This document shows positions 1 to 64,000 of a stretch of 64,000 nt of DNA, in pieces. The stretch comes from Changchengzhania lutea. GTDB lineage: Bacteria; Bacteroidota; Bacteroidia; Flavobacteriales; Flavobacteriaceae. The position numbers and the translations under genes were made by a program. The stretch covers positions 1,146,001-1,210,000 of the forward strand of contig NZ_CP039456.1 in NCBI RefSeq assembly GCF_006974145.1, written 5' to 3'. Positions within the stretch are counted from its first letter, which is position 1. Each line of letters begins with the position of its first letter. The notes below the pieces were generated by a model. The model saw only the letters and a program-made list of their open reading frames with translations, had not been told where the DNA came from and made no database searches.

Positions 1-287
1 ATGATGAAAGAGACGAATTAGCATTGAGCGGTCTCCAGAACGATGTGTTCTTAGGCAGCAGGATAGCTTTTAATGATGTGCAAAGCACACAGATTCTTGT
101 GGGAGGAATTTTTGATTTGGGAAAAAGTAGTAGAATATTCAGTTTGGAAGCTTCGAGAAGGCTAAGCGAAAGTTGGAAAATGGAAGTTGAGGGAAGGTTT
201 TTCAATTCAATTGATAATAGGGAACTTATTCTCCTAAACTTTCAGAATGATAGTTTTCTCCGTCTTACGCTTTTTAAATATTTTTAA
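1..287 (+). CDS. C-terminal end of a probable outer-membrane beta-barrel protein (5' end outside window)
   Basis: The reading frame is open from the window edge (first full codon at base 3) to a TAA at 285-287, so this is the tail of a longer gene. Seen: alternating hydrophobic and polar residues, amphipathic strand-like stretches, and a C-terminus ending in Phe (LFKYF), as in outer-membrane barrels. No domain can be named from about 94 residues. It lies 10 bp upstream of the DUF2461 gene on the same strand. A TTG at 24 could start a short ORF, but the open upstream frame favours a truncated gene. Barrel assignment is inference. Confidence 0.55.
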   Translation, partial: DERDELALSGLQNDVFLGSRIAFNDVQSTQILVGGIFDLGKSSRIFSLEASRRLSESWKMEVEGRFFNSIDNRELILLNFQNDSFLRLTLFKYF

Positions 288-297
288 ATGAAATGAC

Positions 298-963
298 ATG
301 AGTTACTTTAAAAATGATTTCTTCACATTTTTTGAAGAATTAGAGAAAAACAATAACAAGGAATGGTTTCATGCTAACAAATCAAGGTACAATCAATTTG
401 TAAAAATACCTTTCGAGAATTTTACTTCCGAATTTATTTTTGAAATTCAAAATCGTGATGCAACACTCAAGATAGAGGCAAAAGAGTGTATTTTAAGAAT
501 TAACAAAGACATTCGGTTTTCTAAAGATAAGTCACCGTACAACCTCCACGTCACGGCATTTATTTCTAATGGTGGTAGAAAAGACAAAACCATTCCAGGA
601 CTATACATTCGTCTTTCTAGAGAGATGACAGGTATTATGGGTGGATGCTACAACCCTAATAAAGAGCAATTGCACAATCTGAGAAATGCTATTTTTAGGA
701 ATAAAGTTGAGTTTAACAACATTATTAAAAATTCAACTTTCACCAATAAATTTGGAGAGCTTAAGGGTGAGGAAATGAAAAGAGTTCCTAAAGAATGGGT
801 GCCAAAAGTAGAAGAAGTTCCACTACTAATTAAAAAACAGTTTTATGTAGCATCAGAGTTAAACCCTCAAAGAATGTTACAAGATAATTTTATGGACAGT
901 GTACTTGAACATTGGGAAGCTCTTAACCCATTCAACGCTTTTTTATTAAAGAATTTAAACTAA
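298..963 (+). CDS. DUF2461 family protein
   Basis: A 221-residue protein matching the DUF2461 (TIGR02453) family in length and layout. It opens with an aromatic FFTFFEELEKNN motif followed by KEWFHANKSRY, has a central INKDIRFSKDKSPY block and ends with a PKEW/LNPFN region. These are recognisable family blocks. The biochemical function of the family is unknown. Start is the ATG at 298, just after the preceding gene. The TfoX-like gene follows after 6 bp, so the two are probably cotranscribed. Nothing is unusual in length or composition. Confidence 0.85.
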   Translation: MSYFKNDFFTFFEELEKNNNKEWFHANKSRYNQFVKIPFENFTSEFIFEIQNRDATLKIEAKECILRINKDIRFSKDKSPYNLHVTAFISNGGRKDKTIPGLYIRLSREMTGIMGGCYNPNKEQLHNLRNAIFRNKVEFNNIIKNSTFTNKFGELKGEEMKRVPKEWVPKVEEVPLLIKKQFYVASELNPQRMLQDNFMDSVLEHWEALNPFNAFLLKNLN

Positions 964-969
964 AGGACT

Positions 970-1332
970 ATGGCGTATTCAGATTTTTTAATTGACCGTG
1001 TAGAAAGAGTTTTTAAGCAAAAAAAAATAAATGCAGAAGGCAAAAAGTTTATGGGTGGCTATTGTTTCTTTTTAGATGACAAAATGTGTATTGGTTTAGA
1101 TGTCGATAAAAAAACAGGAAAAGATCGGCTTATGGCAAGAATTGGCGAAAATGTAATTGAGGAAGCCCTAAAACGAAAAGGGTGTATGCCAATGGATATT
1201 ACTGGCCGACCCATGAAAGGATTTGTGTTCGTTGCTCCTGAAGGTTTCGATCTAGATAGAGATTTAGAGTATTGGATACAATTAGCAATTAATTTTAATC
1301 CGTTGGCTAAAAGTAGTAAGCGTAAAAAGTAA
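970..1332 (+). CDS. TfoX/Sxy family N-terminal domain protein
   Basis: 120 residues. The order of features fits the stand-alone TfoX N-terminal domain: an N-terminal helix, a KKFMGGYCFFLDDKMCIGLD strand pair, then RIGE and a GRPMKGFVFV segment. In Gammaproteobacteria Sxy/TfoX acts in competence regulation. In Flavobacteria these short proteins have no demonstrated role and no DNA-binding domain is visible here. The tail is Lys-rich (SSKRKK). It lies 6 bp after the DUF2461 gene. Family confidence is good; function is unknown. Confidence 0.8.
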   Translation: MAYSDFLIDRVERVFKQKKINAEGKKFMGGYCFFLDDKMCIGLDVDKKTGKDRLMARIGENVIEEALKRKGCMPMDITGRPMKGFVFVAPEGFDLDRDLEYWIQLAINFNPLAKSSKRKK

Positions 1333-1345
1333 AGCTAAATAATAA

Positions 1346-1864
1346 TTGAAAGAAATTGAAGAAATATTTAAGCATTTTGATAGTAATATCGAAGATTTAG
1401 AAACTAATGTTGAAGATGTTCTGCTAAAAGCCGAAAAAGGCATAAAAATTACAAAGGATACACTTCTAGCAATGAGAAGTCTTGTCCTAGAGAAAAACTT
1501 CAAAACAAAGGAAGTAGAAATACATTTTTTCAAAAACTCAAAGCCCCAAATTTACAGTAAGCTCATTTACTATGTAAAGCTTTTCAATATTGAAAGTAAA
1601 AGGCCAAGAGGTAGTAAAAAATCACAGGCCAAATACCTAAACAATCATATCGATAGGCTTCAGACATTTTTTAATGACAATTTAGAGTTTTATCACTATT
1701 TTAGAAGAGGAGCCACCACCTTTGATAAGCAGTATTTTTTAAGAGGACAAGCAGATATTAGATTACATTCTGATGCTTTCCACTTTTTCACTGATGAGCA
1801 ATTTTCTACAAGTCATGATAGCACGGTAGTATGTGTCTTGAAGTGTGTTTTTGAAAATTCCTGA
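1346..1864 (+). pseudogene. rteC: RteC-like protein, C-terminally truncated
   Basis: The 172-residue reading frame carries blocks typical of RteC, the excision and mobilisation regulator of Bacteroides conjugative transposons: FFNDNLEFYHYFRRG, DKQYFLRGQADIRL and FSTSHD near the end. Family members are usually about 280 residues and continue well beyond the TSHD motif. Here the frame diverges into unrelated residues and stops about 13 residues later, so roughly a third of the protein is missing. An in-frame TAA lies directly before the TTG start. I read this as a decayed piece of an integrative conjugative element. A start upstream of the TTG is excluded by that stop. Confidence 0.7.
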
Positions 1865-2353
1865 AAACGTTTGGCGGTTTTCCTCTTGAACCTGATGGTG
1901 ATGAATGAATCCATTTTTTTCGCTTTTTTGAAGATTTGACGTAAATCCATCCCTGTTTACAGGCTGTTTGGCGGCATTTGACGCAAATTGATAAAATTCG
2001 AAAAAGAATAAAATTATAATTAATTGAAAATCAATTATTTATAAACTAAAAGGATAATGTAACGCGGCTCTGCCCGTTACCCTCTTGCTATTCCTTTTCG
2101 TTCGCCACAGGCGAACAAAAATTTCATACAATCTGGCTAAAAAGCCAATTGCCTTGTAGGAATTCGAGAATTCCTACATGTAAATTATAGATGGATACAG
2201 CTATCAGCGAAAGTTAAAAATGGGATAACTATATGAATTTATGTGTGCTGAATTTCAGCGAAATAAAGATACGCTTTTTTCTCGACTTGAAATTAATTGC
2301 ATATAAAAACACCTCCAAAAATTTAGAGGTGCTTGACTATAAAGTTTAGAAAA
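1865..2353. other. Non-coding stretch of a decayed conjugative element, with three inverted repeats
   Basis: No credible gene. Three inverted repeats cluster in 120 bp: GTAACG/CGTTAC arms at 2059-2064 and 2075-2080, GTTCGCC-ACA-GGCGAAC at 2100-2116, and 11-bp arms TGTAGGAATTC/GAATTCCTACA with a 2-bp gap at 2155-2178. Grouped inverted repeats beside an RteC gene would fit an origin-of-transfer or excision region of a Bacteroidetes ICE, but no relaxase gene is present. That role is inference. Confidence 0.4.
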
Positions 2354-2551
2354 TTAAATGTTGAATACGTATTTATAGGAATATAAATTTCGTAATGCTT
2401 CTTCCTCTATCATCGTTTCAAAACAGGTATAATTTTCCCTTACGTATTTGCGAATATCATCGCCAAATTTTCGTTCCACATCCTTCTTGGAATTTTCTAA
2501 AAGACGGTTTTGAGCCTCTTCGCTCAAGTCTGTAAAATTGAGATATACCAT
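2354..2551 (-). CDS. Small hypothetical protein of the conjugative-element type
   Basis: 65 residues, acidic and helical in look, with the pattern SEEAQNRLLENSKKDVERKFG then TCFETMIEEEALRNLYSY. I recognise this as a small accessory protein often found in Bacteroidetes ICE regions, but know of no function. It starts at an ATG at 2551. It sits between the RteC remnant and another short ORF on the same strand, so it is probably part of the same decayed element. It appears intact. Confidence 0.55.
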   Translation of the reverse strand: MVYLNFTDLSEEAQNRLLENSKKDVERKFGDDIRKYVRENYTCFETMIEEEALRNLYSYKYVFNI

Positions 2552-2562
2552 AGCTTTAGATT

Positions 2563-2659
2563 TTAGTATTCGCTTGGTAACATCAGCGTATCATTTACAA
2601 AAAACAACCGCAATTCATCGAGCGGAAAATCGGTTGCACGATAGTTCTTTTTGATTCAT
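2563..2659 (-). pseudogene. Frameshifted remnant of a small ICE-type ORF
   Basis: On the minus strand an ATG at 2659 opens MNQKEL and then runs into an early stop. One frame over, the sequence reads cleanly as ATDFPLDELRLFFVNDTLML and ends PSEY-stop at 2563. The distance from ATG to that stop is 97 bp, not a multiple of three, so a small indel has broken one short coding frame. The coding look of the second half is the main support; this is a tentative call. Confidence 0.3.
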
Positions 2660-2660
2660 A

Positions 2661-2822
2661 TTAAACATTATTTAAAAGTACTTGGTAGTAAAGGGGATGC
2701 TTCTCTCTGTAGTAAGCTAAATGACTCTCTGCACTTTCAATAGTGTAATTTTCACTACTTAATTGATAATGTTCTTCTGCTTCTTGCAATGAAATGCTGG
2801 GTTTTACAGTTAATTGTTTCAT
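2661..2822 (-). CDS. Small hypothetical protein
   Basis: 53 residues from the ATG at 2822 (MKQLTVKP...LLNNV). A longer frame from 2858 exists, but the internal ATG follows an AT-rich leader normal for this genome and gives a better N-terminus. It is acidic with a run of Tyr-rich segments (AYYREKHPLYYQ). No domain is recognised. It is in the same orientation as the other small ORFs of the element remnant. Confidence 0.4.
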   Translation of the reverse strand: MKQLTVKPSISLQEAEEHYQLSSENYTIESAESHLAYYREKHPLYYQVLLNNV

Positions 2823-3093
2823 AATATTATATTTATTAGTTAAACAATATTTGAGCAATACCTAAACTGAAGCTAAAATCACAGCTCAAAAGGAAACGGA
2901 ATAAATAAGCGTTGGTGCAGTGCGTTGGCTTTATGCCGTAGTCTTTTGATGGAAGTATTTTACGAGTTTAAATGCGGTTATATTGTATGATAATAAACTC
3001 CCCCTTACGAAGAAGTAAGGCTATGATTTACCCGAAATTTATTATTCTGATAGTAAATTCATAAGGATTAAAACCAAATATAGTCATTTGATA

Positions 3094-3663
3094 TCAATAC
3101 AAATGTTGCCCTGAAATTAGCAAAATGTTGTACCTATGTGGGTCGATTAAGGAACGACTTCCCAATTCTACTTTTACTCTTGGAAGTACATACTCTTTAT
3201 ATTCTGTCACATAAGGATATTCCACTAAAATTGATACTGGATCTTGATCTCCATCTCCCAAATTTTCAAAACCAAAAGTAACGTCTTCAAAACCATATTT
3301 TTTAAATGCTTCTTGTAATGCTTTGTAAAAGGTTGTAGTAACATATTCAAAAGACTTCGCTCTTAATTTCCTTACTTGTGTTTTACTAATAAGCCCTGAG
3401 TCGAAGCCTAGATATTCTCTGCTTAGTGCTAAATCAATATCTTCTGAAAATCTTTCGATTAAGTCCCATGCTTTGCTTAATGATGTACCACCTTTAAAGA
3501 GCAAGTGGTCTTTCACATCCATTTGAAAAATGATGTTCAATGTTTGTACTACCCACCAATCTTTTTCAACAGCAAAATCTGGAATTCCTTTTTGACTTCC
3601 AATAGCCTCAAATATTTCTTTTTTTTGACTGGGTTTTAACTTGTAAAAATCTATTACTCCCAT
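3094..3663 (-). CDS. AbiEii-like nucleotidyltransferase toxin, C-terminally truncated
   Basis: 189 residues from the ATG at 3663, which overlaps the abiEi stop by one base (TAATG), so translation is coupled. Seen: GGTSLSK at about 58-64 and SEDIDL at about 73-78, the nucleotidyltransferase motifs of the AbiEii family (PF08843). Full-length relatives are about 280-300 residues. Here the family-like sequence ends at GSRSLIDP and is followed by about 16 unrelated residues before the stop, so the conserved C-terminal motif region is absent. The break coincides with a 17-bp sequence repeated at 4534-4550. It may be inactive, or a short variant. Family assignment is firm, activity doubtful. Confidence 0.8.
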   Translation of the reverse strand: MGVIDFYKLKPSQKKEIFEAIGSQKGIPDFAVEKDWWVVQTLNIIFQMDVKDHLLFKGGTSLSKAWDLIERFSEDIDLALSREYLGFDSGLISKTQVRKLRAKSFEYVTTTFYKALQEAFKKYGFEDVTFGFENLGDGDQDPVSILVEYPYVTEYKEYVLPRVKVELGSRSLIDPHRYNILLISGQHLY

Positions 3664-4256
3664 TATAGTGCTTTTGCCATGATTTCTGCAATCCATTGTG
3701 GTGCCAATGCTATATCATGTTTTAAATCTTTAATATCCTCTTTTTTCAATAAACTTATGATTTTTTCTTCTTCCTGTAAAGTTAGTTTGTCTTTTCCAAT
3801 ATCGCGAAGAGCTTGTACAACAAGTCTTCCCACTTCACTCTTTAACGCTAGATTTTTTGGAGTTGTTCTTCTAAATTGTATGGTTCTATTACCTACCTTG
3901 ATTGTTCTCGCCTTACCATCTGTATAATAAACTAACTTTAATGGTATTTGGGTTGACATACCCAGAGCATATTGCGCATAACTACCCGAAGGTAATAATT
4001 TAGCCTTATCTCTTTTAGCAATCGCTAAAGCAACTTCTTCTGCAGAAGGTAATATTTCCTGATTTAGCAATTCACTTACTTTTGGTTTGGCATATATACC
4101 ATGAGAGACCCTAGACAGTACTTTCCTTTTTTCTAACCTATGCAGGGTTGTATGTATAGCACTTTGACTACCTATATCGCCAAAATCATCAGCAAAAAAA
4201 ATAGTTCCTTCTTTTGCCTTGCTTATCCTGTTTTCAATTTGATCATCTATGCTCAT
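3663..4256 (-). CDS. AbiEi-like antitoxin (DUF6088 type)
   Basis: 197 residues. The N-terminal third is a winged helix (FFADDFGDIGSQSAIHTTLHRLEKRK then LSRVSHGIYAKPK), followed by the DUF6088/AbiEi core (SAEEVALAIAKRD, LPSGSYAQYALGMSTQIP, YYTDGKARTIKVG, FRRTTPKNLAL). It is the antitoxin and autorepressor of a type IV toxin-antitoxin system used in phage abortive infection. The toxin follows with a one-base overlap. Unlike the toxin, it looks full length. A 10-bp inverted repeat pair upstream (4288-4297, 4329-4338) is a candidate operator. Confidence 0.82.
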   Translation of the reverse strand: MSIDDQIENRISKAKEGTIFFADDFGDIGSQSAIHTTLHRLEKRKVLSRVSHGIYAKPKVSELLNQEILPSAEEVALAIAKRDKAKLLPSGSYAQYALGMSTQIPLKLVYYTDGKARTIKVGNRTIQFRRTTPKNLALKSEVGRLVVQALRDIGKDKLTLQEEEKIISLLKKEDIKDLKHDIALAPQWIAEIMAKAL

Positions 4257-4287
4257 AATTGTAATTGAACGGTAAATATAAAAAAAA

Positions 4288-4338
4288 TGTAAGATATAGA
4301 GTAACTATTTCTTGCATGTTTTTTACGAATATCTTACA
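4288..4338 (-). promoter_or_regulatory. Candidate AbiEi operator (paired inverted repeat)
   Basis: TGTAAGATAT at 4288-4297 and its exact reverse complement ATATCTTACA at 4329-4338 stand 41 bp apart centre to centre, about four helical turns, ending 32 bp upstream of the abiEi start. Studied AbiEi antitoxins bind inverted repeats in their own promoter cooperatively, so autoregulation through these arms is a reasonable inference. Confidence 0.45.
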
Positions 4339-4585
4339 AATCATATAAAAATAGCTCAACTTATTCCGAATTAATTGCATATGATTTACTTATATAGCTA
4401 AGATAAACACAATATGAAAAATTAAACTACAAATACGTTTTTGAATTAAAAAAATGTATATCAAAAGGAGAAAAATTAAAACAAGTTTCAAATACCATCA
4501 ATTGGTTACAAAAGAAATTATGACCTAAAAAACAGCAAAATGTTGTACCTGTGTTATTTGAAAGGAGAAAAAATAAGGTTTTTAA

Positions 4586-4619
4586 ACAAAAAAAAGTCGA
4601 AGATTTCTCTTCGGCTTTT
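4586..4619 (-). terminator. Rho-independent terminator of tRNA-Leu
   Basis: Read on the minus strand, a 12-bp stem (AAAAGCCGAAGA with TCTTCGACTTTT, one G-U pair) with a 4-base loop is followed by a run of T. It begins 2 bp after the tRNA 3' end. Confidence 0.8.
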
Positions 4620-4620
4620 G

Positions 4621-4702
4621 TACGGGTGGGGAGACTCGAACTCCCACACCGTAAGGCATTAGATCCTAAGCCTAACGTGTCTACCAATTCCACCACACCC
4701 GC
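4621..4702 (-). tRNA. tRNA-Leu (anticodon UAG)
   Basis: 82 bases. The acceptor arms GCGGGTG and CACCCGT pair (first pair G-U). The D-arm contains TTGGTAGAC, the anticodon loop CTTAGGA carries TAG at its centre on a 5-bp stem, the variable arm is long as expected for a class II tRNA, and the T-arm has GTTCGAGTC. The discriminator base is A and CCA is not encoded. A terminator follows directly. It lies 27 bp from the end of the integrase gene. Confidence 0.93.
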
Positions 4703-4729
4703 TTTAACAATATTTTAACGTTTTTTATT

Positions 4730-5950
4730 TCACTCCAATATCAATTTTAGTTTTTCCATGTCCTGACTTACCTTTTTTTCCACTACTCTAGCGTAGATTT
4801 GGGTTGTTGCCAGCTTTGTATGACCCAAAAGTTTTGAAACGGTTTCTATTGGCACACCATTACTTAAAGTTACAGTTGTGGCAAAGGTGTGACGCGCCAT
4901 ATGAAAAGTAAGGTTCTTCTTGATACCGCAAAGGTCTGCTATTTCCTTTAGGTAGCTATTCAATTTTTGATTGGACAATTTAGGTAGAAGATTATCATTA
5001 TTAGAAGTTCTAAAATCATTTTTATACTTATCGATTAAGATACTAGCCTTAGGAAGTAAAGGTATTTTAAAAGGTGTTCCTGTCTTTGTCCTCTTCGCCG
5101 ATATCCAAGAAAGACCATCTATTCCCTTTACTATATTCACGGCTGTCAATCGAACGATATCACTATAAGAAATACCTGTATAGCAACTAAAAACAAATAA
5201 ATCCTTAACAACTACCAGACGTTCAATCTTGGAGGATAAATTCTCAATATTTTGTAATTCCTCGCCAATAAGAAATTCTCGTTCTTTCTTTTCAATCTTT
5301 ATTTTAAAATTGACAAATGGATCTCTATCAATCCATTCCATCTGATAGGCAAGAGTAACCATTCTACGTAATCGTTTAATATGTTTCATAGCCGTATTAT
5401 TCCCAATTTTAGATTGGCCACTCTTTGGAATATAGGAGCGCAGAAAATCTTCAAAACTTATTACAAAACTATAATCAAGTTCAGAGAGAAGAATATCAGT
5501 AACTTTATATTCCTTTAAAATATACTCTACCATATACCTTTGACTGGTCTTATATTGACCCATAGTATTTTTATGCAACTTGTGCTGCATCTTTTCATTA
5601 TGATAGTCAATAAGATTTTGAAAAGAAAAACGCGTTCTGTCCTCGCCTAAAAATTTAGCTTTGACCATTTGAGAAGTAAAAGGCATTTCTTGCCTTTTGA
5701 AATCTTCGTAAATCCGATATACCTTTGATTGTACTTCGTTCAAATAGAGGTTTAAAATACGGGAATCTTTACCAGTTCCCTTTGCTCTCTGTAGTTTTTC
5801 GTCCCAAGTGTCAACATTGATTTTCTTTTTGAGACTGATGTTGACACGTTGACCGTTTAGGGTAACCCTAATATAAATATTCGCTTTGTTGTTTACGGCA
5901 CGTTTGCCGTATATCCAAAATAGGATAGAAAATGTTGAAGAAGTTCGCAT
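4730..5950 (-). CDS. int: IntDOT-like tyrosine recombinase / integrase
   Basis: 406 residues, the usual length for Bacteroidetes conjugative-transposon integrases. An N-terminal arm-binding domain (about 1-100) and a SAM-like core-binding domain (about 105-210) precede the catalytic domain. Catalytic residues seen are His350, Arg353, His377 and nucleophile Tyr386 (QIYARV). The first catalytic Arg is absent: the TGI-S-YSD motif has Ser261, as is known for IntDOT and relatives. The gene lies between tRNA-Leu and tRNA-Asp, a typical integration neighbourhood, and appears intact. I found no second copy of either tRNA 3' end in the window, so element ends are not defined. Confidence 0.9.
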   Translation of the reverse strand: MRTSSTFSILFWIYGKRAVNNKANIYIRVTLNGQRVNISLKKKINVDTWDEKLQRAKGTGKDSRILNLYLNEVQSKVYRIYEDFKRQEMPFTSQMVKAKFLGEDRTRFSFQNLIDYHNEKMQHKLHKNTMGQYKTSQRYMVEYILKEYKVTDILLSELDYSFVISFEDFLRSYIPKSGQSKIGNNTAMKHIKRLRRMVTLAYQMEWIDRDPFVNFKIKIEKKEREFLIGEELQNIENLSSKIERLVVVKDLFVFSCYTGISYSDIVRLTAVNIVKGIDGLSWISAKRTKTGTPFKIPLLPKASILIDKYKNDFRTSNNDNLLPKLSNQKLNSYLKEIADLCGIKKNLTFHMARHTFATTVTLSNGVPIETVSKLLGHTKLATTQIYARVVEKKVSQDMEKLKLILE

Positions 5951-6121
5951 ACTTGTCGTCTTTAATGGTTAAACATTAGTTAGACGAAAGTCAAATCAAC
6001 TAGCCTGAGCTATCAAGATACATCATTCTGTCAACATAAATAATGAAAAATAAAAGATGTTGACGATTTGTGACCTTTTAGAATCAAATAGAACCAAATT
6101 CTATGATTGCCCTAAAAAGAT

Positions 6122-6155
6122 AAAACCTTGTAAATCATATGATTTACAAGGTTTT
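6122..6155 (-). terminator. Perfect 34-bp palindrome, probable tRNA-Asp terminator
   Basis: Two perfectly complementary 17-bp arms, AAAACCTTGTAAATCAT and its reverse complement, abut with no loop spacer. The structure starts 25 bp beyond the tRNA-Asp 3' end and has T or A runs on both outer sides, so it may act in both directions. It also separates the tRNA from the integrase promoter region. Confidence 0.7.
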
Positions 6156-6179
6156 GAGGGTTTTTGTTAACCCTTTTAG

Positions 6180-6253
6180 CGGTCTGGACGGGACTCGAAC
6201 CCGCGACCTTCGCCGTGACAGGGCGACATTCTAACCAACTGAACTACCAGACC
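6180..6253 (-). tRNA. tRNA-Asp (anticodon GUC)
   Basis: 74 bases. The acceptor arms GGTCTGG and CCAGACC pair perfectly, the discriminator is G, the D-arm has AGTTGGTTAGA, the anticodon loop CTGTCAC contains GTC on a 5-bp stem, and the T-arm has GGTTCGAGTCC. CCA is not encoded. A strong palindromic terminator follows at 6122-6155, and the integrase gene lies beyond its 3' end. Confidence 0.95.
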
Positions 6254-6375
6254 GTTGCATTATTGCGGTTGCAAATATACATGCCTTTTTTTATATCTCA
6301 AACCTTTTTTGTGTTTTTTTAATAAGATTTGATTAGCACTCTATTTCTTCATTGAAATTACTATTAAAACAAGTT

Positions 6376-6392
6376 CCTCCCCTCTGGGGAGG
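6376..6392. repeat. CCTCCCC hairpin repeat
   Basis: CCTCCCC-TCT-GGGGAGG, a GC-rich hairpin in an otherwise AT-rich intergenic stretch just past the DUF58 stop. Similar hairpins occur near 7366-7374, at 7453-7465 and at 46045-46062. Possibly a dispersed extragenic repeat that also acts as a transcription end. Confidence 0.5.
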
Positions 6393-6403
6393 TTAGGAGG
6401 GGA

Positions 6404-7333
6404 TCAAATAAATTTTTGACGTTCTACCATATAGGTGGTGAGGATCTTATTGAAACCGCCATTAATATCTGCCTCAACATATTTAATCTTATACTGCGCA
6501 CATTTTAAGCGTAATACATGAAAATAGCTTCTTACAGCTTTTTGATAATTGTCCTTTATGCCATCAGCGTATAAATTAATATGCTCCCCAGTCTCCACAT
6601 CAATAAACCGCTTTGGCTTATTATCAAAATCAAAATGGAGTTCTTTCAATTTATCAAACACATGAAACAGGACCACTTCATGCTTATTATATTTTAAATG
6701 TCTTAGGGCTTCAAAAAGCTTAGCGTCGTCCTCAGACGTTTGAAACATATCCGTAAAAAGAAATATCAAGGACCGTCTATGAGTTTTCTCAGCAATTTGA
6801 TGTAAGTATCTGTACGTCTCCGTTTGCTTATTCACAGGTTTGGAAATTACAGATTCACTAAGATGATTTATCAACATTTGATGATGCCGCTCACTCCCCT
6901 TTTCTGGCGCATAATAATCATAAGCATCACTATAGATACTTAACCCTACAGCATCGCGCTGCTTCTTTAAAATGTGCATTAAAGACGCAGCAGCTAAAAC
7001 CGAAAAGCCAATTTTGTTGAGATGGGTTAACGAGAAGTCCTGCACATCGGGAAAATGCATCGAGCTGCTATTATCTAATATAATATGACAGCGCAAATTG
7101 GTTTCGTCATCATAACGCTTGGTATACAGCTTATCTGTTTTTGCGTATAATTTCCAATCAATATGGCGCGTGCTCTCACCTTGATTGTAAATCTTATGCT
7201 CTGCAAATTCTGCTGAAAAACCATGAAACGGACTTTTATGCATGCCAGAAATAAAACCTTCAACCACTTGTTTAGCAAGTAATTCTAAGTTTTTAAACCC
7301 GCCAACTTTATTCAGTTCATGTTGTAAATCCAT
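6404..7333 (-). CDS. DUF58 domain-containing protein (MoxR-associated type)
   Basis: 309 residues from the ATG at 7333, chosen because relatives begin MDLQ.ELNK.GGF.NLELLA. Seen: the DUF58 signature HKSPFHGFSAEFAEHK then GESTRHIDWKLYAKTDKLYTKRY at about 35-80, and a vWA-like region (IILDNSSSMHFP near residue 100; IFLFTDMFQ further on) whose DxSxS motif could bind a metal ion. In Bacteroidetes these genes usually sit beside a MoxR AAA+ ATPase and BatA/B genes of aerotolerance clusters, but no such partner is in this window. It is followed by clpP on the same strand. Confidence 0.85.
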   Translation of the reverse strand: MDLQHELNKVGGFKNLELLAKQVVEGFISGMHKSPFHGFSAEFAEHKIYNQGESTRHIDWKLYAKTDKLYTKRYDDETNLRCHIILDNSSSMHFPDVQDFSLTHLNKIGFSVLAAASLMHILKKQRDAVGLSIYSDAYDYYAPEKGSERHHQMLINHLSESVISKPVNKQTETYRYLHQIAEKTHRRSLIFLFTDMFQTSEDDAKLFEALRHLKYNKHEVVLFHVFDKLKELHFDFDNKPKRFIDVETGEHINLYADGIKDNYQKAVRSYFHVLRLKCAQYKIKYVEADINGGFNKILTTYMVERQKFI

Positions 7334-7474
7334 AATAAGCCCCACCTAGCCTCACCTTTGGGGAGGCAAACTCATGAGGTAAATCTATATTTTAAAAATT
7401 TAAAAAAATCATATATTAAAAAAGGACACGCCCTCAAAGGAAAAAGTAAATTCCCCCTTCGGGGGCTAGGGGGA

Positions 7475-8017
7475 TTAGATTACCTTATCAACAATACCAT
7501 ATTCAACAGATTCATCAGCCCCCATCCAATGGTCTCTATTAAAATCTTTCAAAATTTTCTTGATGTCCTGCCCGCAGTTATCCGCTAAAATCTGGGCACT
7601 TAACTCTTTGGTTTTTAAAATTTCCTGCGCTGTAATCTCTATATCACTGGCTGGTCCGCGAGCACCACCACTTGGCTGATGTATCATCACACGCGCATGC
7701 GGTTGTATAAAACGCTTCCCCTTTTTTCCTGCCGATAAAATAATAGATCCCATCGATGCTGCAAAACCGGTGCATATGGTAGACACATCGCTTTTAAGTG
7801 ACTTAATACAATCATATATTGCAAATCCAGAAGTTACAAAACCACCTGGGCTGTTAATGTACAAATGGATCTCTTTTGTCTCCAAGGCATCTAAATACAT
7901 CAAACGGGATATTACGTGTTTTGCAGAGCTATCATCTACCTGTCCCCACAAAAATACTTTACGCGCTTCAATTAATTTGCTATCTATAGCGTTCTGAACT
8001 TTATTATTTTTACTCAT
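7475..8017 (-). CDS. clpP: ClpP family serine protease
   Basis: 180 residues with the complete Ser-His-Asp triad: Ser88 in GFAASMGS, His113 in RVMIHQP and Asp162 in FNRDHWM. The oligomerisation region GARGPASDIEITAQEI is present. It is slightly shorter than canonical ClpP (about 195-225), because the N-terminal propeptide and axial loop region is short, which suggests a secondary ClpP paralogue. No ClpX gene is nearby. Cytoplasmic protein quality control together with a Clp ATPase is the expected role. Confidence 0.85.
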   Translation of the reverse strand: MSKNNKVQNAIDSKLIEARKVFLWGQVDDSSAKHVISRLMYLDALETKEIHLYINSPGGFVTSGFAIYDCIKSLKSDVSTICTGFAASMGSIILSAGKKGKRFIQPHARVMIHQPSGGARGPASDIEITAQEILKTKELSAQILADNCGQDIKKILKDFNRDHWMGADESVEYGIVDKVI

Positions 8018-8043
8018 ATCGATTTTAATTTGTGTCTAAAATA

Positions 8044-8075
8044 AAAAAAGGTTTACCATAATGGCAAACCTTTTT
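8044..8075 (-). terminator. Terminator downstream of trxA
   Basis: AAAAAGGTTT and AAACCTTTTT arms with an inner CCAT/ATGG pairing. On the minus strand the stem is followed by a T run. It starts 20 bp after the trxA stop and lies 27 bp ahead of the clpP start. Confidence 0.7.
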
Positions 8076-8095
8076 AGCTTTCTTTTATTTATATA

Positions 8096-8413
8096 TTATA
8101 AAAGCGCATCAATCGCTTCGGTATAGGCATTTTTTGGAGCGACTCCTACTTGACGACCTACGACTTCTCCATTCTGAAAAACTAAAACCGTCGGGATATT
8201 ACGCACCCCGTATTTAGCAGCAAATTCTTGATTTGCATCTACATCTACTTTTCCAACAATGGCTTTACCGTCGTACTCCCCACTAATCTCTTCAATAATT
8301 GGTCCAACCATTCTACATGGCCCACACCACGCCGCCCAAAAATCAACAAGTACGGGTTTATCGCTTTTTAATACCGTTTCTTCAAACGTTGCATCTGTTA
8401 TTTCTAATGCCAT
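8096..8413 (-). CDS. trxA: Thioredoxin
   Basis: 105 residues, the standard length for thioredoxin 1. The redox motif WCGPC has its cysteines at 30 and 33, and the conserved cis-proline is Pro74 in RNIPTV. The protein is a cytoplasmic disulfide reductant fed by thioredoxin reductase, which is not in this window. A TAATTTTG -7-like element lies on the minus strand at 8452-8459, and a terminator follows the gene, so it is probably monocistronic. Confidence 0.96.
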   Translation of the reverse strand: MALEITDATFEETVLKSDKPVLVDFWAAWCGPCRMVGPIIEEISGEYDGKAIVGKVDVDANQEFAAKYGVRNIPTVLVFQNGEVVGRQVGVAPKNAYTEAIDALL

Positions 8414-8856
8414 AATTTATGTTTTTAATGTTTAAATTAATTTTTAATACACAAAATTAGTCAAATTTTCCTCGAAAGCTTACAAGGTAACAATTTGTTT
8501 TATTTATATCCATATTGTTTAGCACTATCATAATTTTTTGGGCGCATAAAACAGGCTATCCGCTATATCTTTTTATGAAGCAGTCCCGAACTTGTTTCGG
8601 GATCTCAACAATATAAACCACGGCATAATAAATCAAATAACGTATTGTAAACGCTTCACAAAAAGGATGCCGCTACTATCCTTTGCGCAAAGTCTAACAA
8701 CTATTTAGCCTAGGGTTTTGAATTTAACTTTTGCGCTTTCAAACAAGTGAATTATAATGATTTAATTTTTAAGCAACTAAAAAGTTGCATAATTTAAATA
8801 GTTATATTAATTTAGCAACCACAAAGTTGCATATTAATTAAAAAAATCGAATCATT
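8414..8856. other. Intergenic region with hairpins, a dispersed repeat and two operators
   Basis: No gene. It holds the trxA promoter region, a 23-bp sequence at 8552-8574 that recurs inverted at 58562-58584 with one mismatch, a TCCCGAA-CTTGT-TTCGGGA hairpin at 8584-8602, an AAAGGAT/ATCCTTT pair further on, and the paired GCAAC operators ahead of the AHSA1 gene. Confidence 0.55.
8773..8830 (+). promoter_or_regulatory. Two palindromic operators of the AHSA1-ArsR operon
   Basis: GCAACTAAAAAGTTGC at 8773-8788 and GCAACCACAAAGTTGC at 8815-8830 share GCAAC-N6-GTTGC. Their centres are 42 bp apart, about four helical turns, and the second ends 26 bp before the AHSA1 start. The second cistron encodes an ArsR-type repressor, so autoregulation through cooperative dimers is the likely reading. 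Confidence 0.65.
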
Positions 8857-9285
8857 ATGAAAGATGTTATTAAAAAAGAAGTCGTATTTAACCACTCCAT
8901 AGACAAAGTATGGAGCGCTATATCAAGAGCCGAGGAAATCTCGACATGGTTTATTAAAGCCGATTTTAAAGCAGAGAAAGGTTATAATTACACCTTTACG
9001 GCTAGCGAAGAAAAGGGATGTTTGACTATCACAGGAGAAGTCAAACAATCCAATCCCTATGTCTTAATTTATACTTGGATCGTTGAAAACACCAACGTAG
9101 AAACCACTGTAAAATGGGATTTAGAATCGACCAAATCGGGCACGAAATTATTTTTAGAGCACTCTGGCATATCCAATTACGAAGGTGACACGGCCATAGC
9201 CATGTTTGAAAGTTTCAATGGTGGCTGGGACGGATGCATCAACCAATTAACAGACTATTTAAAAGAAACCGTTAATGCAGGATAA
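8857..9285 (+). CDS. AHSA1/SRPBCC-domain protein
   Basis: 142 residues with the START-like fold signature of the AHSA1 family: FNHSIDKVWSAISRAEEISTWF near the N-terminus, TWIVEN and VKWDLE strands, and a C-terminal long helix starting FNGGWDGCINQL. Such proteins bind small hydrophobic ligands; the ligand is not predictable. The stop overlaps the start of the ArsR gene by 11 bp. Pairing of AHSA1 and ArsR genes in one operon is common in bacteria. The operon is headed by two palindromic operators. Confidence 0.88.
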   Translation: MKDVIKKEVVFNHSIDKVWSAISRAEEISTWFIKADFKAEKGYNYTFTASEEKGCLTITGEVKQSNPYVLIYTWIVENTNVETTVKWDLESTKSGTKLFLEHSGISNYEGDTAIAMFESFNGGWDGCINQLTDYLKETVNAG

Positions 9286-9598
9286 GATTACCAAACTATT
9301 TAAGGCCATTGCAGACCCAACAAGGCGTGACATATTTCACGCCTTGGTAATTGCGACCTCAGCATTATCGATCACCCAAATATCGAGCCAGTTCGATATT
9401 ACCAGACAAGGTGTTACCAAACATATTAAAACGCTTGAAGACGCTGGATTGGTAAATATCAATGCGAAAGGACGTGAGCGTTTTTGCAATGCCAATCCAA
9501 AACAACTTCAAGAAGTTAATAAATGGTTGCAATTCTATGAGCAGTTCTGGGATGGATCACTTCAGAATTTAGGGGATTACTTGGATAATAAAGTTTAA
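9275..9598 (+). CDS. ArsR-family transcriptional regulator
   Basis: 107 residues with a winged helix-turn-helix: FKAIADPTRRDIFHAL, ITQISSQFDITRQGVTKHIKTLEDAGLV and a wing around NAKGRERFC. No CxC metal motif of the arsenic or cadmium sensors is present, which fits the non-metal ArsR subgroup paired with AHSA1 proteins. It overlaps the upstream gene by 11 bp. The likely target is its own promoter, where two GCAAC-N6-GTTGC palindromes lie. A 16-bp palindrome (TGTCATTATAATGACA, 9606-9621) follows the stop. Confidence 0.9.
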   Translation: MQDKITKLFKAIADPTRRDIFHALVIATSALSITQISSQFDITRQGVTKHIKTLEDAGLVNINAKGRERFCNANPKQLQEVNKWLQFYEQFWDGSLQNLGDYLDNKV

Positions 9599-9639
9599 TG
9601 CAATATGTCATTATAATGACAATAATATAGCAAACACAC

Positions 9640-9824
9640 CGTCATTGCGAGGGCAAAGGAGGTGGCAATCTCCTTAAATGAAACTAAAACAATGATGTAG
9701 GTTAGCAACAAACAGGTTCTCACGCTTTTTTCAATAAAAAAAACTCAGAATGACGGAATATAATAAATACAACGTCATTGCGAGGACGAAGGACGTGGCA
9801 ATCTCTTTAAATGAAACTAAAACA
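9640..9824. repeat. Two 52-bp direct copies of an extragenic repeat
   Basis: Copies at 9640-9691 and 9773-9824 share the frame GTCATTGCGAGG...GTGGCAATCTC...TTAAATGAAACTAAAACA with a few mismatches. Each is followed by CTCAGAATGA, partly complementary to the GTCATT start, so each unit could fold as a long hairpin. The whole 9599-9892 gap has no gene. It looks like a Flavobacteria dispersed extragenic repeat. Confidence 0.65.
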
Positions 9825-9892
9825 TAGTTTTCCTAAATACATATTCTTATAGCCCTCCCATAAAAGTGGCTCAGAATGATAGGAACTAATAA

Positions 9893-12800
9893 TCAATTCA
9901 ACTTAAACCTAACATCCTGTGCTTCCAATTCACTAATAAGTTCTTGAGAAACTTTCACCTTTTGTTTTCTACTGGGCATGGTTAGTTTAATTTTTTCTGT
10001 AGTATCATACACTAAAAAATTCAGTAGTTGATTTCCAGGGTGCATATTTATCAATTCCTTTAGCGCAATAATTTTTTGTTCGCTCAAATCTTTAACATTC
10101 ACCTGTATTGACAATTTCTTCGCATAATTTTCCATCACGTCATGGAGCAACTGAAAATTGTTGAATTGTAATCTGGGGTCGCTTTTCTTACCTGTATCTT
10201 TATTCACCCAACCTTCACGAATAAATGATTTAACAAACACAAAATTATTCTTCATTAAAAAGTGTCTAAACTTCAAATAGTCTTCTCCAAATATCCTGAA
10301 CTCAAAACTATCGGTATAATCTTCAATAGTAAATAAGGCCCAACCTTTTCCTTGCTTGCTCACCCGGTGTTGCACATCGGTAACCACACCGCCAAAAACA
10401 AGCTCTCTATTTACATAAGGCTCTAGATTAGCAAACATGCCCACGGTGCCGTTGCAAAAGGTTTTCATTTCCGTTTTAAAATCATCCAACGGATGTCCAG
10501 AAATATAAACCCCAACCACTTCGCGTTCCTTACTTAACTTTTCCATAGTGCCCCACTCTTCACAAGGTGGCACTTGGGGTTCGGCAATCTGCACATCGCT
10601 AGCATCTCCAAACAAACTGACTTGAGCCGAATTTTCATTTTCCTGATGTTTATGCGCATACTTGATGGCTTTTTCTAAAAAGGTGATCCCATCACCATCA
10701 TCATGAAAATATTGTGCTCTGTGGGTAGAGCCTAATCCATCAAAACCACCAGCTAAAGCCAAATTTTCGAAGGCTTTTTTATTTGCCGCACGTAAATCTA
10801 TGCGTTTTGCAAAATCAAAAATAGATTTATAATGACCATCCTCTTTTCTGTTTTTAACAATGGTCATTACCGCTCCGTGACCCACACCTTTAATGGCGCC
10901 CATACCAAAGCGGACTGCGTAATCTTTATTTACCGAAAATTTATAAAATGACTCGTTCACATCGGGACCCAGAACATCCAATTTCATGCGTTTACATTCT
11001 TCCATGAAAAAAGTCACCTGTTTGATATCGTTCATGTTATTAGATAAAACCGCCGCCATATATTCTGCTGGATAATGTGCTTTTAAATAGGCTGTTTGAT
11101 AGGCTATCCAAGCATAACAAGTAGAGTGCGATTTGTTAAATGCATAACTCGCGAAGGCTTCCCAATCTTTCCAAACTTTTTCCAGAACTTTGGCATCATG
11201 TCCATTGGCACTGGCTTGCTCTACAAATTTGGGTTTCATTTTATCAAGTACCGCAATTTGTTTTTTACCCATCGCCTTACGCAATACATCGGCTTCACCC
11301 TTGGTGAATCCAGCTAGTTTTTGTGACAACAGCATCACCTGCTCTTGATAGACTGTAATACCATAGGTTTCTTTTAAGTACTCTTCCATCGCTGGCAAAT
11401 CGTACTCAATAGCCTCATCGCCATGTTTTCTGCGAACGAAACTCGGAATATACTCCATCGGTCCTGGTCGATACAGCGCGTTCATGGCTATTAAATCTTC
11501 AAACACCGTTGGTTTTAAATCTTTAAGGTGCTTTTGCATTCCGGGAGATTCATACTGAAATACACCAACCGTTTCTCCCCGCTGAAAAAGCTCATACGTC
11601 TTGTCATCATCTAAAGGAAACGAATCCGGATCCAATAAAATATCATGTTTGGCTTTAACGATTTTAACCGTATCCTTGATTAAGGTCAGTGTTTTTAATC
11701 CTAAAAAATCCATTTTAAGCAAACCTGCATCTTCCACAACCGAGTTATCAAACTGGGTGACATACAGATCGGAATCCTTCGCGGTTGCCACAGGTACAAA
11801 TTTGGTAATATCATCTGGCGTGATAATGACTCCACAGGCATGGATTCCTGTATTTCGCACGGAGCCTTCCAATGTTCTGGCGAGATTTACAGTTTCAGCC
11901 TGTAAATCATCGCCGTCTGCAATATTTAAGAGCTCATTGACCTTTTCTAAATCTTCAGCTCTAAATTTACTGCCTAATTCTTTTTCAGAAAGACCAAAAA
12001 TCTTTCCGAGTTTTGACATGGTTGGAATGAGTTTCGCAATTCTATCGGCATCAAATAATGGTAAATCCAATACCCGTGCAGTATCGCGAATAGACGACTT
12101 CGCCGCCATAGTGCCATAGGTGATAATTTGCGCCACCTGGTTACTTCCGTATTTATTGATTACATAATCCATGACACGGCTTCTGCCTTCATCATCAAAA
12201 TCAATATCAATATCTGGCATACTAATCCGATCCGGATTTAAGAACCGCTCAAAAAGCAAATCGTATTTAAGAGGGTCTATATTTGTAATCCAAAGACAAT
12301 AAGCGACCACAGACCCTGCTGCCGAACCACGACCTGGGCCCACGGACACATCCATATTTCTGGCTTCACGGATAAAATCCTCTACAATCAAAAAATACCC
12401 AGGATAGCCTGTGTTTTCAATAACACTTAACTCAAAATCCAGTCGTTCTTTAATGGCTTCTGTTAATTCCGGATATCTCTTTTTTGCACCTTCATATGTA
12501 AGATGTCTTAAATAGGCATTTTCCCCACGTTTACCACCATCAGCTGCATCAGCGTCATCCTTAAATTTTTCCGGAATATCAAAAGCAGGCAATAAGACTT
12601 CACGTGCTAACTCATAGGCTTCAACCTTATCGACCACTTCCTGTATATTACTGATGGCCTCAGGAACGTCCTTAAACAAGGTTTTCATTTCATCAGAAGA
12701 CTTGAAATAATAGTCTTGATTTGGTAATCCATAGCGATAGCCACGCCCTCTTCCTATGGGAGTCGCTTGCTTTTCACCATCTTTAACACATAATAAAATA

Positions 12801-14278
12801 TCATGTGCATTGGCATCTTCCTTATTACAATAATACGTGTTGTTTGAAGCGACCAATTTTATGTCATGCTTTTTTGAAAACTCGATGAGCACAGGATTAA
12901 CACGGTTTTCATCTTCTTGGTTATGGCGCATCAACTCAATATATAAATCGTCACCAAATTGTTCTTTCCACCATAATAACGCCTCTTCCGCTTGGTTCTC
13001 GCCTACATTTAGAATCTTACTCGGCACTTCACCATATAAATTTCCTGTAAGGACAATTAGGTCTTCCTTGTATTGTTCAACTAACTTTTTATCGATTCGC
13101 GGTAAATAGTAAAACCCATTAACGAAGGCATGGGACGACAATTTTGCGAGGTTGTGATAGCCATTTTTGTTTTTCGCCAAAAATACCACTTGATACCCGT
13201 TGTCTTTTCTAGTTTTGTCTAGATGATTTTCGCATACAAAGAACTCACACCCTAGAATGGGTTTAATGACTTTAGCCGTAGGTGTATCTCCTTTTTCAAC
13301 AGCCGCTTCATTTTTTGCTGTTACCACCCTATTATGAGCGCCAACTGCTCTCACAAAATGGAAAGCCCCCATCATATTAGCATGATCTGTTAAGGCAACC
13401 GCAGGCATTTGATACTCTGCCGCAGAGGCCACTAAATCGGTAACACTGATAGTAGATTGTAATACCGAAAACTGTGAATGGTTATGCAAATGCGCAAATT
13501 CGACAGCTTTTAATTCCGATATGTTTTGCTTTATCTCTTGTGATGAAACATTAGATGTTTGATATTTTTTAATGCGCTCAAGAATTTTTGCGCTTTCCTT
13601 TTTTAGATTGATATGTTTTAAACCAATGAGTTGAATCTCATTAGGGTTTTCCTTTTTAAACTTTTCAAAATAATCAGGTTGAACATCTAGCTGTTCCTTC
13701 GTGTATTCTTCCAGTCGCAGGAGTTCGAAAAAGCAACGCGTGGTGGCCTCCACATCGGCAGTGGCGTTGTGGGCTTCTGCAAAGGGTTGATTAAATAAAA
13801 ATTCGTGAAGTTCGGTAAGCGTTGGTAATTTGAACTTTCCATATCGCCCTCCAGGAATCTGGCATAAACTAGCCGTATGCTCGGTACAGGTATCCAAAAC
13901 TGGCAATTCCTGTAATAAATTTGCAACAGCACCTCTAACAAACTCCGCCCCCATAATGTTTAAATCAAACTTGACGTTTTGACCGACAACAAATTGGGTT
14001 TTACTTAAAGCTTCGTTGAATTTTTCTAATACCTCAGCTAACGGAATACCTTGTTCTTGTGCTAATTCGGTAGAAATACCATGGATTTTCTCAGCATCAT
14101 AAGGAATATTAAACCCGTCAGGTTGCACCAAATAATCCTGATGTTCCATACAGTTACCCATACCATCATGCAATTGCCATGCTATTTGAATGCATCTTGG
14201 CCAATTGTCTGTATCTGTAATTGGGGCATCCCAACGTTTTGGTAATCCTGTGGTTTCGGTGTCGAAAATTAAGTACAT
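9893..14278 (-). CDS. dnaE: DNA polymerase III subunit alpha with fused 3'-5' exonuclease domain
   Basis: 1461 residues. Residues 1-190 form a DnaQ-like exonuclease (FDTETTG at 5-11, HNATADVEAT at 170-179). A PHP domain begins near 262 (AHLHNHSQFS). The polymerase catalytic block PDIDIDFDDEGR lies near 686-697, followed by fingers, a tandem helix-hairpin-helix region and an OB-fold near 1210-1300. The fusion of proofreading domain to DnaE is characteristic of Bacteroidetes. It is the replicative polymerase of the chromosome. The gene is complete and alone on the minus strand. Confidence 0.97.
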   Translation of the reverse strand: MYLIFDTETTGLPKRWDAPITDTDNWPRCIQIAWQLHDGMGNCMEHQDYLVQPDGFNIPYDAEKIHGISTELAQEQGIPLAEVLEKFNEALSKTQFVVGQNVKFDLNIMGAEFVRGAVANLLQELPVLDTCTEHTASLCQIPGGRYGKFKLPTLTELHEFLFNQPFAEAHNATADVEATTRCFFELLRLEEYTKEQLDVQPDYFEKFKKENPNEIQLIGLKHINLKKESAKILERIKKYQTSNVSSQEIKQNISELKAVEFAHLHNHSQFSVLQSTISVTDLVASAAEYQMPAVALTDHANMMGAFHFVRAVGAHNRVVTAKNEAAVEKGDTPTAKVIKPILGCEFFVCENHLDKTRKDNGYQVVFLAKNKNGYHNLAKLSSHAFVNGFYYLPRIDKKLVEQYKEDLIVLTGNLYGEVPSKILNVGENQAEEALLWWKEQFGDDLYIELMRHNQEDENRVNPVLIEFSKKHDIKLVASNNTYYCNKEDANAHDILLCVKDGEKQATPIGRGRGYRYGLPNQDYYFKSSDEMKTLFKDVPEAISNIQEVVDKVEAYELAREVLLPAFDIPEKFKDDADAADGGKRGENAYLRHLTYEGAKKRYPELTEAIKERLDFELSVIENTGYPGYFLIVEDFIREARNMDVSVGPGRGSAAGSVVAYCLWITNIDPLKYDLLFERFLNPDRISMPDIDIDFDDEGRSRVMDYVINKYGSNQVAQIITYGTMAAKSSIRDTARVLDLPLFDADRIAKLIPTMSKLGKIFGLSEKELGSKFRAEDLEKVNELLNIADGDDLQAETVNLARTLEGSVRNTGIHACGVIITPDDITKFVPVATAKDSDLYVTQFDNSVVEDAGLLKMDFLGLKTLTLIKDTVKIVKAKHDILLDPDSFPLDDDKTYELFQRGETVGVFQYESPGMQKHLKDLKPTVFEDLIAMNALYRPGPMEYIPSFVRRKHGDEAIEYDLPAMEEYLKETYGITVYQEQVMLLSQKLAGFTKGEADVLRKAMGKKQIAVLDKMKPKFVEQASANGHDAKVLEKVWKDWEAFASYAFNKSHSTCYAWIAYQTAYLKAHYPAEYMAAVLSNNMNDIKQVTFFMEECKRMKLDVLGPDVNESFYKFSVNKDYAVRFGMGAIKGVGHGAVMTIVKNRKEDGHYKSIFDFAKRIDLRAANKKAFENLALAGGFDGLGSTHRAQYFHDDGDGITFLEKAIKYAHKHQENENSAQVSLFGDASDVQIAEPQVPPCEEWGTMEKLSKEREVVGVYISGHPLDDFKTEMKTFCNGTVGMFANLEPYVNRELVFGGVVTDVQHRVSKQGKGWALFTIEDYTDSFEFRIFGEDYLKFRHFLMKNNFVFVKSFIREGWVNKDTGKKSDPRLQFNNFQLLHDVMENYAKKLSIQVNVKDLSEQKIIALKELINMHPGNQLLNFLVYDTTEKIKLTMPSRKQKVKVSQELISELEAQDVRFKLN

Positions 14279-14432
14279 TTTTTATGTTTAGGCGTTGATT
14301 TGTTTAGGTGTTTAGAACAATAACGAGCCTATAAAAATACATAGAAATGATAGGTTTTTAAAGTGAAGTTATAAAGAGTTTTAAACAAAAAAATAAAGAA
14401 CAAAATACTGAACGAAAATAAAATCCTTTTTT

Positions 14433-14476
14433 ATGACAAAAATCATATTTTGTGTAACAAATGTCACATACTTTTA
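14433..14476 (+). promoter_or_regulatory. FNR-like box and -7 element for the hexaheme gene
   Basis: ATGACAAAAATCAT at 14433-14446 fits nTGAY-N4-RTCAn and is centred 29.5 bp upstream of a TACTTTTA -7 box (14469-14476). A second palindrome, TGTAAC-AAAT-GTCACA at 14453-14468, fills the spacer and directly abuts the -7 box. The first site is placed for class II activation; the second is placed where a bound protein would block RNA polymerase. Confidence 0.7.
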
Positions 14477-14517
14477 TTCAACATTTTAAAATTTTTTATA
14501 ACTAAAACCTCCATTAT

Positions 14518-15600
14518 ATGAAACCTCCCAACAAAATAAGTTACTTAATCATTCTAATATCAAGTTTAATGATTCTTGGATGTACCCATGACACAGAATA
14601 TATTCCTGGACCAGCAGGAGCTGATGGCATAGATGGCATTGATGGTCATGACGGGGTAGATGGAGTAGATGGCTCTGCTGCGGTTTGTATAGACTGTCAC
14701 TCTGCTTCTCACCGAGGTCCTATTAATGATTCATATATATTATCTGCACACGGCAGTGGAAGTTCTTGGGCAAGAGGCACCAGTGCCACTTGCGCACAAT
14801 GCCATAACAACCAAGGCTACGTCGATTATTTATCAGGGCTTTTTGTTAACGAAAACGGCATTCAATCGGCACATCCAGATGGTTATGCGGTCTCCAACCC
14901 GATTTCTTGTACAGGGTGTCATAGTGATCACCGGTCATTCGATTTTGTAAATGATGGTAATGACTATGCTCTAAGAAATATAGCTCCTGTAAGTTTGGTT
15001 CTAGACCCTAATATGGTCATTGACTTTAAAAACGATTCTAATCCATTAGGCACGAGTAATGCCTGTATAACCTGTCATCAACCAAGACCAAGTTATCCTA
15101 TTCCCGCAGGAACAGAAGACTATGAGATTACCAGTAGTCGATTCGGGCCACATCATGGTCCGCAATCAACCATGTTAGAAGGTGTCATGGGCGCCATTAT
15201 TACTGGCTCAACAGGTTATCCTGGTGTAGGGGCTGCGACTCATAGATCTGGGGCATCCTGCATTTCTTGCCATATGGGGGAAACTACGGATGGTACAGAC
15301 GGTGACCATACTTGGAAGCCAACTTTAAACACCTGTGTTAGCTGTCACACAAGTATGACTAGCATCCCAGATGGCATTGCCGGTTTAGAGGAGGATATGG
15401 CAACGCTCAAGGCATTATTATTAGCTCTTGACCCAAGTCCCTTACTTGAAACAGACAGTACCGTACCAGGCACCTATCCAGCCAATATAGCTAAAGCAAC
15501 CTGGAACTACAAAACTGTATTGGAAGATCATAGTAACGGTATTCATAACCCTGAATATACTAGAGCATTGATTAAAAACTCAATTGAAGCCTTACAATAA
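14518..15600 (+). CDS. Hexaheme c-type cytochrome lipoprotein with collagen-like linker
   Basis: 360 residues. A lipoprotein signal peptide ends at Cys22 (MILGC). Residues 31-52 are seven Gly-X-Y triplets rich in GID/GVD, a collagen-like spacer. Six CXXCH heme sites follow (CIDCH at 57, then CAQCH, CTGCH, CITCH, CISCH, CVSCH) with many extra His residues that could be distal ligands. The likely place is the periplasmic or outer face of a membrane, passing electrons to or from the FeS-NrfD modules downstream. It has its own promoter with an FNR-like box and its own terminator. The substrate is unknown; a six-heme cytochrome recalls QrcA of the Qrc complex, but sequence relationship is not shown here. 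Confidence 0.85.
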   Translation: MKPPNKISYLIILISSLMILGCTHDTEYIPGPAGADGIDGIDGHDGVDGVDGSAAVCIDCHSASHRGPINDSYILSAHGSGSSWARGTSATCAQCHNNQGYVDYLSGLFVNENGIQSAHPDGYAVSNPISCTGCHSDHRSFDFVNDGNDYALRNIAPVSLVLDPNMVIDFKNDSNPLGTSNACITCHQPRPSYPIPAGTEDYEITSSRFGPHHGPQSTMLEGVMGAIITGSTGYPGVGAATHRSGASCISCHMGETTDGTDGDHTWKPTLNTCVSCHTSMTSIPDGIAGLEEDMATLKALLLALDPSPLLETDSTVPGTYPANIAKATWNYKTVLEDHSNGIHNPEYTRALIKNSIEALQ

Positions 15601-15648
15601 AGGCCTTAACGCACTCATAAAAAGGTTTAACCGTTCCTTAATTTAAGC

Positions 15649-15672
15649 GTTTAGAATTGCTAAACCTTTTTA
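15649..15672 (+). terminator. Rho-independent terminator of the hexaheme gene
   Basis: GTTTAG-AATTG-CTAAAC hairpin followed by CTTTTTA. Wider pairing of AAAAAGGTTTA (15619-15629) with TAAACCTTTTT (15661-15671) is an alternative fold. It lies about 50 bp after the stop. Confidence 0.65.
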
Positions 15673-15962
15673 TAATTTTAGTTACTCTCATTTACGAAAA
15701 GAAATGAGGTGTTTAAAAACACATCTCCATTTGATATACCTCTGTAGAATTTATAAACAGCTAAAAACAGAAAAACAGCACTTTAAAAAACACTGTGGAT
15801 TTAACACCATAGTTTTTAAAGAAATAACAATCACGATAAATATGTTAAATACTTATAATTAATTGTGAACTCTTTGTTTTTATTAAAACAAATACAGCAT
15901 TAATGTCAATTCATTACAGATCTATAAATTTTAAACACTTTACCCTAATTCTCTCTGGCTTT

Positions 15963-16006
15963 ATGATATAAGTCATAATTACTGTAACAAATGTTACATA
16001 TTTTTA
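15963..16006 (+). promoter_or_regulatory. FNR-like box and -7 element for the EB_dh operon
   Basis: ATGATATAAGTCAT at 15963-15976, centred 29.5 bp before TATTTTTA at 15999-16006. The perfect palindrome TGTAAC-AAAT-GTTACA at 15983-15998 again occupies the spacer and abuts the -7 box, as at the hexaheme promoter. Confidence 0.72.
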
Positions 16007-16051
16007 TAACGTATTTCAAAAGTGAACTTATAAAAACTTAAATATATAATT

Positions 16052-17287
16052 ATGAAAACACCAAAATTAGTTTCTGCGCTATTTATTATGGCAATATTTT
16101 TTGCAGGCTGTACCCACGACGATTATGTTCCAATCACTGGACCAGATGATGGAGGTATTGGTGAAAGCCCAGACGAATTACTAGTAAAAAAATTCTCTAC
16201 AGCTCCAACTTTCGATGGAGATATTGACGATGTTTGGAGTGAAGCCAGGCCTTTAATAAATAAGGCAACTGTTACGCCCGCAGGTGATAGAGAAATCACT
16301 TTAAATTCATCAAGTGGAGGTGACTTATCATTAGAACCTACAGATTTAATGGATCCCTACACTGGCGAAAGTTACAGCTACTCTTTAAGGGGCGGTCATG
16401 ATGGTCAATACTTATACCTATTATTTGAATGGGAAGATGATACTGATAGTCAAGACAGAGAATCTTGGTTCTTTAACCCTATTACAAGTAAATGGCAACA
16501 AGAAAACAAATACGCCAATCATAAAAATGATAAATTTTATGAAGATAAATTTGGTTTTATGTTCCCAATAGGGAATCCTGCTGGATTTAATGAAGGCACA
16601 TGTACGGTTACTTGTCATAGTGGTTTAGCCGATCCCCAACCAGGAGAAAAAGTGACTAGACACTACATGAAAAATGAAGGCGAATTGGCCGATTTCTGGC
16701 ACTGGAAACGTGACAGACATGCATTAGCTGAAGCTTGTGATGATGGTTTTGTACAATGGGAAGACGATTTTGGAAAAGCGTCAGCTAACGGAAGAAAAAA
16801 TGATGAGGGTATCTCTCCTTATGCAAATAATCAAACATTTGAAGATGCTGTAACAGGAATGAAAGGACCAAAATATGTAATACCTAATAGAGAAAACTAC
16901 TATTGGATTGCACAATCTGAAATTGATGGTGGAACTGCAAAAGCAGTGACTGCAATTGCATTAGATGGTACCATAACACATGAAGGCGGAACAATTGATC
17001 CTAACGGAGATCCTGCATATTCGCAAGGATTTGGTAACAAAAGAATACCAAGTATTATAATTAATCCTGCCGGACAAGGAAATGATGGTAGATCTGAAGT
17101 ACAAGTGAAAGCTATACATACTGGTTCTGGATGGCAATTAGAAATTAGAAGATTACTATATACTGGCGACCCTACAGATGCTGAATTTAAAATTGGAGAA
17201 ACCATACCTTTTGGATTGGCAATTTTTAATAATGCTGCAATTGGCCATGGTCAAACTAACTTCTTATCAATGAAAATTGAAAATTAG
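16052..17287 (+). CDS. Ethylbenzene-dehydrogenase-related heme-binding lipoprotein
   Basis: 411 residues. A lipobox ends at Cys20 (FFAGC). The rest fits the EB_dh / DMSO-reductase gamma-like heme domain (PF09459): an APTFDGDIDDVWSEA opening, a GHDGQYLYLLFEWEDDT strand pair, a KFGFMFPI block and the closing PFGLAIFNN region. Family members bind heme and serve as electron-transfer subunits of molybdoenzymes. Near residue 184 there is CTVTCH, a CX3CH pattern rather than CXXCH, probably an extra covalent heme site. It is the first gene of an eight-gene operon with no molybdopterin subunit. A 17-bp-arm hairpin follows it. Confidence 0.8.
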   Translation: MKTPKLVSALFIMAIFFAGCTHDDYVPITGPDDGGIGESPDELLVKKFSTAPTFDGDIDDVWSEARPLINKATVTPAGDREITLNSSSGGDLSLEPTDLMDPYTGESYSYSLRGGHDGQYLYLLFEWEDDTDSQDRESWFFNPITSKWQQENKYANHKNDKFYEDKFGFMFPIGNPAGFNEGTCTVTCHSGLADPQPGEKVTRHYMKNEGELADFWHWKRDRHALAEACDDGFVQWEDDFGKASANGRKNDEGISPYANNQTFEDAVTGMKGPKYVIPNRENYYWIAQSEIDGGTAKAVTAIALDGTITHEGGTIDPNGDPAYSQGFGNKRIPSIIINPAGQGNDGRSEVQVKAIHTGSGWQLEIRRLLYTGDPTDAEFKIGETIPFGLAIFNNAAIGHGQTNFLSMKIEN

Positions 17288-17292
17288 TTTTA

Positions 17293-17334
17293 CTATCAAA
17301 TAGTGCAGACTAAGATGTGTCTGCACTATTTGAT
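17293..17334 (+). other. Strong intercistronic stem-loop
   Basis: Perfect 17-bp arms (TATCAAATAGTGCAGAC and its complement) enclose an 8-base loop, 6 bp after the EB_dh gene stop. No T run follows, so it is more likely an RNA-processing or mRNA-stabilising element that raises the level of the first cistron than a full terminator. Partial termination is possible. Confidence 0.6.
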
Positions 17335-17363
17335 AATAAGCATAATTGATAAAAACGTACAAT

Positions 17364-17726
17364 ATGAAAAAACTATTTCAAATTTTAGTATTAATAGGTA
17401 TCTGTTTATCTCTAGACTCGTGTTATTATGATTCTATTTATGAGCCTATAGCCGATGACGGTGATGATGGTGATCCCATAGAAGAAGTTACTTTCACTAA
17501 TGATATAGCACCCATTTTTGGGTTCTGTAGCAATTGCCATAATGGAAGTCAAGATCCTGATTTAAGAGATGGAAATGCATATAATTCACTAGTTCCAACT
17601 TATGTTACGGCTAATGACGCTGAAGCTAGCCCACTCTATATTAAATTAAAAGATGGCCATCAAAATTTACCAGCGAGTAGACTGGAATTAGTTAAAACCT
17701 GGATAGACCAAGGCGCTATAGAATAA
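17364..17726 (+). CDS. Monoheme c-type cytochrome lipoprotein
   Basis: 120 residues from the ATG at 17364. The upstream in-frame ATG at 17346 would only add six residues before the signal peptide. The lipobox ends at Cys20 (LSLDSC), followed by an Asp-rich linker and a single CSNCH heme site at 55-59 in a context (FTNDIAPIFGFCSNCH) typical of small cytochromes anchored in Bacteroidetes membranes. LPASRLELVKTWIDQGA near the end is the usual C-terminal helix. It lies within the EB_dh operon. Confidence 0.85.
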   Translation: MKKLFQILVLIGICLSLDSCYYDSIYEPIADDGDDGDPIEEVTFTNDIAPIFGFCSNCHNGSQDPDLRDGNAYNSLVPTYVTANDAEASPLYIKLKDGHQNLPASRLELVKTWIDQGAIE

Positions 17727-17748
17727 TTAACCTTTTAAGAATATAGAC

Positions 17749-18618
17749 ATGAAAAATTATATAAAACTATTTTTTGTTTTTTTGATACTTCCATTTATTA
17801 CTGTAGCTCAAGAACAGGTTAATGATACCATAGTAAAAGAAAAACCAGAACGCTCTGCGTTTGAAAGCTCATTTTTAATAGACAACCCAACAAATGTTTT
17901 ATTTAGCAAAAACACGTTAGAGGTACAAATGTCCCATAGGTTTGGAGAACTTAATGACGATAGAAACGATTTGGCTGGTTTTTATGGCGCAGCCAATATT
18001 AGAATTGGATTAACATACGGAATTCACGATAGATTAACCATAGGTTTTGGTACTACTAAAAACAAAAAATATCAGGACTTTAACTGGAAAGCGGCATTGT
18101 TAAGACAAACACGTTCTGATAAAATGCCTGTAAGCGTAAGCTACTACGGGAATTTCGCCATAGATGCAAGAAGTAAAAACCAAGGTCTTTTTCTAAATAC
18201 GGAAGATAGATACTCGTTTTTCAATCAGTTAATAATCGCTCGCCGATTCAATCCAAAACTTTCTTTACAAGTAGCTCCAAGTGTCTCTCATTATAACACA
18301 GTTGAAAGAACAATGAGAAATGACATGGTAGCCATTGCTTTTGGGGGACGTTATAAAATTAGTCCACAAACTTCTGTTATTGTAGATTATAGTCAACCAC
18401 TCACTAAAATGAGATTGAATAACCCTCAACCCGGAATTAGTTTAGGTGTTGAGTTTGGAACATCTGCCCACACGTTTCAATTATTTGCAACCAATTATTG
18501 GGGAATTCTTCCTCAAGAAAACTACATGTTTAACCAAAAGGCAACAGGACTTGATAAAAAGCAAGGTAGCGGACAATATCTTATTGGATTTAATATAACC
18601 AGAAACTATAACTTTTAA
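17749..18618 (+). CDS. DUF5777 family outer-membrane barrel protein
   Basis: 289 residues with a signal peptide (ending VAQ) and strand-rich sequence matching DUF5777: ESSFLIDNPTNVLFSKNTLE, MSHRFG, YGAANIRIGLTYGIHDRLTIG, and RRFNPKLSLQVAPS. It ends ITRNYNF, with the terminal aromatic residue of outer-membrane barrels. The family often occurs next to small periplasmic cytochromes and redox lipoproteins. The role is unknown; an outer-membrane partner for the lipoprotein cytochromes is plausible. It follows the cytochrome after 22 bp. Confidence 0.82.
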   Translation: MKNYIKLFFVFLILPFITVAQEQVNDTIVKEKPERSAFESSFLIDNPTNVLFSKNTLEVQMSHRFGELNDDRNDLAGFYGAANIRIGLTYGIHDRLTIGFGTTKNKKYQDFNWKAALLRQTRSDKMPVSVSYYGNFAIDARSKNQGLFLNTEDRYSFFNQLIIARRFNPKLSLQVAPSVSHYNTVERTMRNDMVAIAFGGRYKISPQTSVIVDYSQPLTKMRLNNPQPGISLGVEFGTSAHTFQLFATNYWGILPQENYMFNQKATGLDKKQGSGQYLIGFNITRNYNF

Positions 18619-18623
18619 ACATT

Positions 18624-18890
18624 ATGGAAAATAAATCTAGAAAAGGAACAAAAATTTCCCGTCGTGGCATGTTGCCGCTTTTAGGCGGTAGCTTACTAAT
18701 TCCTTTTCTAGGCTTTAGTAATTCTGAAAAGGATATCGTTTCCACAAGCAAAGATGAAACATACCAAACCCTCTTGAAACCAGATGGAACCACGGTTAAA
18801 GTTAAGACAGACACTTTAAAAAAGTCAAAAGTGCTTAAAAAGAACATCTCCAATACATCATTACTTAGTTGGATTAGTAAAAAACTTTAA
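18624..18890 (+). CDS. Small Tat-signal protein of unknown function
   Basis: 88 residues. It begins with a twin-arginine-like motif (KISRRGML) and a hydrophobic stretch (LPLLGGSLLIPFLGF). The short mature part contains LKPDGTTVKV, which resembles the TTDGTLIQV and TTDGTLVQV segments just after the Tat signals of the two FeS proteins in this island. It may be a small periplasmic subunit or a decoy-like stub of the FeS subunit's N-terminus. It lies 5 bp after the barrel gene and 23 bp before the FeS gene. No family is recognised. Confidence 0.7.
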   Translation: MENKSRKGTKISRRGMLPLLGGSLLIPFLGFSNSEKDIVSTSKDETYQTLLKPDGTTVKVKTDTLKKSKVLKKNISNTSLLSWISKKL

Positions 18891-18913
18891 TTTCAGTTTA
18901 ATTAGAATAAATT

Positions 18914-19897
18914 ATGGAAGAAAAGAACAAAAATTCAAGACGTAAATTTCTTGATAAGGGTTTAAAACTGGGTATTGTTAGTGCTATTGGCGGACTTGGA
19001 TTATCTAAAATCACCTCCAAATTAAATGCAACCAACACTGATGGTTCTGGAGACAAAATGGAATTAATGACCACTGATGGGACATTAATCCAAGTCGATT
19101 CTTCTGAGGTCATAGAAATTGAACACCCTACAGATCATGATAAAAAATACAATGTAAGGGAAGGAATGCCCAACCGTAAATTTGTTATGGTTGTCGATTT
19201 GGCCAAGTGTACCAACGAGCTTAAATGCCAGGAATCCTGCAATAAAAACCATTACATTACGGGCGATAATGCCTGGCTTAAGGTTTATAAGATGCAGGAA
19301 TCTGAAAAAGAAGCCCCTTACTGGATGCCTACCTTATGCCAACATTGCGATAAACCCGCTTGCGTTACCGTATGCCCTGTAGACGCGACCTTTAAAAGAA
19401 AAGACGGCTTGGTATTGATAGATGCCGAGCGCTGCATTGGCTGTAGGTTTTGTATGGCCGCCTGCCCCTACTCGGTGAGGGTATTTAACTGGAGCGAACC
19501 TGCACAAGGTGAAATGAGTGAGATCACCATGCATGCAGACATGGCTCAACATACGCCATCTCCAGAATATGCCGGTATGCCAAGCATAAAAGGTACTGTG
19601 GATAAATGTGACTTCTGTCCACATCAAATACACAAAAAAGAACTTCCGCATTGCGTTGCGGCTTGCCCTAACGATGTGTTTTACTTTGGCGATATGTATG
19701 AAGATGCCGTAACCAATGGTAGCGGGCAAACAGTTGTATTGAGCAAGCTTTTAGAAGAACGGGCAGGATATAAATTACTGGAAGGCCTTGGCACAGCTCC
19801 AAGCGTTTTTTACTTGCCTCCAGTCGATAGGCTGGGTGATTTTGAGGAAGGCCTAGAAAACTACAATGAATTTCAATCTGTTAAAAAGCCTGAATAA
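18914..19897 (+). CDS. Tat-exported four-cluster [4Fe-4S] protein (NrfC/DmsB/PsrB type), module A
   Basis: 327 residues. An N-terminal Tat signal (NSRRKFLDKGLKLG) is followed by a TTDGTLIQV segment and then four cubane-binding cysteine sets: C-x5-C-x3-C from about residue 97, CQHCDKPACVTVCP, CIGCRFCMAACP, and CDFC...CVAACP. This is the electron-transfer subunit of a membrane oxidoreductase, placed in the periplasm and docking on the NrfD protein encoded 2 bp downstream. The partner molybdopterin subunit normally beside such genes is missing in the window. Confidence 0.92.
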   Translation: MEEKNKNSRRKFLDKGLKLGIVSAIGGLGLSKITSKLNATNTDGSGDKMELMTTDGTLIQVDSSEVIEIEHPTDHDKKYNVREGMPNRKFVMVVDLAKCTNELKCQESCNKNHYITGDNAWLKVYKMQESEKEAPYWMPTLCQHCDKPACVTVCPVDATFKRKDGLVLIDAERCIGCRFCMAACPYSVRVFNWSEPAQGEMSEITMHADMAQHTPSPEYAGMPSIKGTVDKCDFCPHQIHKKELPHCVAACPNDVFYFGDMYEDAVTNGSGQTVVLSKLLEERAGYKLLEGLGTAPSVFYLPPVDRLGDFEEGLENYNEFQSVKKPE

Positions 19898-19899
19898 TC

Positions 19900-21219
19900 A
19901 TGTATACCCATAAAAAAATAATCAGTGATTTAGCGCCAAAAAAATTTGGCAAAAGGGATTCTATTTGGACCGCTTCACTTATTGTCATTGTAATTGTTGG
20001 AATTATTGCTTATATAGACCAACTTATCAAGGGACAAGAAGTAACCAATATGAGGGACTATGCTCTTTGGGGGATTTACATCTCTAATTTTGTATTCTTT
20101 GTAGCAACAAGTTTTGTAGGCACAGTTACAGTTGCCATATTACGGTTAACCAATAATTCGTGGCGGACCCCTTTAGTTAGAATTGCCGAAATCATATCCG
20201 TTGCAGCCATTATTATGGCCGGAATTACCATCATGATCGATATGGCAAGACCCGATAGATTATTAAACCTGTTTATCCATGCAAGACTTCAATCCCCTAT
20301 TACTTGGGATGTGGTAATTATTCCAACTTACATTGTTATTAGTTTGTTATTATTATATTTTCCTTTGATTCCAGATTTCGCAATACTTAAAGGCCATTTT
20401 AAAAAGAAAAAGCCAAAACTAGGTAAGTTTTACGGTAAATTGGCTTTAAACTGGACAGGAAGTAAAGCTCAAAAATTATTGCAGGAAAAATCCATCCAAA
20501 TTCTTGCGATCATGATTATTCCCGTTGGCCTATTACTTCAAACAATTGATGCTTGGTTATTTTCTACAACCTATAGAATTGGATGGGACAGCACTAATTT
20601 TGCGCCGTATTTTATTTCTGGAGCTTTTGTTGCCGGGGTTGGCTCACTTATAACTCTAATTTTTATTATTAGAAAAGCAAAAAAATTGGAAAACTACATT
20701 ACCAATCACCACTTCGACAAGCTTGGTAAGCTATTAGTACTTGCTTGTCTAATTTACCTCTATTTTAGTATTAACGAATATGTTATTCCGTTATTTACAG
20801 CAAAAAAGGGAGAGCTTACACATTTAGAAACCTTATATTCAGGAACCTATTCAATTTTATTTTGGGCAGTAACCCTACTAGGCTTGGTTTTACCAATCAT
20901 AATATTACTATTTAAGGCAGGAAGAAAACCGCTACCTATGTTTATTATAGGTTTAACGGTGGTAGTCGGAGCCTGGTGGAAACGCTACCTAATTGTTACA
21001 CCTACACTATTACATCCGTTTTTGCCTATTCAAGGCGTTCCAGAATCATGGCACCACTATTTCCCTAGTTTGCACGAATGGTTAATTACTATCGCAACAC
21101 TTGCCATGGCTTTCTTGATCATTACAATTTTAGTCCGCTATTTACCTGTCATTCCTATACAAAGAACAATTGATGAGCAAGCATTATTAAAAACGAATAA
21201 TAATCCCACTGAATCATGA
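19900..21219 (+). CDS. NrfD/PsrC-family membrane subunit, module A
   Basis: 439 residues with about ten hydrophobic membrane segments. Recognisable blocks: RDYALWGIYISNFVFFVATS, MARPDRLLNL, ITWDVVIIPTYIVISLLLLY, GWDSTNFAPYFISGAFVAG, and WWKRYLIVTPTLLHPFLPIQ. NrfD proteins exchange electrons with the quinone pool. The gene starts 2 bp after the FeS gene and overlaps the next by 4 bp (ATGA), so the products are made together. Module B encodes a clear paralogue at 23709-25064. Confidence 0.92.
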   Translation: MYTHKKIISDLAPKKFGKRDSIWTASLIVIVIVGIIAYIDQLIKGQEVTNMRDYALWGIYISNFVFFVATSFVGTVTVAILRLTNNSWRTPLVRIAEIISVAAIIMAGITIMIDMARPDRLLNLFIHARLQSPITWDVVIIPTYIVISLLLLYFPLIPDFAILKGHFKKKKPKLGKFYGKLALNWTGSKAQKLLQEKSIQILAIMIIPVGLLLQTIDAWLFSTTYRIGWDSTNFAPYFISGAFVAGVGSLITLIFIIRKAKKLENYITNHHFDKLGKLLVLACLIYLYFSINEYVIPLFTAKKGELTHLETLYSGTYSILFWAVTLLGLVLPIIILLFKAGRKPLPMFIIGLTVVVGAWWKRYLIVTPTLLHPFLPIQGVPESWHHYFPSLHEWLITIATLAMAFLIITILVRYLPVIPIQRTIDEQALLKTNNNPTES

Positions 21220-22088
21220 AAAACCAATTAAATCTTCGGTTCTTTTTTATCGCATTTATAAGTGTGTTTTTATTCACCTCTTTATTTCAAAATTTATTTG
21301 CTCAAGAGGTTAAAAAAAATAAGGTTAGATTAAAAGTCGATTATTTTAAAATTATGGATCATGAAGCTTATTTTAATATTAAAGCTTTTTCCAGAATTGA
21401 TAAAGAAAATGTAGATGTTTCAAATATTGAATTAATCATTTATAATGACCTAGAAGATGAAAAAATTAAAGTGGGCAGTACAACCACCAATATGGAAGGT
21501 GAAAGTAAATTTATTTTAACCAGTCTAAATGCTATTAAGCCAGATTCAACACAAACCTATAATATGGTTGTTTCGTTTAAAGGAAATGATTTATTTAAAA
21601 AATCATCCAAAAGCATTAGCTTTAAAGATGCGACCATTAAGGCACGTGTAATAACAAAAGATAGCCTAAATTATATAAGCGCAACACTTACGGAGACAAG
21701 TAAAGACAGTGCACTTGTTGACCAGACACTTAATGTGCAAGTAGCGCGACTATTCAGCCCTTTAAGAATAGGTGAAGAATTTAACTATACCGATGAGAAT
21801 GGTACAATACTTGTACCAATTGAAGATGGAATACCGGGTGTAGATGGAAATTTAATCATTGAAGTCGTTTTAAAGGAGAATGATGACTTCGGAACTGTAA
21901 AAGCCATAATTAATGCTCCTCTAGGAGTACCTATAGTAGATGAATCTACATTTGATCAAAGAAAAATGTGGTCTCCCAGAAATAAAACACCAATTTTTAT
22001 TCTAATATTTGCCAATTTGCTAATTTTAGCAATGTGGGGCATTATTATATATTTAATTGTCAATTTATTTAGAATCAATAAAATTTAA
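21216..22088 (+). CDS. Exported protein with C-terminal membrane anchor, module A accessory
   Basis: 290 residues. A signal peptide (ending LFAQ) and a soluble, strand-rich region of about 225 residues with FSRIDKENVDVSN and TDENGTILVPIEDGIPG precede a single C-terminal transmembrane helix (IFILIFANLLILAMWGIIIY). The segment LFSPLRIGEEFNYTDENG is matched by FSLLPIGDPFNATDENG in the shorter module B protein, so they are diverged homologues. I recognise no named family; beta-sandwich modules are plausible. Its fixed place between nrfD and the cytochrome gene suggests a structural subunit facing the periplasm. Confidence 0.75.
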   Translation: MKNQLNLRFFFIAFISVFLFTSLFQNLFAQEVKKNKVRLKVDYFKIMDHEAYFNIKAFSRIDKENVDVSNIELIIYNDLEDEKIKVGSTTTNMEGESKFILTSLNAIKPDSTQTYNMVVSFKGNDLFKKSSKSISFKDATIKARVITKDSLNYISATLTETSKDSALVDQTLNVQVARLFSPLRIGEEFNYTDENGTILVPIEDGIPGVDGNLIIEVVLKENDDFGTVKAIINAPLGVPIVDESTFDQRKMWSPRNKTPIFILIFANLLILAMWGIIIYLIVNLFRINKI

Positions 22089-22092
22089 CATT

Positions 22093-22491
22093 ATGAAAAC
22101 ACTTAAAAATCTAATCTTTATACTAATAACAGCATTTGCATTAGTTTCCTTTACCTCTATAATTCAAGAGAAATGGGAGGTTCCCGCCAAGTATGAGAAC
22201 ATGAAAAACCCAACAAATCCAAGTGAAGATATAGCCATAGGGAAATCTCTTTATAGCAAACACTGTAAATCCTGTCATGGTAAAGAAGGTTATGGTGATG
22301 GTCCCAAGGCTGAGGAACAAGAAGGGGATTTGGGAGATTTTTCAACATCAGAATTTCAAGCACAATCTGATGGTGCTTTATTTTACAAAACCACCTTTGG
22401 AAGAGACGATATGCCAGAATACACAAAAAAAATGCCTGATGACGAAGACCGATGGCTTATTGTAAATTATATGAGGGCTTTGAAAGAATAG
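22093..22491 (+). CDS. Monoheme cytochrome c, module A
   Basis: 132 residues from the ATG at 22093, 4 bp after the preceding stop. The hydrophobic N-terminus (LIFILITAFALVSF) is a signal or membrane anchor. One CKSCH site at 58-62 in a class I cytochrome c context, and DDMPEY supplies a candidate axial Met. KWEVPAKYENMKNP before the heme is shared with the module B cytochrome. It probably accepts electrons from the FeS-NrfD unit. A strong terminator follows. Confidence 0.92.
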   Translation: MKTLKNLIFILITAFALVSFTSIIQEKWEVPAKYENMKNPTNPSEDIAIGKSLYSKHCKSCHGKEGYGDGPKAEEQEGDLGDFSTSEFQAQSDGALFYKTTFGRDDMPEYTKKMPDDEDRWLIVNYMRALKE

Positions 22492-22521
22492 TTTTACTTA
22501 TACATGTAATATATATTAATA

Positions 22522-22546
22522 AAACCCGAACAAATTGTTCGGGTTT
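22522..22546 (+). terminator. Terminator of the module A operon
   Basis: AAACCCGAACAA and TTGTTCGGGTTT form a perfect 12-bp inverted repeat around one base, followed by CTTATT. It is 30 bp after the cytochrome stop and closes the operon begun at 16052. Confidence 0.8.
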
Positions 22547-22585
22547 CTTATTAATAAACTTTTTAATCACCCCAATGCAAACCCA

Positions 22586-22649
22586 TGTAACAAAAGTTAC
22601 AAAACATGATATAAATCATTAAATTATTGGTAATTAGATGTTATATTTG
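22586..22649 (+). promoter_or_regulatory. Double operator and promoter of the module B operon
   Basis: ATGATATAAATCAT at 22606-22619 is centred 29.5 bp before TATATTTG at 22642-22649. The perfect palindrome TGTAAC-AAAA-GTTACA at 22586-22601 lies upstream of it here, not between box and -7 element as at the other two cytochrome promoters. Near the predicted -62 position it could assist activation instead of blocking it. Confidence 0.75.
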
Positions 22650-22797
22650 AGATTATTGGTTTTGCTTTTAAAGTGAACAAGAGCAATTCTTTTTAAAATT
22701 AAAAACCGCATTTTTTGACATTTAGCTCGTTAGAGATTGACTTTTTAAACTATGTTCTTTAATAGTTTAATTCCCCCTTTAATTTAATCTCAAAGTA

Positions 22798-23712
22798 ATG
22801 GAAAAGGAAAATTCCAATACAGATTCTAGAAGGCAATTCTTAAAACAAATTTCTACAGGTAGTATCCTCGCCGCATCTGGATTAACATTTAGCTCTCTTT
22901 CTTCTTGCAAAGAAACATCACAAGAAAAAACTACTTTATTAACAACAGATGGGACATTGGTTCAAGTTCCTAACTCCGAAATTGAAGCTATGGAACATTT
23001 ACAACATGGAGTCCCACCCAAAGAGGCTCGTAAGGGCATTCCTGGCAAAAAATTTGTTATGGTAATCGATTTAGGTAAATGTAAGAATGCTAGAAAATGT
23101 GTACAAGCTTGCGACAAACACCATAATCTTACACCGGACAGACCTTATATAAAGGTTCTTGAAATGAAGGACAATGAAAAATCATCGCCTTATTGGATGC
23201 CAAAAAAATGCTTTCAATGCGACAATCCTCCTTGTGTAAAAGTTTGCCCAGTTGGTGCCACTTTTAAACGAACTGATGGAATTGTTCTTGTTGATAACGA
23301 ACGTTGTATAGGCTGCCGCTTTTGTATGGCTGCCTGCCCTTATTCTGCAAGAGTTTTTAATTGGGGAGCTCCTCCAGGGGAGGAACTAGACATCCCCTAT
23401 TCACCTGAAACCAGTCTTCCAAGTAAAATTGGCACAGTCGCTAAATGTGATTTTTGCCCTGATATGCTTCGAGAAGGTAAATTACCACACTGCGTTCCAG
23501 CTTGCCCCAACGGGGTTATTTATTTTGGTGATGAGATTGATGATACGGTTACTAATGGTGACGAGACAGTCCGACTTTCTACCATTTTAAAAGACAAAGC
23601 AGGTTATCGATATATGGAAGAATTAGGCACTAAACCACGTGTATATTACTTACCTCCTGTCGATAGACTGTTTCCTTTTGAAAAGAACAACGAAGCTAAT
23701 AGTGAATCATGA
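22798..23712 (+). CDS. Tat-exported four-cluster [4Fe-4S] protein, module B
   Basis: 304 residues, paralogue of the module A protein. Tat-like signal SRRQFLKQISTGS with a following SSC that could also be a lipobox. A TTDGTLVQV segment, then cysteine sets C-x5-C-x3-C, CFQCDNPPCVKVCP, CIGCRFCMAACP and CDFC...CVPACP for four [4Fe-4S] clusters. Expected role: periplasmic electron carrier attached to the NrfD subunit. Its stop overlaps the nrfD start by 4 bp. The leader from predicted start of transcription to ATG is about 140 bases. Confidence 0.92.
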   Translation: MEKENSNTDSRRQFLKQISTGSILAASGLTFSSLSSCKETSQEKTTLLTTDGTLVQVPNSEIEAMEHLQHGVPPKEARKGIPGKKFVMVIDLGKCKNARKCVQACDKHHNLTPDRPYIKVLEMKDNEKSSPYWMPKKCFQCDNPPCVKVCPVGATFKRTDGIVLVDNERCIGCRFCMAACPYSARVFNWGAPPGEELDIPYSPETSLPSKIGTVAKCDFCPDMLREGKLPHCVPACPNGVIYFGDEIDDTVTNGDETVRLSTILKDKAGYRYMEELGTKPRVYYLPPVDRLFPFEKNNEANSES

Positions 23713-25064
23713 GAAAAGCGGTTCAAAAACAGCAGAAATATAGAACCAAGCGAGGGGAAGTATTATTGGCTCATATCGTAAATACATCCTTAAAATATAA
23801 ATTGTGGATTGCTTTTCTTCTTCTCATTATATTTATATCTGGATATGCTTATTATAGACAGCTAAAATTAGGTCTTATTGTAACGGCAATGAGAGATTAT
23901 ACCTCTTGGGGAATTTACATCTCCAATTTTGTTTTTTTCGTTGCTATTAGTTTAGTTGGCTCCCTATTCAGTTCTATATTAAAACTCAATAAAAATGTAT
24001 GGTCAAGACCTTTAACCAGAGTATCAGAAATTATTGCAGTAGCAGCTATTATTTGTGCGTCCGCAATTATTATAGTTGATATGGGCCGGCCAGACCGGTT
24101 TTTTTACGTGATTACACATTTAAGAATTCAATCACCCATTATTTGGGACGTCATTATTATTTCAACCTATTTAGTTATAAGTTTGTTATTACTCTACCTT
24201 TCTTTACTTCCTGATATTGCGCTTTGCCGTGATAGGCTTATAGCCATACCTAAGTGGAAAAAACGGATGTATAAATTTTTAGCGATAAATTGGAATAATG
24301 ACCCTAAACAAGTTGCAAGCCTTCAAAAAATAAGCAGAATATTAGCCATTACAGTACTCCCTGTTGCATTTGCTATCCATACAGTAACCTCCTGGTTGTT
24401 TGCTACAACCTGGCGTCCGGGATGGGATAGTACCAACTTAGGCCCATATTTTGTTTCGGGAGCTTTTATGGCAGGTGCAGCAGTGATAATTGTCGCCATG
24501 TATTTTTTGAGAGTACAATTAAAACTTAAAGCTTATATAACTGAATTGCATTTTAACAGAATGGGGCATCTTTTAGTGTTATTATCACTTGTGTATCTTT
24601 ACTTTAATATAAATGAATATCTCGGTCCTGCCTTTAAAATGGTTGGTGTTGAAGGTGAACATATTACAGAATTATTTACAGGAAAATATGCCCCTATGTA
24701 TTGGTTAGTTCAGTTGGGAGGACTAATTTTACCAATCATTTTTTTAATATTCAGGCCATTTAGAAAACCTTTACCAATATTTATTATATCGTTATTCGTG
24801 ATTTTGGGAGCATGGTTTAAGCGTTTTCTAATTGTTATCCCGTCACTACAACATCCTTATTTACCTATTCAAGGGGTGGACGAATCGTATTTACATTATA
24901 ATCCTACTTGGGAAGAATGGGCCATCACAATGTCTTCTTTTGCTTGGTTCTTATTAATTATTACAGTTCTTATTAAATTATTTCCTGTAATCCCTGTTCT
25001 AAAAGAGAAACTTGATTCTGAAACTATCGTAAAACTAAATATTTTTAAAAATGAGAATTCATAA
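23709..25064 (+). CDS. NrfD/PsrC-family membrane subunit, module B
   Basis: 451 residues, about ten transmembrane segments, clearly homologous to the module A protein along its length: MRDYTSWGIYISNFVFF, MGRPDRFF, WDVIIISTYLVISLLLLY, GWDSTNLGPYFVSGAFMAG, and RFLIVIPSLQHPYLPIQ. Function by family: quinone-interacting membrane subunit of a respiratory complex. It overlaps the FeS gene by 4 bp and the next gene by 14 bp. Confidence 0.92.
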   Translation: MRKAVQKQQKYRTKRGEVLLAHIVNTSLKYKLWIAFLLLIIFISGYAYYRQLKLGLIVTAMRDYTSWGIYISNFVFFVAISLVGSLFSSILKLNKNVWSRPLTRVSEIIAVAAIICASAIIIVDMGRPDRFFYVITHLRIQSPIIWDVIIISTYLVISLLLLYLSLLPDIALCRDRLIAIPKWKKRMYKFLAINWNNDPKQVASLQKISRILAITVLPVAFAIHTVTSWLFATTWRPGWDSTNLGPYFVSGAFMAGAAVIIVAMYFLRVQLKLKAYITELHFNRMGHLLVLLSLVYLYFNINEYLGPAFKMVGVEGEHITELFTGKYAPMYWLVQLGGLILPIIFLIFRPFRKPLPIFIISLFVILGAWFKRFLIVIPSLQHPYLPIQGVDESYLHYNPTWEEWAITMSSFAWFLLIITVLIKLFPVIPVLKEKLDSETIVKLNIFKNENS

Positions 25065-25632
25065 TTATTTAAAAATGCATGTTTTGAAAGTTTTTATCCT
25101 TTTAGGCATAATAGGTCTCAATAACTCCATAATTTATGCACAAGACTCTAAGGAAGATGCGGTATTGGCTATTTCTTTCTCTGAAGAAAATGACCGTAAA
25201 GTAATCGTAACAAAAGCAACGGACCATTATGGCTTACCTATTGAGGATCTCGAATTATATTTTTATGTTAAAAGAACCTTTAGTTTATTACCTATTGGAG
25301 ATCCATTTAACGCTACAGATGAAAATGGAATTGTGGAAGTTGAATTCCCAAATGACCTTCCGGGAGATGCCAAAGGAAATGTTATCATTATAACAAAAAT
25401 AATTGAATCAGATTTGTATCATGATCTTTCAATAGAAAATATAAAAAAATGGGGTGTACCAACAATACAAGTTCAATCAGAAGAAAAAAGATCCTTATGG
25501 GCTGCGGCAGCCAATGCCCCGATAAGTTTGATCTTGATTGTTAGCATTATGATTATTTCTGTATGGTATATCATTTTTTATATCCTTTTTAAACTATACA
25601 AAATCAGCAAAATCAAACCTTTAAACGGTTAA
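25051..25632 (+). CDS. Exported protein with C-terminal membrane anchor, module B accessory
   Basis: 193 residues, or 185 from a second ATG at 25075 that would avoid overlap with nrfD. A signal peptide (ending IYAQ), a soluble part carrying FSLLPIGDPFNATDENG, and a C-terminal transmembrane helix (PISLILIVSIMIISVWYIIF) mirror the longer module A protein, from which about one domain is missing. No known family is recognised. The conserved order FeS, NrfD, anchored protein, cytochrome in both modules argues that it is a genuine subunit. Confidence 0.75.
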   Translation: MRIHNYLKMHVLKVFILLGIIGLNNSIIYAQDSKEDAVLAISFSEENDRKVIVTKATDHYGLPIEDLELYFYVKRTFSLLPIGDPFNATDENGIVEVEFPNDLPGDAKGNVIIITKIIESDLYHDLSIENIKKWGVPTIQVQSEEKRSLWAAAANAPISLILIVSIMIISVWYIIFYILFKLYKISKIKPLNG

Positions 25633-25674
25633 AGAATATACAATAAAATGATTATAAATTAAAAGTCTTCTATT

Positions 25675-26088
25675 ATGAAAAATCAAGTTTTTAACATCAG
25701 CATAATTCTCGTTGGATGCCTAGCACTATTATCAATGGCTGCCCTAAAATCCAATATGCAAGATACTTGGGAAGCACCGGCCAAATACGTAAAAATGAAG
25801 AACCCTTATACAAATAGTACAGATGACGAGAAAATAGGTCGGATTATGTACGCTAAACATTGTAAATCATGTCATGGCACAAAAGGAAAAGGGGACGGTA
25901 AAAAAGCAGGAAGTATAGATACCCCTATTGGTGATTTTTCAGATGATTCATTTAAAAAACAAACTGATGGAAGTCTTTATTATAAAACAATATTTGGACG
26001 AGATGATATGCCGAGTTTTGAAAAGAAAATAACAGATGAAGAAGAACGATGGTTAATAGTTAATCATATAAGATCCCTCGGGGAATAA
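25675..26088 (+). CDS. Monoheme cytochrome c, module B
   Basis: 137 residues with a hydrophobic N-terminus and one CKSCH heme site. The flanking TWEAPAKYVKMKNPY and FGRDDMPSFEKKITDEEERWLIVNHIRSLGE show it is a paralogue of the module A cytochrome. DDMP provides a candidate axial Met. It is the last gene of the module B operon. The next gene, hemA, has its own promoter. Confidence 0.92.
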   Translation: MKNQVFNISIILVGCLALLSMAALKSNMQDTWEAPAKYVKMKNPYTNSTDDEKIGRIMYAKHCKSCHGTKGKGDGKKAGSIDTPIGDFSDDSFKKQTDGSLYYKTIFGRDDMPSFEKKITDEEERWLIVNHIRSLGE

Positions 26089-26124
26089 TATACTTGCTTC
26101 AATATTTACTATAGCGCTTAAAAC

Positions 26125-26168
26125 ATGACAATTGTCATTAATTATGCTGTAAATAGATGCTATCTTTG
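26125..26168 (+). promoter_or_regulatory. FNR-like box and -7 element for hemA
   Basis: The perfect palindrome ATGACAATTGTCAT at 26125-26138 is centred 29.5 bp before TATCTTTG at 26161-26168, which matches the Bacteroidetes TAnnTTTG consensus. No TGTAAC-type palindrome is present here. Confidence 0.72.
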
Positions 26169-26268
26169 AAGCGTAAAGGCGTACATTTTATGTTTTAATA
26201 AAGCAATTTTAGTCCTTTAGCACTTAAACAGGATTTAGGTTTTGTAGTATTGAATTTAATAAATTTAT

Positions 26269-27486
26269 ATGGATAGGTCTTTAAAATATATAAGCATTTC
26301 ACATAAAAATGCACCTGTTATTCAGCGAGAAAAATATTATATATCCGAAATAGAAAAAGAAGATTTAGTAAATTTAATTTGTAAATCTTTTCCTGAAATT
26401 AAAGGATTATTGATATTATCAACCTGCAATAGAACAGAAATTTACTTTGAATCTGTAGGCATATCTGCCACTTCAATACGTGATTTTTTTATAATCTATA
26501 AGATAGGGCAAAATATTAAAGGGAATGCACCTTTATTCCGTTATAGCAATACTACAGAAGGCACCATTAAACATCTTTTGCTAGTTTCTTCGGGCCTAGA
26601 GTCTATGGTAATTGGTGACGCCGAAATTATACATCAAATAAAAAAGGCCTATCACTTTGCAATGGCTCATAAGCTACAAGGCTCCTTATTAGAGCGTGCT
26701 TTACAAACTGTATTTAAAACTCATAAACGCATCAGTAACGAGACTACATTTAGAGACGGCACCACGTCTGTAGCTTATAAATCGTTAAAGGTTATTAGGG
26801 ATTCCTACGCTAAAACAACTGTAAAGTCTAAAAAAATATTATTCGTTGGTGCGGGAGACATTGTTAAACAATTGTTTAAGTATAATAATAAATTCAATTT
26901 TAGTAACATTTATATAAGTAATCGCAGTCAGGAAAAAGCTGAAGTTTTAGCCAAAATAAACAATAGCAAAACCTACGATTGGAATAAAGTGATTGAAAAT
27001 AATTTCCAGGATTTCGATGTTATAATTAGTGCAGTAAGCAACTGCCGCCATATAATAAAGAACATTGGGGATTCTACAAAAAAAATAATCCTTATAGATT
27101 TAGCCGTACCAAGCAATATTGATAAAAGCATGACACAATCCGAAAATATAATTTATTTTGATTTGGATACCATATCCGTGGAACTAAAAGAGACAAAAGA
27201 AAAAAGACTAGCGGCCACCAACCAAATAAGCACCATTATCAACGAGGAATTTTACCTTTACCTGCAATGGATTCAAAAAGCTCCTTTTCGTGAACTTATT
27301 GCCAAATATAAAACGATGGTAAGCAAAAAAGTTCAAAATCATTTTGAAGAGCATTTAGGCTCACACAACATTCAAAAAATGAAAGAGATTACGAATCAGG
27401 TCATGCGGAAATTAATGGAGGAAAATGGAACCATAAATACTTCTTTAAAAATAGACTCTCTAATTTTGCAGCATATAGAGCGATAA
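26269..27486 (+). CDS. hemA: Glutamyl-tRNA reductase
   Basis: 405 residues. The catalytic Cys53 sits in LSTCNRTEIYF; SSGLESMVIGDAEIIHQIKKAY matches the substrate-binding block, here GDAE instead of the common GEPQ; an NADPH-binding motif (LFVGAGDIV) and a C-terminal dimerisation helix follow. It makes glutamate-1-semialdehyde, the first committed step to heme. No other heme biosynthesis gene is adjacent, so this may be a second copy that boosts heme supply for the cytochromes upstream. It has its own FNR-like promoter. Confidence 0.9.
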   Translation: MDRSLKYISISHKNAPVIQREKYYISEIEKEDLVNLICKSFPEIKGLLILSTCNRTEIYFESVGISATSIRDFFIIYKIGQNIKGNAPLFRYSNTTEGTIKHLLLVSSGLESMVIGDAEIIHQIKKAYHFAMAHKLQGSLLERALQTVFKTHKRISNETTFRDGTTSVAYKSLKVIRDSYAKTTVKSKKILFVGAGDIVKQLFKYNNKFNFSNIYISNRSQEKAEVLAKINNSKTYDWNKVIENNFQDFDVIISAVSNCRHIIKNIGDSTKKIILIDLAVPSNIDKSMTQSENIIYFDLDTISVELKETKEKRLAATNQISTIINEEFYLYLQWIQKAPFRELIAKYKTMVSKKVQNHFEEHLGSHNIQKMKEITNQVMRKLMEENGTINTSLKIDSLILQHIER

Positions 27487-28035
27487 GGTCATGCCAATTA
27501 TTTTCTATATCTTTAATTAGCCCTTTAATCTAAATAATTCTCCGATGGCTCTGTCTCGGGGTTCCCGATTCACCTCTCTTTTGGAGAGGTCGGAACTGTC
27601 TTTTTGCAGTTCCGGGTGAGGTAAAATACAAAATTTCGGTTTTTGACCTAAAGGCCAAAATGAAACCGGCGAAATACCTCTATGGCTCTGCCTCGAGGAT
27701 AGTCGGTTTCAAGAATTTTTTTATTTATATTTGTTACCAACAATGTCCGATTAAAATTTTAAAACCGCCCGAACAATACGTTGGTGATGGGTTAAAGTAT
27801 TTTTTCCAAGATTTGCACCTTGCTTTTACAACAAATAAAAAATGGTATCCTTTCAGAAATGAAAAATATATTATACATTGATTATCAATTAGTTAAAATC
27901 ACGTCTTTTCCGATAGCTATAGGAACTATGTTCTAGCAGCGGAGCGATCTTATTTTTTTATCGGAAAAGCCATAATAACACCAATTACAACATACAAATT
28001 AGTTCTACTTTTGGAATCCAACTAACCTGACAACA
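27487..28035. other. Gene-free region built of hairpin repeats
   Basis: No supported gene. It has tandem hairpins ACCTCTC/GAGAGGT (27572-27590) and GGAACTG/CAGTTCC (27592-27613), and a long stem with CTTTTCCGATA (27905-27915) pairing TATCGGAAAAG (27959-27969). A 73-codon ORF at 27660 lies inside and has no protein-like features. Probably an accumulation of dispersed extragenic repeats. Confidence 0.5.
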
Positions 28036-29094
28036 ATGAAGATTAAATTATTACTACTATTCACAATTAGCATTTTAAATTCTATGGCTCAGAACATTCC
28101 GTTATACGTTGGAACATATACTAATGGAGAAAGCGAAGGCATATACCATCTTCAATTCAATACAGATACAGGGGAATTAAATAACCAGGCGCTCGCTATT
28201 CACATAGATAACCCTTCGTTTTTAGCCTATTCGCCAAATAGGGAATTTTTATACTCAGCAAATGAAACAGAAAGCGGGTTTTTATCTTCGTATAAAATAA
28301 ATGAGGATGGCGCATTATCCCTTTTAACAAGGGTAAGTAGCCAAGGCAAAGCCCCATGCCATATAGCGGTAAATAAATCAGGAACTAAAGCGGTGGTCTC
28401 CAACTATGGCGGCGGATCGGTTTCTGTTTACCCAATTAATTCCGATGGCAGTTTATGCGAAGCCTCACAAGTTTTTGATCACAATTCGGAAGCGCAACAG
28501 TCCCATGCACACTCTGCTCAATTTTTTAATGGGGATTTATTTGTTGCCGATTTAGGCAGAAATGCCGTGTATCAATACAAACTAAAAGACGACAGCTATA
28601 TACTTGAATCTTCGGCAATAGTAAACATGGAAGGGAATCCAGGACCAAGGCATTTTTCTATAAGTGATAGTGGTGAGTTCATATATATTATAAACGAGTA
28701 CGGAAGTTCCATAACGTCGGTAAAGCGAACAGAAGATGGGTTTGAACCGATTGATCTTGACTCGACATTAGATGACACTTATAAGGGCAACAATTCATGC
28801 GCCGATATTCACTTATCTCAAGACGGTCGATTTCTATATGCCTCAAATCGAGGCGAAAATTCCATAGCCGTATTTAAAAGAAACACGCAAACAGGTATGC
28901 TGAACAAAGTTCAAAATAGCGCTGTTCATGGCGATTGGCCTCGTAATTTCACGCTGGATCCTTCGGGGAAATTTCTGTTAGTAGCCAATAGAAGAAGTAA
29001 CAATATTTCGGTATTTCAAATAGACCAAACACATGGGACTTTGCAGTTCTTAGATTCCGTTAAGGTGCCAACGCCTGTATGCCTTTTATTTTAA
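28036..29094 (+). CDS. Exported lactonase-family seven-bladed beta-propeller
   Basis: 352 residues with a signal peptide (ending SMAQ). Repeating blade motifs of the lactonase / 6-phosphogluconolactonase family (PF10282) are visible: YVGTYTNGESEGIYHL, NPSFLAYSPNREFLYSANE, KAPCHIAVNKSGTKAVVSNYGGGSV, PRHFSISDSGEFIYIINE, LSQDGRFLYASNRGENSI, and WPRNFTLDPSGKFLLVANRRSN. Export to the periplasm makes a role in the pentose phosphate pathway unlikely, so the substrate is unknown. The gene stands alone. Confidence 0.85.
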   Translation: MKIKLLLLFTISILNSMAQNIPLYVGTYTNGESEGIYHLQFNTDTGELNNQALAIHIDNPSFLAYSPNREFLYSANETESGFLSSYKINEDGALSLLTRVSSQGKAPCHIAVNKSGTKAVVSNYGGGSVSVYPINSDGSLCEASQVFDHNSEAQQSHAHSAQFFNGDLFVADLGRNAVYQYKLKDDSYILESSAIVNMEGNPGPRHFSISDSGEFIYIINEYGSSITSVKRTEDGFEPIDLDSTLDDTYKGNNSCADIHLSQDGRFLYASNRGENSIAVFKRNTQTGMLNKVQNSAVHGDWPRNFTLDPSGKFLLVANRRSNNISVFQIDQTHGTLQFLDSVKVPTPVCLLF

Positions 29095-29161
29095 ACCTGT
29101 TTGGAAGCTATATACCATTGATATTCAATATGAAATAGTAAAGATTTCTACTTAATTATTC

Positions 29162-29193
29162 TATTGCAAATTAAAAATAATGAAGTATCTTTG
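29162..29193 (+). promoter_or_regulatory. Canonical Bacteroidetes promoter of rpsP
   Basis: TATTG at 29162-29166 and TATCTTTG at 29186-29193 are separated by 19 bp, as in the TTG-N19-TAnnTTTG consensus. It is a good local reference for the -7 elements of the regulated promoters, most of which lack such a -33 element. Confidence 0.7.
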
Positions 29194-29240
29194 CGCCCTC
29201 ATTAATAACCGAGGTCGAGAACCTCAAATAATTAATTATT

Positions 29241-29819
29241 ATGCCAGTAAAGATTAGATTACAAAGACACGGTAAAAAAGGGAAACCTTATTATTGGATC
29301 GTTGCAGCTGATGCCCGATCAAAAAGAGATGGTAAATACCTAGAAAAATTAGGTGCTTACAATCCTAACACAAATCCAGCAACAATTGAATTGAATGTTG
29401 ACGGTACGGTTCAATGGCTTCAGAATGGTGCACAACCAACTGATACTGCCAAAGCTATTTTATCTTATAAAGGGGCGTTATTAAAAAATCACCTTGCAGG
29501 TGGAGTTAGAAAAGGCGCTTTAACTGAAGAGCAAGCAGAAGCAAAATTCACAGCTTGGTTAGAAGAAAAAGAAGGTAAAGTAGGATCTAAAGAAGAAAAT
29601 TTAGCAAAAGCAGAAGCTGATGCAAAAGCAAAAGCTTTAGAAGCTGAAAAAGCGGTTAACGAGGCACGAATTGCTGCTGCAACACCAGCTGTAGAAGAAG
29701 AGGTAACTCCTGAAACTCCAGAAAACGTTGATGCAACTGAAGAAGTTGAAGCACTAGAGCAAGCTGCCGAAGAAGGTGCTGCTGCTGCTGATACAGAAGT
29801 AGCTGACAAAAAAGAATAA
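29241..29819 (+). CDS. rpsP: 30S ribosomal protein bS16 with extended C-terminus
   Basis: 192 residues. The first 80 or so are the standard S16 core (MPVKIRLQRHGKKGKPYYWIV...). The remainder is an Ala/Glu/Lys-rich tail (AEADAKAKALEAEKA, EEVEALEQAAEEG), a coiled-coil-like extension known in Bacteroidetes S16. The rimM gene follows after a leaky-looking hairpin, the usual rpsP-rimM pairing of ribosome assembly genes. Start is the ATG at 29241, about 40 bp after the promoter. Confidence 0.96.
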   Translation: MPVKIRLQRHGKKGKPYYWIVAADARSKRDGKYLEKLGAYNPNTNPATIELNVDGTVQWLQNGAQPTDTAKAILSYKGALLKNHLAGGVRKGALTEEQAEAKFTAWLEEKEGKVGSKEENLAKAEADAKAKALEAEKAVNEARIAAATPAVEEEVTPETPENVDATEEVEALEQAAEEGAAAADTEVADKKE

Positions 29820-29840
29820 AAGAAGATTTTTTATACTTTT

Positions 29841-29870
29841 AAACTCCGGTAATTACTATCGGAGTTTTTT
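29841..29870 (+). terminator. Hairpin between rpsP and rimM
   Basis: AAACTCCG and CGGAGTTT arms with an 11-base loop, followed by a T run. It would terminate or attenuate transcription after rpsP, leaving less mRNA for rimM. Confidence 0.65.
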
Positions 29871-29894
29871 GTACCCAAAAATGTCGCATAAAAC

Positions 29895-30419
29895 ATGAAA
29901 AAAGAAGATTGTTTTTATTTAGGTAAAATTGTAAAAAAATATAGTTTCAAAGGAGAAGTATTAGCGAAACTCGATACTGACGAGCCAGACCTCTATGAAA
30001 ATTTAGATGCTATATTTTTAGAACTTCGGAATAATCTAGTCCCGTTTTTTATTGTGGAATCTCAACTGCACAAATCAGAATTATTGAGAATTCGATTTGA
30101 GGATGTCGATACTGAAGCTGATGCAGATGCCATAATGAAAAGTGGTTTGTATTTGCCTCTAGATTTATTACCAAAACTAGAAGGCAATAAGTTCTATTTT
30201 CATGAAGTCATAGGATTAACAATGATGGACGTTAATTACGGAACAGTTGGCATTATAAAGGGCATTAATGATTCTACCGCCCAATCGCTTTTTGAAGTTG
30301 AACATGACGGAAAGGAAATCTTGATTCCGATGAATGATGAGTTTATTGTAAAAATTGATAGAGAAAATAAAACCGTTATTGTTGAAACACCCGAAGGGCT
30401 GATTGAACTTTATCTATAG
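29895..30419 (+). CDS. rimM: Ribosome maturation factor RimM
   Basis: 174 residues, the normal length. An N-terminal RimM domain (YLGKIVKKYSFKGEVLAKL) precedes a PRC-barrel domain (FYFHEVIGLTMMDVNYGTVGIIKGI, ILIPMNDEFIVKID). It helps 30S head assembly by binding S19 and 16S rRNA. Location directly after rpsP matches the conserved order, although trmD, which often follows, is not next here. Confidence 0.94.
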   Translation: MKKEDCFYLGKIVKKYSFKGEVLAKLDTDEPDLYENLDAIFLELRNNLVPFFIVESQLHKSELLRIRFEDVDTEADADAIMKSGLYLPLDLLPKLEGNKFYFHEVIGLTMMDVNYGTVGIIKGINDSTAQSLFEVEHDGKEILIPMNDEFIVKIDRENKTVIVETPEGLIELYL

Positions 30420-30456
30420 AAAATTCCAAAATTTAAAACCCAAATTCCAATCAATT

Positions 30457-30573
30457 ATGGAAGTTAAAAAAGTTTATGATTTAGAAGAACGGATTTACTT
30501 ATTCGCAAAAAATGTTATTTGCAATAAGTTAACAAATCCTAGCCCTATTGGGTTTTGGAATTTAATATTTTAA
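30457..30573 (+). pseudogene. Remnant of a four-helix-bundle (23S IVS-type) protein gene
   Basis: A 38-codon frame opens MEVKKVYDLEERIYLFAKNV, which matches the N-terminal helix pattern of four-helix-bundle proteins of the S23/avd-like family, then breaks off. It is flanked by inverted repeats (AAATTCCAAAA at 30421-30431 and TTTTGGAATTT further on), a flank style seen around such elements. It sits between rimM and the methyltransferase gene. I read it as a decayed or internally deleted copy of the element found intact at 43890. Confidence 0.5.
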
Positions 30574-30582
30574 ATTTTAACA

Positions 30583-31293
30583 TTGAAACCTTTCCAATTC
30601 AAACAGTTCACAGTTAACCAAGACCAATGCGCCATGAAAATTGGTACAGATGGTGTTTTATTAGGTGCTTGGACATCTTTAGATAATAATCCTAATTCTA
30701 TTTTGGATATTGGAGCCGGCACGGGCGTGGTAGCTTTAATGCTTGCGCAGCGATGTTCTGCCAAAGTTATCGATGCTCTAGAAATTGATGATGATGCTTA
30801 TGAACAATGCGTTGATAATTTTGAACAGTCGCCCTGGGGGGATCGTCTTTTTTGTTATCACGCTTCTTTAGAAGAATTTGTTAATGAGATTGAAGACACC
30901 TATGATCTTATAGTTGCCAATCCACCATTTTATTCTGAAGACTATAAAACAAAAAGCCTAAAACGAGATGTCGCTAGGTTTCAAGATGCGATGCCTTTTG
31001 ACCACCTTATTGAAAGTGCGTCCAAACTGTTAGATAAAGACGGTACATTCTCCGTCATTATTCCGTTTAAAGAGGAAGCGTCCTTTATAGCGCTAGCCAA
31101 TATTCATAACTTATTCCCTACAGGTATCATGCGTGTTAAAGGCCATCCAAACTCTGAAATAAAGCGAAGTTTAATCGCCTGCTCTTTCCGCGAAAGCGAC
31201 ATACATATTGAAGAATTAGTCATTGAAACTGAGCGCCATCAATACACCGATGCCTATATCAATCTTACCAAAGATTTCTATTTAAAACTGTAG
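30583..31293 (+). CDS. tRNA1(Val) (adenine37-N6)-methyltransferase family protein
   Basis: 236 residues from a TTG start. It has the SAM-binding motif ILDIGAGTGVVALMLAQR and the N6-adenine methyltransferase catalytic motif NPPFY, preceded by FTVNQDQCAMKIGTDGVLLGAW, all typical of the YfiC/TrmN6 family that modifies A37 of tRNA1(Val). The TTG start gives MKPFQFKQF, the family's usual N-terminus. It lies just past the four-helix-bundle remnant. Confidence 0.85.
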   Translation: MKPFQFKQFTVNQDQCAMKIGTDGVLLGAWTSLDNNPNSILDIGAGTGVVALMLAQRCSAKVIDALEIDDDAYEQCVDNFEQSPWGDRLFCYHASLEEFVNEIEDTYDLIVANPPFYSEDYKTKSLKRDVARFQDAMPFDHLIESASKLLDKDGTFSVIIPFKEEASFIALANIHNLFPTGIMRVKGHPNSEIKRSLIACSFRESDIHIEELVIETERHQYTDAYINLTKDFYLKL

Positions 31294-31460
31294 TTATTTT
31301 ATATCTAATCATTAAATTTGGGCATCAAAAATGATGAATTCTTAAAATATTTTAATTTTAATAATTAATTCTCTTTTTTGTAAGCCATAAATATAAATTT
31401 GTGAAAGTTAATACGTGTTTTTAGCGCACTTACATTCATAATAAAATAATAAGATAACAC

Positions 31461-32639
31461 ATGAAACCAGATTTATTTGAAGCTCCAGATTATTATAATA
31501 TTGATGAGTTACTTTCTAATGAACATAAATTGGTACGTGATGCCGCACGAGAATGGGTTAAACGAGAAGTATCCCCCATTATAGAAGACTATGCCCAAAA
31601 AGCCGAATTTCCAGAACAAATTATTAATGGCTTGGCCGAAATAGGCGCCTTTGGCCCGTATATTCCTGAAGAATATGGCGGCGCTGGACTGGATCAAATT
31701 TCTTACGGCCTCATAATGCAAGAAATTGAGCGTGGAGACTCTGGAGTACGATCGACAGCTTCTGTACAATCGTCATTAGTCATGTATCCTATCTGGAAAT
31801 ATGGCAATGAAGACCAGCGTCAAAAGTATTTACCTAAATTGGCCAGTGGCGAATGGATGGGTTGTTTTGGTTTAACTGAGCCAGACCATGGGAGTAACCC
31901 AAGTGGCATGACTACTAATTTTAAGGATAAAGGCGATCATTACTTATTAAATGGAGCCAAAATGTGGATTTCTAACGCGCCCTTTGCACAAGTGGCCGTG
32001 GTTTGGGCCAAAGATGAAAGTGGTCGTATTCACGGATTAATTGTGGAGCGTGGTATGGAAGGCTTCTCGACCCCAGAAACACATAATAAATGGTCCTTAC
32101 GCGCAAGTGCCACTGGAGAACTTATTTTTGACAATGTCAAAGTCCCAAAGGAAAATTTATTACCAAATAAATCAGGATTAGGCGCTCCATTGGGTTGTTT
32201 GGATTCTGCACGCTACGGGATTGCCTGGGGAGCCATAGGAGCCGCCATGGATTGTTACGATACGGCATTACGATATAGTAAAGAACGTATGCAGTTTGGA
32301 AAACCCATTGGTCAATTTCAACTGCAACAAAAAAAGCTTGCTGAAATGATTACCGAAATCACCAAGGCACAACTTTTAGCATGGAAACTTGGCGTGATGC
32401 GTAATAATGGTACTGCCACCTCAGCACAAATCTCCATGGCCAAACGAAATAATGTAGATATGGCGATACATATTGCCCGCGAAGCAAGACAGATGCTTGG
32501 TGGAATGGGTATTACCGGCGAGTATAGTATTATGAGACATTCCATGAATTTAGAAAGCGTAATCACTTATGAAGGCACCCATGATATTCATTTATTGATT
32601 ACAGGGCTTGACATTACAGGCTTGAATGCCTTTAAGTAA
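31461..32639 (+). CDS. gcdH: Glutaryl-CoA dehydrogenase-like acyl-CoA dehydrogenase
   Basis: 392 residues. FAD and substrate motifs GCFGLTEPDHGSNPSGM and WISNAPFAQVAVVWAKDE are present, and the catalytic base is Glu371 in TYEGTHDIH, the exact context of glutaryl-CoA dehydrogenases. The enzyme oxidatively decarboxylates glutaryl-CoA to crotonyl-CoA in lysine and tryptophan breakdown, passing electrons to ETF. A TAAATTTG -7 element lies at 31394-31401. A strong palindromic terminator follows. Confidence 0.9.
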   Translation: MKPDLFEAPDYYNIDELLSNEHKLVRDAAREWVKREVSPIIEDYAQKAEFPEQIINGLAEIGAFGPYIPEEYGGAGLDQISYGLIMQEIERGDSGVRSTASVQSSLVMYPIWKYGNEDQRQKYLPKLASGEWMGCFGLTEPDHGSNPSGMTTNFKDKGDHYLLNGAKMWISNAPFAQVAVVWAKDESGRIHGLIVERGMEGFSTPETHNKWSLRASATGELIFDNVKVPKENLLPNKSGLGAPLGCLDSARYGIAWGAIGAAMDCYDTALRYSKERMQFGKPIGQFQLQQKKLAEMITEITKAQLLAWKLGVMRNNGTATSAQISMAKRNNVDMAIHIAREARQMLGGMGITGEYSIMRHSMNLESVITYEGTHDIHLLITGLDITGLNAFK

Positions 32640-32671
32640 TTCATATAAAAATTTAATAGATAATATCATTT

Positions 32672-32705
32672 AAAGAATGCCTCTCAGATCTGAGAGGCAT
32701 TCTTT
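32672..32705 (+). terminator. Perfect 34-bp palindromic terminator after gcdH
   Basis: Two complementary 17-bp arms (AAAGAATGCCTCTCAGA and its complement) abut directly and are followed by TT and TTACA. It starts 33 bp after the gcdH stop. Confidence 0.8.
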
Positions 32706-32751
32706 TTACATAAAACCGAACATATCACAAATTCGTATATTTATATAAAAA

Positions 32752-33501
32752 ATGAAAAAGCTAAGAAGTTTGTTTTTGGTCGTCCTTTGTATGTCATTAT
32801 TTACTTGCTCCACTAATGATGATGCAACGGACTTAGTCGAAATTGAAGAACAAGAAGAAACGCTACCAGATGAGACGGATGAGACCGAAGGAGAGGTTAG
32901 CGTAATAAGATTATTAGCTCTTGGCGACAGTTATACGATAGGTCAGAGTGTTTGTGAGACGTGTCGATTCCCTGAACAACTAAAGGATAGTCTCTTTTCA
33001 AGATTTGAATCTCAAAAGAATTTTGAATTAAAAATAATTGCTAAAACAGGTTGGACAACAACAAACTTAATTAATGCTATTGAAAGTGAAAGCCTTGATG
33101 CTAATTACGACTTGGTAACACTCTTAATTGGTGTAAATAACCAATTTCAAAACAGACCCTTTTCGATTTATGAAAAAGAATTTCCAGAACTTGTTAATAC
33201 GGCAATCTCTAAAGCCAAGGATGATAAGAGTAAACTCATTGTAGTATCCATACCAGATTATGCCTTTACACCTTACGGGAATGGAAATCCTAATATCACA
33301 TCTGGTATCAATACATATAATGCCTTTGCTAAAAGCTACTGCGATGCCAATAGTATAACATTTATAAATATTACAGATATCACACGCATGGGTTTAGATA
33401 ATCCAAATTTAGTAGCCTCAGACGGATTGCACCCCTCTGAATTTGCGTATTCAAAATTTGCAGAACGTTTGTCTCCTATTGCTTATGACAGGCTTAGATA
33501 A
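32752..33501 (+). CDS. SGNH/GDSL-type esterase lipoprotein
   Basis: 249 residues. A lipobox (SLFTC) is followed by an acidic Glu/Asp-rich linker, the nucleophile block LALGDSYTIGQ, an IGVNNQ oxyanion block and the SDGLHPSEFAY block holding the catalytic Asp and His. It is a membrane-anchored hydrolase of acyl or acetyl esters; the substrate is not predictable. It stands alone between gcdH and the phosphoesterase. Confidence 0.88.
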   Translation: MKKLRSLFLVVLCMSLFTCSTNDDATDLVEIEEQEETLPDETDETEGEVSVIRLLALGDSYTIGQSVCETCRFPEQLKDSLFSRFESQKNFELKIIAKTGWTTTNLINAIESESLDANYDLVTLLIGVNNQFQNRPFSIYEKEFPELVNTAISKAKDDKSKLIVVSIPDYAFTPYGNGNPNITSGINTYNAFAKSYCDANSITFINITDITRMGLDNPNLVASDGLHPSEFAYSKFAERLSPIAYDRLR

Positions 33502-33600
33502 TGAGTTGACAATAACATAAATCTGTTTCAAAAGAAAACTTTCATTCCAAATCATAATATGCGTTTCCTATAGAATATCTTTTTTGATTACATTTATATC

Positions 33601-34500
33601 ATGTTTTCATCCAAAATAAGATTAGATAACGCATATAACAAAGCCAAAATCATTGATTTTGATGATAGCAGTAAGTTTATTCTTTTTAGTGATTGTCACC
33701 GAGGTGATAATAGTTTTGCTGATGACTTTTCAAATAACCGAAACATATATTACCATACTTTAAAGCATTATTATACTGAAGGGTTTCAATATTGTGAATT
33801 GGGTGATGGTGATGAACTTTGGGAAAACCTATCATTCAAATCTATTTTCTATGCACACCAGAATGTGTATTTATTGATGAAGCTATTTTACACCCAGGGC
33901 AGACTACATATGATTTGGGGAAACCATGATATGGTGTACCGAAATCAGGATTATGTAAAAAAACACATATACTCCTATTTTGATAAAAAGCTAGGAAAGG
34001 ATGTTGGTCTTTTTAATGGCATTAAGTATCATGAAGGCATCATTTTAAAACACAAACACACCAATCAAGAACTTTTTTTAACCCACGGGCATCAAGCCGA
34101 TTCGTGGAATTTTCTGTTTTGGAAATGGAGCAGATTCATGGTACGTGCGCTTTGGAAACCGTTAAATGTTATGGGTATTGTAGACCCTACGAGTCCTGCA
34201 AAAAATTATAGTGAACTTATTCGGATAGAACGTAAAACCAAAAAATGGATTGTAGACAATAATAACTTATTAACCATTGTAGGGCATACGCATCGTCCAC
34301 GCTTTCCAGAACCTGGCGACATTGCCTATTTTAATGATGGTAGCTGTGTGCATCCACGAAGTATCACTGGTATTGAAATTGAAGACGGTAATATTTCTTT
34401 GATTAAATGGCAAATTTCAACCAAGGAAGATGGCACCCTACAAATAGTAAGAGTGCTACTTGAGGGACCCAGAAAATTGATTGATTATAAAACAAGTTAG
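33601..34500 (+). CDS. Calcineurin-like metallophosphoesterase
   Basis: 299 residues with the dinuclear metal motifs in order: FSDCHRGDN (near residue 30), a GDGDE block, WGNHDMVY, LTHGHQAD, and VGHTHRPRF. The size and absence of a signal peptide suggest a cytoplasmic enzyme. The substrate is unknown; a UDP-diacylglucosamine hydrolase-like activity is one possibility. A degenerate second copy of its last 20 or so codons lies downstream (34589-34658), beyond a hairpin. Confidence 0.85.
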   Translation: MFSSKIRLDNAYNKAKIIDFDDSSKFILFSDCHRGDNSFADDFSNNRNIYYHTLKHYYTEGFQYCELGDGDELWENLSFKSIFYAHQNVYLLMKLFYTQGRLHMIWGNHDMVYRNQDYVKKHIYSYFDKKLGKDVGLFNGIKYHEGIILKHKHTNQELFLTHGHQADSWNFLFWKWSRFMVRALWKPLNVMGIVDPTSPAKNYSELIRIERKTKKWIVDNNNLLTIVGHTHRPRFPEPGDIAYFNDGSCVHPRSITGIEIEDGNISLIKWQISTKEDGTLQIVRVLLEGPRKLIDYKTS

Positions 34501-34527
34501 ATACTATGTGTTAGCTCCCCCAGCTAG

Positions 34528-34658
34528 CGTTCGTTTTCAACGAATGTATTTCTTGAATTATTGATTATGGCACTCGTTGAAAACGAACGATGGAGTACTA
34601 CAAATTGTTAGGGTTTTACATAAAGAGCCTAGAAAATTGATTGACAATAAAACCGAAC
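34528..34658. repeat. Hairpin and degenerate duplicate of the phosphoesterase 3' end
   Basis: CGTTCGTTTTCAACGA at 34528-34543 pairs perfectly with 34574-34589 across a 30-base loop. After it, 34589-34658 reads as LQIVRVL..EPRKLID.KT, matching the gene's own LQIVRVLLEGPRKLIDYKTS ending at 34497. This points to a past tandem duplication of the phosphoesterase followed by deletion. Confidence 0.65.
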
Positions 34659-34691
34659 AGCTTCAAACTTAACGATTCCGCAAATAATCAA

Positions 34692-35486
34692 ATGATTCAA
34701 AAAAGATACGAAGGCTTTTTAAAAACACCTTATTTATGGAAGCATAATGTTACTTTCGATTTGCAACAATTTGAAATCATTTCTAAACTCCATAAAATTG
34801 ACAGTGCCATAGATGATTCTTTACGTTTAGGCAAGTACGTAGAACGTTTGGTTTCTTTTGAACTGGAACAGCATGATGCCATTTCGATTATAGCTGAAAA
34901 CATTCAAATACAGGATAATAAAACTACATTAGGGGAATTGGATTGCTTGCTCATAAAAGACAACAAGCCCATCCATTTAGAAATAATTTATAAATTTTAT
35001 TTGTATGACGATTCTGTTGGGACTACTGAAATTGAACATATTATTGGACCAAACAGAAAAGATTCCTTAAAAGAAAAACTCACAAAATTAAGCAAAAAAC
35101 AACTCCCTCTTTTACATGCTGATGCTACCGGAAAATATCTGACAAAGTTGGGATTGAAACCAAAAGACATCACACAGGAAGTCTATTTTAAAGCGCAATT
35201 GTTTGTTCCATATGCGAATAATAATATTGAACTTAAAATATTGAACCCAGAATGTATTGTGGGTTTTTACATGAACCGAAAAGAACTTGAACAATTCAAA
35301 GATTGCGAATTCTATATTCCGAATAAAAAAGACTGGTTAGCCCTTCCGCACCAACATGTAAATTGGATGAATTTTGGAGCATTTAAAAACACTGCAAAAG
35401 ATTATTTTGAACAGCAGTTTTCGCCTCTATGCTGGATAAAATCCAAAAACTGGGAAATGACAAAAATATTCTTGGTTTGGTGGTAG
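34692..35486 (+). CDS. DUF1853 family protein
   Basis: 264 residues from the ATG at 34692. A TTG 51 bp upstream would start inside the degenerate duplicate of the neighbouring gene and is less likely. Family features: RYEGFLKTPYLWKHN, RLGKYVERLVSFEL, a nuclease-like core ELDCLLIKDNKPIHLEIIYKFYLYD, and an ending rich in Trp. The TLGELDCLL...HLEIIYKF pattern resembles the E-x-D-x(n)-E-x-K of restriction-like nucleases, but the family has no proven activity. Confidence 0.78.
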   Translation: MIQKRYEGFLKTPYLWKHNVTFDLQQFEIISKLHKIDSAIDDSLRLGKYVERLVSFELEQHDAISIIAENIQIQDNKTTLGELDCLLIKDNKPIHLEIIYKFYLYDDSVGTTEIEHIIGPNRKDSLKEKLTKLSKKQLPLLHADATGKYLTKLGLKPKDITQEVYFKAQLFVPYANNNIELKILNPECIVGFYMNRKELEQFKDCEFYIPNKKDWLALPHQHVNWMNFGAFKNTAKDYFEQQFSPLCWIKSKNWEMTKIFLVWW

Positions 35487-35577
35487 TTTTTTAGCTGATT
35501 GGTTTTGAGTTAGGGATAGAAATGGAAAGCCCACAGGGAGCTCCCGATAATTATCGGGACGGGATTCGCAGGAATTT

Positions 35578-35907
35578 TTAACTTTCAGGAGCTAACTCAA
35601 CTTCAAGACCTTCCATGTCTGGGGTCATTTTAATTTGGCATCCTAAACGGGAATTCTTTTTAACATCAAAGGCTTCTGACAACATGGCTTCTTCATCATC
35701 ACTCATTTCTGGTAATTCAACAGCACTCAACACATAACATTGACAGGATGCACACATGGCCATACCACCGCATACACCAATGGTGCCTTCTGGTGCAAGC
35801 TCATAAGACCTAACCACTTCCATAAGGTTCATGGCCATATCTGTTGGAGCAACAATATTATGCAATGTACCTTCTCTATCTGTTATTTTTATATTGATAT
35901 CTACCAT
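35578..35907 (-). CDS. [2Fe-2S] ferredoxin (adrenodoxin type)
   Basis: 109 residues. The cluster ligands are CGGMAMCASC followed by a fourth Cys in SRLGCQI, in the pattern of vertebrate- or ISC-type [2Fe-2S] ferredoxins; many acidic residues surround it. Cytosolic electron carrier. It lies 162 bp beyond the last gene of the nuo operon in the same orientation, but the gap suggests an independent unit. A role in Fe-S assembly or redox supply is possible. Confidence 0.9.
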   Translation of the reverse strand: MVDINIKITDREGTLHNIVAPTDMAMNLMEVVRSYELAPEGTIGVCGGMAMCASCQCYVLSAVELPEMSDDEEAMLSEAFDVKKNSRLGCQIKMTPDMEGLEVELAPES

Positions 35908-36069
35908 TATAAATTTAATGCAAAAATTTCGCCAAAAATAACATTTAATTCAGAATAAAAAAATCAATTCCTACTATTTTAATAGGAATAACTGAATTGA
36001 AACTTTATAAAAAGGATAGCATTATAAATAAAAAAGGGGTGCTTATTTACAAATAAAATATAATAACGG

Positions 36070-36402
36070 CTATGATTTTTCGCCATTATTCCAGTAATGC
36101 GGATTGGTATCTGTAGTTTTTTGATTCCAATAATCTTGAGTTACTTTATGACCATCAAACGTTTTAAGTTTACGTTCGAACACCCAAATAGTTGGGTTAA
36201 AAACCATATTAGTCACCGCTACCGTATATAATTGCGGGGCTTCTTCGGTTTTCCTTTTTTCTTCATCAATTATAACTTCTAAACCATTATGTTCTAATAG
36301 TTTTCTTAGAAAATCCCGTCTGTTCTCATCTACGCCTTTTTCAACAAAAGTGACTCTTGTTTCTCCAATGCTTCCAAATGTATGTTTTCCTGATAAGGCC
36401 AT
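36070..36402 (-). CDS. Conserved hypothetical protein at the end of the nuo operon
   Basis: 110 residues, no signal peptide or membrane segment. Notable features: KHTFGSIGETRVTFVEKGVDENRRDFLRKLL, a VTNMVFNPTIWVFERKL strand pair, and an aromatic C-terminus (QDYWNQKTTDTNPHYWN). It follows nuoN by 6 bp and is probably cotranscribed. I have seen similar small proteins beside nuo genes in Flavobacteria but know of no function or domain. Confidence 0.7.
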   Translation of the reverse strand: MALSGKHTFGSIGETRVTFVEKGVDENRRDFLRKLLEHNGLEVIIDEEKRKTEEAPQLYTVAVTNMVFNPTIWVFERKLKTFDGHKVTQDYWNQKTTDTNPHYWNNGEKS

Positions 36403-36408
36403 AATTTC

Positions 36409-37836
36409 TTAGTTAAATATACTGCTTAATTCATAAATATAATCATATATAGGACTGTATAAACCTATTACCAAAATACCTATTACAGTAACTAATAAAC
36501 CTAATCGCATATAGAGTTTATTCTTAAAATAAGGAATGGGATCGTCGCTTTTTCTTAAGAACATCGCTCTTATTACCAAAAGATAATAGTATAAGGAAAT
36601 TGTAACGTTTACAACAGCCAAAAAGACGAGTAAATAATACCCTTTACTTGCAGCAGCAGTAAACAGGAAGAACTTACCAAAAAAACCTGCTACAGGTGGA
36701 ATTCCAGCTAAAGAAAACAGAGCCAACATCATCACTAAACTTAAATTAGGATTAGTACGATAAAGTCCCGTATAATCATCCATATTTTCTTTTCCCGTTT
36801 TAAGTGAAATAGCTTGTACAACGCCAAAAGCAGCTAAATTTGAAAATATATAGATCATCATAAAATACACAATGGTTGCGGTTCCTAATTGTGTTCCTGT
36901 AATTAAACCAAGAAGGATAAAACCCGCTTGCGCAATGGATGAAAATGCTAAAAAACGTTTCATGTTTTGTTGACGTAGTGCAAATAAATTACCAATAAAC
37001 ATGGTTGCAATAGCAATAACGTATACAAGATTTTCCCAAATATGCATTAAAGGTTTTAAAACCGTGAACAATAAGATCATTAGAATAAATACCGCAGCAC
37101 CTTTCGAGATGACCGATAGATAAGAAGCTATACTTATTGGAGCACCTTCATACACATCTGCAGTCCAGAAATGGAAAGGGACAAGAGATATTTTAAATGC
37201 TAATCCTGCAAAGAATAAAAGCATTCCTAAAATGGTCAAATTACTTGCTGTTATGATTTCGGCAATGGCATCAAAATATATGGATCCAGAGGTTGCATAT
37301 AACATGGAAATACCAAATAGTGATACCCCGGAAGCTAATGCGGCAGAAAGTATCAACTTAATTCCTGCTTCACTTGATATTCTTTTAGAGGTTTCAAATG
37401 CTGCTAATGCCGCCACTGGTAAAGTAGATAATTCCAGTCCTAAATAGAACATTAGGAAATCCCCTGAAGCGATCATAAAATACATGCCAAGTAAAGAAGA
37501 GAACAGTAATATAAAGAATTCACTTCCTCTATTTTGATCTACAATTTTTTCTTTTAACCAATCAGCAGATTGAAGCAATAAGACCAATACCCCTATATTT
37601 AATACATTTTTAAAAAAATGAATCATATTATTAGTTCGAAACATGCCTCCAAACAAACTGCTTTCCTCTATAGCGAAAAAACCAATAGCGGTATGAATAC
37701 CAAATAAGAATATAGCTAAATGTATAATGCTTTTTTTCTTTTCTTTAGGAATAAAAATCTCACCTATTAGCAATATCAGTATAATTGCCAAAAGCAAAAT
37801 TTCCTGTCGCATCAATAAAAAATTACTAAAATTCAT
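36409..37836 (-). CDS. nuoN: NADH-quinone oxidoreductase subunit N
   Basis: 475 residues with about 14 membrane segments and the antiporter-like proton channel signature (LGLELSTLPVAALAAFE, KISLVPFHFWTADVYEGAP, AFSSIAQAGFILLG). One of the three proton-pumping subunits of complex I. It ends the subunit series of the operon that begins at korA. It is 19 bp after nuoM. Confidence 0.94.
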   Translation of the reverse strand: MNFSNFLLMRQEILLLAIILILLIGEIFIPKEKKKSIIHLAIFLFGIHTAIGFFAIEESSLFGGMFRTNNMIHFFKNVLNIGVLVLLLQSADWLKEKIVDQNRGSEFFILLFSSLLGMYFMIASGDFLMFYLGLELSTLPVAALAAFETSKRISSEAGIKLILSAALASGVSLFGISMLYATSGSIYFDAIAEIITASNLTILGMLLFFAGLAFKISLVPFHFWTADVYEGAPISIASYLSVISKGAAVFILMILLFTVLKPLMHIWENLVYVIAIATMFIGNLFALRQQNMKRFLAFSSIAQAGFILLGLITGTQLGTATIVYFMMIYIFSNLAAFGVVQAISLKTGKENMDDYTGLYRTNPNLSLVMMLALFSLAGIPPVAGFFGKFFLFTAAASKGYYLLVFLAVVNVTISLYYYLLVIRAMFLRKSDDPIPYFKNKLYMRLGLLVTVIGILVIGLYSPIYDYIYELSSIFN

Positions 37837-37855
37837 TTTAGTTGTTTCTTTTTAA

Positions 37856-39343
37856 TTATAAAACGCCTTGTATAAAAGGTTCTAAACTTGCCAAAATCAT
37901 ATCGCTTAGCCATAACGGCGCAACACCAATCGCTACTATTGGTATCAGCAATAAAAATACACCTGTCTTCTCATACCAAGTGGCTCCTGGCAGACCTATA
38001 TAGGCTTCATTTTTAACCGGTCCCATGAGCATGATTCCAACCACTCTTAATATATAAACTGCAGTCACCACAATCGCTGATACCGAAACAATCGTTGCTA
38101 CTCTATAGAACATATCATCATGCTGAAATGCACCCACAAAAATGTTCATTTCGGCCACAAACCCGCTGAATCCTGGCAAACCTAATGATGCTAAACCAGC
38201 TATGACATAAATGACAGATATAAAGGGAATCACTTTAAGCAATCCTCCCAATTTTGTAATATCTCTTGTGTGCGTCCTTTCATATATCATTCCGATTAAG
38301 GCAAAGAATAATGCCGTCATAAATCCATGAGAAAGGGATTGTAAAATGGCCCCATTCCATGCTGTTTTATTTAGCATCAATAAAGCAAACAATACCATGC
38401 CCAAATGGCTCACAGAAGAGTAAGCGTTGATGTATTTTAAATCGGTTTGCTTAATAGCGGCAAAAGCGCCATATATAACACCAAATGCCGATAATATTAT
38501 AAAGAACCAAGACCAATGTAACGCACCTTCTGGCAACAAAAACATGGCAACCCTAAATACACCATAACCACCTAACTTCATTAAAACACCGGCATGTAAC
38601 ATCGATACAGCTGTTGGTGCCGAAGCATGACCATCTGGTGACCACGTATGAAAAGGAAACAAAGCGCCAATAACTGCAAAACCAATAAACGTTAGTGGGA
38701 AGAATAATTTTTGAGCTTCAAAAGGAATATTAACTTGCGCGATTTCCAATATATTGAAAGTTAAAGCACCGCCATCTGCATTTGAGTTGAAGTAGATGCC
38801 TAATATTCCAACTAATAATACAGCTGATGCTCCCATTAACATTAACGTTAATTTCATTGCGGAATATTCTTTTGGACCACTTCCCCAAATACCAATTAAT
38901 AAATACATTGGTATGACAGCTATTTCGTAGAACACAAACATGGTGAATAGATCAACGGAAATAAAGAAACCGTAAACGCCTGTAGACAGTACAATCAGTG
39001 AAATAAAGAATTCCTTAGGCAGGTCCTTCATTTTCCATGAGATAAAAACACCTGCCAAAACAACGATTGAAGTTAACACTAAAAGTGCTACCGAAATACC
39101 ATCGACACCAATATTGTAATGTATATTGAATTGTTTAAACCAAACCAAATCTTTGGTAAAAACCATAATGTCATCATTAACAGCTCTTTCTTTAAAATAA
39201 GCAAACACTAAATTTATTGCCATTCCAAGCTGAACAAAACTTCCAACCATGGCTACTTGTCGCGCTTGTTTTAATCCTTTTGCAAACACCAATATTAAAA
39301 TTGTGATTACAGGTACTACGACAAAAAGTGATAAAATATCCAT
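37856..39343 (-). CDS. nuoM: NADH-quinone oxidoreductase subunit M
   Basis: 495 residues, about 14 membrane segments. The proton antiporter motifs are clear: FVFYEIAVIPMYLLIG with the functional Glu, GALFPFHTWSPDGHASAP with the channel residues, and AYSSVSHLGMVLFAL. It is a proton-pumping subunit in the membrane arm. It is separated from nuoL by a 103-bp gap that contains AAATTCC-type repeats. Confidence 0.95.
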   Translation of the reverse strand: MDILSLFVVVPVITILILVFAKGLKQARQVAMVGSFVQLGMAINLVFAYFKERAVNDDIMVFTKDLVWFKQFNIHYNIGVDGISVALLVLTSIVVLAGVFISWKMKDLPKEFFISLIVLSTGVYGFFISVDLFTMFVFYEIAVIPMYLLIGIWGSGPKEYSAMKLTLMLMGASAVLLVGILGIYFNSNADGGALTFNILEIAQVNIPFEAQKLFFPLTFIGFAVIGALFPFHTWSPDGHASAPTAVSMLHAGVLMKLGGYGVFRVAMFLLPEGALHWSWFFIILSAFGVIYGAFAAIKQTDLKYINAYSSVSHLGMVLFALLMLNKTAWNGAILQSLSHGFMTALFFALIGMIYERTHTRDITKLGGLLKVIPFISVIYVIAGLASLGLPGFSGFVAEMNIFVGAFQHDDMFYRVATIVSVSAIVVTAVYILRVVGIMLMGPVKNEAYIGLPGATWYEKTGVFLLLIPIVAIGVAPLWLSDMILASLEPFIQGVL

Positions 39344-39446
39344 AACTTTTTAAATTCCAATTTTTAAATTCCAAAATCCAAAACAACTAAAAGTATTTAA
39401 CAACAGGCTTTTGGAATTTGTCATTTGATTTTTTGTTTTTTTAAAT
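39344..39446. repeat. AAATTCC-type repeat in the nuoL-nuoM gap
   Basis: Between nuoL and nuoM lie repeated AAATTCCAA units and a facing TTTTGGAATTT, the same motif that flanks the four-helix-bundle remnant at 30421-30582. There is no ORF between them. It may be an empty or collapsed insertion of the same element type. The unusual 103-bp gap inside the operon supports this. Confidence 0.45.
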
Positions 39447-41366
39447 TTAGTTTGTCCATAAATAAATAAATACCAAGGCGATTACAACAACTCCTGCAAT
39501 AAATGAAAAGGCATAATCCTGAACTTTTCCAGATTGCAAACCTTTAATTTTTTTAGATGTTGCGACTGTCGAGTTTCCAATTAGGTTCATAGTTGCATCC
39601 ACTACATGTCTATCAAACCAAGCTGCAGAAGCAGAAACACCTTTAAATAATATTTTTTTAGTGACGAAAAGGTAAATCTCATCAAAGTAAAACTTATCAT
39701 AAGTCCATTTGTAAAACACTCCAAAACCATTTGCAAAACGATCTGATAAGCTGTTTTCTTTTTTATAGAAAACCCAGGCCAATAAAATTCCAACTAAACC
39801 AACACCAACAGCAATAGCAGCAAGCGAATAGTTTAAATGGGCTTCAAAACCAGCTCTGTCTGGTGATACAAATTCGCTAAACGGAATAAACCCACCAACA
39901 ATACTTAACAATGCCAATACCATCAAAGGAAATGTCATTGAGAATGGGGATTCATGTGGTGTATGTTTGTATTTTGTTTCTTTTCCCCAGAAAATCCCAA
40001 AATATAATCTAAACATATAGAAAGCGGTCAATCCAGCTACAAAGACCCCTACCAAATAGATGAGTTTGTTATGCTCGTAAGCCGCAACTAAAATTTCATC
40101 TTTACTCCAAAACCCTGCAAACGGTGGTACGCCAGCTATTGCTAATGCAGCAATCAGGAAAGTTATATTTGTAATTGGCATGTACTTACGTAAGCCTCCC
40201 ATATCCTTTAAATAGTTACTATGTACAGCATGAATTACGGAACCAGCACCAAGGAACAATAAGGCTTTAAACATCGCATGTGTAAACAAATGGAACATGG
40301 ATGCCATATAACCAAGGCCATCATGTCCTTCGTAACCAGACACACCAAGGGCTAACATCATATAGCCTAATTGTGACATGGTTGAGAATGCCAATACACG
40401 TTTTATATCTGTTTGCGTAATAGCAATTATGGCCGCAAATAAGGACGAAAAGGCGCCAACAAAAGCGACGATATTAAGAGCAAATCCATCTTCTACAAAG
40501 AAATACATGGGAAAGAGTCGCGCTACCAAATAAACACCAGCTACAACCATGGTAGCGGCATGAATTAATGCTGAAACAGGCGTTGGGCCTTCCATGGCGT
40601 CCGGTAACCAAATGTGCAATGGAAACATCGCAGATTTCCCAGCACCGCCAATAAAAATTAATATGAGTGCCCAAGTTAAAACCGATAACCCCATAAAGGA
40701 TGTCGATGCCCAATTTAAAATAGCACTTCCTTCAGGGTTATTAAGGGTTTCAAAATCATAAGTCCCCGTGTAATAACCAACAATTAAAATGCCTATTAAA
40801 AATCCTAGATCGGCAAAACGAGTGACAATAAACGCTTTTTTGGCCGCAGCTACCGCTGATGGTTTTGTGTAATAATAGCCTATCAATAAATAGGATGACA
40901 CACCAACCAATTCCCAGAAAATATAGATTTGGAAAAGGTTTGTTGCCAATACCAATCCAAACATTGAAAATGAAAAGAGCCCTAAAAACGCAAAGAATTT
41001 GGTGTAACCATCATCCCCTTTCATGTAGCCTCTGCTATAAATATGAACCATTAGCGACACTATGGATACCACAATAAGCATCATAATAGATATTGGGTCA
41101 ATTAAAATACCCATGTCAATACTTAAGGTGTCCGTAAAGTTCATCCAAGTTGTTTTTTCAACGAGCGTTTGATAAACGCCGTTTACTTTTCCGTAAACAA
41201 AGAAATATTGATATGCTGTATAGAATGATAGTAATGCCGAAGAAGTTAGACCAAACACCCCAATGTAACCTGAAACAGAAGGTTTGATTTTTTTATTAAA
41301 GATCCCCAATAGCAAAAATACTGCCAGTGGAATTAAGGGAATTAATATGATATAATCTAGATTCAT
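39447..41366 (-). CDS. nuoL: NADH-quinone oxidoreductase subunit L
   Basis: 639 residues, about 16 membrane segments with the long lateral amphipathic helix at the C-terminal end. Key motifs: FWELVGVSSYLLIGYYY with the functional Glu, SAMFPLHIWLPDAMEGPTPVSALIHAATMV, and AFSTMSQLGYMMLALG. Distal proton-pumping subunit of complex I. Complete and standard in length. Confidence 0.95.
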   Translation of the reverse strand: MNLDYIILIPLIPLAVFLLLGIFNKKIKPSVSGYIGVFGLTSSALLSFYTAYQYFFVYGKVNGVYQTLVEKTTWMNFTDTLSIDMGILIDPISIMMLIVVSIVSLMVHIYSRGYMKGDDGYTKFFAFLGLFSFSMFGLVLATNLFQIYIFWELVGVSSYLLIGYYYTKPSAVAAAKKAFIVTRFADLGFLIGILIVGYYTGTYDFETLNNPEGSAILNWASTSFMGLSVLTWALILIFIGGAGKSAMFPLHIWLPDAMEGPTPVSALIHAATMVVAGVYLVARLFPMYFFVEDGFALNIVAFVGAFSSLFAAIIAITQTDIKRVLAFSTMSQLGYMMLALGVSGYEGHDGLGYMASMFHLFTHAMFKALLFLGAGSVIHAVHSNYLKDMGGLRKYMPITNITFLIAALAIAGVPPFAGFWSKDEILVAAYEHNKLIYLVGVFVAGLTAFYMFRLYFGIFWGKETKYKHTPHESPFSMTFPLMVLALLSIVGGFIPFSEFVSPDRAGFEAHLNYSLAAIAVGVGLVGILLAWVFYKKENSLSDRFANGFGVFYKWTYDKFYFDEIYLFVTKKILFKGVSASAAWFDRHVVDATMNLIGNSTVATSKKIKGLQSGKVQDYAFSFIAGVVVIALVFIYLWTN

Positions 41367-41440
41367 ATTTAAACTATTTATTTCGTGTGCTTAAAGTTTT
41401 GTTTAATATTTTCATTTAGGTTCTAACTTTAAGTGCTTTT

Positions 41441-41758
41441 TTAATATTTCATCATTTCAGTGTCCTTAACTTCAACAGAGTTAATTTGTCTGTACAGATT
41501 TATTATTATTGATACCGCTAAAGCAGTTTCTGCAGCAGCAACAGCGATAATAAAAATTGAAAAGATGACACCTTGCAACATATCAGGATATAAATACTTA
41601 TTGATAATAACAAAATTTATGACTGAAGCATTCAAGATTAACTCAATAGACATTAAAATTGAAATCAAGTTCTTTCTAGTTATAAATCCGTAAATACCAA
41701 TAAAAAATAAAATAGAGGTTACGGTTAGTAGTTCGTATATGCTAATTCCAGAAATCAT
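41441..41758 (-). CDS. nuoK: NADH-quinone oxidoreductase subunit K
   Basis: 105 residues, three membrane helices. The conserved Glu residues of the E-channel are in SIELILNASVINF and AAAETALAVSI. It overlaps nuoJ by 4 bp (ATGA). It lies at the junction between the hydrophilic and membrane arms. Complete. Confidence 0.94.
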   Translation of the reverse strand: MISGISIYELLTVTSILFFIGIYGFITRKNLISILMSIELILNASVINFVIINKYLYPDMLQGVIFSIFIIAVAAAETALAVSIIINLYRQINSVEVKDTEMMKY

Positions 41759-42279
41759 ACGGTCTCATCATTTTTAATGCTTAGCTTTTTTCCTTTTGCA
41801 ATAATAATTGCACCAATCATTGCGGCTAATAGTAGTATACTGATTACTTCAAAGGGTAAAATAAATCCTCCTGCTTCGTAGCTTAGTAACTTCATCCCTA
41901 TATCAGAAGTGGTGATTGTATTATAATTTTGAACAACATTAAAATCATGAGCGTATATTGTTGTTAAAAAAACGCCTAGACCCACTAAACAAGACAGACC
42001 AACGAGTAACTGCTTAGATGTTTTTGCAATTTCCAGTTCCATTTCAATATGATGTACTAAAATGACTGAAAATATAATGAGCACAATAATTCCGCCGGCA
42101 TAAACAGTTAATTGAATAGCCGCCAGAAAATTATAGTCTATTAAGAAGTAGAGTCCGGCAATACCACAAAGGACAAACAGTAGATAAATAACCGATCGTA
42201 GCATTTTACGACTGGTAACAGAAGCCATAGCAAAAACAATGATTATAAATGATAAAATGTAAAATATATACTTTTCCAT
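41755..42279 (-). CDS. nuoJ: NADH-quinone oxidoreductase subunit J
   Basis: 174 residues, five membrane helices, with the characteristic LTVYAGGIIVLIIFSVIL block of helix 3 that carries the pi-bulge. Membrane subunit linking quinone chemistry to the proton channels. It is 4 bp after nuoI and overlaps nuoK. Confidence 0.93.
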   Translation of the reverse strand: MEKYIFYILSFIIIVFAMASVTSRKMLRSVIYLLFVLCGIAGLYFLIDYNFLAAIQLTVYAGGIIVLIIFSVILVHHIEMELEIAKTSKQLLVGLSCLVGLGVFLTTIYAHDFNVVQNYNTITTSDIGMKLLSYEAGGFILPFEVISILLLAAMIGAIIIAKGKKLSIKNDETV

Positions 42280-42283
42280 AGTT

Positions 42284-42760
42284 TTAGTCTTCTATTCCAG
42301 CTTTGACTTTTGAGCCGGGTTCGTTTAAAACCTTTGTTAATTGCGTTCTATCATATACAGCATTTTCATAATTCTGTGCCCAAACAATGGCATCAGTAGG
42401 ACATGCTTCAATACACAAACCACACATGGTACATAACCCCAAATGATAAATATGTTTGTCTATTTTCTTTTTCTTTTTACCGGTTGTTTCATCAATGCCT
42501 CTATCCCAAATAATTTCTATACTACCATTAGGGCAAGCAATTTCACATTTTTGGCAACCGGTACATTGGTGTTCGTTGTTTTCATCGTGTGGCATCACTA
42601 CTTCGCCACGAAAACGTTCAAACATCTTTAAGGTGTCCCTATTGTCTGGATACTGCTGTGTAATGGCGCCTTTTCTGGATGTTAAAAAGTACTTTCCTGT
42701 AACACTCATACCGTTAAGAAGTGTTTTTATTCCTTTATATATATCTGAAAAATAACTCAT
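42284..42760 (-). CDS. nuoI: NADH-quinone oxidoreductase subunit I
   Basis: 158 residues with two [4Fe-4S] motifs, CTGCQKCEIACP and CTMCGLCIEACP, for clusters N6a and N6b. The insert KKKKKIDKH between them is longer than in many homologues. It carries electrons toward NuoB. In a complex lacking NuoEFG this subunit is a likely entry point for ferredoxin electrons. It is 5 bp after nuoH. Confidence 0.95.
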   Translation of the reverse strand: MSYFSDIYKGIKTLLNGMSVTGKYFLTSRKGAITQQYPDNRDTLKMFERFRGEVVMPHDENNEHQCTGCQKCEIACPNGSIEIIWDRGIDETTGKKKKKIDKHIYHLGLCTMCGLCIEACPTDAIVWAQNYENAVYDRTQLTKVLNEPGSKVKAGIED

Positions 42761-42765
42761 CCTTT

Positions 42766-43890
42766 TTAAAATTGAATTGTCATATTAAGCCAAACTATTA
42801 ATGCCATTATGACGATGTTTACCAGGTTTATCGGTAATAAATATTTCCATTCCAACGTAAGTAACTGGTCTATTCTCAATCTTGGAAATGTCCACCTAAA
42901 CCACATCATTAAAAACACCAATACCAATGTTTTTGTTAAAAACCAAAAGACGCCTAACCATGGAATGGATTCGGTTATTCCGAAAGGCGATAACCATGCT
43001 CCAAAAAAGACCGTTGTAGCAATGGCGGCAATAATGAACATATTTATAAACTCCGCTAAGAAAAAATAAGCGAATTTCATTCCCGAATATTCGGTATGAA
43101 AACCTGCACCCAACTCAGATTCTGCTTCAACCATATCAAAAGGCGCTCTGTTGGTTTCGGCAGTACCTGCAATCATATATATCATGAAAGCTATGATTGC
43201 AGGAATATGCCCTTGCACTATGAGCCAGCCACTTTTTTGTACTTCTACAATTTCCGATAATTGCAACGAACCAGTAATTAATACCATGGTTAATAATGAT
43301 AAGCCAATGGATAGTTCATAACTAATCGTTTGAACACCACTACGCATGGCACCAATAAGCGCAAATTTGTTATTACTGCTCCAGCCTCCCAATAAAATAC
43401 CAATGACTCCAATAGAGGAAATAGCAATTAAAAAGAGAATACCAATATTAATATCAAATGCTTGAAATTCTTGTGTGAAAGGAAAAACAGCCAATGCCAT
43501 TAATGAAGAAATAATGACAAAATAAGGTGCTAAATTGTATAAGAACTTATCTGCTTTAACAGTGCCTGTTAGCTCTTTTGAAACCAGTTTTAAGGCATCT
43601 GCCATGGTTTGCAATAATCCTAAAGGCCCTACTCTATTGGGCCCAATACGTAATTGAAACCAAGCAGCTACTTTACGCTCAAGAAGCACTAAGTATAATC
43701 CAGCTACAGCAAAAATGCCCAAATAAATTAAAGCAACTAAAACCATGGCAACAATACTTGCGGCACCTTCTGGCATCACACTAACAAGCCAATCTTCTAT
43801 GGTTTTGGTTATGTTCAATGACCGAGGACCGAAGACCGAAGACGGAAGGCTGATGACCGAGGACCAATATTGAATGATTAATCTAAACAT
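42766..43890 (-). CDS. nuoH: NADH-quinone oxidoreductase subunit H, with repeat-derived N-terminus
   Basis: 374 residues. The membrane core is standard: LLERKVAAWFQLRIGPNRVGPLGLLQTMADALKL and ETNRAPFDMVEAESELGAGFHTEYSGMKFA, which form part of the quinone chamber. The first 24 residues are unusual: they are encoded by a GACCGAGG/GACCGAAG repeat tract that adjoins the four-helix-bundle gene, whose TAA overlaps this ATG (TAATG). A TTG at 43818 (giving MNITKTIEDW) could be the ancestral start. Which start is used cannot be decided from sequence. Confidence 0.92.
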   Translation of the reverse strand: MFRLIIQYWSSVISLPSSVFGPRSLNITKTIEDWLVSVMPEGAASIVAMVLVALIYLGIFAVAGLYLVLLERKVAAWFQLRIGPNRVGPLGLLQTMADALKLVSKELTGTVKADKFLYNLAPYFVIISSLMALAVFPFTQEFQAFDINIGILFLIAISSIGVIGILLGGWSSNNKFALIGAMRSGVQTISYELSIGLSLLTMVLITGSLQLSEIVEVQKSGWLIVQGHIPAIIAFMIYMIAGTAETNRAPFDMVEAESELGAGFHTEYSGMKFAYFFLAEFINMFIIAAIATTVFFGAWLSPFGITESIPWLGVFWFLTKTLVLVFLMMWFRWTFPRLRIDQLLTLEWKYLLPINLVNIVIMALIVWLNMTIQF

Positions 43891-44246
43891 TATAATTTAT
43901 TTCTAAATGCAATCATCATATTCATTAAATGAAATGATTCTTCATAAAAGTTATCAAATTCTTTTTCTACTATGTAATTTCTTCTTTTGGCCTTGTGTAA
44001 ACACGTTACCACTTCAGCTAAAGAGCGGATAGCATATCCAACAAACTTTTTTTGCTCTGGATTTGATTGTCCAATAGCTCCTTCAGATATGTTTAACGCA
44101 ATGGAATCTGAAGCTCGTCTTATCTGTGAGGATAAGTTATATAGTTCTTTTTTCGGAAAACTCTCGGCTAACTTATCTATATCATCTCCTAAATCCATAG
44201 CCTTGTTCCATATTTTTAATTTCTCAAATTTAAATCTACTCTCCAT
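43890..44246 (-). CDS. Four-helix-bundle protein (S23/avd-like) inserted in the nuo operon
   Basis: 118 residues matching the four-helix-bundle family related to the 23S rRNA intervening-sequence protein and DGR accessory protein Avd: FEKLKIWNKAMDLGDDIDKL, LSSQIRRASDSIALNISEGAIGQ, FVGYAIRSLAEVVTCLHKA, and a last helix FDNFYEESFHLMNMM. It has no known role in respiration. Short repeats surround it (GTCACCT units at 44270-44285, GACCGAAG units in nuoH). It lies between nuoD and nuoH, where nuoE, nuoF and nuoG stand in 14-gene operons. Confidence 0.88.
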   Translation of the reverse strand: MESRFKFEKLKIWNKAMDLGDDIDKLAESFPKKELYNLSSQIRRASDSIALNISEGAIGQSNPEQKKFVGYAIRSLAEVVTCLHKAKRRNYIVEKEFDNFYEESFHLMNMMIAFRNKL

Positions 44247-44292
44247 AGTAAAACATCTTTTTTATCACCCGTCACCTGTCACCTATCATTTC

Positions 44293-45414
44293 TCATCTAT
44301 CAATATCAGGTATTACCAAGTCTAATGTTGCCATACTTGCCACGAGATCTCCAATTTTTCCACCAACAGCAATGTGATTTAATAATGATAAGTTTGAAAA
44401 TCCAGGAGAACGGAATTTAAGTCGATATGGGTTTTTTGTTCCCGTACTTATTACATAAACCCCAAGCTCGCCTCTTGCTGTTTCAACACGTTGATAAAAT
44501 TCACCTTTAGGTAATTTAATCACTACTTTAGTTACCACTTTATGATCGCCCTCCGGAATATTATCAATTAATTGTTCAATGATTGACATAGATTCCCACA
44601 TTTCCTGAATTCTAACCTGATAACGCGCTAAACTATCTCCTTCCGTTTTTAAGGCTTCATTAAATGTTACCTTATCATAAGCGCTATAAGGGTGATGCTT
44701 TCTAACATCGCAAGAATACCCAGAACCACGACCAACAGGGCCAGAAGCACCAAACGAAATAGCATCTTCTTTCGATAAAAGACCAACACCTTTCATTCTT
44801 TTTTGAAATATTACGTTGCCTGTTAGTAACGTATCATATTCTGGTAATTTGGTTTTAAAATGAGCGATAAATTCTTTTGTTCTTTTCACAAAATTTGGAT
44901 GAATATCGAACATCAACCCTCCCGGAATATTGTAATTCATGGTTAAACGAGCGCCACAGGTTTCCTCAAAAATATCATTGATCATTTCGCGATCCCTGAA
45001 GCCATAAAAATAGGTTGTAAGCGCGCCAACATCCATTCCCATAACGCCCCACCATAAACAATGGGATGCTATTCGAGTAAGCTCACTTAGGATGGTTCTG
45101 ACCACTTTTACGCGTTCAGGAACTTCGATTTCAAGCGCATTTTCAACCACTAAGCAAACTGCTTCATTATTTATATGTGATGACAAATAATCCATTCTAT
45201 CTGTTAAATGAACGATTTGCTGATAGCTGTCGCGTTCGCACATTTTTTCAATGGAACGATGGATGTATCCTAAATCTGGTTCAACCTTTTTAATGATTTC
45301 GCCATCTATGGTTAACAAAAGACGCAACACACCATGCGTAGCAGGATGTTGTGGTCCCATATTAATGAAATACTCTTCAGATTTAAAATTGGTATTAACT
45401 AAAGTCGCTTCCAT
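44293..45414 (-). CDS. nuoD: NADH-quinone oxidoreductase subunit D
   Basis: 373 residues from the ATG at 45414; a GTG 6 bp upstream directly after the nuoC stop is an alternative. The 49-kDa subunit signatures are present: INMGPQHPATHGVLRLLLTIDGE, IGYIHRSIEKMCE-like block, WGVMGMDVGALTTYFYGFRDRE, and the quinone-site C-terminus ending DIDR. NuoC and NuoD are separate here, unlike in Bacteroides and E. coli. It directly precedes the inserted four-helix-bundle gene. Confidence 0.95.
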   Translation of the reverse strand: MEATLVNTNFKSEEYFINMGPQHPATHGVLRLLLTIDGEIIKKVEPDLGYIHRSIEKMCERDSYQQIVHLTDRMDYLSSHINNEAVCLVVENALEIEVPERVKVVRTILSELTRIASHCLWWGVMGMDVGALTTYFYGFRDREMINDIFEETCGARLTMNYNIPGGLMFDIHPNFVKRTKEFIAHFKTKLPEYDTLLTGNVIFQKRMKGVGLLSKEDAISFGASGPVGRGSGYSCDVRKHHPYSAYDKVTFNEALKTEGDSLARYQVRIQEMWESMSIIEQLIDNIPEGDHKVVTKVVIKLPKGEFYQRVETARGELGVYVISTGTKNPYRLKFRSPGFSNLSLLNHIAVGGKIGDLVASMATLDLVIPDIDR

Positions 45415-45420
45415 AATCAC

Positions 45421-45981
45421 CTATTTAATAACCATGTTAATATCATCTACATAATCCTTTCTTAAAGGAAACCCTTCCCACTCATCTGTTAAGAACAGTC
45501 TTTTTAAGTTTGGATGATTATTGAACTTTATTCCGAAAAAATCAAAAACTTCGCGCTCATGGAATTCGGCAGTTCTCCAGATATCGCATACAGAATCTAA
45601 AGTTGGATTTTCCCTATCTGCCGTTTTTACCTTAACAACAATAACATGTCTATGTGTAGTAGATTCTAAATGATACACAACACCTAATTCTGGCTCCCAA
45701 TCAACACCACTTAAACAGAATAAATAGTCGAAGTTAGTTTTGCTATTACTCTTTAATTGTGACATTAATCGATGTAATAGCTCAGGCTGTACAGTAATAT
45801 TTAAAAATTGAGAACTTTCTTCCGTAAATTCTAAAAGGCTGGGATTAACAGGTTCTTCAGTTTTTGTGCTTTCTTCCAAACCTTCTTCGGTTTCAGAAAT
45901 AGTTGCAACTTCAGAAACGTTTCCAGCTTCAGGATTTGGAAACCAACTACCAATTATATTTTGTAAATCTTCGTTGTTCAT
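45421..45981 (-). CDS. nuoC: NADH-quinone oxidoreductase subunit C
   Basis: 186 residues from the ATG at 45981 (MNNEDLQNII). The frame stays open to 46077, but the extra codons run through a CTCCC hairpin repeat and do not look like protein. A low-complexity acidic insert (about 22-50) precedes the 30-kDa subunit core LFCLSGVDWEPELGVVYHLESTTH and the signature WRTAEFHEREVFDFFGIKFNNHPNLKRLF. It couples the hydrophilic arm to NuoD. Confidence 0.93.
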   Translation of the reverse strand: MNNEDLQNIIGSWFPNPEAGNVSEVATISETEEGLEESTKTEEPVNPSLLEFTEESSQFLNITVQPELLHRLMSQLKSNSKTNFDYLFCLSGVDWEPELGVVYHLESTTHRHVIVVKVKTADRENPTLDSVCDIWRTAEFHEREVFDFFGIKFNNHPNLKRLFLTDEWEGFPLRKDYVDDINMVIK

Positions 45982-46044
45982 TTTATTGACCGTTAGTCTT
46001 TTCTCTTTATTCTTTTGTCTTAATTTTGATAACACCCTCCTTAA

Positions 46045-46062
46045 TCCTCCCTCAAGGGAGGA
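46045..46062. repeat. CTCCC hairpin repeat between nuoB and nuoC
   Basis: TCCTCCCT-CA-AGGGAGGA, a perfect GC-rich hairpin in the nuoB-nuoC gap, of the same type as at 6376-6392. Inside an operon it could modulate downstream expression. Confidence 0.5.
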
Positions 46063-46087
46063 ATCGTAATTCAGCATTCATAATTCA

Positions 46088-46681
46088 TTAAAGTCCTTCA
46101 TCAAATCCGTCAATAGGATTTTTCTTGTGTTTCATATTTTCAGTTCTAATCTTATCCTGAAGCTTCAACATCCCTTGTAATAATGCTTCAGGACGCGGCG
46201 GGCAACCTGGAACATAAACATCTACAGGAATAACATGATCCGCACCTTTTACCACAGAATAGGTGTTATAAAAAAATGGGCCACCAGAAATAGCACAAGC
46301 TCCCATAGCAATTACATATTTTGGCTCTGCCATTTGATCGTACAAACGACGTAAAACAGGAGCCATTTTATTCACAATTGTTCCCGCAATAATTATTAAA
46401 TCTGCCTGCCTTGGGGAAGGCCGTGCGACTTCAAAACCAAATCGAGAATAATCGTGTCTAGCAGCTCCTGTTTGCATCATTTCAATGGCACAGCAACTAG
46501 TGCCAAAATAAAGCGACCATAGTGAATTTGATCGCCCCCAATTGATTATTTTATCTAATGAAGTCACAATGACGTTAGCGCCATTTCCAGCAGGAATCAC
46601 CTTTCCTGGGAAATTTTTTGGAATTTCTTGATTTCTATATTCTGCCTGTGATAAATATCTTTCTTTGTCGTCTACTCCCAT
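46088..46681 (-). CDS. nuoB: NADH-quinone oxidoreductase subunit B
   Basis: 197 residues from the ATG at 46681, 10 bp inside nuoA and preceded by an AAAGGAG-like ribosome site; an ATG 21 bp upstream is possible. The four ligands of terminal cluster N2 are visible: the adjacent pair in [10 protein letters not shown], one in GACAISGG, and one in [10 protein letters not shown]. It delivers electrons to quinone. Confidence 0.95.
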
Positions 46682-47022
46682 TTTAATGCTCCTTTCTTCC
46701 ATGCGTATAATAACCCTAATCCTAATATAAAGAGAAATATAAATATTTCTATTATAGCCACAAATCCAACATCCTTAAACACAACTGCCCAAGGAATTAA
46801 AAATGCGACTTCAACATCAAAAATCAAGAATAGAATGGCGAATAGATAATACCCTACCTTAAACTGAACCCAAGTTGGGCCAATAGTGACCATACCACTT
46901 TCATAAGGCTCTCTTTTTTGGGGATTATCTGATTTATGCGATATTAAATTTGATAAAAAGTTTGCGCCAGCAACTAAAACGATACCTGCCAATAAAAATA
47001 CAATGATGGCTTCTGAACCCAT
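46672..47022 (-). CDS. nuoA: NADH-quinone oxidoreductase subunit A
   Basis: 116 residues, three membrane helices, with [16 protein letters not shown] and [22 protein letters not shown] blocks. It is the first complex I gene, only 17 bp after korB, so the complex I genes belong to the same transcript as the oxoacid:ferredoxin oxidoreductase. Confidence 0.94.
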
Positions 47023-47039
47023 TTATATCTGTTTTTAAA

Positions 47040-48050
47040 TTAAAACACCTGATAAATATCTCCGGAGAAAAACAAATCGTCTGTTTTATGAAATTTCGAA
47101 TTCCTTTTCACTTCTGCCGTTACTGCATCTTCTCTTTCTTCAAGGGTGACATCATCATAACTTCTTATAACTCCAGTAACCATAGGATACTCTAACCGAA
47201 CAAGCATTTGATGTAAAGTTGGGTCTTGTTCTTTAGCATTATGAACCAAAATATCTTCTTGTGTTATACCCTTTTCGCCAATGGTTACCACTTCTAGCTT
47301 TAACCCATTTAAGACTAAACCTTTATCTCTGTCTTTTCCAAAAATCATTGGTTTACCATGTTCAACATACAATTGTTTATCCTCTCTTACCTTTTTATCT
47401 GTAAATTGAGTAAAACAGCCATCATTAAAAATGACGCAGTTTTGCAAAACCTCAATTAAAGAGGTCCCTTTAAATTTTTGGCCCTCTATAAACAATTCGG
47501 TCATTTCTTTTGGCGTATTACCTCCAATTCTTGCAAAGAAACGCGCTTGAGCACCTATGGCTAATTCTCCTGGCGAAAAAGGAGGTTGTGTATTACCGTA
47601 AGGTGAGGATTTTGTTTTTTGACCCACCAAAGATGTTGGTGAAAACTGCCCTTTTGTTAAACCATAAATTTCATTATTGAAAAGAATAATATTTAAATCA
47701 ATATTTCTTCGTAAAACATGAATAAAATGATTCCCACCAATAGCCATTGAATCTCCGTCTCCTGTAATCACCCAAACACTAAGTTTAGGGTTGGCTAATT
47801 TAACACCTGTAGCTATTGCCGGTGCGCGACCGTGAATACCATGCATTCCATAAGAATCCATATAATAAGGAAAACGAGAGGAACAACCAATACCAGAAAT
47901 AAAAACGACATCTTCTTTATTAATGCCCATTTCTGGAAGTGCTTTTTGCATAGCGCGTAAAATAACATAGTCATCACAACCTGGGCACCATCTTACTTCT
48001 TGATCGCTCGCAAAATCTTTAAAAGTGTATTTTTTTGTTATTGTTTCCAT
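47040..48050 (-). CDS. korB: 2-oxoacid:ferredoxin oxidoreductase subunit beta
   Basis: 336 residues. It has the thiamine-diphosphate binding motif GDGDSMAIGGNHFIHVLRRN and the cluster ligands WCPGCDDY and IGCSSRF of the KorB/OorB family. With KorA it converts a 2-oxoacid, probably 2-oxoglutarate, to acyl-CoA while reducing ferredoxin. It starts 2 bp after korA. NuoA follows after 17 bp. Confidence 0.93.
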   Translation of the reverse strand: METITKKYTFKDFASDQEVRWCPGCDDYVILRAMQKALPEMGINKEDVVFISGIGCSSRFPYYMDSYGMHGIHGRAPAIATGVKLANPKLSVWVITGDGDSMAIGGNHFIHVLRRNIDLNIILFNNEIYGLTKGQFSPTSLVGQKTKSSPYGNTQPPFSPGELAIGAQARFFARIGGNTPKEMTELFIEGQKFKGTSLIEVLQNCVIFNDGCFTQFTDKKVREDKQLYVEHGKPMIFGKDRDKGLVLNGLKLEVVTIGEKGITQEDILVHNAKEQDPTLHQMLVRLEYPMVTGVIRSYDDVTLEEREDAVTAEVKRNSKFHKTDDLFFSGDIYQVF

Positions 48051-48052
48051 GA

Positions 48053-49909
48053 TTATTTTACTAATTGTTTGAATTTTTCTGTCAACTCACTATTTCCGAA
48101 AGGCAGTCCTTGTATTTTATTAAATTGCAATAATTCTAACTTATTGAAATTGATTTTTAGAATTTTTGCGAACTGACCATTATTTAATTCACAAACAAGA
48201 ATTTTTTTGAATTTACTAAAAACCTCTAATGTGTTTTTGGGTAAGGGATTTATATAATTAAAGTGAGTAAAGCCTATATTAGTAAACCCTTCCTCGTTTA
48301 CTTGTTTTACAGCTGAATGCAATGAACCGTAAGTACCTCCCCAACCAACAACTAATAAATCACCTTCTTCTGCAAACTCAGTGCTTATTTCGGGAATATA
48401 ATCTTGCACACGCTTGATTTTTTCAGCCCTAATTTTGGTCATGAATTCATGGTTTTCAGGAACATAAGATACATTCCCTGTAACCTTATCTTTTTCTAAT
48501 CCCCCAATTCTATGTTCCAACTTGGGAGTTCCTGGAATAGCCCAATTACGAGCAAGCGTTTCTTCATTTCTATTATATGGATGCCAATTATCATAATACT
48601 TAGAAACTATATTGTTCTTTATTTCTGGCATGTCATTAACAGACTGGATTTTCCATGGAGAAGACCCATTTGCTATATAACCGTCTGTTAGCAATATTAC
48701 AGGCGTCATATGCTCTAAAGCCAATTTAGCGGCCTGATAAGCAAAATTAAAGCAGTTAGATGGTGTACTGGCGGCAATAACAATTACAGGACTTTCCCCA
48801 TTTCTACCATACATAGCTTGTAGTAAGTCTGATTGTTCGGTTTTTGTAGGTAATCCGGTAGATGGCCCTCCACGTTGCACATTAACAACAACTAAAGGCA
48901 ATTCTACCATCATTGCCAAACCTAAAGCCTCACCTTTTAAAGCCAAACCAGGACCAGATGTTGTAGTTATTGCTAAATCCCCAGCAAAAGCAGCTCCAAT
49001 AGCAGATGTAATACCTGCAATTTCATCTTCAGCTTGAAACGCTTTCACGCCAAAATGTTTGTGTTTTACCAACTCATGTAATATATCGGTTGCTGGCGTG
49101 ATGGGATATGAGCCTAAAAACAACTCTAAACCAGATTTTTCGGCAGCTGCCAGAAAACCCCAGGCAGTTGCAGTGTTACCCATTATAATCCTATAGGTCC
49201 CAGCAGGCATTTTTGCCGGTGCAATAGTGTATGAATTTGGTATTAACTCTAAAGTTTCTGCAAAATAAAAACCTGCATTTAAAACCTTCGTATTAGCTTC
49301 TATAATTTCGGGTCTGGATGTAAACTTTTTGTTAAAAAAATCTATGGTATGATCTGTAGAACGGTCATACATCCAATACACCATACCTAAAGCAAACATG
49401 TTCTTAGTTCTGGTGATACTTTTATTATCTAATCCCGCTACATTTTTTAAGGCCTCTTTGGTTAATGAGGTCATCGCCACTTCAATAACACGGTAATTTT
49501 CAAGGCTATTATCTTCTAAAGGATTAGACTCGTATTGCGCTTTTTCTAAATTCTTTTTTGTAAAAGCATCTGTATCTACTATAATGGTATGCCCAGGCTT
49601 TACAGCATGTAAATTTGTTTTTAAACCCGCAGGATTCATAGCCACCAACAAATCTACCTCATCACCAGGAGTACTGATTTCAACACTCCCAATATGTACT
49701 TGAAAACCCGAAACACCATACAAACTACCTTGCGGCGCTCTTATTTCTGAAGGATAATTGGGAAACGTTGCAATATCATTTCCAAACATTGCCGAGGTAC
49801 CTGAAAACTGGGTACCTGTTAATTGCATGCCGTCTCCCGAATCGCCTACAAATCTAATAATTACAGCTTCAAGTATTTCGTGCTGTTTATTTGATTGTGT
49901 TGTAACCAT
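48053..49909 (-). CDS. korA: 2-oxoacid:ferredoxin oxidoreductase subunit alpha (gamma-alpha fusion)
   Basis: 618 residues. Residues about 12-190 are the gamma domain (RFVGDSGDGMQLTG, FPNYPSEIRAPQGS), the rest the alpha domain (FLGSYPITPATDILHELVKH, QAEDEIAGITSAIGAAFAG, TSGPGLALKGEALGLA, QRGGPSTGLPTKTEQSDL). This fused form is common in Bacteroidetes and aerobic bacteria. No built-in ferredoxin domain, so a separate ferredoxin is needed; one is encoded divergently. It heads the korAB-nuo operon. Confidence 0.94.
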   Translation of the reverse strand: MVTTQSNKQHEILEAVIIRFVGDSGDGMQLTGTQFSGTSAMFGNDIATFPNYPSEIRAPQGSLYGVSGFQVHIGSVEISTPGDEVDLLVAMNPAGLKTNLHAVKPGHTIIVDTDAFTKKNLEKAQYESNPLEDNSLENYRVIEVAMTSLTKEALKNVAGLDNKSITRTKNMFALGMVYWMYDRSTDHTIDFFNKKFTSRPEIIEANTKVLNAGFYFAETLELIPNSYTIAPAKMPAGTYRIIMGNTATAWGFLAAAEKSGLELFLGSYPITPATDILHELVKHKHFGVKAFQAEDEIAGITSAIGAAFAGDLAITTTSGPGLALKGEALGLAMMVELPLVVVNVQRGGPSTGLPTKTEQSDLLQAMYGRNGESPVIVIAASTPSNCFNFAYQAAKLALEHMTPVILLTDGYIANGSSPWKIQSVNDMPEIKNNIVSKYYDNWHPYNRNEETLARNWAIPGTPKLEHRIGGLEKDKVTGNVSYVPENHEFMTKIRAEKIKRVQDYIPEISTEFAEEGDLLVVGWGGTYGSLHSAVKQVNEEGFTNIGFTHFNYINPLPKNTLEVFSKFKKILVCELNNGQFAKILKINFNKLELLQFNKIQGLPFGNSELTEKFKQLVK

Positions 49910-49955
49910 GGCATGTTGATTTAAAAAATTAGTTAAAAGCGTGTTTTATAATCAT

Positions 49956-50029
49956 CAAATATAATTTCACTTTTTTAGTTTAAATATGATTTTTGTCACA
50001 TTTAAACTGTGAAATCTAATTTATATTTA
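49956..50029. promoter_or_regulatory. Shared bidirectional FNR-like operator between korA and the ferredoxin gene
   Basis: One box, ATGATTTTTGTCAC at 49986-49999, serves two divergent promoters. On the plus strand TATATTTA (50022-50029) and on the minus strand TATATTTG (read from 49963 to 49956) each begin exactly 29.5 bp from the box centre. One bound dimer could activate both units. Confidence 0.75.
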
Positions 50030-50059
50030 CCAATATTTATTTTCTTAAAACATTATATT

Positions 50060-50410
50060 ATGGCGATTATAATAACAGATGAATGTATTAATTGTGATGC
50101 CTGTGTTGCAGAATGTCCAAATAATGCTATCTACGAGCCCGATCAAGAATGGGCCTATTCTGATGAAACAGCATTAAGCGGCATGGTAACACTTCCTAAT
50201 GGAGAAGAAGTAGATGCCGATGCCCAAAACACGCCTGTTTCAGATGAATTCTATTTTATTGTGACTGATAAATGTACAGAATGCAAAGGATTTCATGATG
50301 AACCCCAATGCGCTTCTGTATGTCCTGTAGATTGTTGCATACCTGATGAGAACCATGTTGAAACCGAAGATATGCTTTTAGAAAAGAAAGCTTGGTTACA
50401 TGGAGAATAA
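50060..50410 (+). CDS. fdx: 2x[4Fe-4S] ferredoxin (Alvin type)
   Basis: 116 residues from the ATG at 50060; a frame open from 50009 begins upstream of and runs through the -7 box at 50022, so it cannot be the true start. Cluster motifs CINCDACVAECP and CTECKGFHDEPQCASVCP, with the wide spacing and extra C-terminal helix of Alvin-type low-potential ferredoxins. It is the likely electron carrier between the oxoacid:ferredoxin oxidoreductases and complex I. A strong terminator follows. Confidence 0.92.
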   Translation: MAIIITDECINCDACVAECPNNAIYEPDQEWAYSDETALSGMVTLPNGEEVDADAQNTPVSDEFYFIVTDKCTECKGFHDEPQCASVCPVDCCIPDENHVETEDMLLEKKAWLHGE

Positions 50411-50451
50411 AGCACTGTTTTTTTTTGAATCAGTAATTTAATTTAAAATCG

Positions 50452-50491
50452 AAAAATCATTCTTATATAATAATAAGAATGATTTTTTTTT
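50452..50491 (+). terminator. Terminator of the ferredoxin gene
   Basis: Perfect 15-bp arms (AAAAATCATTCTTAT and its complement) around a 6-base loop, followed by a T run. Confidence 0.85.
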
Positions 50492-50687
50492 GTAAGTACA
50501 TGACAAAAAAATGACCCACACATTTTAAGTCGCTAATTATCAATAGTTTTATGATTTTGGATGTTTCAGTAAGATTACTATCATTTAATGAACGCTAAAC
50601 TAATTTTTGTCATGTTCTGAACTAATTTTTATTCATTATAAAGGCTTTTTTTTACTTCATTATCTCCTTATTTATTAATATCATTTC

Positions 50688-50731
50688 CTGACATAAATCA
50701 TATAATTTAAGACAGAGACTCTTTAATTTTA
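50688..50731 (+). promoter_or_regulatory. FNR-like box and -7 element for the PFOR gene
   Basis: CTGACATAAATCAT at 50688-50701, centred 29.5 bp before TAATTTTA at 50724-50731. The same geometry is found at the other six promoters of the set. Confidence 0.7.
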
Positions 50732-50770
50732 CTTCACTTATATAAATATACTATTTAAAATATATGCATT

Positions 50771-53700
50771 ATGGAAAATCAATTCCAAAAGTTAATCTGC
50801 GACGCAAATGAAGCTGTTGCAAAAATAGCTCATAAAACAAATGAGGTGTGTGCCATTTACCCAATAACACCTGCATCTCCTATGGGCGAACACGTCGATG
50901 TGTACAGCTCGAAAGGTCAGAAAAACATTTGGGACAATATCCCTAGAATTGTAGAAATGCAGAGCGAAGGTGGCGCTGCAGGAGCCGTCCATGGGGCTTT
51001 ACAAGCTGGTGCACTAACTACAACTTTTACAGCTTCTCAAGGATTACTTCTTATGATTCCTAATATGTATAAAATGGCAGGTGAATTATTACCTTCCGTA
51101 ATACACGTAGCCGCAAGAACGATAGCCACGCATGCGCTTTCAATTTTTGGCGACCATTCAGATGTTATGGCTACTAGACAAACAGGATTCTCCATGCTAT
51201 TTGGGGGATCAGTTCAAGAGGCTCACGATTTTGCTCTTATTTCACAAGTAGCAACATTAAAATCCAGAGTGCCTTTCCTAAATATTTTTGATGGCTTTAG
51301 AACCTCTCACGAGATTTCTAAAATAGATGGTATCCCTGATGATGTTATTATTGATATGATGCCAGAAGACGCTATTATGGATCACAAAAAACGCTCGCTT
51401 GATCCAGATCATCCTGTCATTAGAGGGACTTCTCAAAACCCGGATGTATTCTTCCAAGCCAGAGAGGCCGCCAATACGTTTTATGAAAAAGTTCCTGGTA
51501 TTGTTGAAGACACAATGAATGAATTCTACAAGCATACGGGACGTAGATATAGTTTGTTCTATTATGAAGGTCACCCCAAAGCAGAACGTGTTATTATACT
51601 CATGGGCTCTGGCGAAGGTGCGGCACGGGAAACCGTGGAAGCCATGGTGAAAAATGGCGAAAAAGTAGGGGTACTATTTGTTCGCTTGTTTAGACCATTT
51701 TCAATAAAGCACTTTGTTAATGAGTTGCCTGAAACCGTTAAAAAAATAGCAGTTCTTGACAGAACCAAAGAACCAGGAAGTATTGGCGAACCCTTATACC
51801 AAGATGTTATTACGGCATTAAATGAAAGTGATAGGGAAATGCCTGTTGTAGTTGGAGGCCGTTACGGTTTATCCTCAAAAGAATTTACGCCTCAAATGGT
51901 TAAAGGTGTTTATGACGAATTACTGGACAATAAACCCAAAAACCACTTTACGGTTGGTATTAACGACGATGTCACTTTTACAAGTTTACCAATTGATGAA
52001 TCTTTTACAATAGAACGCCATACCATTAACTGTATGTTTTATGGTTTAGGATCTGATGGTACTGTTGGAGCTAATAAAAACTCCATTAAAATTATTGGTG
52101 ATACCACAGATAATTTTGTACAAGGGTACTTTGTTTACGACTCTAAAAAAGCCGGTGCACAAACCATTTCCCACTTGCGTTTTGGTCCAAAACCAATTTA
52201 TTCTTCATACTTAATTGATAAAGCAGATTTCATTGCCAGCCATCAATTCAATTTTATTGAAAAATATAATATGGTTGCCGATTTAAAACACGGGGGCACA
52301 TTCTTATTGAATTCACCATATTCCAAAGACGACATTTGGGATTATTTACCAAAGCGAATTCAAAAGGAAATTATCGAAAAAGAAGCCAATTTCTATGTAA
52401 TTGATGCTACAAAAGTAGCTGAAGCATCCAATCTTGGCAAACGCACAAACACGGTATTACAAACGTGTTTCTTTGCTATTTCAGGTATTTTACCAAAAGA
52501 TGAAGCCATTCAAAGAATTAAAGATGCCATTGTAAAATCTTACTCTCATAAAGGAGAGGGGATAGTTAAAATGAATTTTACTGCGGTTGATAATTCGCTC
52601 GCCAATCTTCAAAAAGTAGATTATCCTAAAGAAATTACCAGCGAAATACATTTACAAACCGCGATGCACAATGCTCCAGATGGATTTGTTACCGAAGTGT
52701 TGGAAAAAATATTAGGCGGATTTGGAGATGAGCTTCCTGTAAGCGCATTCCCCGTAGATGGCACTTTCCCAACAGGAACTACACAATACGAAAAAAGTGG
52801 TATTGCAGACAAAGTACCTGTTTGGGACGATATTAATTTATGCACACAGTGTAATAAGTGCGTTGCTATTTGTCCGCACGCAGCCATTAGAGCAAAAGTT
52901 GTTAGTAATGACGAATTAGCAAATAAACCTGATTCCTTACAAGCAGTTGCTGCAAAAGGCAGACCTTTTAATAAAGTGGAAGAGTCTTATGTACTTCAAG
53001 TATCTCCTCAAGACTGTACGGGTTGCGACCTTTGTGTTGCTGTTTGTCCGGCTGTAAGCAAAGAAGATCCAGACTTTAAATCGATCAACATGCATAAAAA
53101 GCTTGAAGTGGAAGCTGTAGAAGATGTAAATTGGGATTACTTTATAGATTTACCTGATTATAATAGAACGGAGTTGCAAATAACAAACGTAAAAGGATCC
53201 CAATTCCTAGAGCCTTTATTCGAATTCTCTGGAGCCTGTTCCGGTTGCGGCGAAACACCATATATTAAATTATTGACACAGCTTTATGGAGATAGTATAT
53301 TAATTGCAAATGCGACAGGATGTTCTTCAATTTATGGCGGTAATTTACCAACAACACCATATAAAACCAATCAATTTGGTAGAGGTCCTGCTTGGGCTAA
53401 TTCTTTATTTGAAGATAATGCTGAATTTGGTTTAGGGATGAAATTAGCTTTAAGCAAGAAACAGGAAATTTCCGTAAACTTACTTAAATCTATTGAAAAG
53501 GAAGTTGGAAAAGACTTAGTTGATGCTATATTAAATAATCCTGAAAAAACCGAAGCTGAAAAGGAAGAGAATTTTAAAAATTTAGACAAATTAAAAATCA
53601 AACTAGCCCGTATCGACAATGAAAATGCTAAAAAATTGTCTCACCTAACTGAATATTTACGTAAAAAATCAGTATGGATTTTAGGTGGCGATGGTTGGGC

Positions 53701-54301
53701 TTACGATATTGGATTTGGTGGCGTGGATCACATCTTAGCGACAGGGGAGGACATCAATATTATGGTGTTGGATACCGAAGTATATTCCAATACAGGCGGA
53801 CAAACCTCTAAGGCTACACCATTAGGAGCAAGTGCAAAATTTTCGGTTTCCGGTAAACGCACAAGTAAAAAGAGTTTAGCACTACAGGCCGTTTCATACG
53901 AAAATGTGTATGTTGCCCAAATCGCTATAGGAGCCAAAGACCTTCAAACCCTTAAGGCCATTGAAGAAGCTGAAGCGTATCCTGGACCATCAATAATAAT
54001 TGCTTACTCTCATTGTGGTGAACATGGATATGATCTAGCACATGGCGCTTCACAGCAAGAAAAAGCGGTAGAAAGCGGTTATTGGCCATTATTTAGATTT
54101 GACCCATCCAAGCCAAAAGGCAAGAAGTTTAGATTAGATTCAAAGGCACCTTCAATTCCTCTAAAAGACTTTATGTATAATGAAACACGTTTTTCTAGAG
54201 TTGCTAAGGACAATGCAGAACTTGGAGCCAAACTTCTTGAGCAAGCTCAAACTGAGGTTAATTCCAAATGGGAACGTTTAGAACTTTACAGAGATATGTA
54301 A
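50771..54301 (+). CDS. nifJ: Pyruvate:ferredoxin (flavodoxin) oxidoreductase
   Basis: 1176 residues, the single-chain PFOR form. Order: alpha-type domain (YPITPASPMGEHVD, MQSEGGAAGAVHGALQAG), gamma-type domain (near 420-610), a ferredoxin insert with CTQCNKCVAICP and CTGCDLCVAVCP (about 695-760), and the beta-type thiamine domain (CSGCGETPY, GGDGWAYDIGFGGVDH, NTGGQTSKATP). It converts pyruvate and CoA to acetyl-CoA, CO2 and reduced ferredoxin and is oxygen sensitive. In a flavobacterium it points to micro-oxic or anaerobic capability. Preceded by an FNR-like promoter. Confidence 0.97.
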   Translation: MENQFQKLICDANEAVAKIAHKTNEVCAIYPITPASPMGEHVDVYSSKGQKNIWDNIPRIVEMQSEGGAAGAVHGALQAGALTTTFTASQGLLLMIPNMYKMAGELLPSVIHVAARTIATHALSIFGDHSDVMATRQTGFSMLFGGSVQEAHDFALISQVATLKSRVPFLNIFDGFRTSHEISKIDGIPDDVIIDMMPEDAIMDHKKRSLDPDHPVIRGTSQNPDVFFQAREAANTFYEKVPGIVEDTMNEFYKHTGRRYSLFYYEGHPKAERVIILMGSGEGAARETVEAMVKNGEKVGVLFVRLFRPFSIKHFVNELPETVKKIAVLDRTKEPGSIGEPLYQDVITALNESDREMPVVVGGRYGLSSKEFTPQMVKGVYDELLDNKPKNHFTVGINDDVTFTSLPIDESFTIERHTINCMFYGLGSDGTVGANKNSIKIIGDTTDNFVQGYFVYDSKKAGAQTISHLRFGPKPIYSSYLIDKADFIASHQFNFIEKYNMVADLKHGGTFLLNSPYSKDDIWDYLPKRIQKEIIEKEANFYVIDATKVAEASNLGKRTNTVLQTCFFAISGILPKDEAIQRIKDAIVKSYSHKGEGIVKMNFTAVDNSLANLQKVDYPKEITSEIHLQTAMHNAPDGFVTEVLEKILGGFGDELPVSAFPVDGTFPTGTTQYEKSGIADKVPVWDDINLCTQCNKCVAICPHAAIRAKVVSNDELANKPDSLQAVAAKGRPFNKVEESYVLQVSPQDCTGCDLCVAVCPAVSKEDPDFKSINMHKKLEVEAVEDVNWDYFIDLPDYNRTELQITNVKGSQFLEPLFEFSGACSGCGETPYIKLLTQLYGDSILIANATGCSSIYGGNLPTTPYKTNQFGRGPAWANSLFEDNAEFGLGMKLALSKKQEISVNLLKSIEKEVGKDLVDAILNNPEKTEAEKEENFKNLDKLKIKLARIDNENAKKLSHLTEYLRKKSVWILGGDGWAYDIGFGGVDHILATGEDINIMVLDTEVYSNTGGQTSKATPLGASAKFSVSGKRTSKKSLALQAVSYENVYVAQIAIGAKDLQTLKAIEEAEAYPGPSIIIAYSHCGEHGYDLAHGASQQEKAVESGYWPLFRFDPSKPKGKKFRLDSKAPSIPLKDFMYNETRFSRVAKDNAELGAKLLEQAQTEVNSKWERLELYRDM

Positions 54302-54339
54302 CATGCCTTAGCCAAGGTAGTGTTTGTTTAATATAAAAT

Positions 54340-54373
54340 CATTCTCCATGCTATATTTATAGTATGGGGAATG
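54340..54373 (+). terminator. Hairpin after the PFOR gene
   Basis: A 16-bp stem (CATTCTCCATGCTATA with TATAGTATGGGGAATG, two G-U pairs) around TT. No T run follows, so termination is less certain than folding. Confidence 0.45.
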
Positions 54374-54408
54374 AATACTATTAATTACTAACTTTTAATT
54401 CATTTATC

Positions 54409-54786
54409 ATGGAAAATGAAGCTATCAAGTATTTTGTAAATGCTGCTCAAAAATTGAATCAAGCTAACAAAGAGTTATTTAAACCAGAAGAGGATATTGT
54501 CACGTATTTAGTTTGCAAAAATTCTCAGTATGCCATCGAAAATTATCTAAAAGGTTATCTTTTGAAAAAGGGTTTTAATCCTAGTGAATACAAAACCATA
54601 GACAGCCTTTATGAACAGTGTAAAAGAATAAATAAAGATTTTGAAAAAGTAGATTTATCAGACTTCAATTGTAAAGCTTCTCCTAGTTTAGAATCAAAAT
54701 ATTGTAATGATGTTTCAAAAGTTAGCAAATGTTTTGATGCAGCAGATGAACTAGACACATTTCTTAGAAAAGAAAAAATTATTTAA
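54409..54786 (+). CDS. HEPN domain-containing protein
   Basis: 125 residues, almost all helical, with the HEPN pattern: an N-terminal WFxxA-like helix (AIKYFVNAAQKLNQANKELF), the central LVCKNSQYAIENYLKGYLLKKGF block and a C-terminal helix (VSKCFDAADELDTFL). HEPN proteins are often RNases paired with MNT nucleotidyltransferases, but the catalytic RxxxxH motif is not seen and no MNT gene is adjacent. It may be a stand-alone binding protein. Confidence 0.75.
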   Translation: MENEAIKYFVNAAQKLNQANKELFKPEEDIVTYLVCKNSQYAIENYLKGYLLKKGFNPSEYKTIDSLYEQCKRINKDFEKVDLSDFNCKASPSLESKYCNDVSKVSKCFDAADELDTFLRKEKII

Positions 54787-54854
54787 TGTAACTTTTCTAA
54801 ACTCTATGTTTTATTTAATAAAAAACACTTTTGTGTACTAATTTAAGCTTAAAA

Positions 54855-55100
54855 TTAAGCTTGAATATTAATCACTTGTTCAATTTGAGGTGCATATTTT
54901 TTAATGGTCATCTCTACACCCGACTTTAAAGTCATTTGATTGACACTACACCCTACGCAGGCACCTAATAATTGTACTTTGACCAAGGTATTGTTTTCTT
55001 CGATAGAGAGCAAAGAAATATCACCACCATCGCTTTGCAAAAACGGACGGATTTCCTCTAAAGCTTTTTCAACATTTAACCTAATTTCTTCTGTAGACAT
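54855..55100 (-). CDS. NifU C-terminal domain Fe-S scaffold protein
   Basis: 81 residues comprising only the NifU C-terminal domain: VEKALEEIRPFLQSDGGDISLLSI, then GACVGCSVNQMTLKSGVE with the CxxC cluster-binding motif. Small Nfu-type scaffold that passes Fe-S clusters to targets. Located 71 bp downstream of the Mrp gene and in the same orientation, so the two likely act together. The gap carries a 24-bp perfect palindrome. Confidence 0.92.
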   Translation of the reverse strand: MSTEEIRLNVEKALEEIRPFLQSDGGDISLLSIEENNTLVKVQLLGACVGCSVNQMTLKSGVEMTIKKYAPQIEQVINIQA

Positions 55101-55128
55101 CTGCTATTTTTTCCTCACCCTAACCCAC

Positions 55129-55152
55129 TCCTCCCGATAGCTATCGGGAGGA
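55129..55152. repeat. Perfect 24-bp palindrome between mrp and nfu
   Basis: Two complementary 12-bp arms TCCTCCCGATAG and CTATCGGGAGGA abut directly. Related CCGATA/TATCGG hairpins occur near 35545, so it may belong to a dispersed repeat. It could partly terminate transcription after the Mrp gene. Confidence 0.55.
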
Positions 55153-55171
55153 AAGGGAAAAAAGCTGATTA

Positions 55172-56308
55172 TTATTTCTTTATGGCCGAACAACCAGCCA
55201 TTGTCGTTATTTTTATGGCTTCTGTAGCCGGCAAAGCATCATTTCTTTTTACTAGTTCCTGTACCACGTTCTGTGTTAAAAGCTCAAAGGCTTTCTCTAA
55301 TTCCGTTGCCGTTTGTAAGGCTGCTGGTCGACCAACATCACCTGCTTCACGAATACTCTGCACCAAAGGAAGTTCACCTAAAAATGGCACTTTTAAATCT
55401 TCGGCCAAATGTTTAGCCCCTTCTTTACCAAAAATATAATACTTGTTATCTGGCAACTCTTCTGGTGTAAAGTAAGCCATATTTTCAATAATCCCTAATA
55501 CGGGGACATTAATACTCTCTTGTTGAAACATGGCCACACCTTTTTTAGCATCTGCAAGCGCCACGTTTTGAGGGGTGCTCACTATTAAAGCACCGGTAAT
55601 AGGAAGTGATTGCATAATACTTAGATGAATGTCCCCCGTTCCAGGAGGTAAATCAATTAGCATAAAGTCAAGTTCACCCCAATGCGCATCAAAAATCATT
55701 TGATTTAAGGCTTTTGCCGCCATAGGCCCACGCCAAACCACGGCTTGGTCAGGTTGGGTAAAAAACCCAATAGATAATACTTTTACACCGTAATTTTCAA
55801 CAGGCTTCATTTTAGATTTACCGTCTATATTAACAGCTAAAGGTTTTTCAGATGCCACATCAAACATAATAGGAATGGATGGTCCATAAATATCAGCGTC
55901 TAAAACACCAACCTTGAAGCCCATTTTAGCTAAGGTTACTGCCAAATTAGCGGTAACCGTAGATTTACCAACACCTCCTTTACCAGAAGCTACAGCAATA
56001 ATATTTTGAATGCCCGGAACAGCCTTTCCTTTTATAACATGGGCTTTAGGTTGCTCTGGTGCTTCAACTTTTACATTGACCGTAATTTTGGCCTTCTCAT
56101 AAACCTGCTCATGAATGGTTTTTAAAATATCAACTTCGGTGCGTTTTTTAGCCTGAAGGCTCGGGTTTTTAATCGTAATATCTACAATAACCTCATCACC
56201 AAAAGTCATTACATTTTTAACGGCACCACTATCTACCATATTTTCTCCCTCACCAGGTGCAGTAAGTGTTTGTAATGCTTTAAATATATCTTGTTTGTTG
56301 AGTTTCAT
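55172..56308 (-). CDS. apbC: Mrp/ApbC family P-loop Fe-S carrier ATPase
   Basis: 378 residues. An N-terminal DUF59/MIP18-type domain (about 1-85) precedes the ATPase with the deviant Walker A GKGGVGKST, DADIYGPS, and DLPPGTGD. The family assembles or transfers [4Fe-4S] clusters. With the NifU-type gene downstream and the many Fe-S proteins in the window, supply of clusters is a sensible role. The CxxC typical of the Nbp35 subgroup is not seen; MAGCSAIKK at the end supplies one Cys. Confidence 0.92.
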   Translation of the reverse strand: MKLNKQDIFKALQTLTAPGEGENMVDSGAVKNVMTFGDEVIVDITIKNPSLQAKKRTEVDILKTIHEQVYEKAKITVNVKVEAPEQPKAHVIKGKAVPGIQNIIAVASGKGGVGKSTVTANLAVTLAKMGFKVGVLDADIYGPSIPIMFDVASEKPLAVNIDGKSKMKPVENYGVKVLSIGFFTQPDQAVVWRGPMAAKALNQMIFDAHWGELDFMLIDLPPGTGDIHLSIMQSLPITGALIVSTPQNVALADAKKGVAMFQQESINVPVLGIIENMAYFTPEELPDNKYYIFGKEGAKHLAEDLKVPFLGELPLVQSIREAGDVGRPAALQTATELEKAFELLTQNVVQELVKRNDALPATEAIKITTMAGCSAIKK

Positions 56309-56717
56309 GATTTTTAAGACAATAGGACAAAATAAAAGAGCAAAGACTGTTTTAGTTAAGCTGTTCTTTTATTCTACAATTATTTAATTTTCAATTATTA
56401 AGAATGATTCTAAGATGCAAATATAAATAATAAACACGGAAGAGGGAATAGAGTTATTAGAAGTTTTGTTTATGAACCCATCTTGACTTTTTCTATTTCC
56501 TAAAAAATGGCCGAAATCTGCCCATATTTCGTTACTTTTTTTATTCGTAGCGATGCTATGTCTTTCAAAAAGTGCCTAATCTGGACAAATTTCATCTCAT
56601 TTTCGGTTAAACACAAAAAGTCAAGATGGGTTCTATTATAAGATTTAGTGAACTTATGGAAGTAGAAGAAATAAAACCATTAATAAAGTAATTTATTTTA
56701 ATGGTTAATAATTGAAA
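56309..56717. other. Gene-free region carrying a 160-bp inverted-repeat element
   Basis: No gene. The main content is a 160-bp element with perfect 19-bp terminal arms (56474-56633), described separately. The flanks are AT-rich without clear promoters. Confidence 0.5.
56474..56633. repeat. 160-bp element with 19-bp terminal inverted repeats
   Basis: GAACCCATCTTGACTTTTT at 56474-56492 is the exact reverse complement of 56615-56633. The interior has no ORF. The structure fits a MITE-like element or a very long extragenic stem-loop. No target-site duplication is obvious next to it. Confidence 0.6.
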
Positions 56718-57047
56718 TTATAATTCCTTTGAAGGTTCCCAAAAAATTTCTTTAAAATTCTGAATTTGATTCTCTATAACCACGACGCCTTCACTTTCTA
56801 AAAGCTGCTGCATCAGGTTTGTACCCTCAAAATGGTGTTTTCCAGTTAATAAACCTTTCTTATTGACGACCCTGTGTGCTGGAACACCTTTACCGCCAGA
56901 GCCATTCATGGCATAGCCTACCATACGTGCACTTCTTGCGGCGCCCAAATAGGTTGCAATGGCACCATAACTGGTGACTCTGCCATACGGTATGCATTTT
57001 GCCACCTCATAAACCTTATCGAAAAAATTTAAAGTTTCCGGCTTCAT
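56718..57047 (-). CDS. Alkyltransferase-like protein (MGMT fold, no catalytic Cys)
   Basis: 109 residues, the MGMT DNA-binding domain alone: IPYGRVTSYGAIATYLG, ARSARMVGYAMNG, and VPAHRVVNKKG. In true O6-methylguanine methyltransferases the motif is PCHRV; here Ala57 replaces Cys, so it cannot accept alkyl groups. This matches ATL proteins, which flag alkylated guanine for nucleotide excision repair. It starts 1 bp after the LysE gene stop. Confidence 0.88.
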   Translation of the reverse strand: MKPETLNFFDKVYEVAKCIPYGRVTSYGAIATYLGAARSARMVGYAMNGSGGKGVPAHRVVNKKGLLTGKHHFEGTNLMQQLLESEGVVVIENQIQNFKEIFWEPSKEL

Positions 57048-57048
57048 A

Positions 57049-57678
57049 TTATAGCTCCTTAAGGATATTAAACAGTGTAACTATGGAAATGATTCCGGTA
57101 ATTCCTCCAATAACATAGTTCATGTTTTTCTGAGATGTAAAAGATTTCTCTTTAATCATATCAAAGAAGAAAATATACATATAGAGCATAACAAAGGTTC
57201 CCATAGCCGCACCTGCTACATAGGATATGATGTTAATTTGAGTGAGTTCTAACCATCCAAAAGATGCCAAAGTTATGGTCATATAGGCTTGGTAAGGAAT
57301 TGGAAACACATTTATAGCAGACAACAAAACACCTTGTAAAAATCGACTGTACTTGCTTCTTACTTTGGGTTCAATTTTCTGTTTGGTTTGTTTTTTTGCG
57401 ATGAGCAAGAAATATACAGTAATAAGCACAAAAACAATAAAGGCAACACGTTGAAGAATGTCTACTACTTCTGAATGATTACTTAAATAACTCGCAAAAA
57501 TCGCTGCAATATAGGTTTGAATAGCAACGATAACGCAAACCCCAATAGAGAACATAATTCCTCTACTATGCCCCTCTTTAAGGCTTATTTTTGCAGCTGT
57601 CATATTTAGCAAACCAGGTGGAATAACCCCTATTAATGCTACAATTAAGCCTAAAACAAATACAAAAGTTAAATTCAC
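57049..57678 (-). CDS. LysE family transporter
   Basis: 209 residues with six membrane segments. The N-terminal GVIPPGLLNMTAAKISLKEGHSRG corresponds to the PGP motif region of LysE/RhtB exporters. Exported substrate unknown, probably amino acids. Start is a GTG overlapping the trmB stop (TAGTG). Probable operon trmB-lysE-atl. Confidence 0.82.
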   Translation of the reverse strand: MNLTFVFVLGLIVALIGVIPPGLLNMTAAKISLKEGHSRGIMFSIGVCVIVAIQTYIAAIFASYLSNHSEVVDILQRVAFIVFVLITVYFLLIAKKQTKQKIEPKVRSKYSRFLQGVLLSAINVFPIPYQAYMTITLASFGWLELTQINIISYVAGAAMGTFVMLYMYIFFFDMIKEKSFTSQKNMNYVIGGITGIISIVTLFNILKEL

Positions 57679-58355
57679 TAATTGCTTATTTTAAACCTAA
57701 TATACGTAATTGGTTTGTTATGCTCTAAATATTGCGATTCGTAAAATGTTTGTATGGCCGTTACATCTTCTGGACTACCTTCTTGTTTGTACACATTATG
57801 GTTTGCATAAAGCACCTCGTGACCAGCACCATGTAATAATCCAAGCGTATAGCCATGCATAAATTCACTATCGGTCTTTAAATTTACAACGCCTTCTGGT
57901 TTTAAAATATGTTTATAGCGTTTTAAAAATGTCGAATTAGTCATACGGTGTTTGGTACGCTTATATTTTATTTGAGGATCTGGAAAAGTGATCCAGATTT
58001 CGTCTACTTCATTCTCAGCAAAGGCATGGTCGATAAGCTCTATTTGGGTTCTTAAAAAAGCGACGTTAGACATATCATCTTCAAGAGCTGTTTTAGCTCC
58101 ACGCCAGAATCTAGCTCCCTTGATATCGATACCCACAAAGTTTTTATTAGAATATTTTTGTGCCAGAGCAACCGAATACTCACCCTTACCACAACCCAGT
58201 TCTAAGATTAGCGGATTATTGTTTTTAAATATCGTTGTGTTCCAATTTCCTTTAAGGGCAAAATTACCATTTACCAAATCGTCCCTAGTTGGCTGAAATA
58301 CATTGGAGAATGTTTCGTTCTCCCTAAATCTTTTAAGTTTGTTTTTGCTTCCCAA
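57678..58355 (-). CDS. trmB: tRNA (guanine46-N7)-methyltransferase
   Basis: 225 residues from a TTG start at 58355, giving MGSKNKLKRFRENETF, the usual N-terminus in this group; an ATG at 58475 would add 40 residues without family similarity. SAM site LILELGCGKGEYSVALA, then IDIKGARFWRGAKTA, and the signature ITFPDPQIKYKRTKHRMTNSTFL. It methylates G46 in tRNA variable loops. Confidence 0.92.
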   Translation of the reverse strand: MGSKNKLKRFRENETFSNVFQPTRDDLVNGNFALKGNWNTTIFKNNNPLILELGCGKGEYSVALAQKYSNKNFVGIDIKGARFWRGAKTALEDDMSNVAFLRTQIELIDHAFAENEVDEIWITFPDPQIKYKRTKHRMTNSTFLKRYKHILKPEGVVNLKTDSEFMHGYTLGLLHGAGHEVLYANHNVYKQEGSPEDVTAIQTFYESQYLEHNKPITYIRFKISN

Positions 58356-58561
58356 AGTGTATTGACTATTTGTTATGGTTACTTTATTTTTGGTAAAATT
58401 AAGGAAATATATGAGAGTGTTTATATACTTATCTTTGATTTTGATATAAACTCGCGTGAAGGATTGATGCGGCATCCTTTTTAAAACTCGAATGCATTAA
58501 AGATGGTGAGGCTTAACATTTGACAGATGGCCACGTCCTTTGTCCTCGCCCATGCCATTTT

Positions 58562-58584
58562 AAAAAGATATAGCGGAAAGCCTG
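58562..58584. repeat. Copy of a 23-bp dispersed repeat
   Basis: Reverse complement of 8552-8574 with a single mismatch in the middle. It lies in the gap between trmB and the glycosyltransferase gene. Two copies in one window suggest a genome-wide repeat. Confidence 0.5.
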
Positions 58585-58620
58585 ACTTTTGCCGAGCAAA
58601 AGACACGCCCAAAGAAGCTT

Positions 58621-59676
58621 ATGAAAAAACGTATTTTAGTAGCACCGTTGTGTTGGGGTTTGGGGCATGCGACACGCTGTATCCCTATTATCCATGCTTT
58701 GTTGGATTGTGAGTTTGAACCCGTTATTGCAAGTGATGGTGATGCGTTGATGCTTTTACAAAAAGAATTTCCTAATCTTGTTTCTATTGCGTTACCTAGC
58801 TACAATGTGAGTTACACAAAAAAAGGTGAGCATTTAAAATATAAAATGTTTAAAGACTCGCCCAAGTTGATTAAAGCCATAAGAACCGAAAAAAAACAGG
58901 TAAAACGTATTATCGACACTCATGAGATCTCTGGTATTATTTCTGACAACAGATTAGGTATTCATAGTAAAAAAGTGCCTTCGGTGTTTATAACCCATCA
59001 ACTTAATGTTTTAAGTGGAAACACCACATGGCTCACGACTAAAGTTCATCAACATATTATCAAGAAGTTTGATGCGTGTTGGGTACCAGATGTAGCAGGC
59101 AATCCAAATTTGAGTGGTCAATTAGGACATGTTAAAACGCATGCTCTACCTACTGAATATATTGGGCCAATAAGTAGATTAGAACACAAAAAAATACCTG
59201 CTAAATACGCTGTTTTAATATTACTTTCTGGACCAGAACCGCAGCGTACATATCTAGAAGAAATGCTTTTAGCCGTTTTTAAGGGTTCTGAAAAAAGGAT
59301 CATTATGGTCAAAGGGCTCGTCGACAAAAGTGAAGAGCGGCAGGTTAGTGGAAATTTTACAATTTATAATTTTATGACCACATCGCTTTTAGAAAAAACC
59401 ATTAATGAAAGTGCTTTGGTAATTTCGAGATCTGGCTATACCACGATCATGGATTTGGCAAAACTTAATAAAAAAGCTTTTTTTATACCGACCCCAGGAC
59501 AGTTTGAACAGGAGTACTTAGCCGATCGATTGACAAAATCAGGACTAGCCCCCAGTTGTAAACAAGATGATTTTACTTTAGACAAGCTCAATGACATTGA
59601 AAATTTTAAAGGTCTTGAAGCACTAAATTACGAAGTAAATTACAAGCGGTTATTTAGCCTTTTCAAGGGTGAATGA
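58621..59676 (+). CDS. MurG-like (GT28/GT-B) glycosyltransferase
   Basis: 351 residues. An N-terminal GT-B domain (ILVAPLCWGLGHATRCIPIIHAL, VIASDGDALMLL) and a C-terminal nucleotide-sugar domain (ILLSGPEPQRTYLEE, VISRSGYTTIMDLAKLNKKAFFIPTPGQFEQEYLADRL) as in MurG-like enzymes. Not MurG itself by context. Acceptor unknown. Its 3' end overlaps the convergent sensor kinase gene by 27 bp. Confidence 0.85.
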   Translation: MKKRILVAPLCWGLGHATRCIPIIHALLDCEFEPVIASDGDALMLLQKEFPNLVSIALPSYNVSYTKKGEHLKYKMFKDSPKLIKAIRTEKKQVKRIIDTHEISGIISDNRLGIHSKKVPSVFITHQLNVLSGNTTWLTTKVHQHIIKKFDACWVPDVAGNPNLSGQLGHVKTHALPTEYIGPISRLEHKKIPAKYAVLILLSGPEPQRTYLEEMLLAVFKGSEKRIIMVKGLVDKSEERQVSGNFTIYNFMTTSLLEKTINESALVISRSGYTTIMDLAKLNKKAFFIPTPGQFEQEYLADRLTKSGLAPSCKQDDFTLDKLNDIENFKGLEALNYEVNYKRLFSLFKGE

Positions 59677-60696
59677 AAACTCACTACCAACGCCATATTC
59701 ACTTTCCACATAAATTTTTTCTTGGTGCGCTTCGATAATGTGCTTGACTATGGAGAGCCCTAAACCAGAGCCACCTTCTTTTCTTGAGCCACTTTTATCG
59801 ACGCGATAAAAACGTTCGAATAAGCGTGGTAAATGATAATTTTTTATGCCTTCACCGTTATCTGTGACACGCACAATAACTTTATTCTTGATAAGGTTTT
59901 CGATACTTACTTCTGTTGTTCCCTTGGCACGTCCGTATTTCAAGGAATTCACGATAAGATTAACTAATACTTGTTGAATACGTTCCTTATCAGCCTTTAC
60001 CATGACAGGAGTGTTATAATCCATATCGAAAGTCAGTGTGATTTTATTCTTGTTAGCCTTCATCTCTAACATATCAAAAACACTTTTTACCAACTCTATA
60101 ATATCAAATTTTTCAATTTTCAAACTTAAATCACCAACTTCCAATTTGGTAATCATATCCAAATCTTTAATAATATACCCCAGCCGTTCAATCCCTTTAC
60201 TAGCACGCGCTAAATACTTCTCTCTCGTATTTTTATCGTTCATGGCACCGTCCAAAAGCGTCAATATATAACCTTGAACTGTAAAGAGCGGGGTCTTTAA
60301 TTCGTGTGATATATTCCCTAAAAACTCTTTCCTGTACTTTTCACGCACTTTAAGCGTTTCTATTTCAATTTTCTTATCACGAGCAAACTTATCAATTTCT
60401 TCGGTAAGTGTTCTCATGTCCGTGGTAACAGACCCCTTTGATAAGCTTGCAGATTCTAGAAGGGTCAAGTCATCATAGATTTTTTTTACCCTTCGGTAGA
60501 TAAACTTTTCAACGCGGTGCTGAATAACAAAAAATGAAAAAATATATACCGAAATTGAAAATACAATATAGGCCCACCAGACCACTTTCAAATTAAATAG
60601 GAATAAAAAAACACTCATTAAGAGCGTTGTAAAAAAAGTGATAAAAAAAGAGGTATTTATCGCAAATTTGTATGTTCTTTTGAATTTTGATTGCAT
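59650..60696 (-). CDS. PhoR-like sensor histidine kinase
   Basis: 348 residues. Two N-terminal membrane helices (about 13-35 and 39-57) with only a few residues between, so no large sensing domain outside. HisKA with phospho-acceptor His131 (FLGNISHELKTP), then the ATPase with NSLKYG, DNGEGIKNYHLPRLFERFYR and GGSGLGLSIVKHI. It starts inside the response-regulator stop (TAATG), so the two are made together. Confidence 0.93.
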   Translation of the reverse strand: MQSKFKRTYKFAINTSFFITFFTTLLMSVFLFLFNLKVVWWAYIVFSISVYIFSFFVIQHRVEKFIYRRVKKIYDDLTLLESASLSKGSVTTDMRTLTEEIDKFARDKKIEIETLKVREKYRKEFLGNISHELKTPLFTVQGYILTLLDGAMNDKNTREKYLARASKGIERLGYIIKDLDMITKLEVGDLSLKIEKFDIIELVKSVFDMLEMKANKNKITLTFDMDYNTPVMVKADKERIQQVLVNLIVNSLKYGRAKGTTEVSIENLIKNKVIVRVTDNGEGIKNYHLPRLFERFYRVDKSGSRKEGGSGLGLSIVKHIIEAHQEKIYVESEYGVGSEFSFTLEKAK

Positions 60697-61376
60697 TAAT
60701 CTACAAACTTATAGCCCACACCTTTTACTGTTTTAAAGCTATGATCTCCTAATTTCTCACGTAATTTTCTAATGTGTACATCTATGGTCCTTCCGCCAAC
60801 AACGACTTCATTACCCCAAACCCTATCTAGAATTTCATCACGTTTAAACACTTTCCCTGGTTTTGATGCGAGTAAAGATAATAATTCAAACTCTTTTCTT
60901 GGTAAGATTATTTCTTTGCCTTTTAGTAGAATTTTATATTCGTCACGATTAATCACTAGGTTACCAATTTTAACTGTGGCATCTTTTGGTTCCTCTTTAT
61001 AGCGCCTTAATAAAGCTTTTACTTTGCTTATCAAAACCTTAGGTTTAATAGGTTTTGCTATGTAATCATCTGCACCAGCATCAAACCCTGCTACTTGAGA
61101 ATAGTCTTCACCCCGAGCTGTTAAAAAAGTAATAATCGTATTTTTTAATTTGGGGTGATTTCTAATCAATTCGCAAGCCTCAATACCATCCATCTCAGGC
61201 ATCATCACATCGAGAATTATAAGATGTGGCAATTCCTTTTTTGCTTTTTTAACGCCTTGTAATCCATTTTCGGCAGTTATTACTTGATACCCTTCGTTTG
61301 ATAAGTTGTAACCAACAATCTCTAATATATCTGGTTCATCATCAACCAATAAAATCTTTATATCTTTCTTATTCAT
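60696..61376 (-). CDS. OmpR/PhoB-type response regulator
   Basis: 226 residues from the ATG at 61376 (MNKKDIKILLVDDEPD); an earlier in-frame ATG at 61400 adds eight unrelated residues. Receiver domain with Asp56 as phospho-acceptor (LIILDVMMPEMDG), Thr in FLTARGED and Lys in YIAKPIKP, then a C-terminal winged helix (LPRKEFELLSLLASKPGKVFKRDEIL, GGRTIDVHIRKLREKLG). Partner of the downstream kinase; phosphate control is likely by similarity to PhoB/PhoR but no pst genes are nearby. Confidence 0.93.
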   Translation of the reverse strand: MNKKDIKILLVDDEPDILEIVGYNLSNEGYQVITAENGLQGVKKAKKELPHLIILDVMMPEMDGIEACELIRNHPKLKNTIITFLTARGEDYSQVAGFDAGADDYIAKPIKPKVLISKVKALLRRYKEEPKDATVKIGNLVINRDEYKILLKGKEIILPRKEFELLSLLASKPGKVFKRDEILDRVWGNEVVVGGRTIDVHIRKLREKLGDHSFKTVKGVGYKFVD

Positions 61377-61581
61377 ATGTTCTGCTCTAATGAAGATCAA
61401 TCATTAATAGAGTAAAGATAAAACTTATCCCAGAGTTATAACAAATTTGAAAAATTAATAACATTATGGTAACAATCCATGCCCGATTTTTCAGTGTTTC
61501 GACCAAGTACACAAACCTTTAACATATATTTGGTATGGCTTTTGTATATTATTTGTACTTTTAATTGTTAAATACATTTAT

Positions 61582-61926
61582 ATGTTGAAAAACTACGCGT
61601 TTACCTTAATATTGACTTTAACATGTTTGATAAGCCAACACGGATTTTCACAAGATGGCGTTAGAAATACTGCTATGCAGCAGCATAATATCGAAGGTCT
61701 TACCATATATCCTAACCCTGTTAATAATGGCAGGCAATTTATAAATATTACATCAAAACTTCATTTAACTAAAACTGTGGAATTTTATAACGTTTTAGGG
61801 AAAAAGATTTTTTCAACCGTTATGGTTGGTAAGGAATTAAATATATCCAAGTTTAGCACTGGGGTTTATATTTTAAAGATTACCGAAAACAACATTAGTG
61901 AAACTCGCAAATTAGTCATAAAATAA
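61582..61926 (+). CDS. Small T9SS-sorted protein
   Basis: 114 residues: a signal peptide (ending GFSQ), a very short spacer and a type IX secretion C-terminal sorting domain (GLTIYPNPVNNGR, VEFYNVLGKKIFS, LNISKFSTGVYILKI, RKLVIK). There is almost no cargo domain, so the protein is essentially a sorting domain on its own, either a remnant of a larger secreted protein or a small surface protein. Confidence 0.85.
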   Translation: MLKNYAFTLILTLTCLISQHGFSQDGVRNTAMQQHNIEGLTIYPNPVNNGRQFINITSKLHLTKTVEFYNVLGKKIFSTVMVGKELNISKFSTGVYILKITENNISETRKLVIK

Positions 61927-62496
61927 CCTTATTGTTATCTTATAGAAAGAGGCTGTCTAAAAAGTTGGTTTTTAGCTTAAATGTCACATTGAGACCCGAG
62001 CCAAAAAATTTTATCAAGCGGTAATGTTGACAATGAAACCGAACTTGAATTTGAAACCGAAAATTTTAAATTATGGATTGCCCCCTAGAGAATAGGCAAG
62101 AAACAAAATATATTTTGTTTTGAAGGTTGCGAGCGCAGCTCATTAGGAGTGTTTTAAAGATTTTGATTAAAATTTAAATAATTGAAAATCAAATACATAA
62201 AATAGATGTCAATGGTAGCACAGTCGAAATGCTTTGGTTTTCAAAACATTCAAACTTCGACTGCGCTCAGATTTGACAGGAGTTAATTAATTTTTAGACA
62301 GCCACTTTAGTTTAAATACATTGGATTACATTCCAAGATAACACGACAACGACTAAAAAACCAGTCATTCAATAAAAGCATAACGCATACGTTTTTAAAG
62401 TACTGCCCATTGGCAGCACTTTTTATTTTATCTACTTTTGTATTTTGTTATAGGATAGAAATCAACCCAATTTGTAAGAGCTCTATATTTGCTTAA
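61927..62496. other. Gene-free region with an inverted-repeat element
   Basis: No gene. It contains the 353-bp inverted-repeat element described separately and, inside it, facing CAGTCGAAATG and CTTCGACTGCG segments. The last 190 bp before the LuxE-like gene hold a small TGCCCATTGGCA hairpin (62402-62413) of unknown role. Confidence 0.5.
61951..62303. repeat. 353-bp element with 13-bp inverted ends
   Basis: GGCTGTCTAAAAA at 61951-61963 and its exact complement TTTTTAGACAGCC at 62291-62303 bound a non-coding stretch. The GGCTGTCTAAAAA end resembles ends of insertion sequences seen in Bacteroidetes, and no transposase is left, so this may be a degenerate IS or a MITE. Confidence 0.5.
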
Positions 62497-63477
62497 ATGA
62501 TCGACACCAACGCTATTTTTAATATTACAACTAAAACGGAGTTTGAAGATTGCGCTATGCAAGTCTTTAGTTATCAGTTTGAAAATAATCCCGTTTATAG
62601 GTCCTTTTGCGATTTACTATATAGACATCCTAGTGATGTAAAAACCATAAAAGACATTCCTTTTCTTCCCATTCAATTTTTTAAGACGCATCGGGTATTA
62701 AGTTCTTCCGCCTCCATAAAAACTACATTTACAAGTTCAGGTACTACGGGTAGCGTAACGAGTTCGCATCATATTACGGATCTCTCAATATATGAGACCA
62801 GTTACAAAAGGGGATTTGAACATTTTTACGGTGACCTTACTGACTATGTTATTTTGGCGCTGTTACCTTCTTATCTAGAGCGCAAAGGCTCCTCATTAGT
62901 ATATATGGTGGATGATTTAATTTCAAAATCCCAACATGCTGAAAGTGGCTTTTATCTAGATAATATTGGCGAATTAAAAAGTGTTTTACAACAATTAGAA
63001 TCTGAAGGGAAAAAAAACCTACTCATCGGCGTGTCTTTTGCACTCTTAGATTTAATCGAAACCTTTCAATTCGATTTAAACCATACCATTGTTATGGAAA
63101 CTGGCGGTATGAAAGGCAGACGAAAAGAACTTATTAGAACAGAACTTCACAAGCAACTCAAAGTAGGCTTTGGGGTAGAACAGGTTCATAGTGAATATGG
63201 CATGACCGAACTGTTAAGTCAGGCCTACTCTAAAGGTCAAGGGATTTTCGAATGTCCTAATTGGATGCAAGTCCTAACAAGAGACCCCGAGGATGCGCTG
63301 ACCATACAAACTACAGGAAAAACTGGCGGTGCTAATGTTATTGATTTGGCTAACATTAATTCCTGTTCGTTTATTGCGACTCAAGATTTAGGCCGCGTTA
63401 ACCCCGACGGTTCTTTCGAAATTATTGGACGGTTTGATAATTCCGACATAAGAGGCTGTAACCTTATGGTGCTTTAG
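62497..63477 (+). CDS. LuxE/PaaK-like acyl-activating enzyme
   Basis: 326 residues. The adenylate-forming motif TFTSSGTTGSVTSSHH, the block IPFLPIQFFKTHRV near residue 65, an ETGGMKGRRKELIR block, HSEYGMTELLSQAYSKG and GRVNPDGSFEIIGRFDNSDIRGCNLMV match LuxE-type acyl-protein synthetase relatives common in Flavobacteria. No lux genes are present, so it is probably an acyl-CoA ligase-type enzyme of unknown substrate. It stands alone. Confidence 0.85.
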   Translation: MIDTNAIFNITTKTEFEDCAMQVFSYQFENNPVYRSFCDLLYRHPSDVKTIKDIPFLPIQFFKTHRVLSSSASIKTTFTSSGTTGSVTSSHHITDLSIYETSYKRGFEHFYGDLTDYVILALLPSYLERKGSSLVYMVDDLISKSQHAESGFYLDNIGELKSVLQQLESEGKKNLLIGVSFALLDLIETFQFDLNHTIVMETGGMKGRRKELIRTELHKQLKVGFGVEQVHSEYGMTELLSQAYSKGQGIFECPNWMQVLTRDPEDALTIQTTGKTGGANVIDLANINSCSFIATQDLGRVNPDGSFEIIGRFDNSDIRGCNLMVL

Positions 63478-63523
63478 GCTGTAAGTTATAAATCGTTTTA
63501 CGACGTATATGTAAACATTCTAT

Positions 63524-63970
63524 ATGAAAACCCTTTTTTTACTATTGACACTGTCTTCGTCATTCTTGTTTGCACAAACCATAGACTATAATTTAAAAAA
63601 CGGCTTCATAGCTCACGGCTATGATGTTGTCGCTTATTTTAATAATACGGCCGTTAAGGGCGAAAACCAATTTCAAACCACCTATGATGGTGTAAAATAT
63701 AAATTCTCTTCTGAAAAACATCTTAATATATTCAAGCAAAATCCGAAGAAATATGTACCCCAGTATGGCGGCTATTGTGCCTATGCCGTCGCCGTAAAGT
63801 CTGATAAAGTTGCTATTAATCCAAAAACATTTACCATTACAGATGGCAAACTTTACTTGTTTTATGATGCCTGGGGCACCAACACCTTGAATTTATGGGA
63901 CGAAGAAAACCCAACTAAACTGCAAAGCAAAGCGGATAAGAATTGGGACATAATAAAATTGAAAAAATAA
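63524..63970 (+). CDS. Exported YHS domain-containing protein
   Basis: 148 residues with a signal peptide (ending LFAQ). The YHS-type core is GFIAHGYDVVAYFNNTAVKG, YKFSSEKHLNIFKQNPKKYVPQYGGYCAYAVA, then a C-terminal IDG-like strand region. Such periplasmic YHS proteins may bind metals, but the role is unproven. It follows the LuxE-like gene by 46 bp and ends 30 bp before the window edge. Confidence 0.88.
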   Translation: MKTLFLLLTLSSSFLFAQTIDYNLKNGFIAHGYDVVAYFNNTAVKGENQFQTTYDGVKYKFSSEKHLNIFKQNPKKYVPQYGGYCAYAVAVKSDKVAINPKTFTITDGKLYLFYDAWGTNTLNLWDEENPTKLQSKADKNWDIIKLKK

Positions 63971-64000
63971 GTTTTATCCTTGTAAGTTTTTAGAGATAAT

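Follow-up and report, generated by a model that had tools for sequence, protein, structure and literature searches.

FeS–NrfD pairs without a MopB subunit are found in several described complexes (Nrf, Mcc, Nhc, Dsr and Hyd-2; Table 1 of PMC8076601), which contradicts the premise of an earlier sequence-only reading of the locus studied here, that such pairs as a rule either require a MopB subunit or are part of Qrc or alternative complex III (ACIII). An orphan NrfCD pair of Melioribacter roseus (Mros1571-1572) has, in the part of the report available, already been proposed as a quinol:acceptor reductase towards an outer-membrane Fe(III) reductase (PMC3534657). That part of the report describes the pair alone, with no cassette, promoters or sulfur link, and the likeness to our locus is one of description (PMC3534657). 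The pair is not mentioned in the available part of a Melioribacter multi-omics paper (PMC5492636).

We analyzed 64,000 nucleotides of the Changchengzhania lutea genome (hereafter, the window). A pair of FeS–NrfD–anchor–cytochrome modules, paralogues of each other, is present, every gene is located where the sequence-only reading had placed it, and, as that reading stated, no MopB gene adjoins either module (none in the cassette in 79 of 79 neighborhoods surveyed). Its other gene assignments were borne out as well: six CxxCH motifs were counted in the hexahaem lipoprotein, the EB_dh-like lipoprotein and the DUF5777 barrel matched their Pfam families (both well over the cut-off; Table 1), and the NrfD proteins had Pfam matches of 8e-30 and 1e-33, well over the cut-off. 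The genes seem to form three transcription units, all with a two-box promoter of their own, and an additional single box lies before hemA.

Table 1 Genes and promoter elements of the locus, numbered by position in the window.
Feature	Position	Strand	Details
Motif 1, FNR-like box ATGACAAAAATCAT, before hexahaem gene	14433..14446	+	−7-like element TACTTTT at 14469
Motif 2 TGTAACAAATGTCACA, hexahaem promoter	14453..14468	+	centre 21 bp past motif 1, ahead of −7 element
Hexahaem lipoprotein	14518..15600	+	six CxxCH; (Gly-X-Y)8 collagen-like stretch following lipobox
Motif 1 ATGATATAAGTCAT, before EB_dh operon	15963..15976	+	
Motif 2 TGTAACAAATGTTACA, before EB_dh operon	15983..15998	+	
EB_dh-domain lipoprotein, opens module A operon	16052..17287	+	PF09459 1.5e-30
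Monohaem lipoprotein, lipobox SCYYD	17364..17726	+	gene at 67 loci
DUF5777 outer-membrane barrel, 12 predicted strands	17749..18618	+	PF19089 3.8e-75; model pLDDT 88.9
Small Tat-signal protein, no Cys	18624..18890	+	like N-terminal region of FeS subunits; 60 loci
FeS subunit A	18914..19897	+	Tat signal, 15 Cys, second Cys of group I missing
NrfD subunit A, ActC-like	19900..21219	+	quinone-site and gate residues D114, S132, D137, R362
Anchor subunit A	21216..22088	+	signal peptide, Ig-like beta domains, C-terminal TM helix; model pLDDT 89.6
Cytochrome c A, monohaem His/Met, ActE-like	22093..22491	+	Met invariant (95/95)
Motif 2 TGTAACAAAAGTTACA, before module B	22586..22601	+	centre 19 bp ahead of motif 1
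Motif 1 ATGATATAAATCAT, before module B	22606..22619	+	−7-like element TATATTT at 22642
FeS subunit B	22798..23712	+	Tat signal; cluster Cys pattern as in FeS subunit A
NrfD subunit B	23709..25064	+	residues D124, S142, D147, R372
Anchor subunit B, short form	25051..25632	+	fusion with NrfD B in two relatives
Cytochrome c B, monohaem	25675..26088	+	
Motif 1 ATGACAATTGTCAT, before hemA (26269-27486)	26125..26138	+	

The core of the modules was most similar to ACIII. A profile search of the PDB with NrfD had ActC as its best match (1e-74), and no solved NrfD protein besides ActC/ActF fell within E 0.001. The module cytochrome, whose Met is invariant (95/95), shares 34% identity with ActE (5e-14), the FeS protein shares 31% with the C-terminal domain of ActB, and the order FeS–NrfD–x–cytochrome matches that of ActB-C-D-E in the ACIII encoded by this genome, whose ActC, within a complete ACIII–oxidase operon, is the third NrfD of the genome. 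Quinone-site residues are mostly retained, as NrfD keeps the conserved Ser, the acidic residue of TMH2, the counterpart of Asp169 and the Arg of the gate, whereas one listed position, the Asp253 equivalent, is Leu (residues named in PMC8076601). The FeS proteins of both modules (304–327 aa) have the cluster pattern that led to their being called four-cluster proteins, a label that needs a caveat because the second Cys of group I is absent (Ala in 96/106 relatives), leaving 15 cluster Cys; in ActB the missing Cys is instead in group III. Unlike ACIII, the cassette lacks the MopB-like domain of ActB, the pentahaem ActA (to which the hexahaem protein showed no convincing relation) and a second NrfD, ActF, it has an Ig-like anchor in the place of ActD, and it is linked to outer-membrane haem proteins. 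Foldseek matches of the anchor A model were limited to generic Ig/FN3-type folds, and in two relatives anchor subunit B and NrfD B are one fused protein, which argues for a physical complex.

Because NrfD resembles ActC, FeS resembles ActB2 and the cytochrome resembles ActE, the MopB-free quinol:cytochrome c unit proposed in the sequence-only reading is a good interpretation, and its link to haem proteins of the outer membrane is conserved, although the MopB premise of that reading did not survive. The two promoter boxes, the co-occurrence with sulfur and N2O genes and the closeness to ACIII are additions to that reading. Judged by these similarities, the core is probably an ACIII-like quinone:cytochrome c oxidoreductase that has no MopB subunit. 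The cassette shows that a core resembling ActC, FeS and cytochrome of ACIII exists in the absence of the MopB relic, the pentahaem subunit and the second NrfD, a finding relevant to the purpose of these subunits and to how ACIII came to be assembled.

DsrO and DsrP of DsrMKJOP gave the best NCBIfam scores for FeS and NrfD, respectively, but both identities were rejected (179.7 and 185.6 bits vs a curated cut-off of 200 for the FeS proteins, 121.6 and 141.9 bits vs 350 for the NrfD proteins), and none of DsrM, DsrK and DsrJ is among the conserved neighbors of the cassette (79 loci). NrfABCD, MccACD, NhcABCD and Hyd-2 share with the modules an FeS–NrfD pair without MopB, but in those complexes the catalytic subunit, a multihaem protein or a hydrogenase, is identified, and none was recognized in the cassette; the pentahaem nitrite reductase NrfA is not in the cluster, the hexahaem protein reaching ~18–22 bits against NrfA/C552 models, under the cut-off.

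The sequence-only reading had called for a genome search for a coregulated MopB partner and for a neighborhood survey of these FeS–NrfD families. The only MopB proteins found in the complete genome were ActB of ACIII and a single cytoplasmic enzyme of FdhF/YdeP type, which was the one protein retrieved with PF00384 and has no FeS partner; PF04879 retrieved no protein. Likewise, no CISM-type (Psr, Ttr, Dms) coencoded or coregulated MopB catalytic subunit was found in the genome or in 79 neighborhoods, and the survey returned the same MopB-free gene order in 79 loci. The FeS–NrfD pairs might nevertheless work for a catalytic subunit whose gene lies at another site, such as a coregulated SorA-type sulfite dehydrogenase, rather than form a self-standing complex: a SorA-like gene followed by a gene for a small haem protein has two motif 2 sites, and the motif 2 sulfur islands of relatives contain a MopB enzyme. 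We regard this as very unlikely given the absence of PF04879 proteins and the single cytoplasmic-type PF00384 protein in a complete genome, and since the MopB enzymes of relatives come with their own FeS partner and SorA-type enzymes use their own cytochrome.

Among the relatives sampled (the best 80 of 571), the cassette recurs at no fewer than 79 loci, almost all in Bacteroidota, and comprises a monohaem lipoprotein, DUF5777 barrel (70 loci), small Tat protein, FeS, NrfD, Ig-like anchor and His/Met cytochrome c. Carriers include Seonamhaeicola aphaedonensis and type strains of Robiginitalea and Muriicola. With the same order in at least 79 loci, chance falls far short of explaining the arrangement. 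Where a complete ACIII already covers aerobic respiration, one could suspect random clustering or paralogues in decay, with no joint function, but this is hardly credible because genera share intact reading frames, the order of the genes and the geometry of the promoters.

A variable haem lipoprotein usually precedes the cassette, most commonly the hexahaem protein. Its homologues occur at 35 loci, the collagen-like Gly-X-Y stretch following the lipobox in 34/35 of them vs 1/1262 other neighborhood proteins, and its similarity to MtrC/MtrF domains is weak. In the EB_dh lipoprotein, a CX3CH motif (C184, C188, H189) is kept in 21/22 homologues. Foldseek matches of the DUF5777 model included NanC, Tsx, COG4313 and FapF, and a literature search for DUF5777 found no papers. 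MtrCAB conduits have an inner-membrane quinol side, an outer-membrane barrel and a multihaem lipoprotein in common with the locus; their barrel, however, is large and filled by a periplasmic multihaem cytochrome, whereas the cassette has a 12-strand barrel and no such cytochrome.

We infer physical assembly, quinol oxidation, surface location and outward electron flow. NrfD would oxidize menaquinol at the periplasmic side, the Tat-exported FeS protein would relay electrons to the periplasmic His/Met cytochrome c, and the Ig-like single-helix protein may be a further membrane-anchored subunit of the complex. Next to the DUF5777 barrel, the monohaem lipoprotein of the outer membrane would then connect cytochrome c to surface haem lipoproteins, which may be of hexahaem type with a collagen-like stalk, of EB_dh type or dihaem proteins. 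The full route from menaquinol through the module to surface haem proteins is plausible, but we propose it tentatively, with the balance slightly against it. His/Met cytochromes are usually high-potential, and one is awkward ahead of a hexahaem protein that is probably bis-His and low in potential; module B is without outer-membrane genes of its own; and the modeled DUF5777 barrel, with just 12 strands, is too narrow for sheathing a multihaem protein as in MtrCAB. The cassette is a conserved, undescribed gene set that may be an overlooked respiration route of marine sediment bacteria. Coastal sediments are rich in flavobacteria, and little is understood of how these respire where oxic and anoxic zones meet. 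If the quinone pool is joined to outer-membrane haems, this would be a concrete, testable respiration route under FNR-like promoters.

The FNR-like box was found in 56/98 cassette upstream regions (0.29 expected), with a TAnnTTT element exactly 29 nt from its centre at 54/80 sites (3.6 expected in a six-position window), consistent with low oxygen inducing the cassette through an FNR-like activator; hemA is close to the cassette at 20 loci. The same box precedes the cbb3 cluster and nos-type cytochrome of this genome. NosZ is present in 10/10 carrier genera vs 63/141 others (Fisher 5e-4) and in 37/45 carrier genomes. These patterns, together with the His/Met type of the module cytochromes, would also fit a second, anoxic version of ACIII feeding NosZ and the cbb3 oxidase, with the outer-membrane proteins doing a separate job. 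Such a periplasmic acceptor seems to us somewhat unlikely, as the organism already owns an ACIII, the tight linkage to barrel and lipoproteins is left unexplained, and NosZ does not need the module because 63 module-free genera have it.

Motif 2 is present in only about a fifth of upstream regions, and its position at the hexahaem and EB_dh promoters is repressor-like. It is common to the sulfide:quinone oxidoreductase (SQR)-DsrE2, sulfite dehydrogenase and DoxX-DsrE-SoxB-like operons of this genome and occurs at larger sulfur islands of relatives, and SQR is found in 9/10 carrier genera vs 20/141 others (Fisher 1e-6), an association that, as with NosZ, would also fit a periplasmic acceptor. 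Given this sulfur link, surface haems might instead accept electrons outside the cell, from reduced sulfur or another donor, and conduct them inward, either through the cytochrome to acceptors or with NrfD reducing menaquinone, as in Qrc and Nhc. We consider such uptake unlikely, since motif 2 is so sparse and its placement at those two promoters suggests repression, and sulfide electrons already reach the quinone through SQR.

Within the preferred outward reading, a CRP-family regulator of sulfur genes may also tune the cassette in some species. Candidate regulator genes in this genome are an fnr gene at 513 kb and a CRP gene next to YeeE/YedE at 376 kb. More speculative than the outward route itself is its fullest version, an undescribed Bacteroidota conduit in which a minimal MopB-free ACIII relative passes electrons from menaquinone to the monohaem lipoprotein and 12-strand barrel and on to surface haems, the two modules being wired oppositely to the sulfur regulator; if so, the cell would switch modules as sulfur and oxygen change. 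The published consensus GTAACnnnnGTTAC, which matches motif 2, is that of HcpR2 (PMC1274295), and the signal could therefore be NO rather than sulfur. Genome-wide, motif 2 is no more frequent than the control (8 sites vs 11), and its informative feature is where the sites lie, not their number. An exact match to the longer motif 2 pattern within an amylase gene was taken as chance. Another site is at 2405275 of the genome, and one at 3365069 sits between genes with no sulfur link seen.

The genes that the sequence-only reading had listed for this locus were all present where it had placed them, as confirmed from the sequence and family matches, within a complete host genome of 4.13 Mb. Flavobacteriaceae were the closest relatives by this locus among the matches listed, and NrfD A shared 87% identity with a protein of uncultured Algibacter. 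The two-box promoters point to three transcription units, i.e., the hexahaem gene, an operon from EB_dh to cytochrome A, and module B, and sequence inspection revealed a clear hairpin (AACCCGAACAAATTGTTCGGGTT) between modules A and B.

The genome encodes three NrfD proteins, those of modules A and B and the ActC of a complete alternative complex III (ACIII)–oxidase operon. A genome search with PF00384, which does not detect ActB (recognised through its operon), returned one protein, of the FdhF/YdeP type (768 residues), close to cofactor genes and with no FeS or membrane partner, and PF04879 returned none from the complete genome. The search that the earlier reading had proposed, for a molybdopterin (MopB) gene controlled by this promoter motif, therefore yields no candidate in this genome. 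The molybdenum enzyme that is coregulated is SorA-like and belongs to a fold family different from MopB.

The modules were found in just a few of 298 genomes searched within the order and in 10 of 151 Flavobacteriaceae genera, which makes them an accessory trait. Scanning 84,980 species genomes recovered at least 571 stretches encoding relatives, of which 79 loci were kept. Gene order of the cassette was almost invariant across loci, with variation in the first, haem-bearing gene. Two relatives have NrfD B fused to the anchor in a single open frame, which suggests that the proteins touch directly. One metagenome-assembled genome record titled Bifidobacterium breve (L133) has the cassette on a Bacteroidota-like contig, which points to a probable error in its label or bin. 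At two loci the opposite strand beside the cassette encodes a further, different NrfD–FeS–tetrahaem cytochrome set, and an Ignavibacteria contig has CRISPR-like repeats upstream, seen as recurring peptides in spurious frames.

Features of the window and of related loci (L handles), with the number of loci in each protein cluster. Counts are drawn from the 79 kept loci, three first-search loci and the window; they are lower bounds because many contigs are short, and slightly too high because L069 and L103 are one locus twice.
Feature	Coordinates	Loci
Hexahaem promoter	14433-14468	
Hexahaem lipoprotein	14518-15600	35
EB_dh promoter	15963-15998	
EB_dh protein		22
Monohaem lipoprotein		67
DUF5777 barrel	17749-18618	70
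Small Tat protein	18624-18890	60
Module A, FeS to cytochrome	18914-22491	
Module B promoter	22586-22619	
Module B, FeS to cytochrome	22798-26088	
FeS protein		81
NrfD		82
Anchor		79
Cytochrome		77
HemA		20
Dihaem lipoprotein		10
Second NrfD–FeS–tetrahaem set	L069:15127-17541; L089:12700 onwards	
CRISPR-like repeats	L140:2142-4210	
Twelve-haem cytochrome and PhsA-like gene	L209:811-5153	

The NrfD profile matched solved ActC proteins (1e-74 to 1e-65), with no match to PsrC at the threshold of the same search. The FeS profile matched ArrB-type, PsrB and ActB chains, the FeS protein itself matched the C-terminal domain of the same genome's ActB at 31%, and the cytochrome matched ActE (5e-14); thus the FeS–NrfD–anchor–cytochrome order mirrors ActB–ActC–ActD–ActE. 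However, the MopB-like, pentahaem and second NrfD subunits of ACIII were sought and not found, so the cassette was not assigned to ACIII. In a quick NrfD tree with long branches and without DsrP or QrcD, which does not settle a sister position to ActC, module A and ActC each formed a clade of its own (local support 99 and 100%) and module B divided into the window's group and a third group. We conclude that the cassette is a real, conserved complex family, predicted to work most like a reduced ACIII. MopB-free NrfD complexes are already known as a class; a description of this cassette was not found in the open-licence literature, to which the search was limited.

Compared with the same genome's ActC, module NrfD A/B retain Ser132/142, Asp137/147, Arg94/104, Glu97/107 and the gate Arg362/372; residues equivalent to Asp253 and Glu394 are not conserved, and the His139 position is Asp, as in many NrfD proteins. 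From this pattern quinone binding is likely, and with less certainty the protein may also translocate ions. In 96 of 106 proteins Ala stands in place of the second Cys of FeS group I, and the first cluster is accordingly predicted to be unusual. The small Tat protein is similar to the N-terminal part of the FeS subunit, lacks its Cys, and looks like a derivative of it. The anchor is predicted to comprise a signal peptide, Ig-like beta domains and a helix, with no signs of a cofactor seen.

DUF5777 is predicted with good confidence to be a 12-strand barrel, NanC- and Tsx-like; His 63, 181 and 241 are invariant in 45 aligned homologues. The EB_dh protein has a CX3CH motif. In 34 of 35 hexahaem lipoproteins (the window's and 34 homologues), 6 to 10 collagen-like Gly-X-Y units follow the lipid-attachment Cys, between lipid anchor and haem domain; a run of at least 5 occurred in only 1 of 1262 other proteins in the same neighbourhoods. 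This stretch suggests a stalk, which would presumably trimerise and face outward.

Motif 1 (ATGAYN4RTCAT) occurred in 56 of 98 regions upstream of cassette genes, where shuffled bases would give 0.29. Of 80 sites, 54 have the Bacteroidota −7-like element TAnnTTT starting exactly 29 nt from the motif centre, a distance that matches an activator at about −41. The genome has 68 sites (19 for a control pattern), among them those of the FNR/cbb3 cluster, hemN, a second hemA and a nos-type cytochrome; an FNR-type box is thus the very probable identity of motif 1.

Motif 2 (GTAACN4GTTAC; 16 of 98 regions, 0.03 expected) is identical to the HcpR2 consensus (PMC1274295). Elsewhere in the genome it precedes FadL–SQR–DsrE2, SorA-like sulfite dehydrogenase and DoxX–DsrE–SoxB-like operons. 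Its islands in relatives encode a CRP-family regulator, YeeE/YedE, SulP, a metallo-beta-lactamase-fold enzyme, rhodanese, a MopB enzyme and sulfide:quinone oxidoreductase (SQR); the candidate regulator here adjoins YeeE/YedE at 376 kb, in the same island gene order. At the hexahaem and EB_dh promoters motif 2 is placed 21 bp downstream of motif 1, inside the promoter, and at that of module B 19 bp upstream of it. Both placements recur in several relatives, with other spacings in a few. From these opposite placements we infer that one regulator would repress the hexahaem and EB_dh promoters and help that of module B. Sulfur islands combining motif 2, the CRP regulator, YeeE/YedE, SulP, and the metallo-beta-lactamase-fold and MopB enzymes were seen at loci L209, L210, L212, L213 and L216; at L209 a twelve-haem, ExtM-like cytochrome gene and a PhsA-like MopB gene point away from each other, and the region separating them contains motif 2 and an FNR-like box.

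With one genome per genus, NosZ was detected in 10/10 carrier genera and 63/141 non-carriers (Fisher 5e-4), and SQR in 9/10 and 20/141 (1e-6) at E < 1e-60, a cut picked after the gap in scores had been seen, or 6/10 and 16/141 (7e-4) by the curated cut-off; all these tests ignore kinship among genera. A sediment niche common to the carriers may lie behind the co-occurrence. Permeable sand harbours abundant Eudoraea, which is among the carrier genera (PMC8443593).
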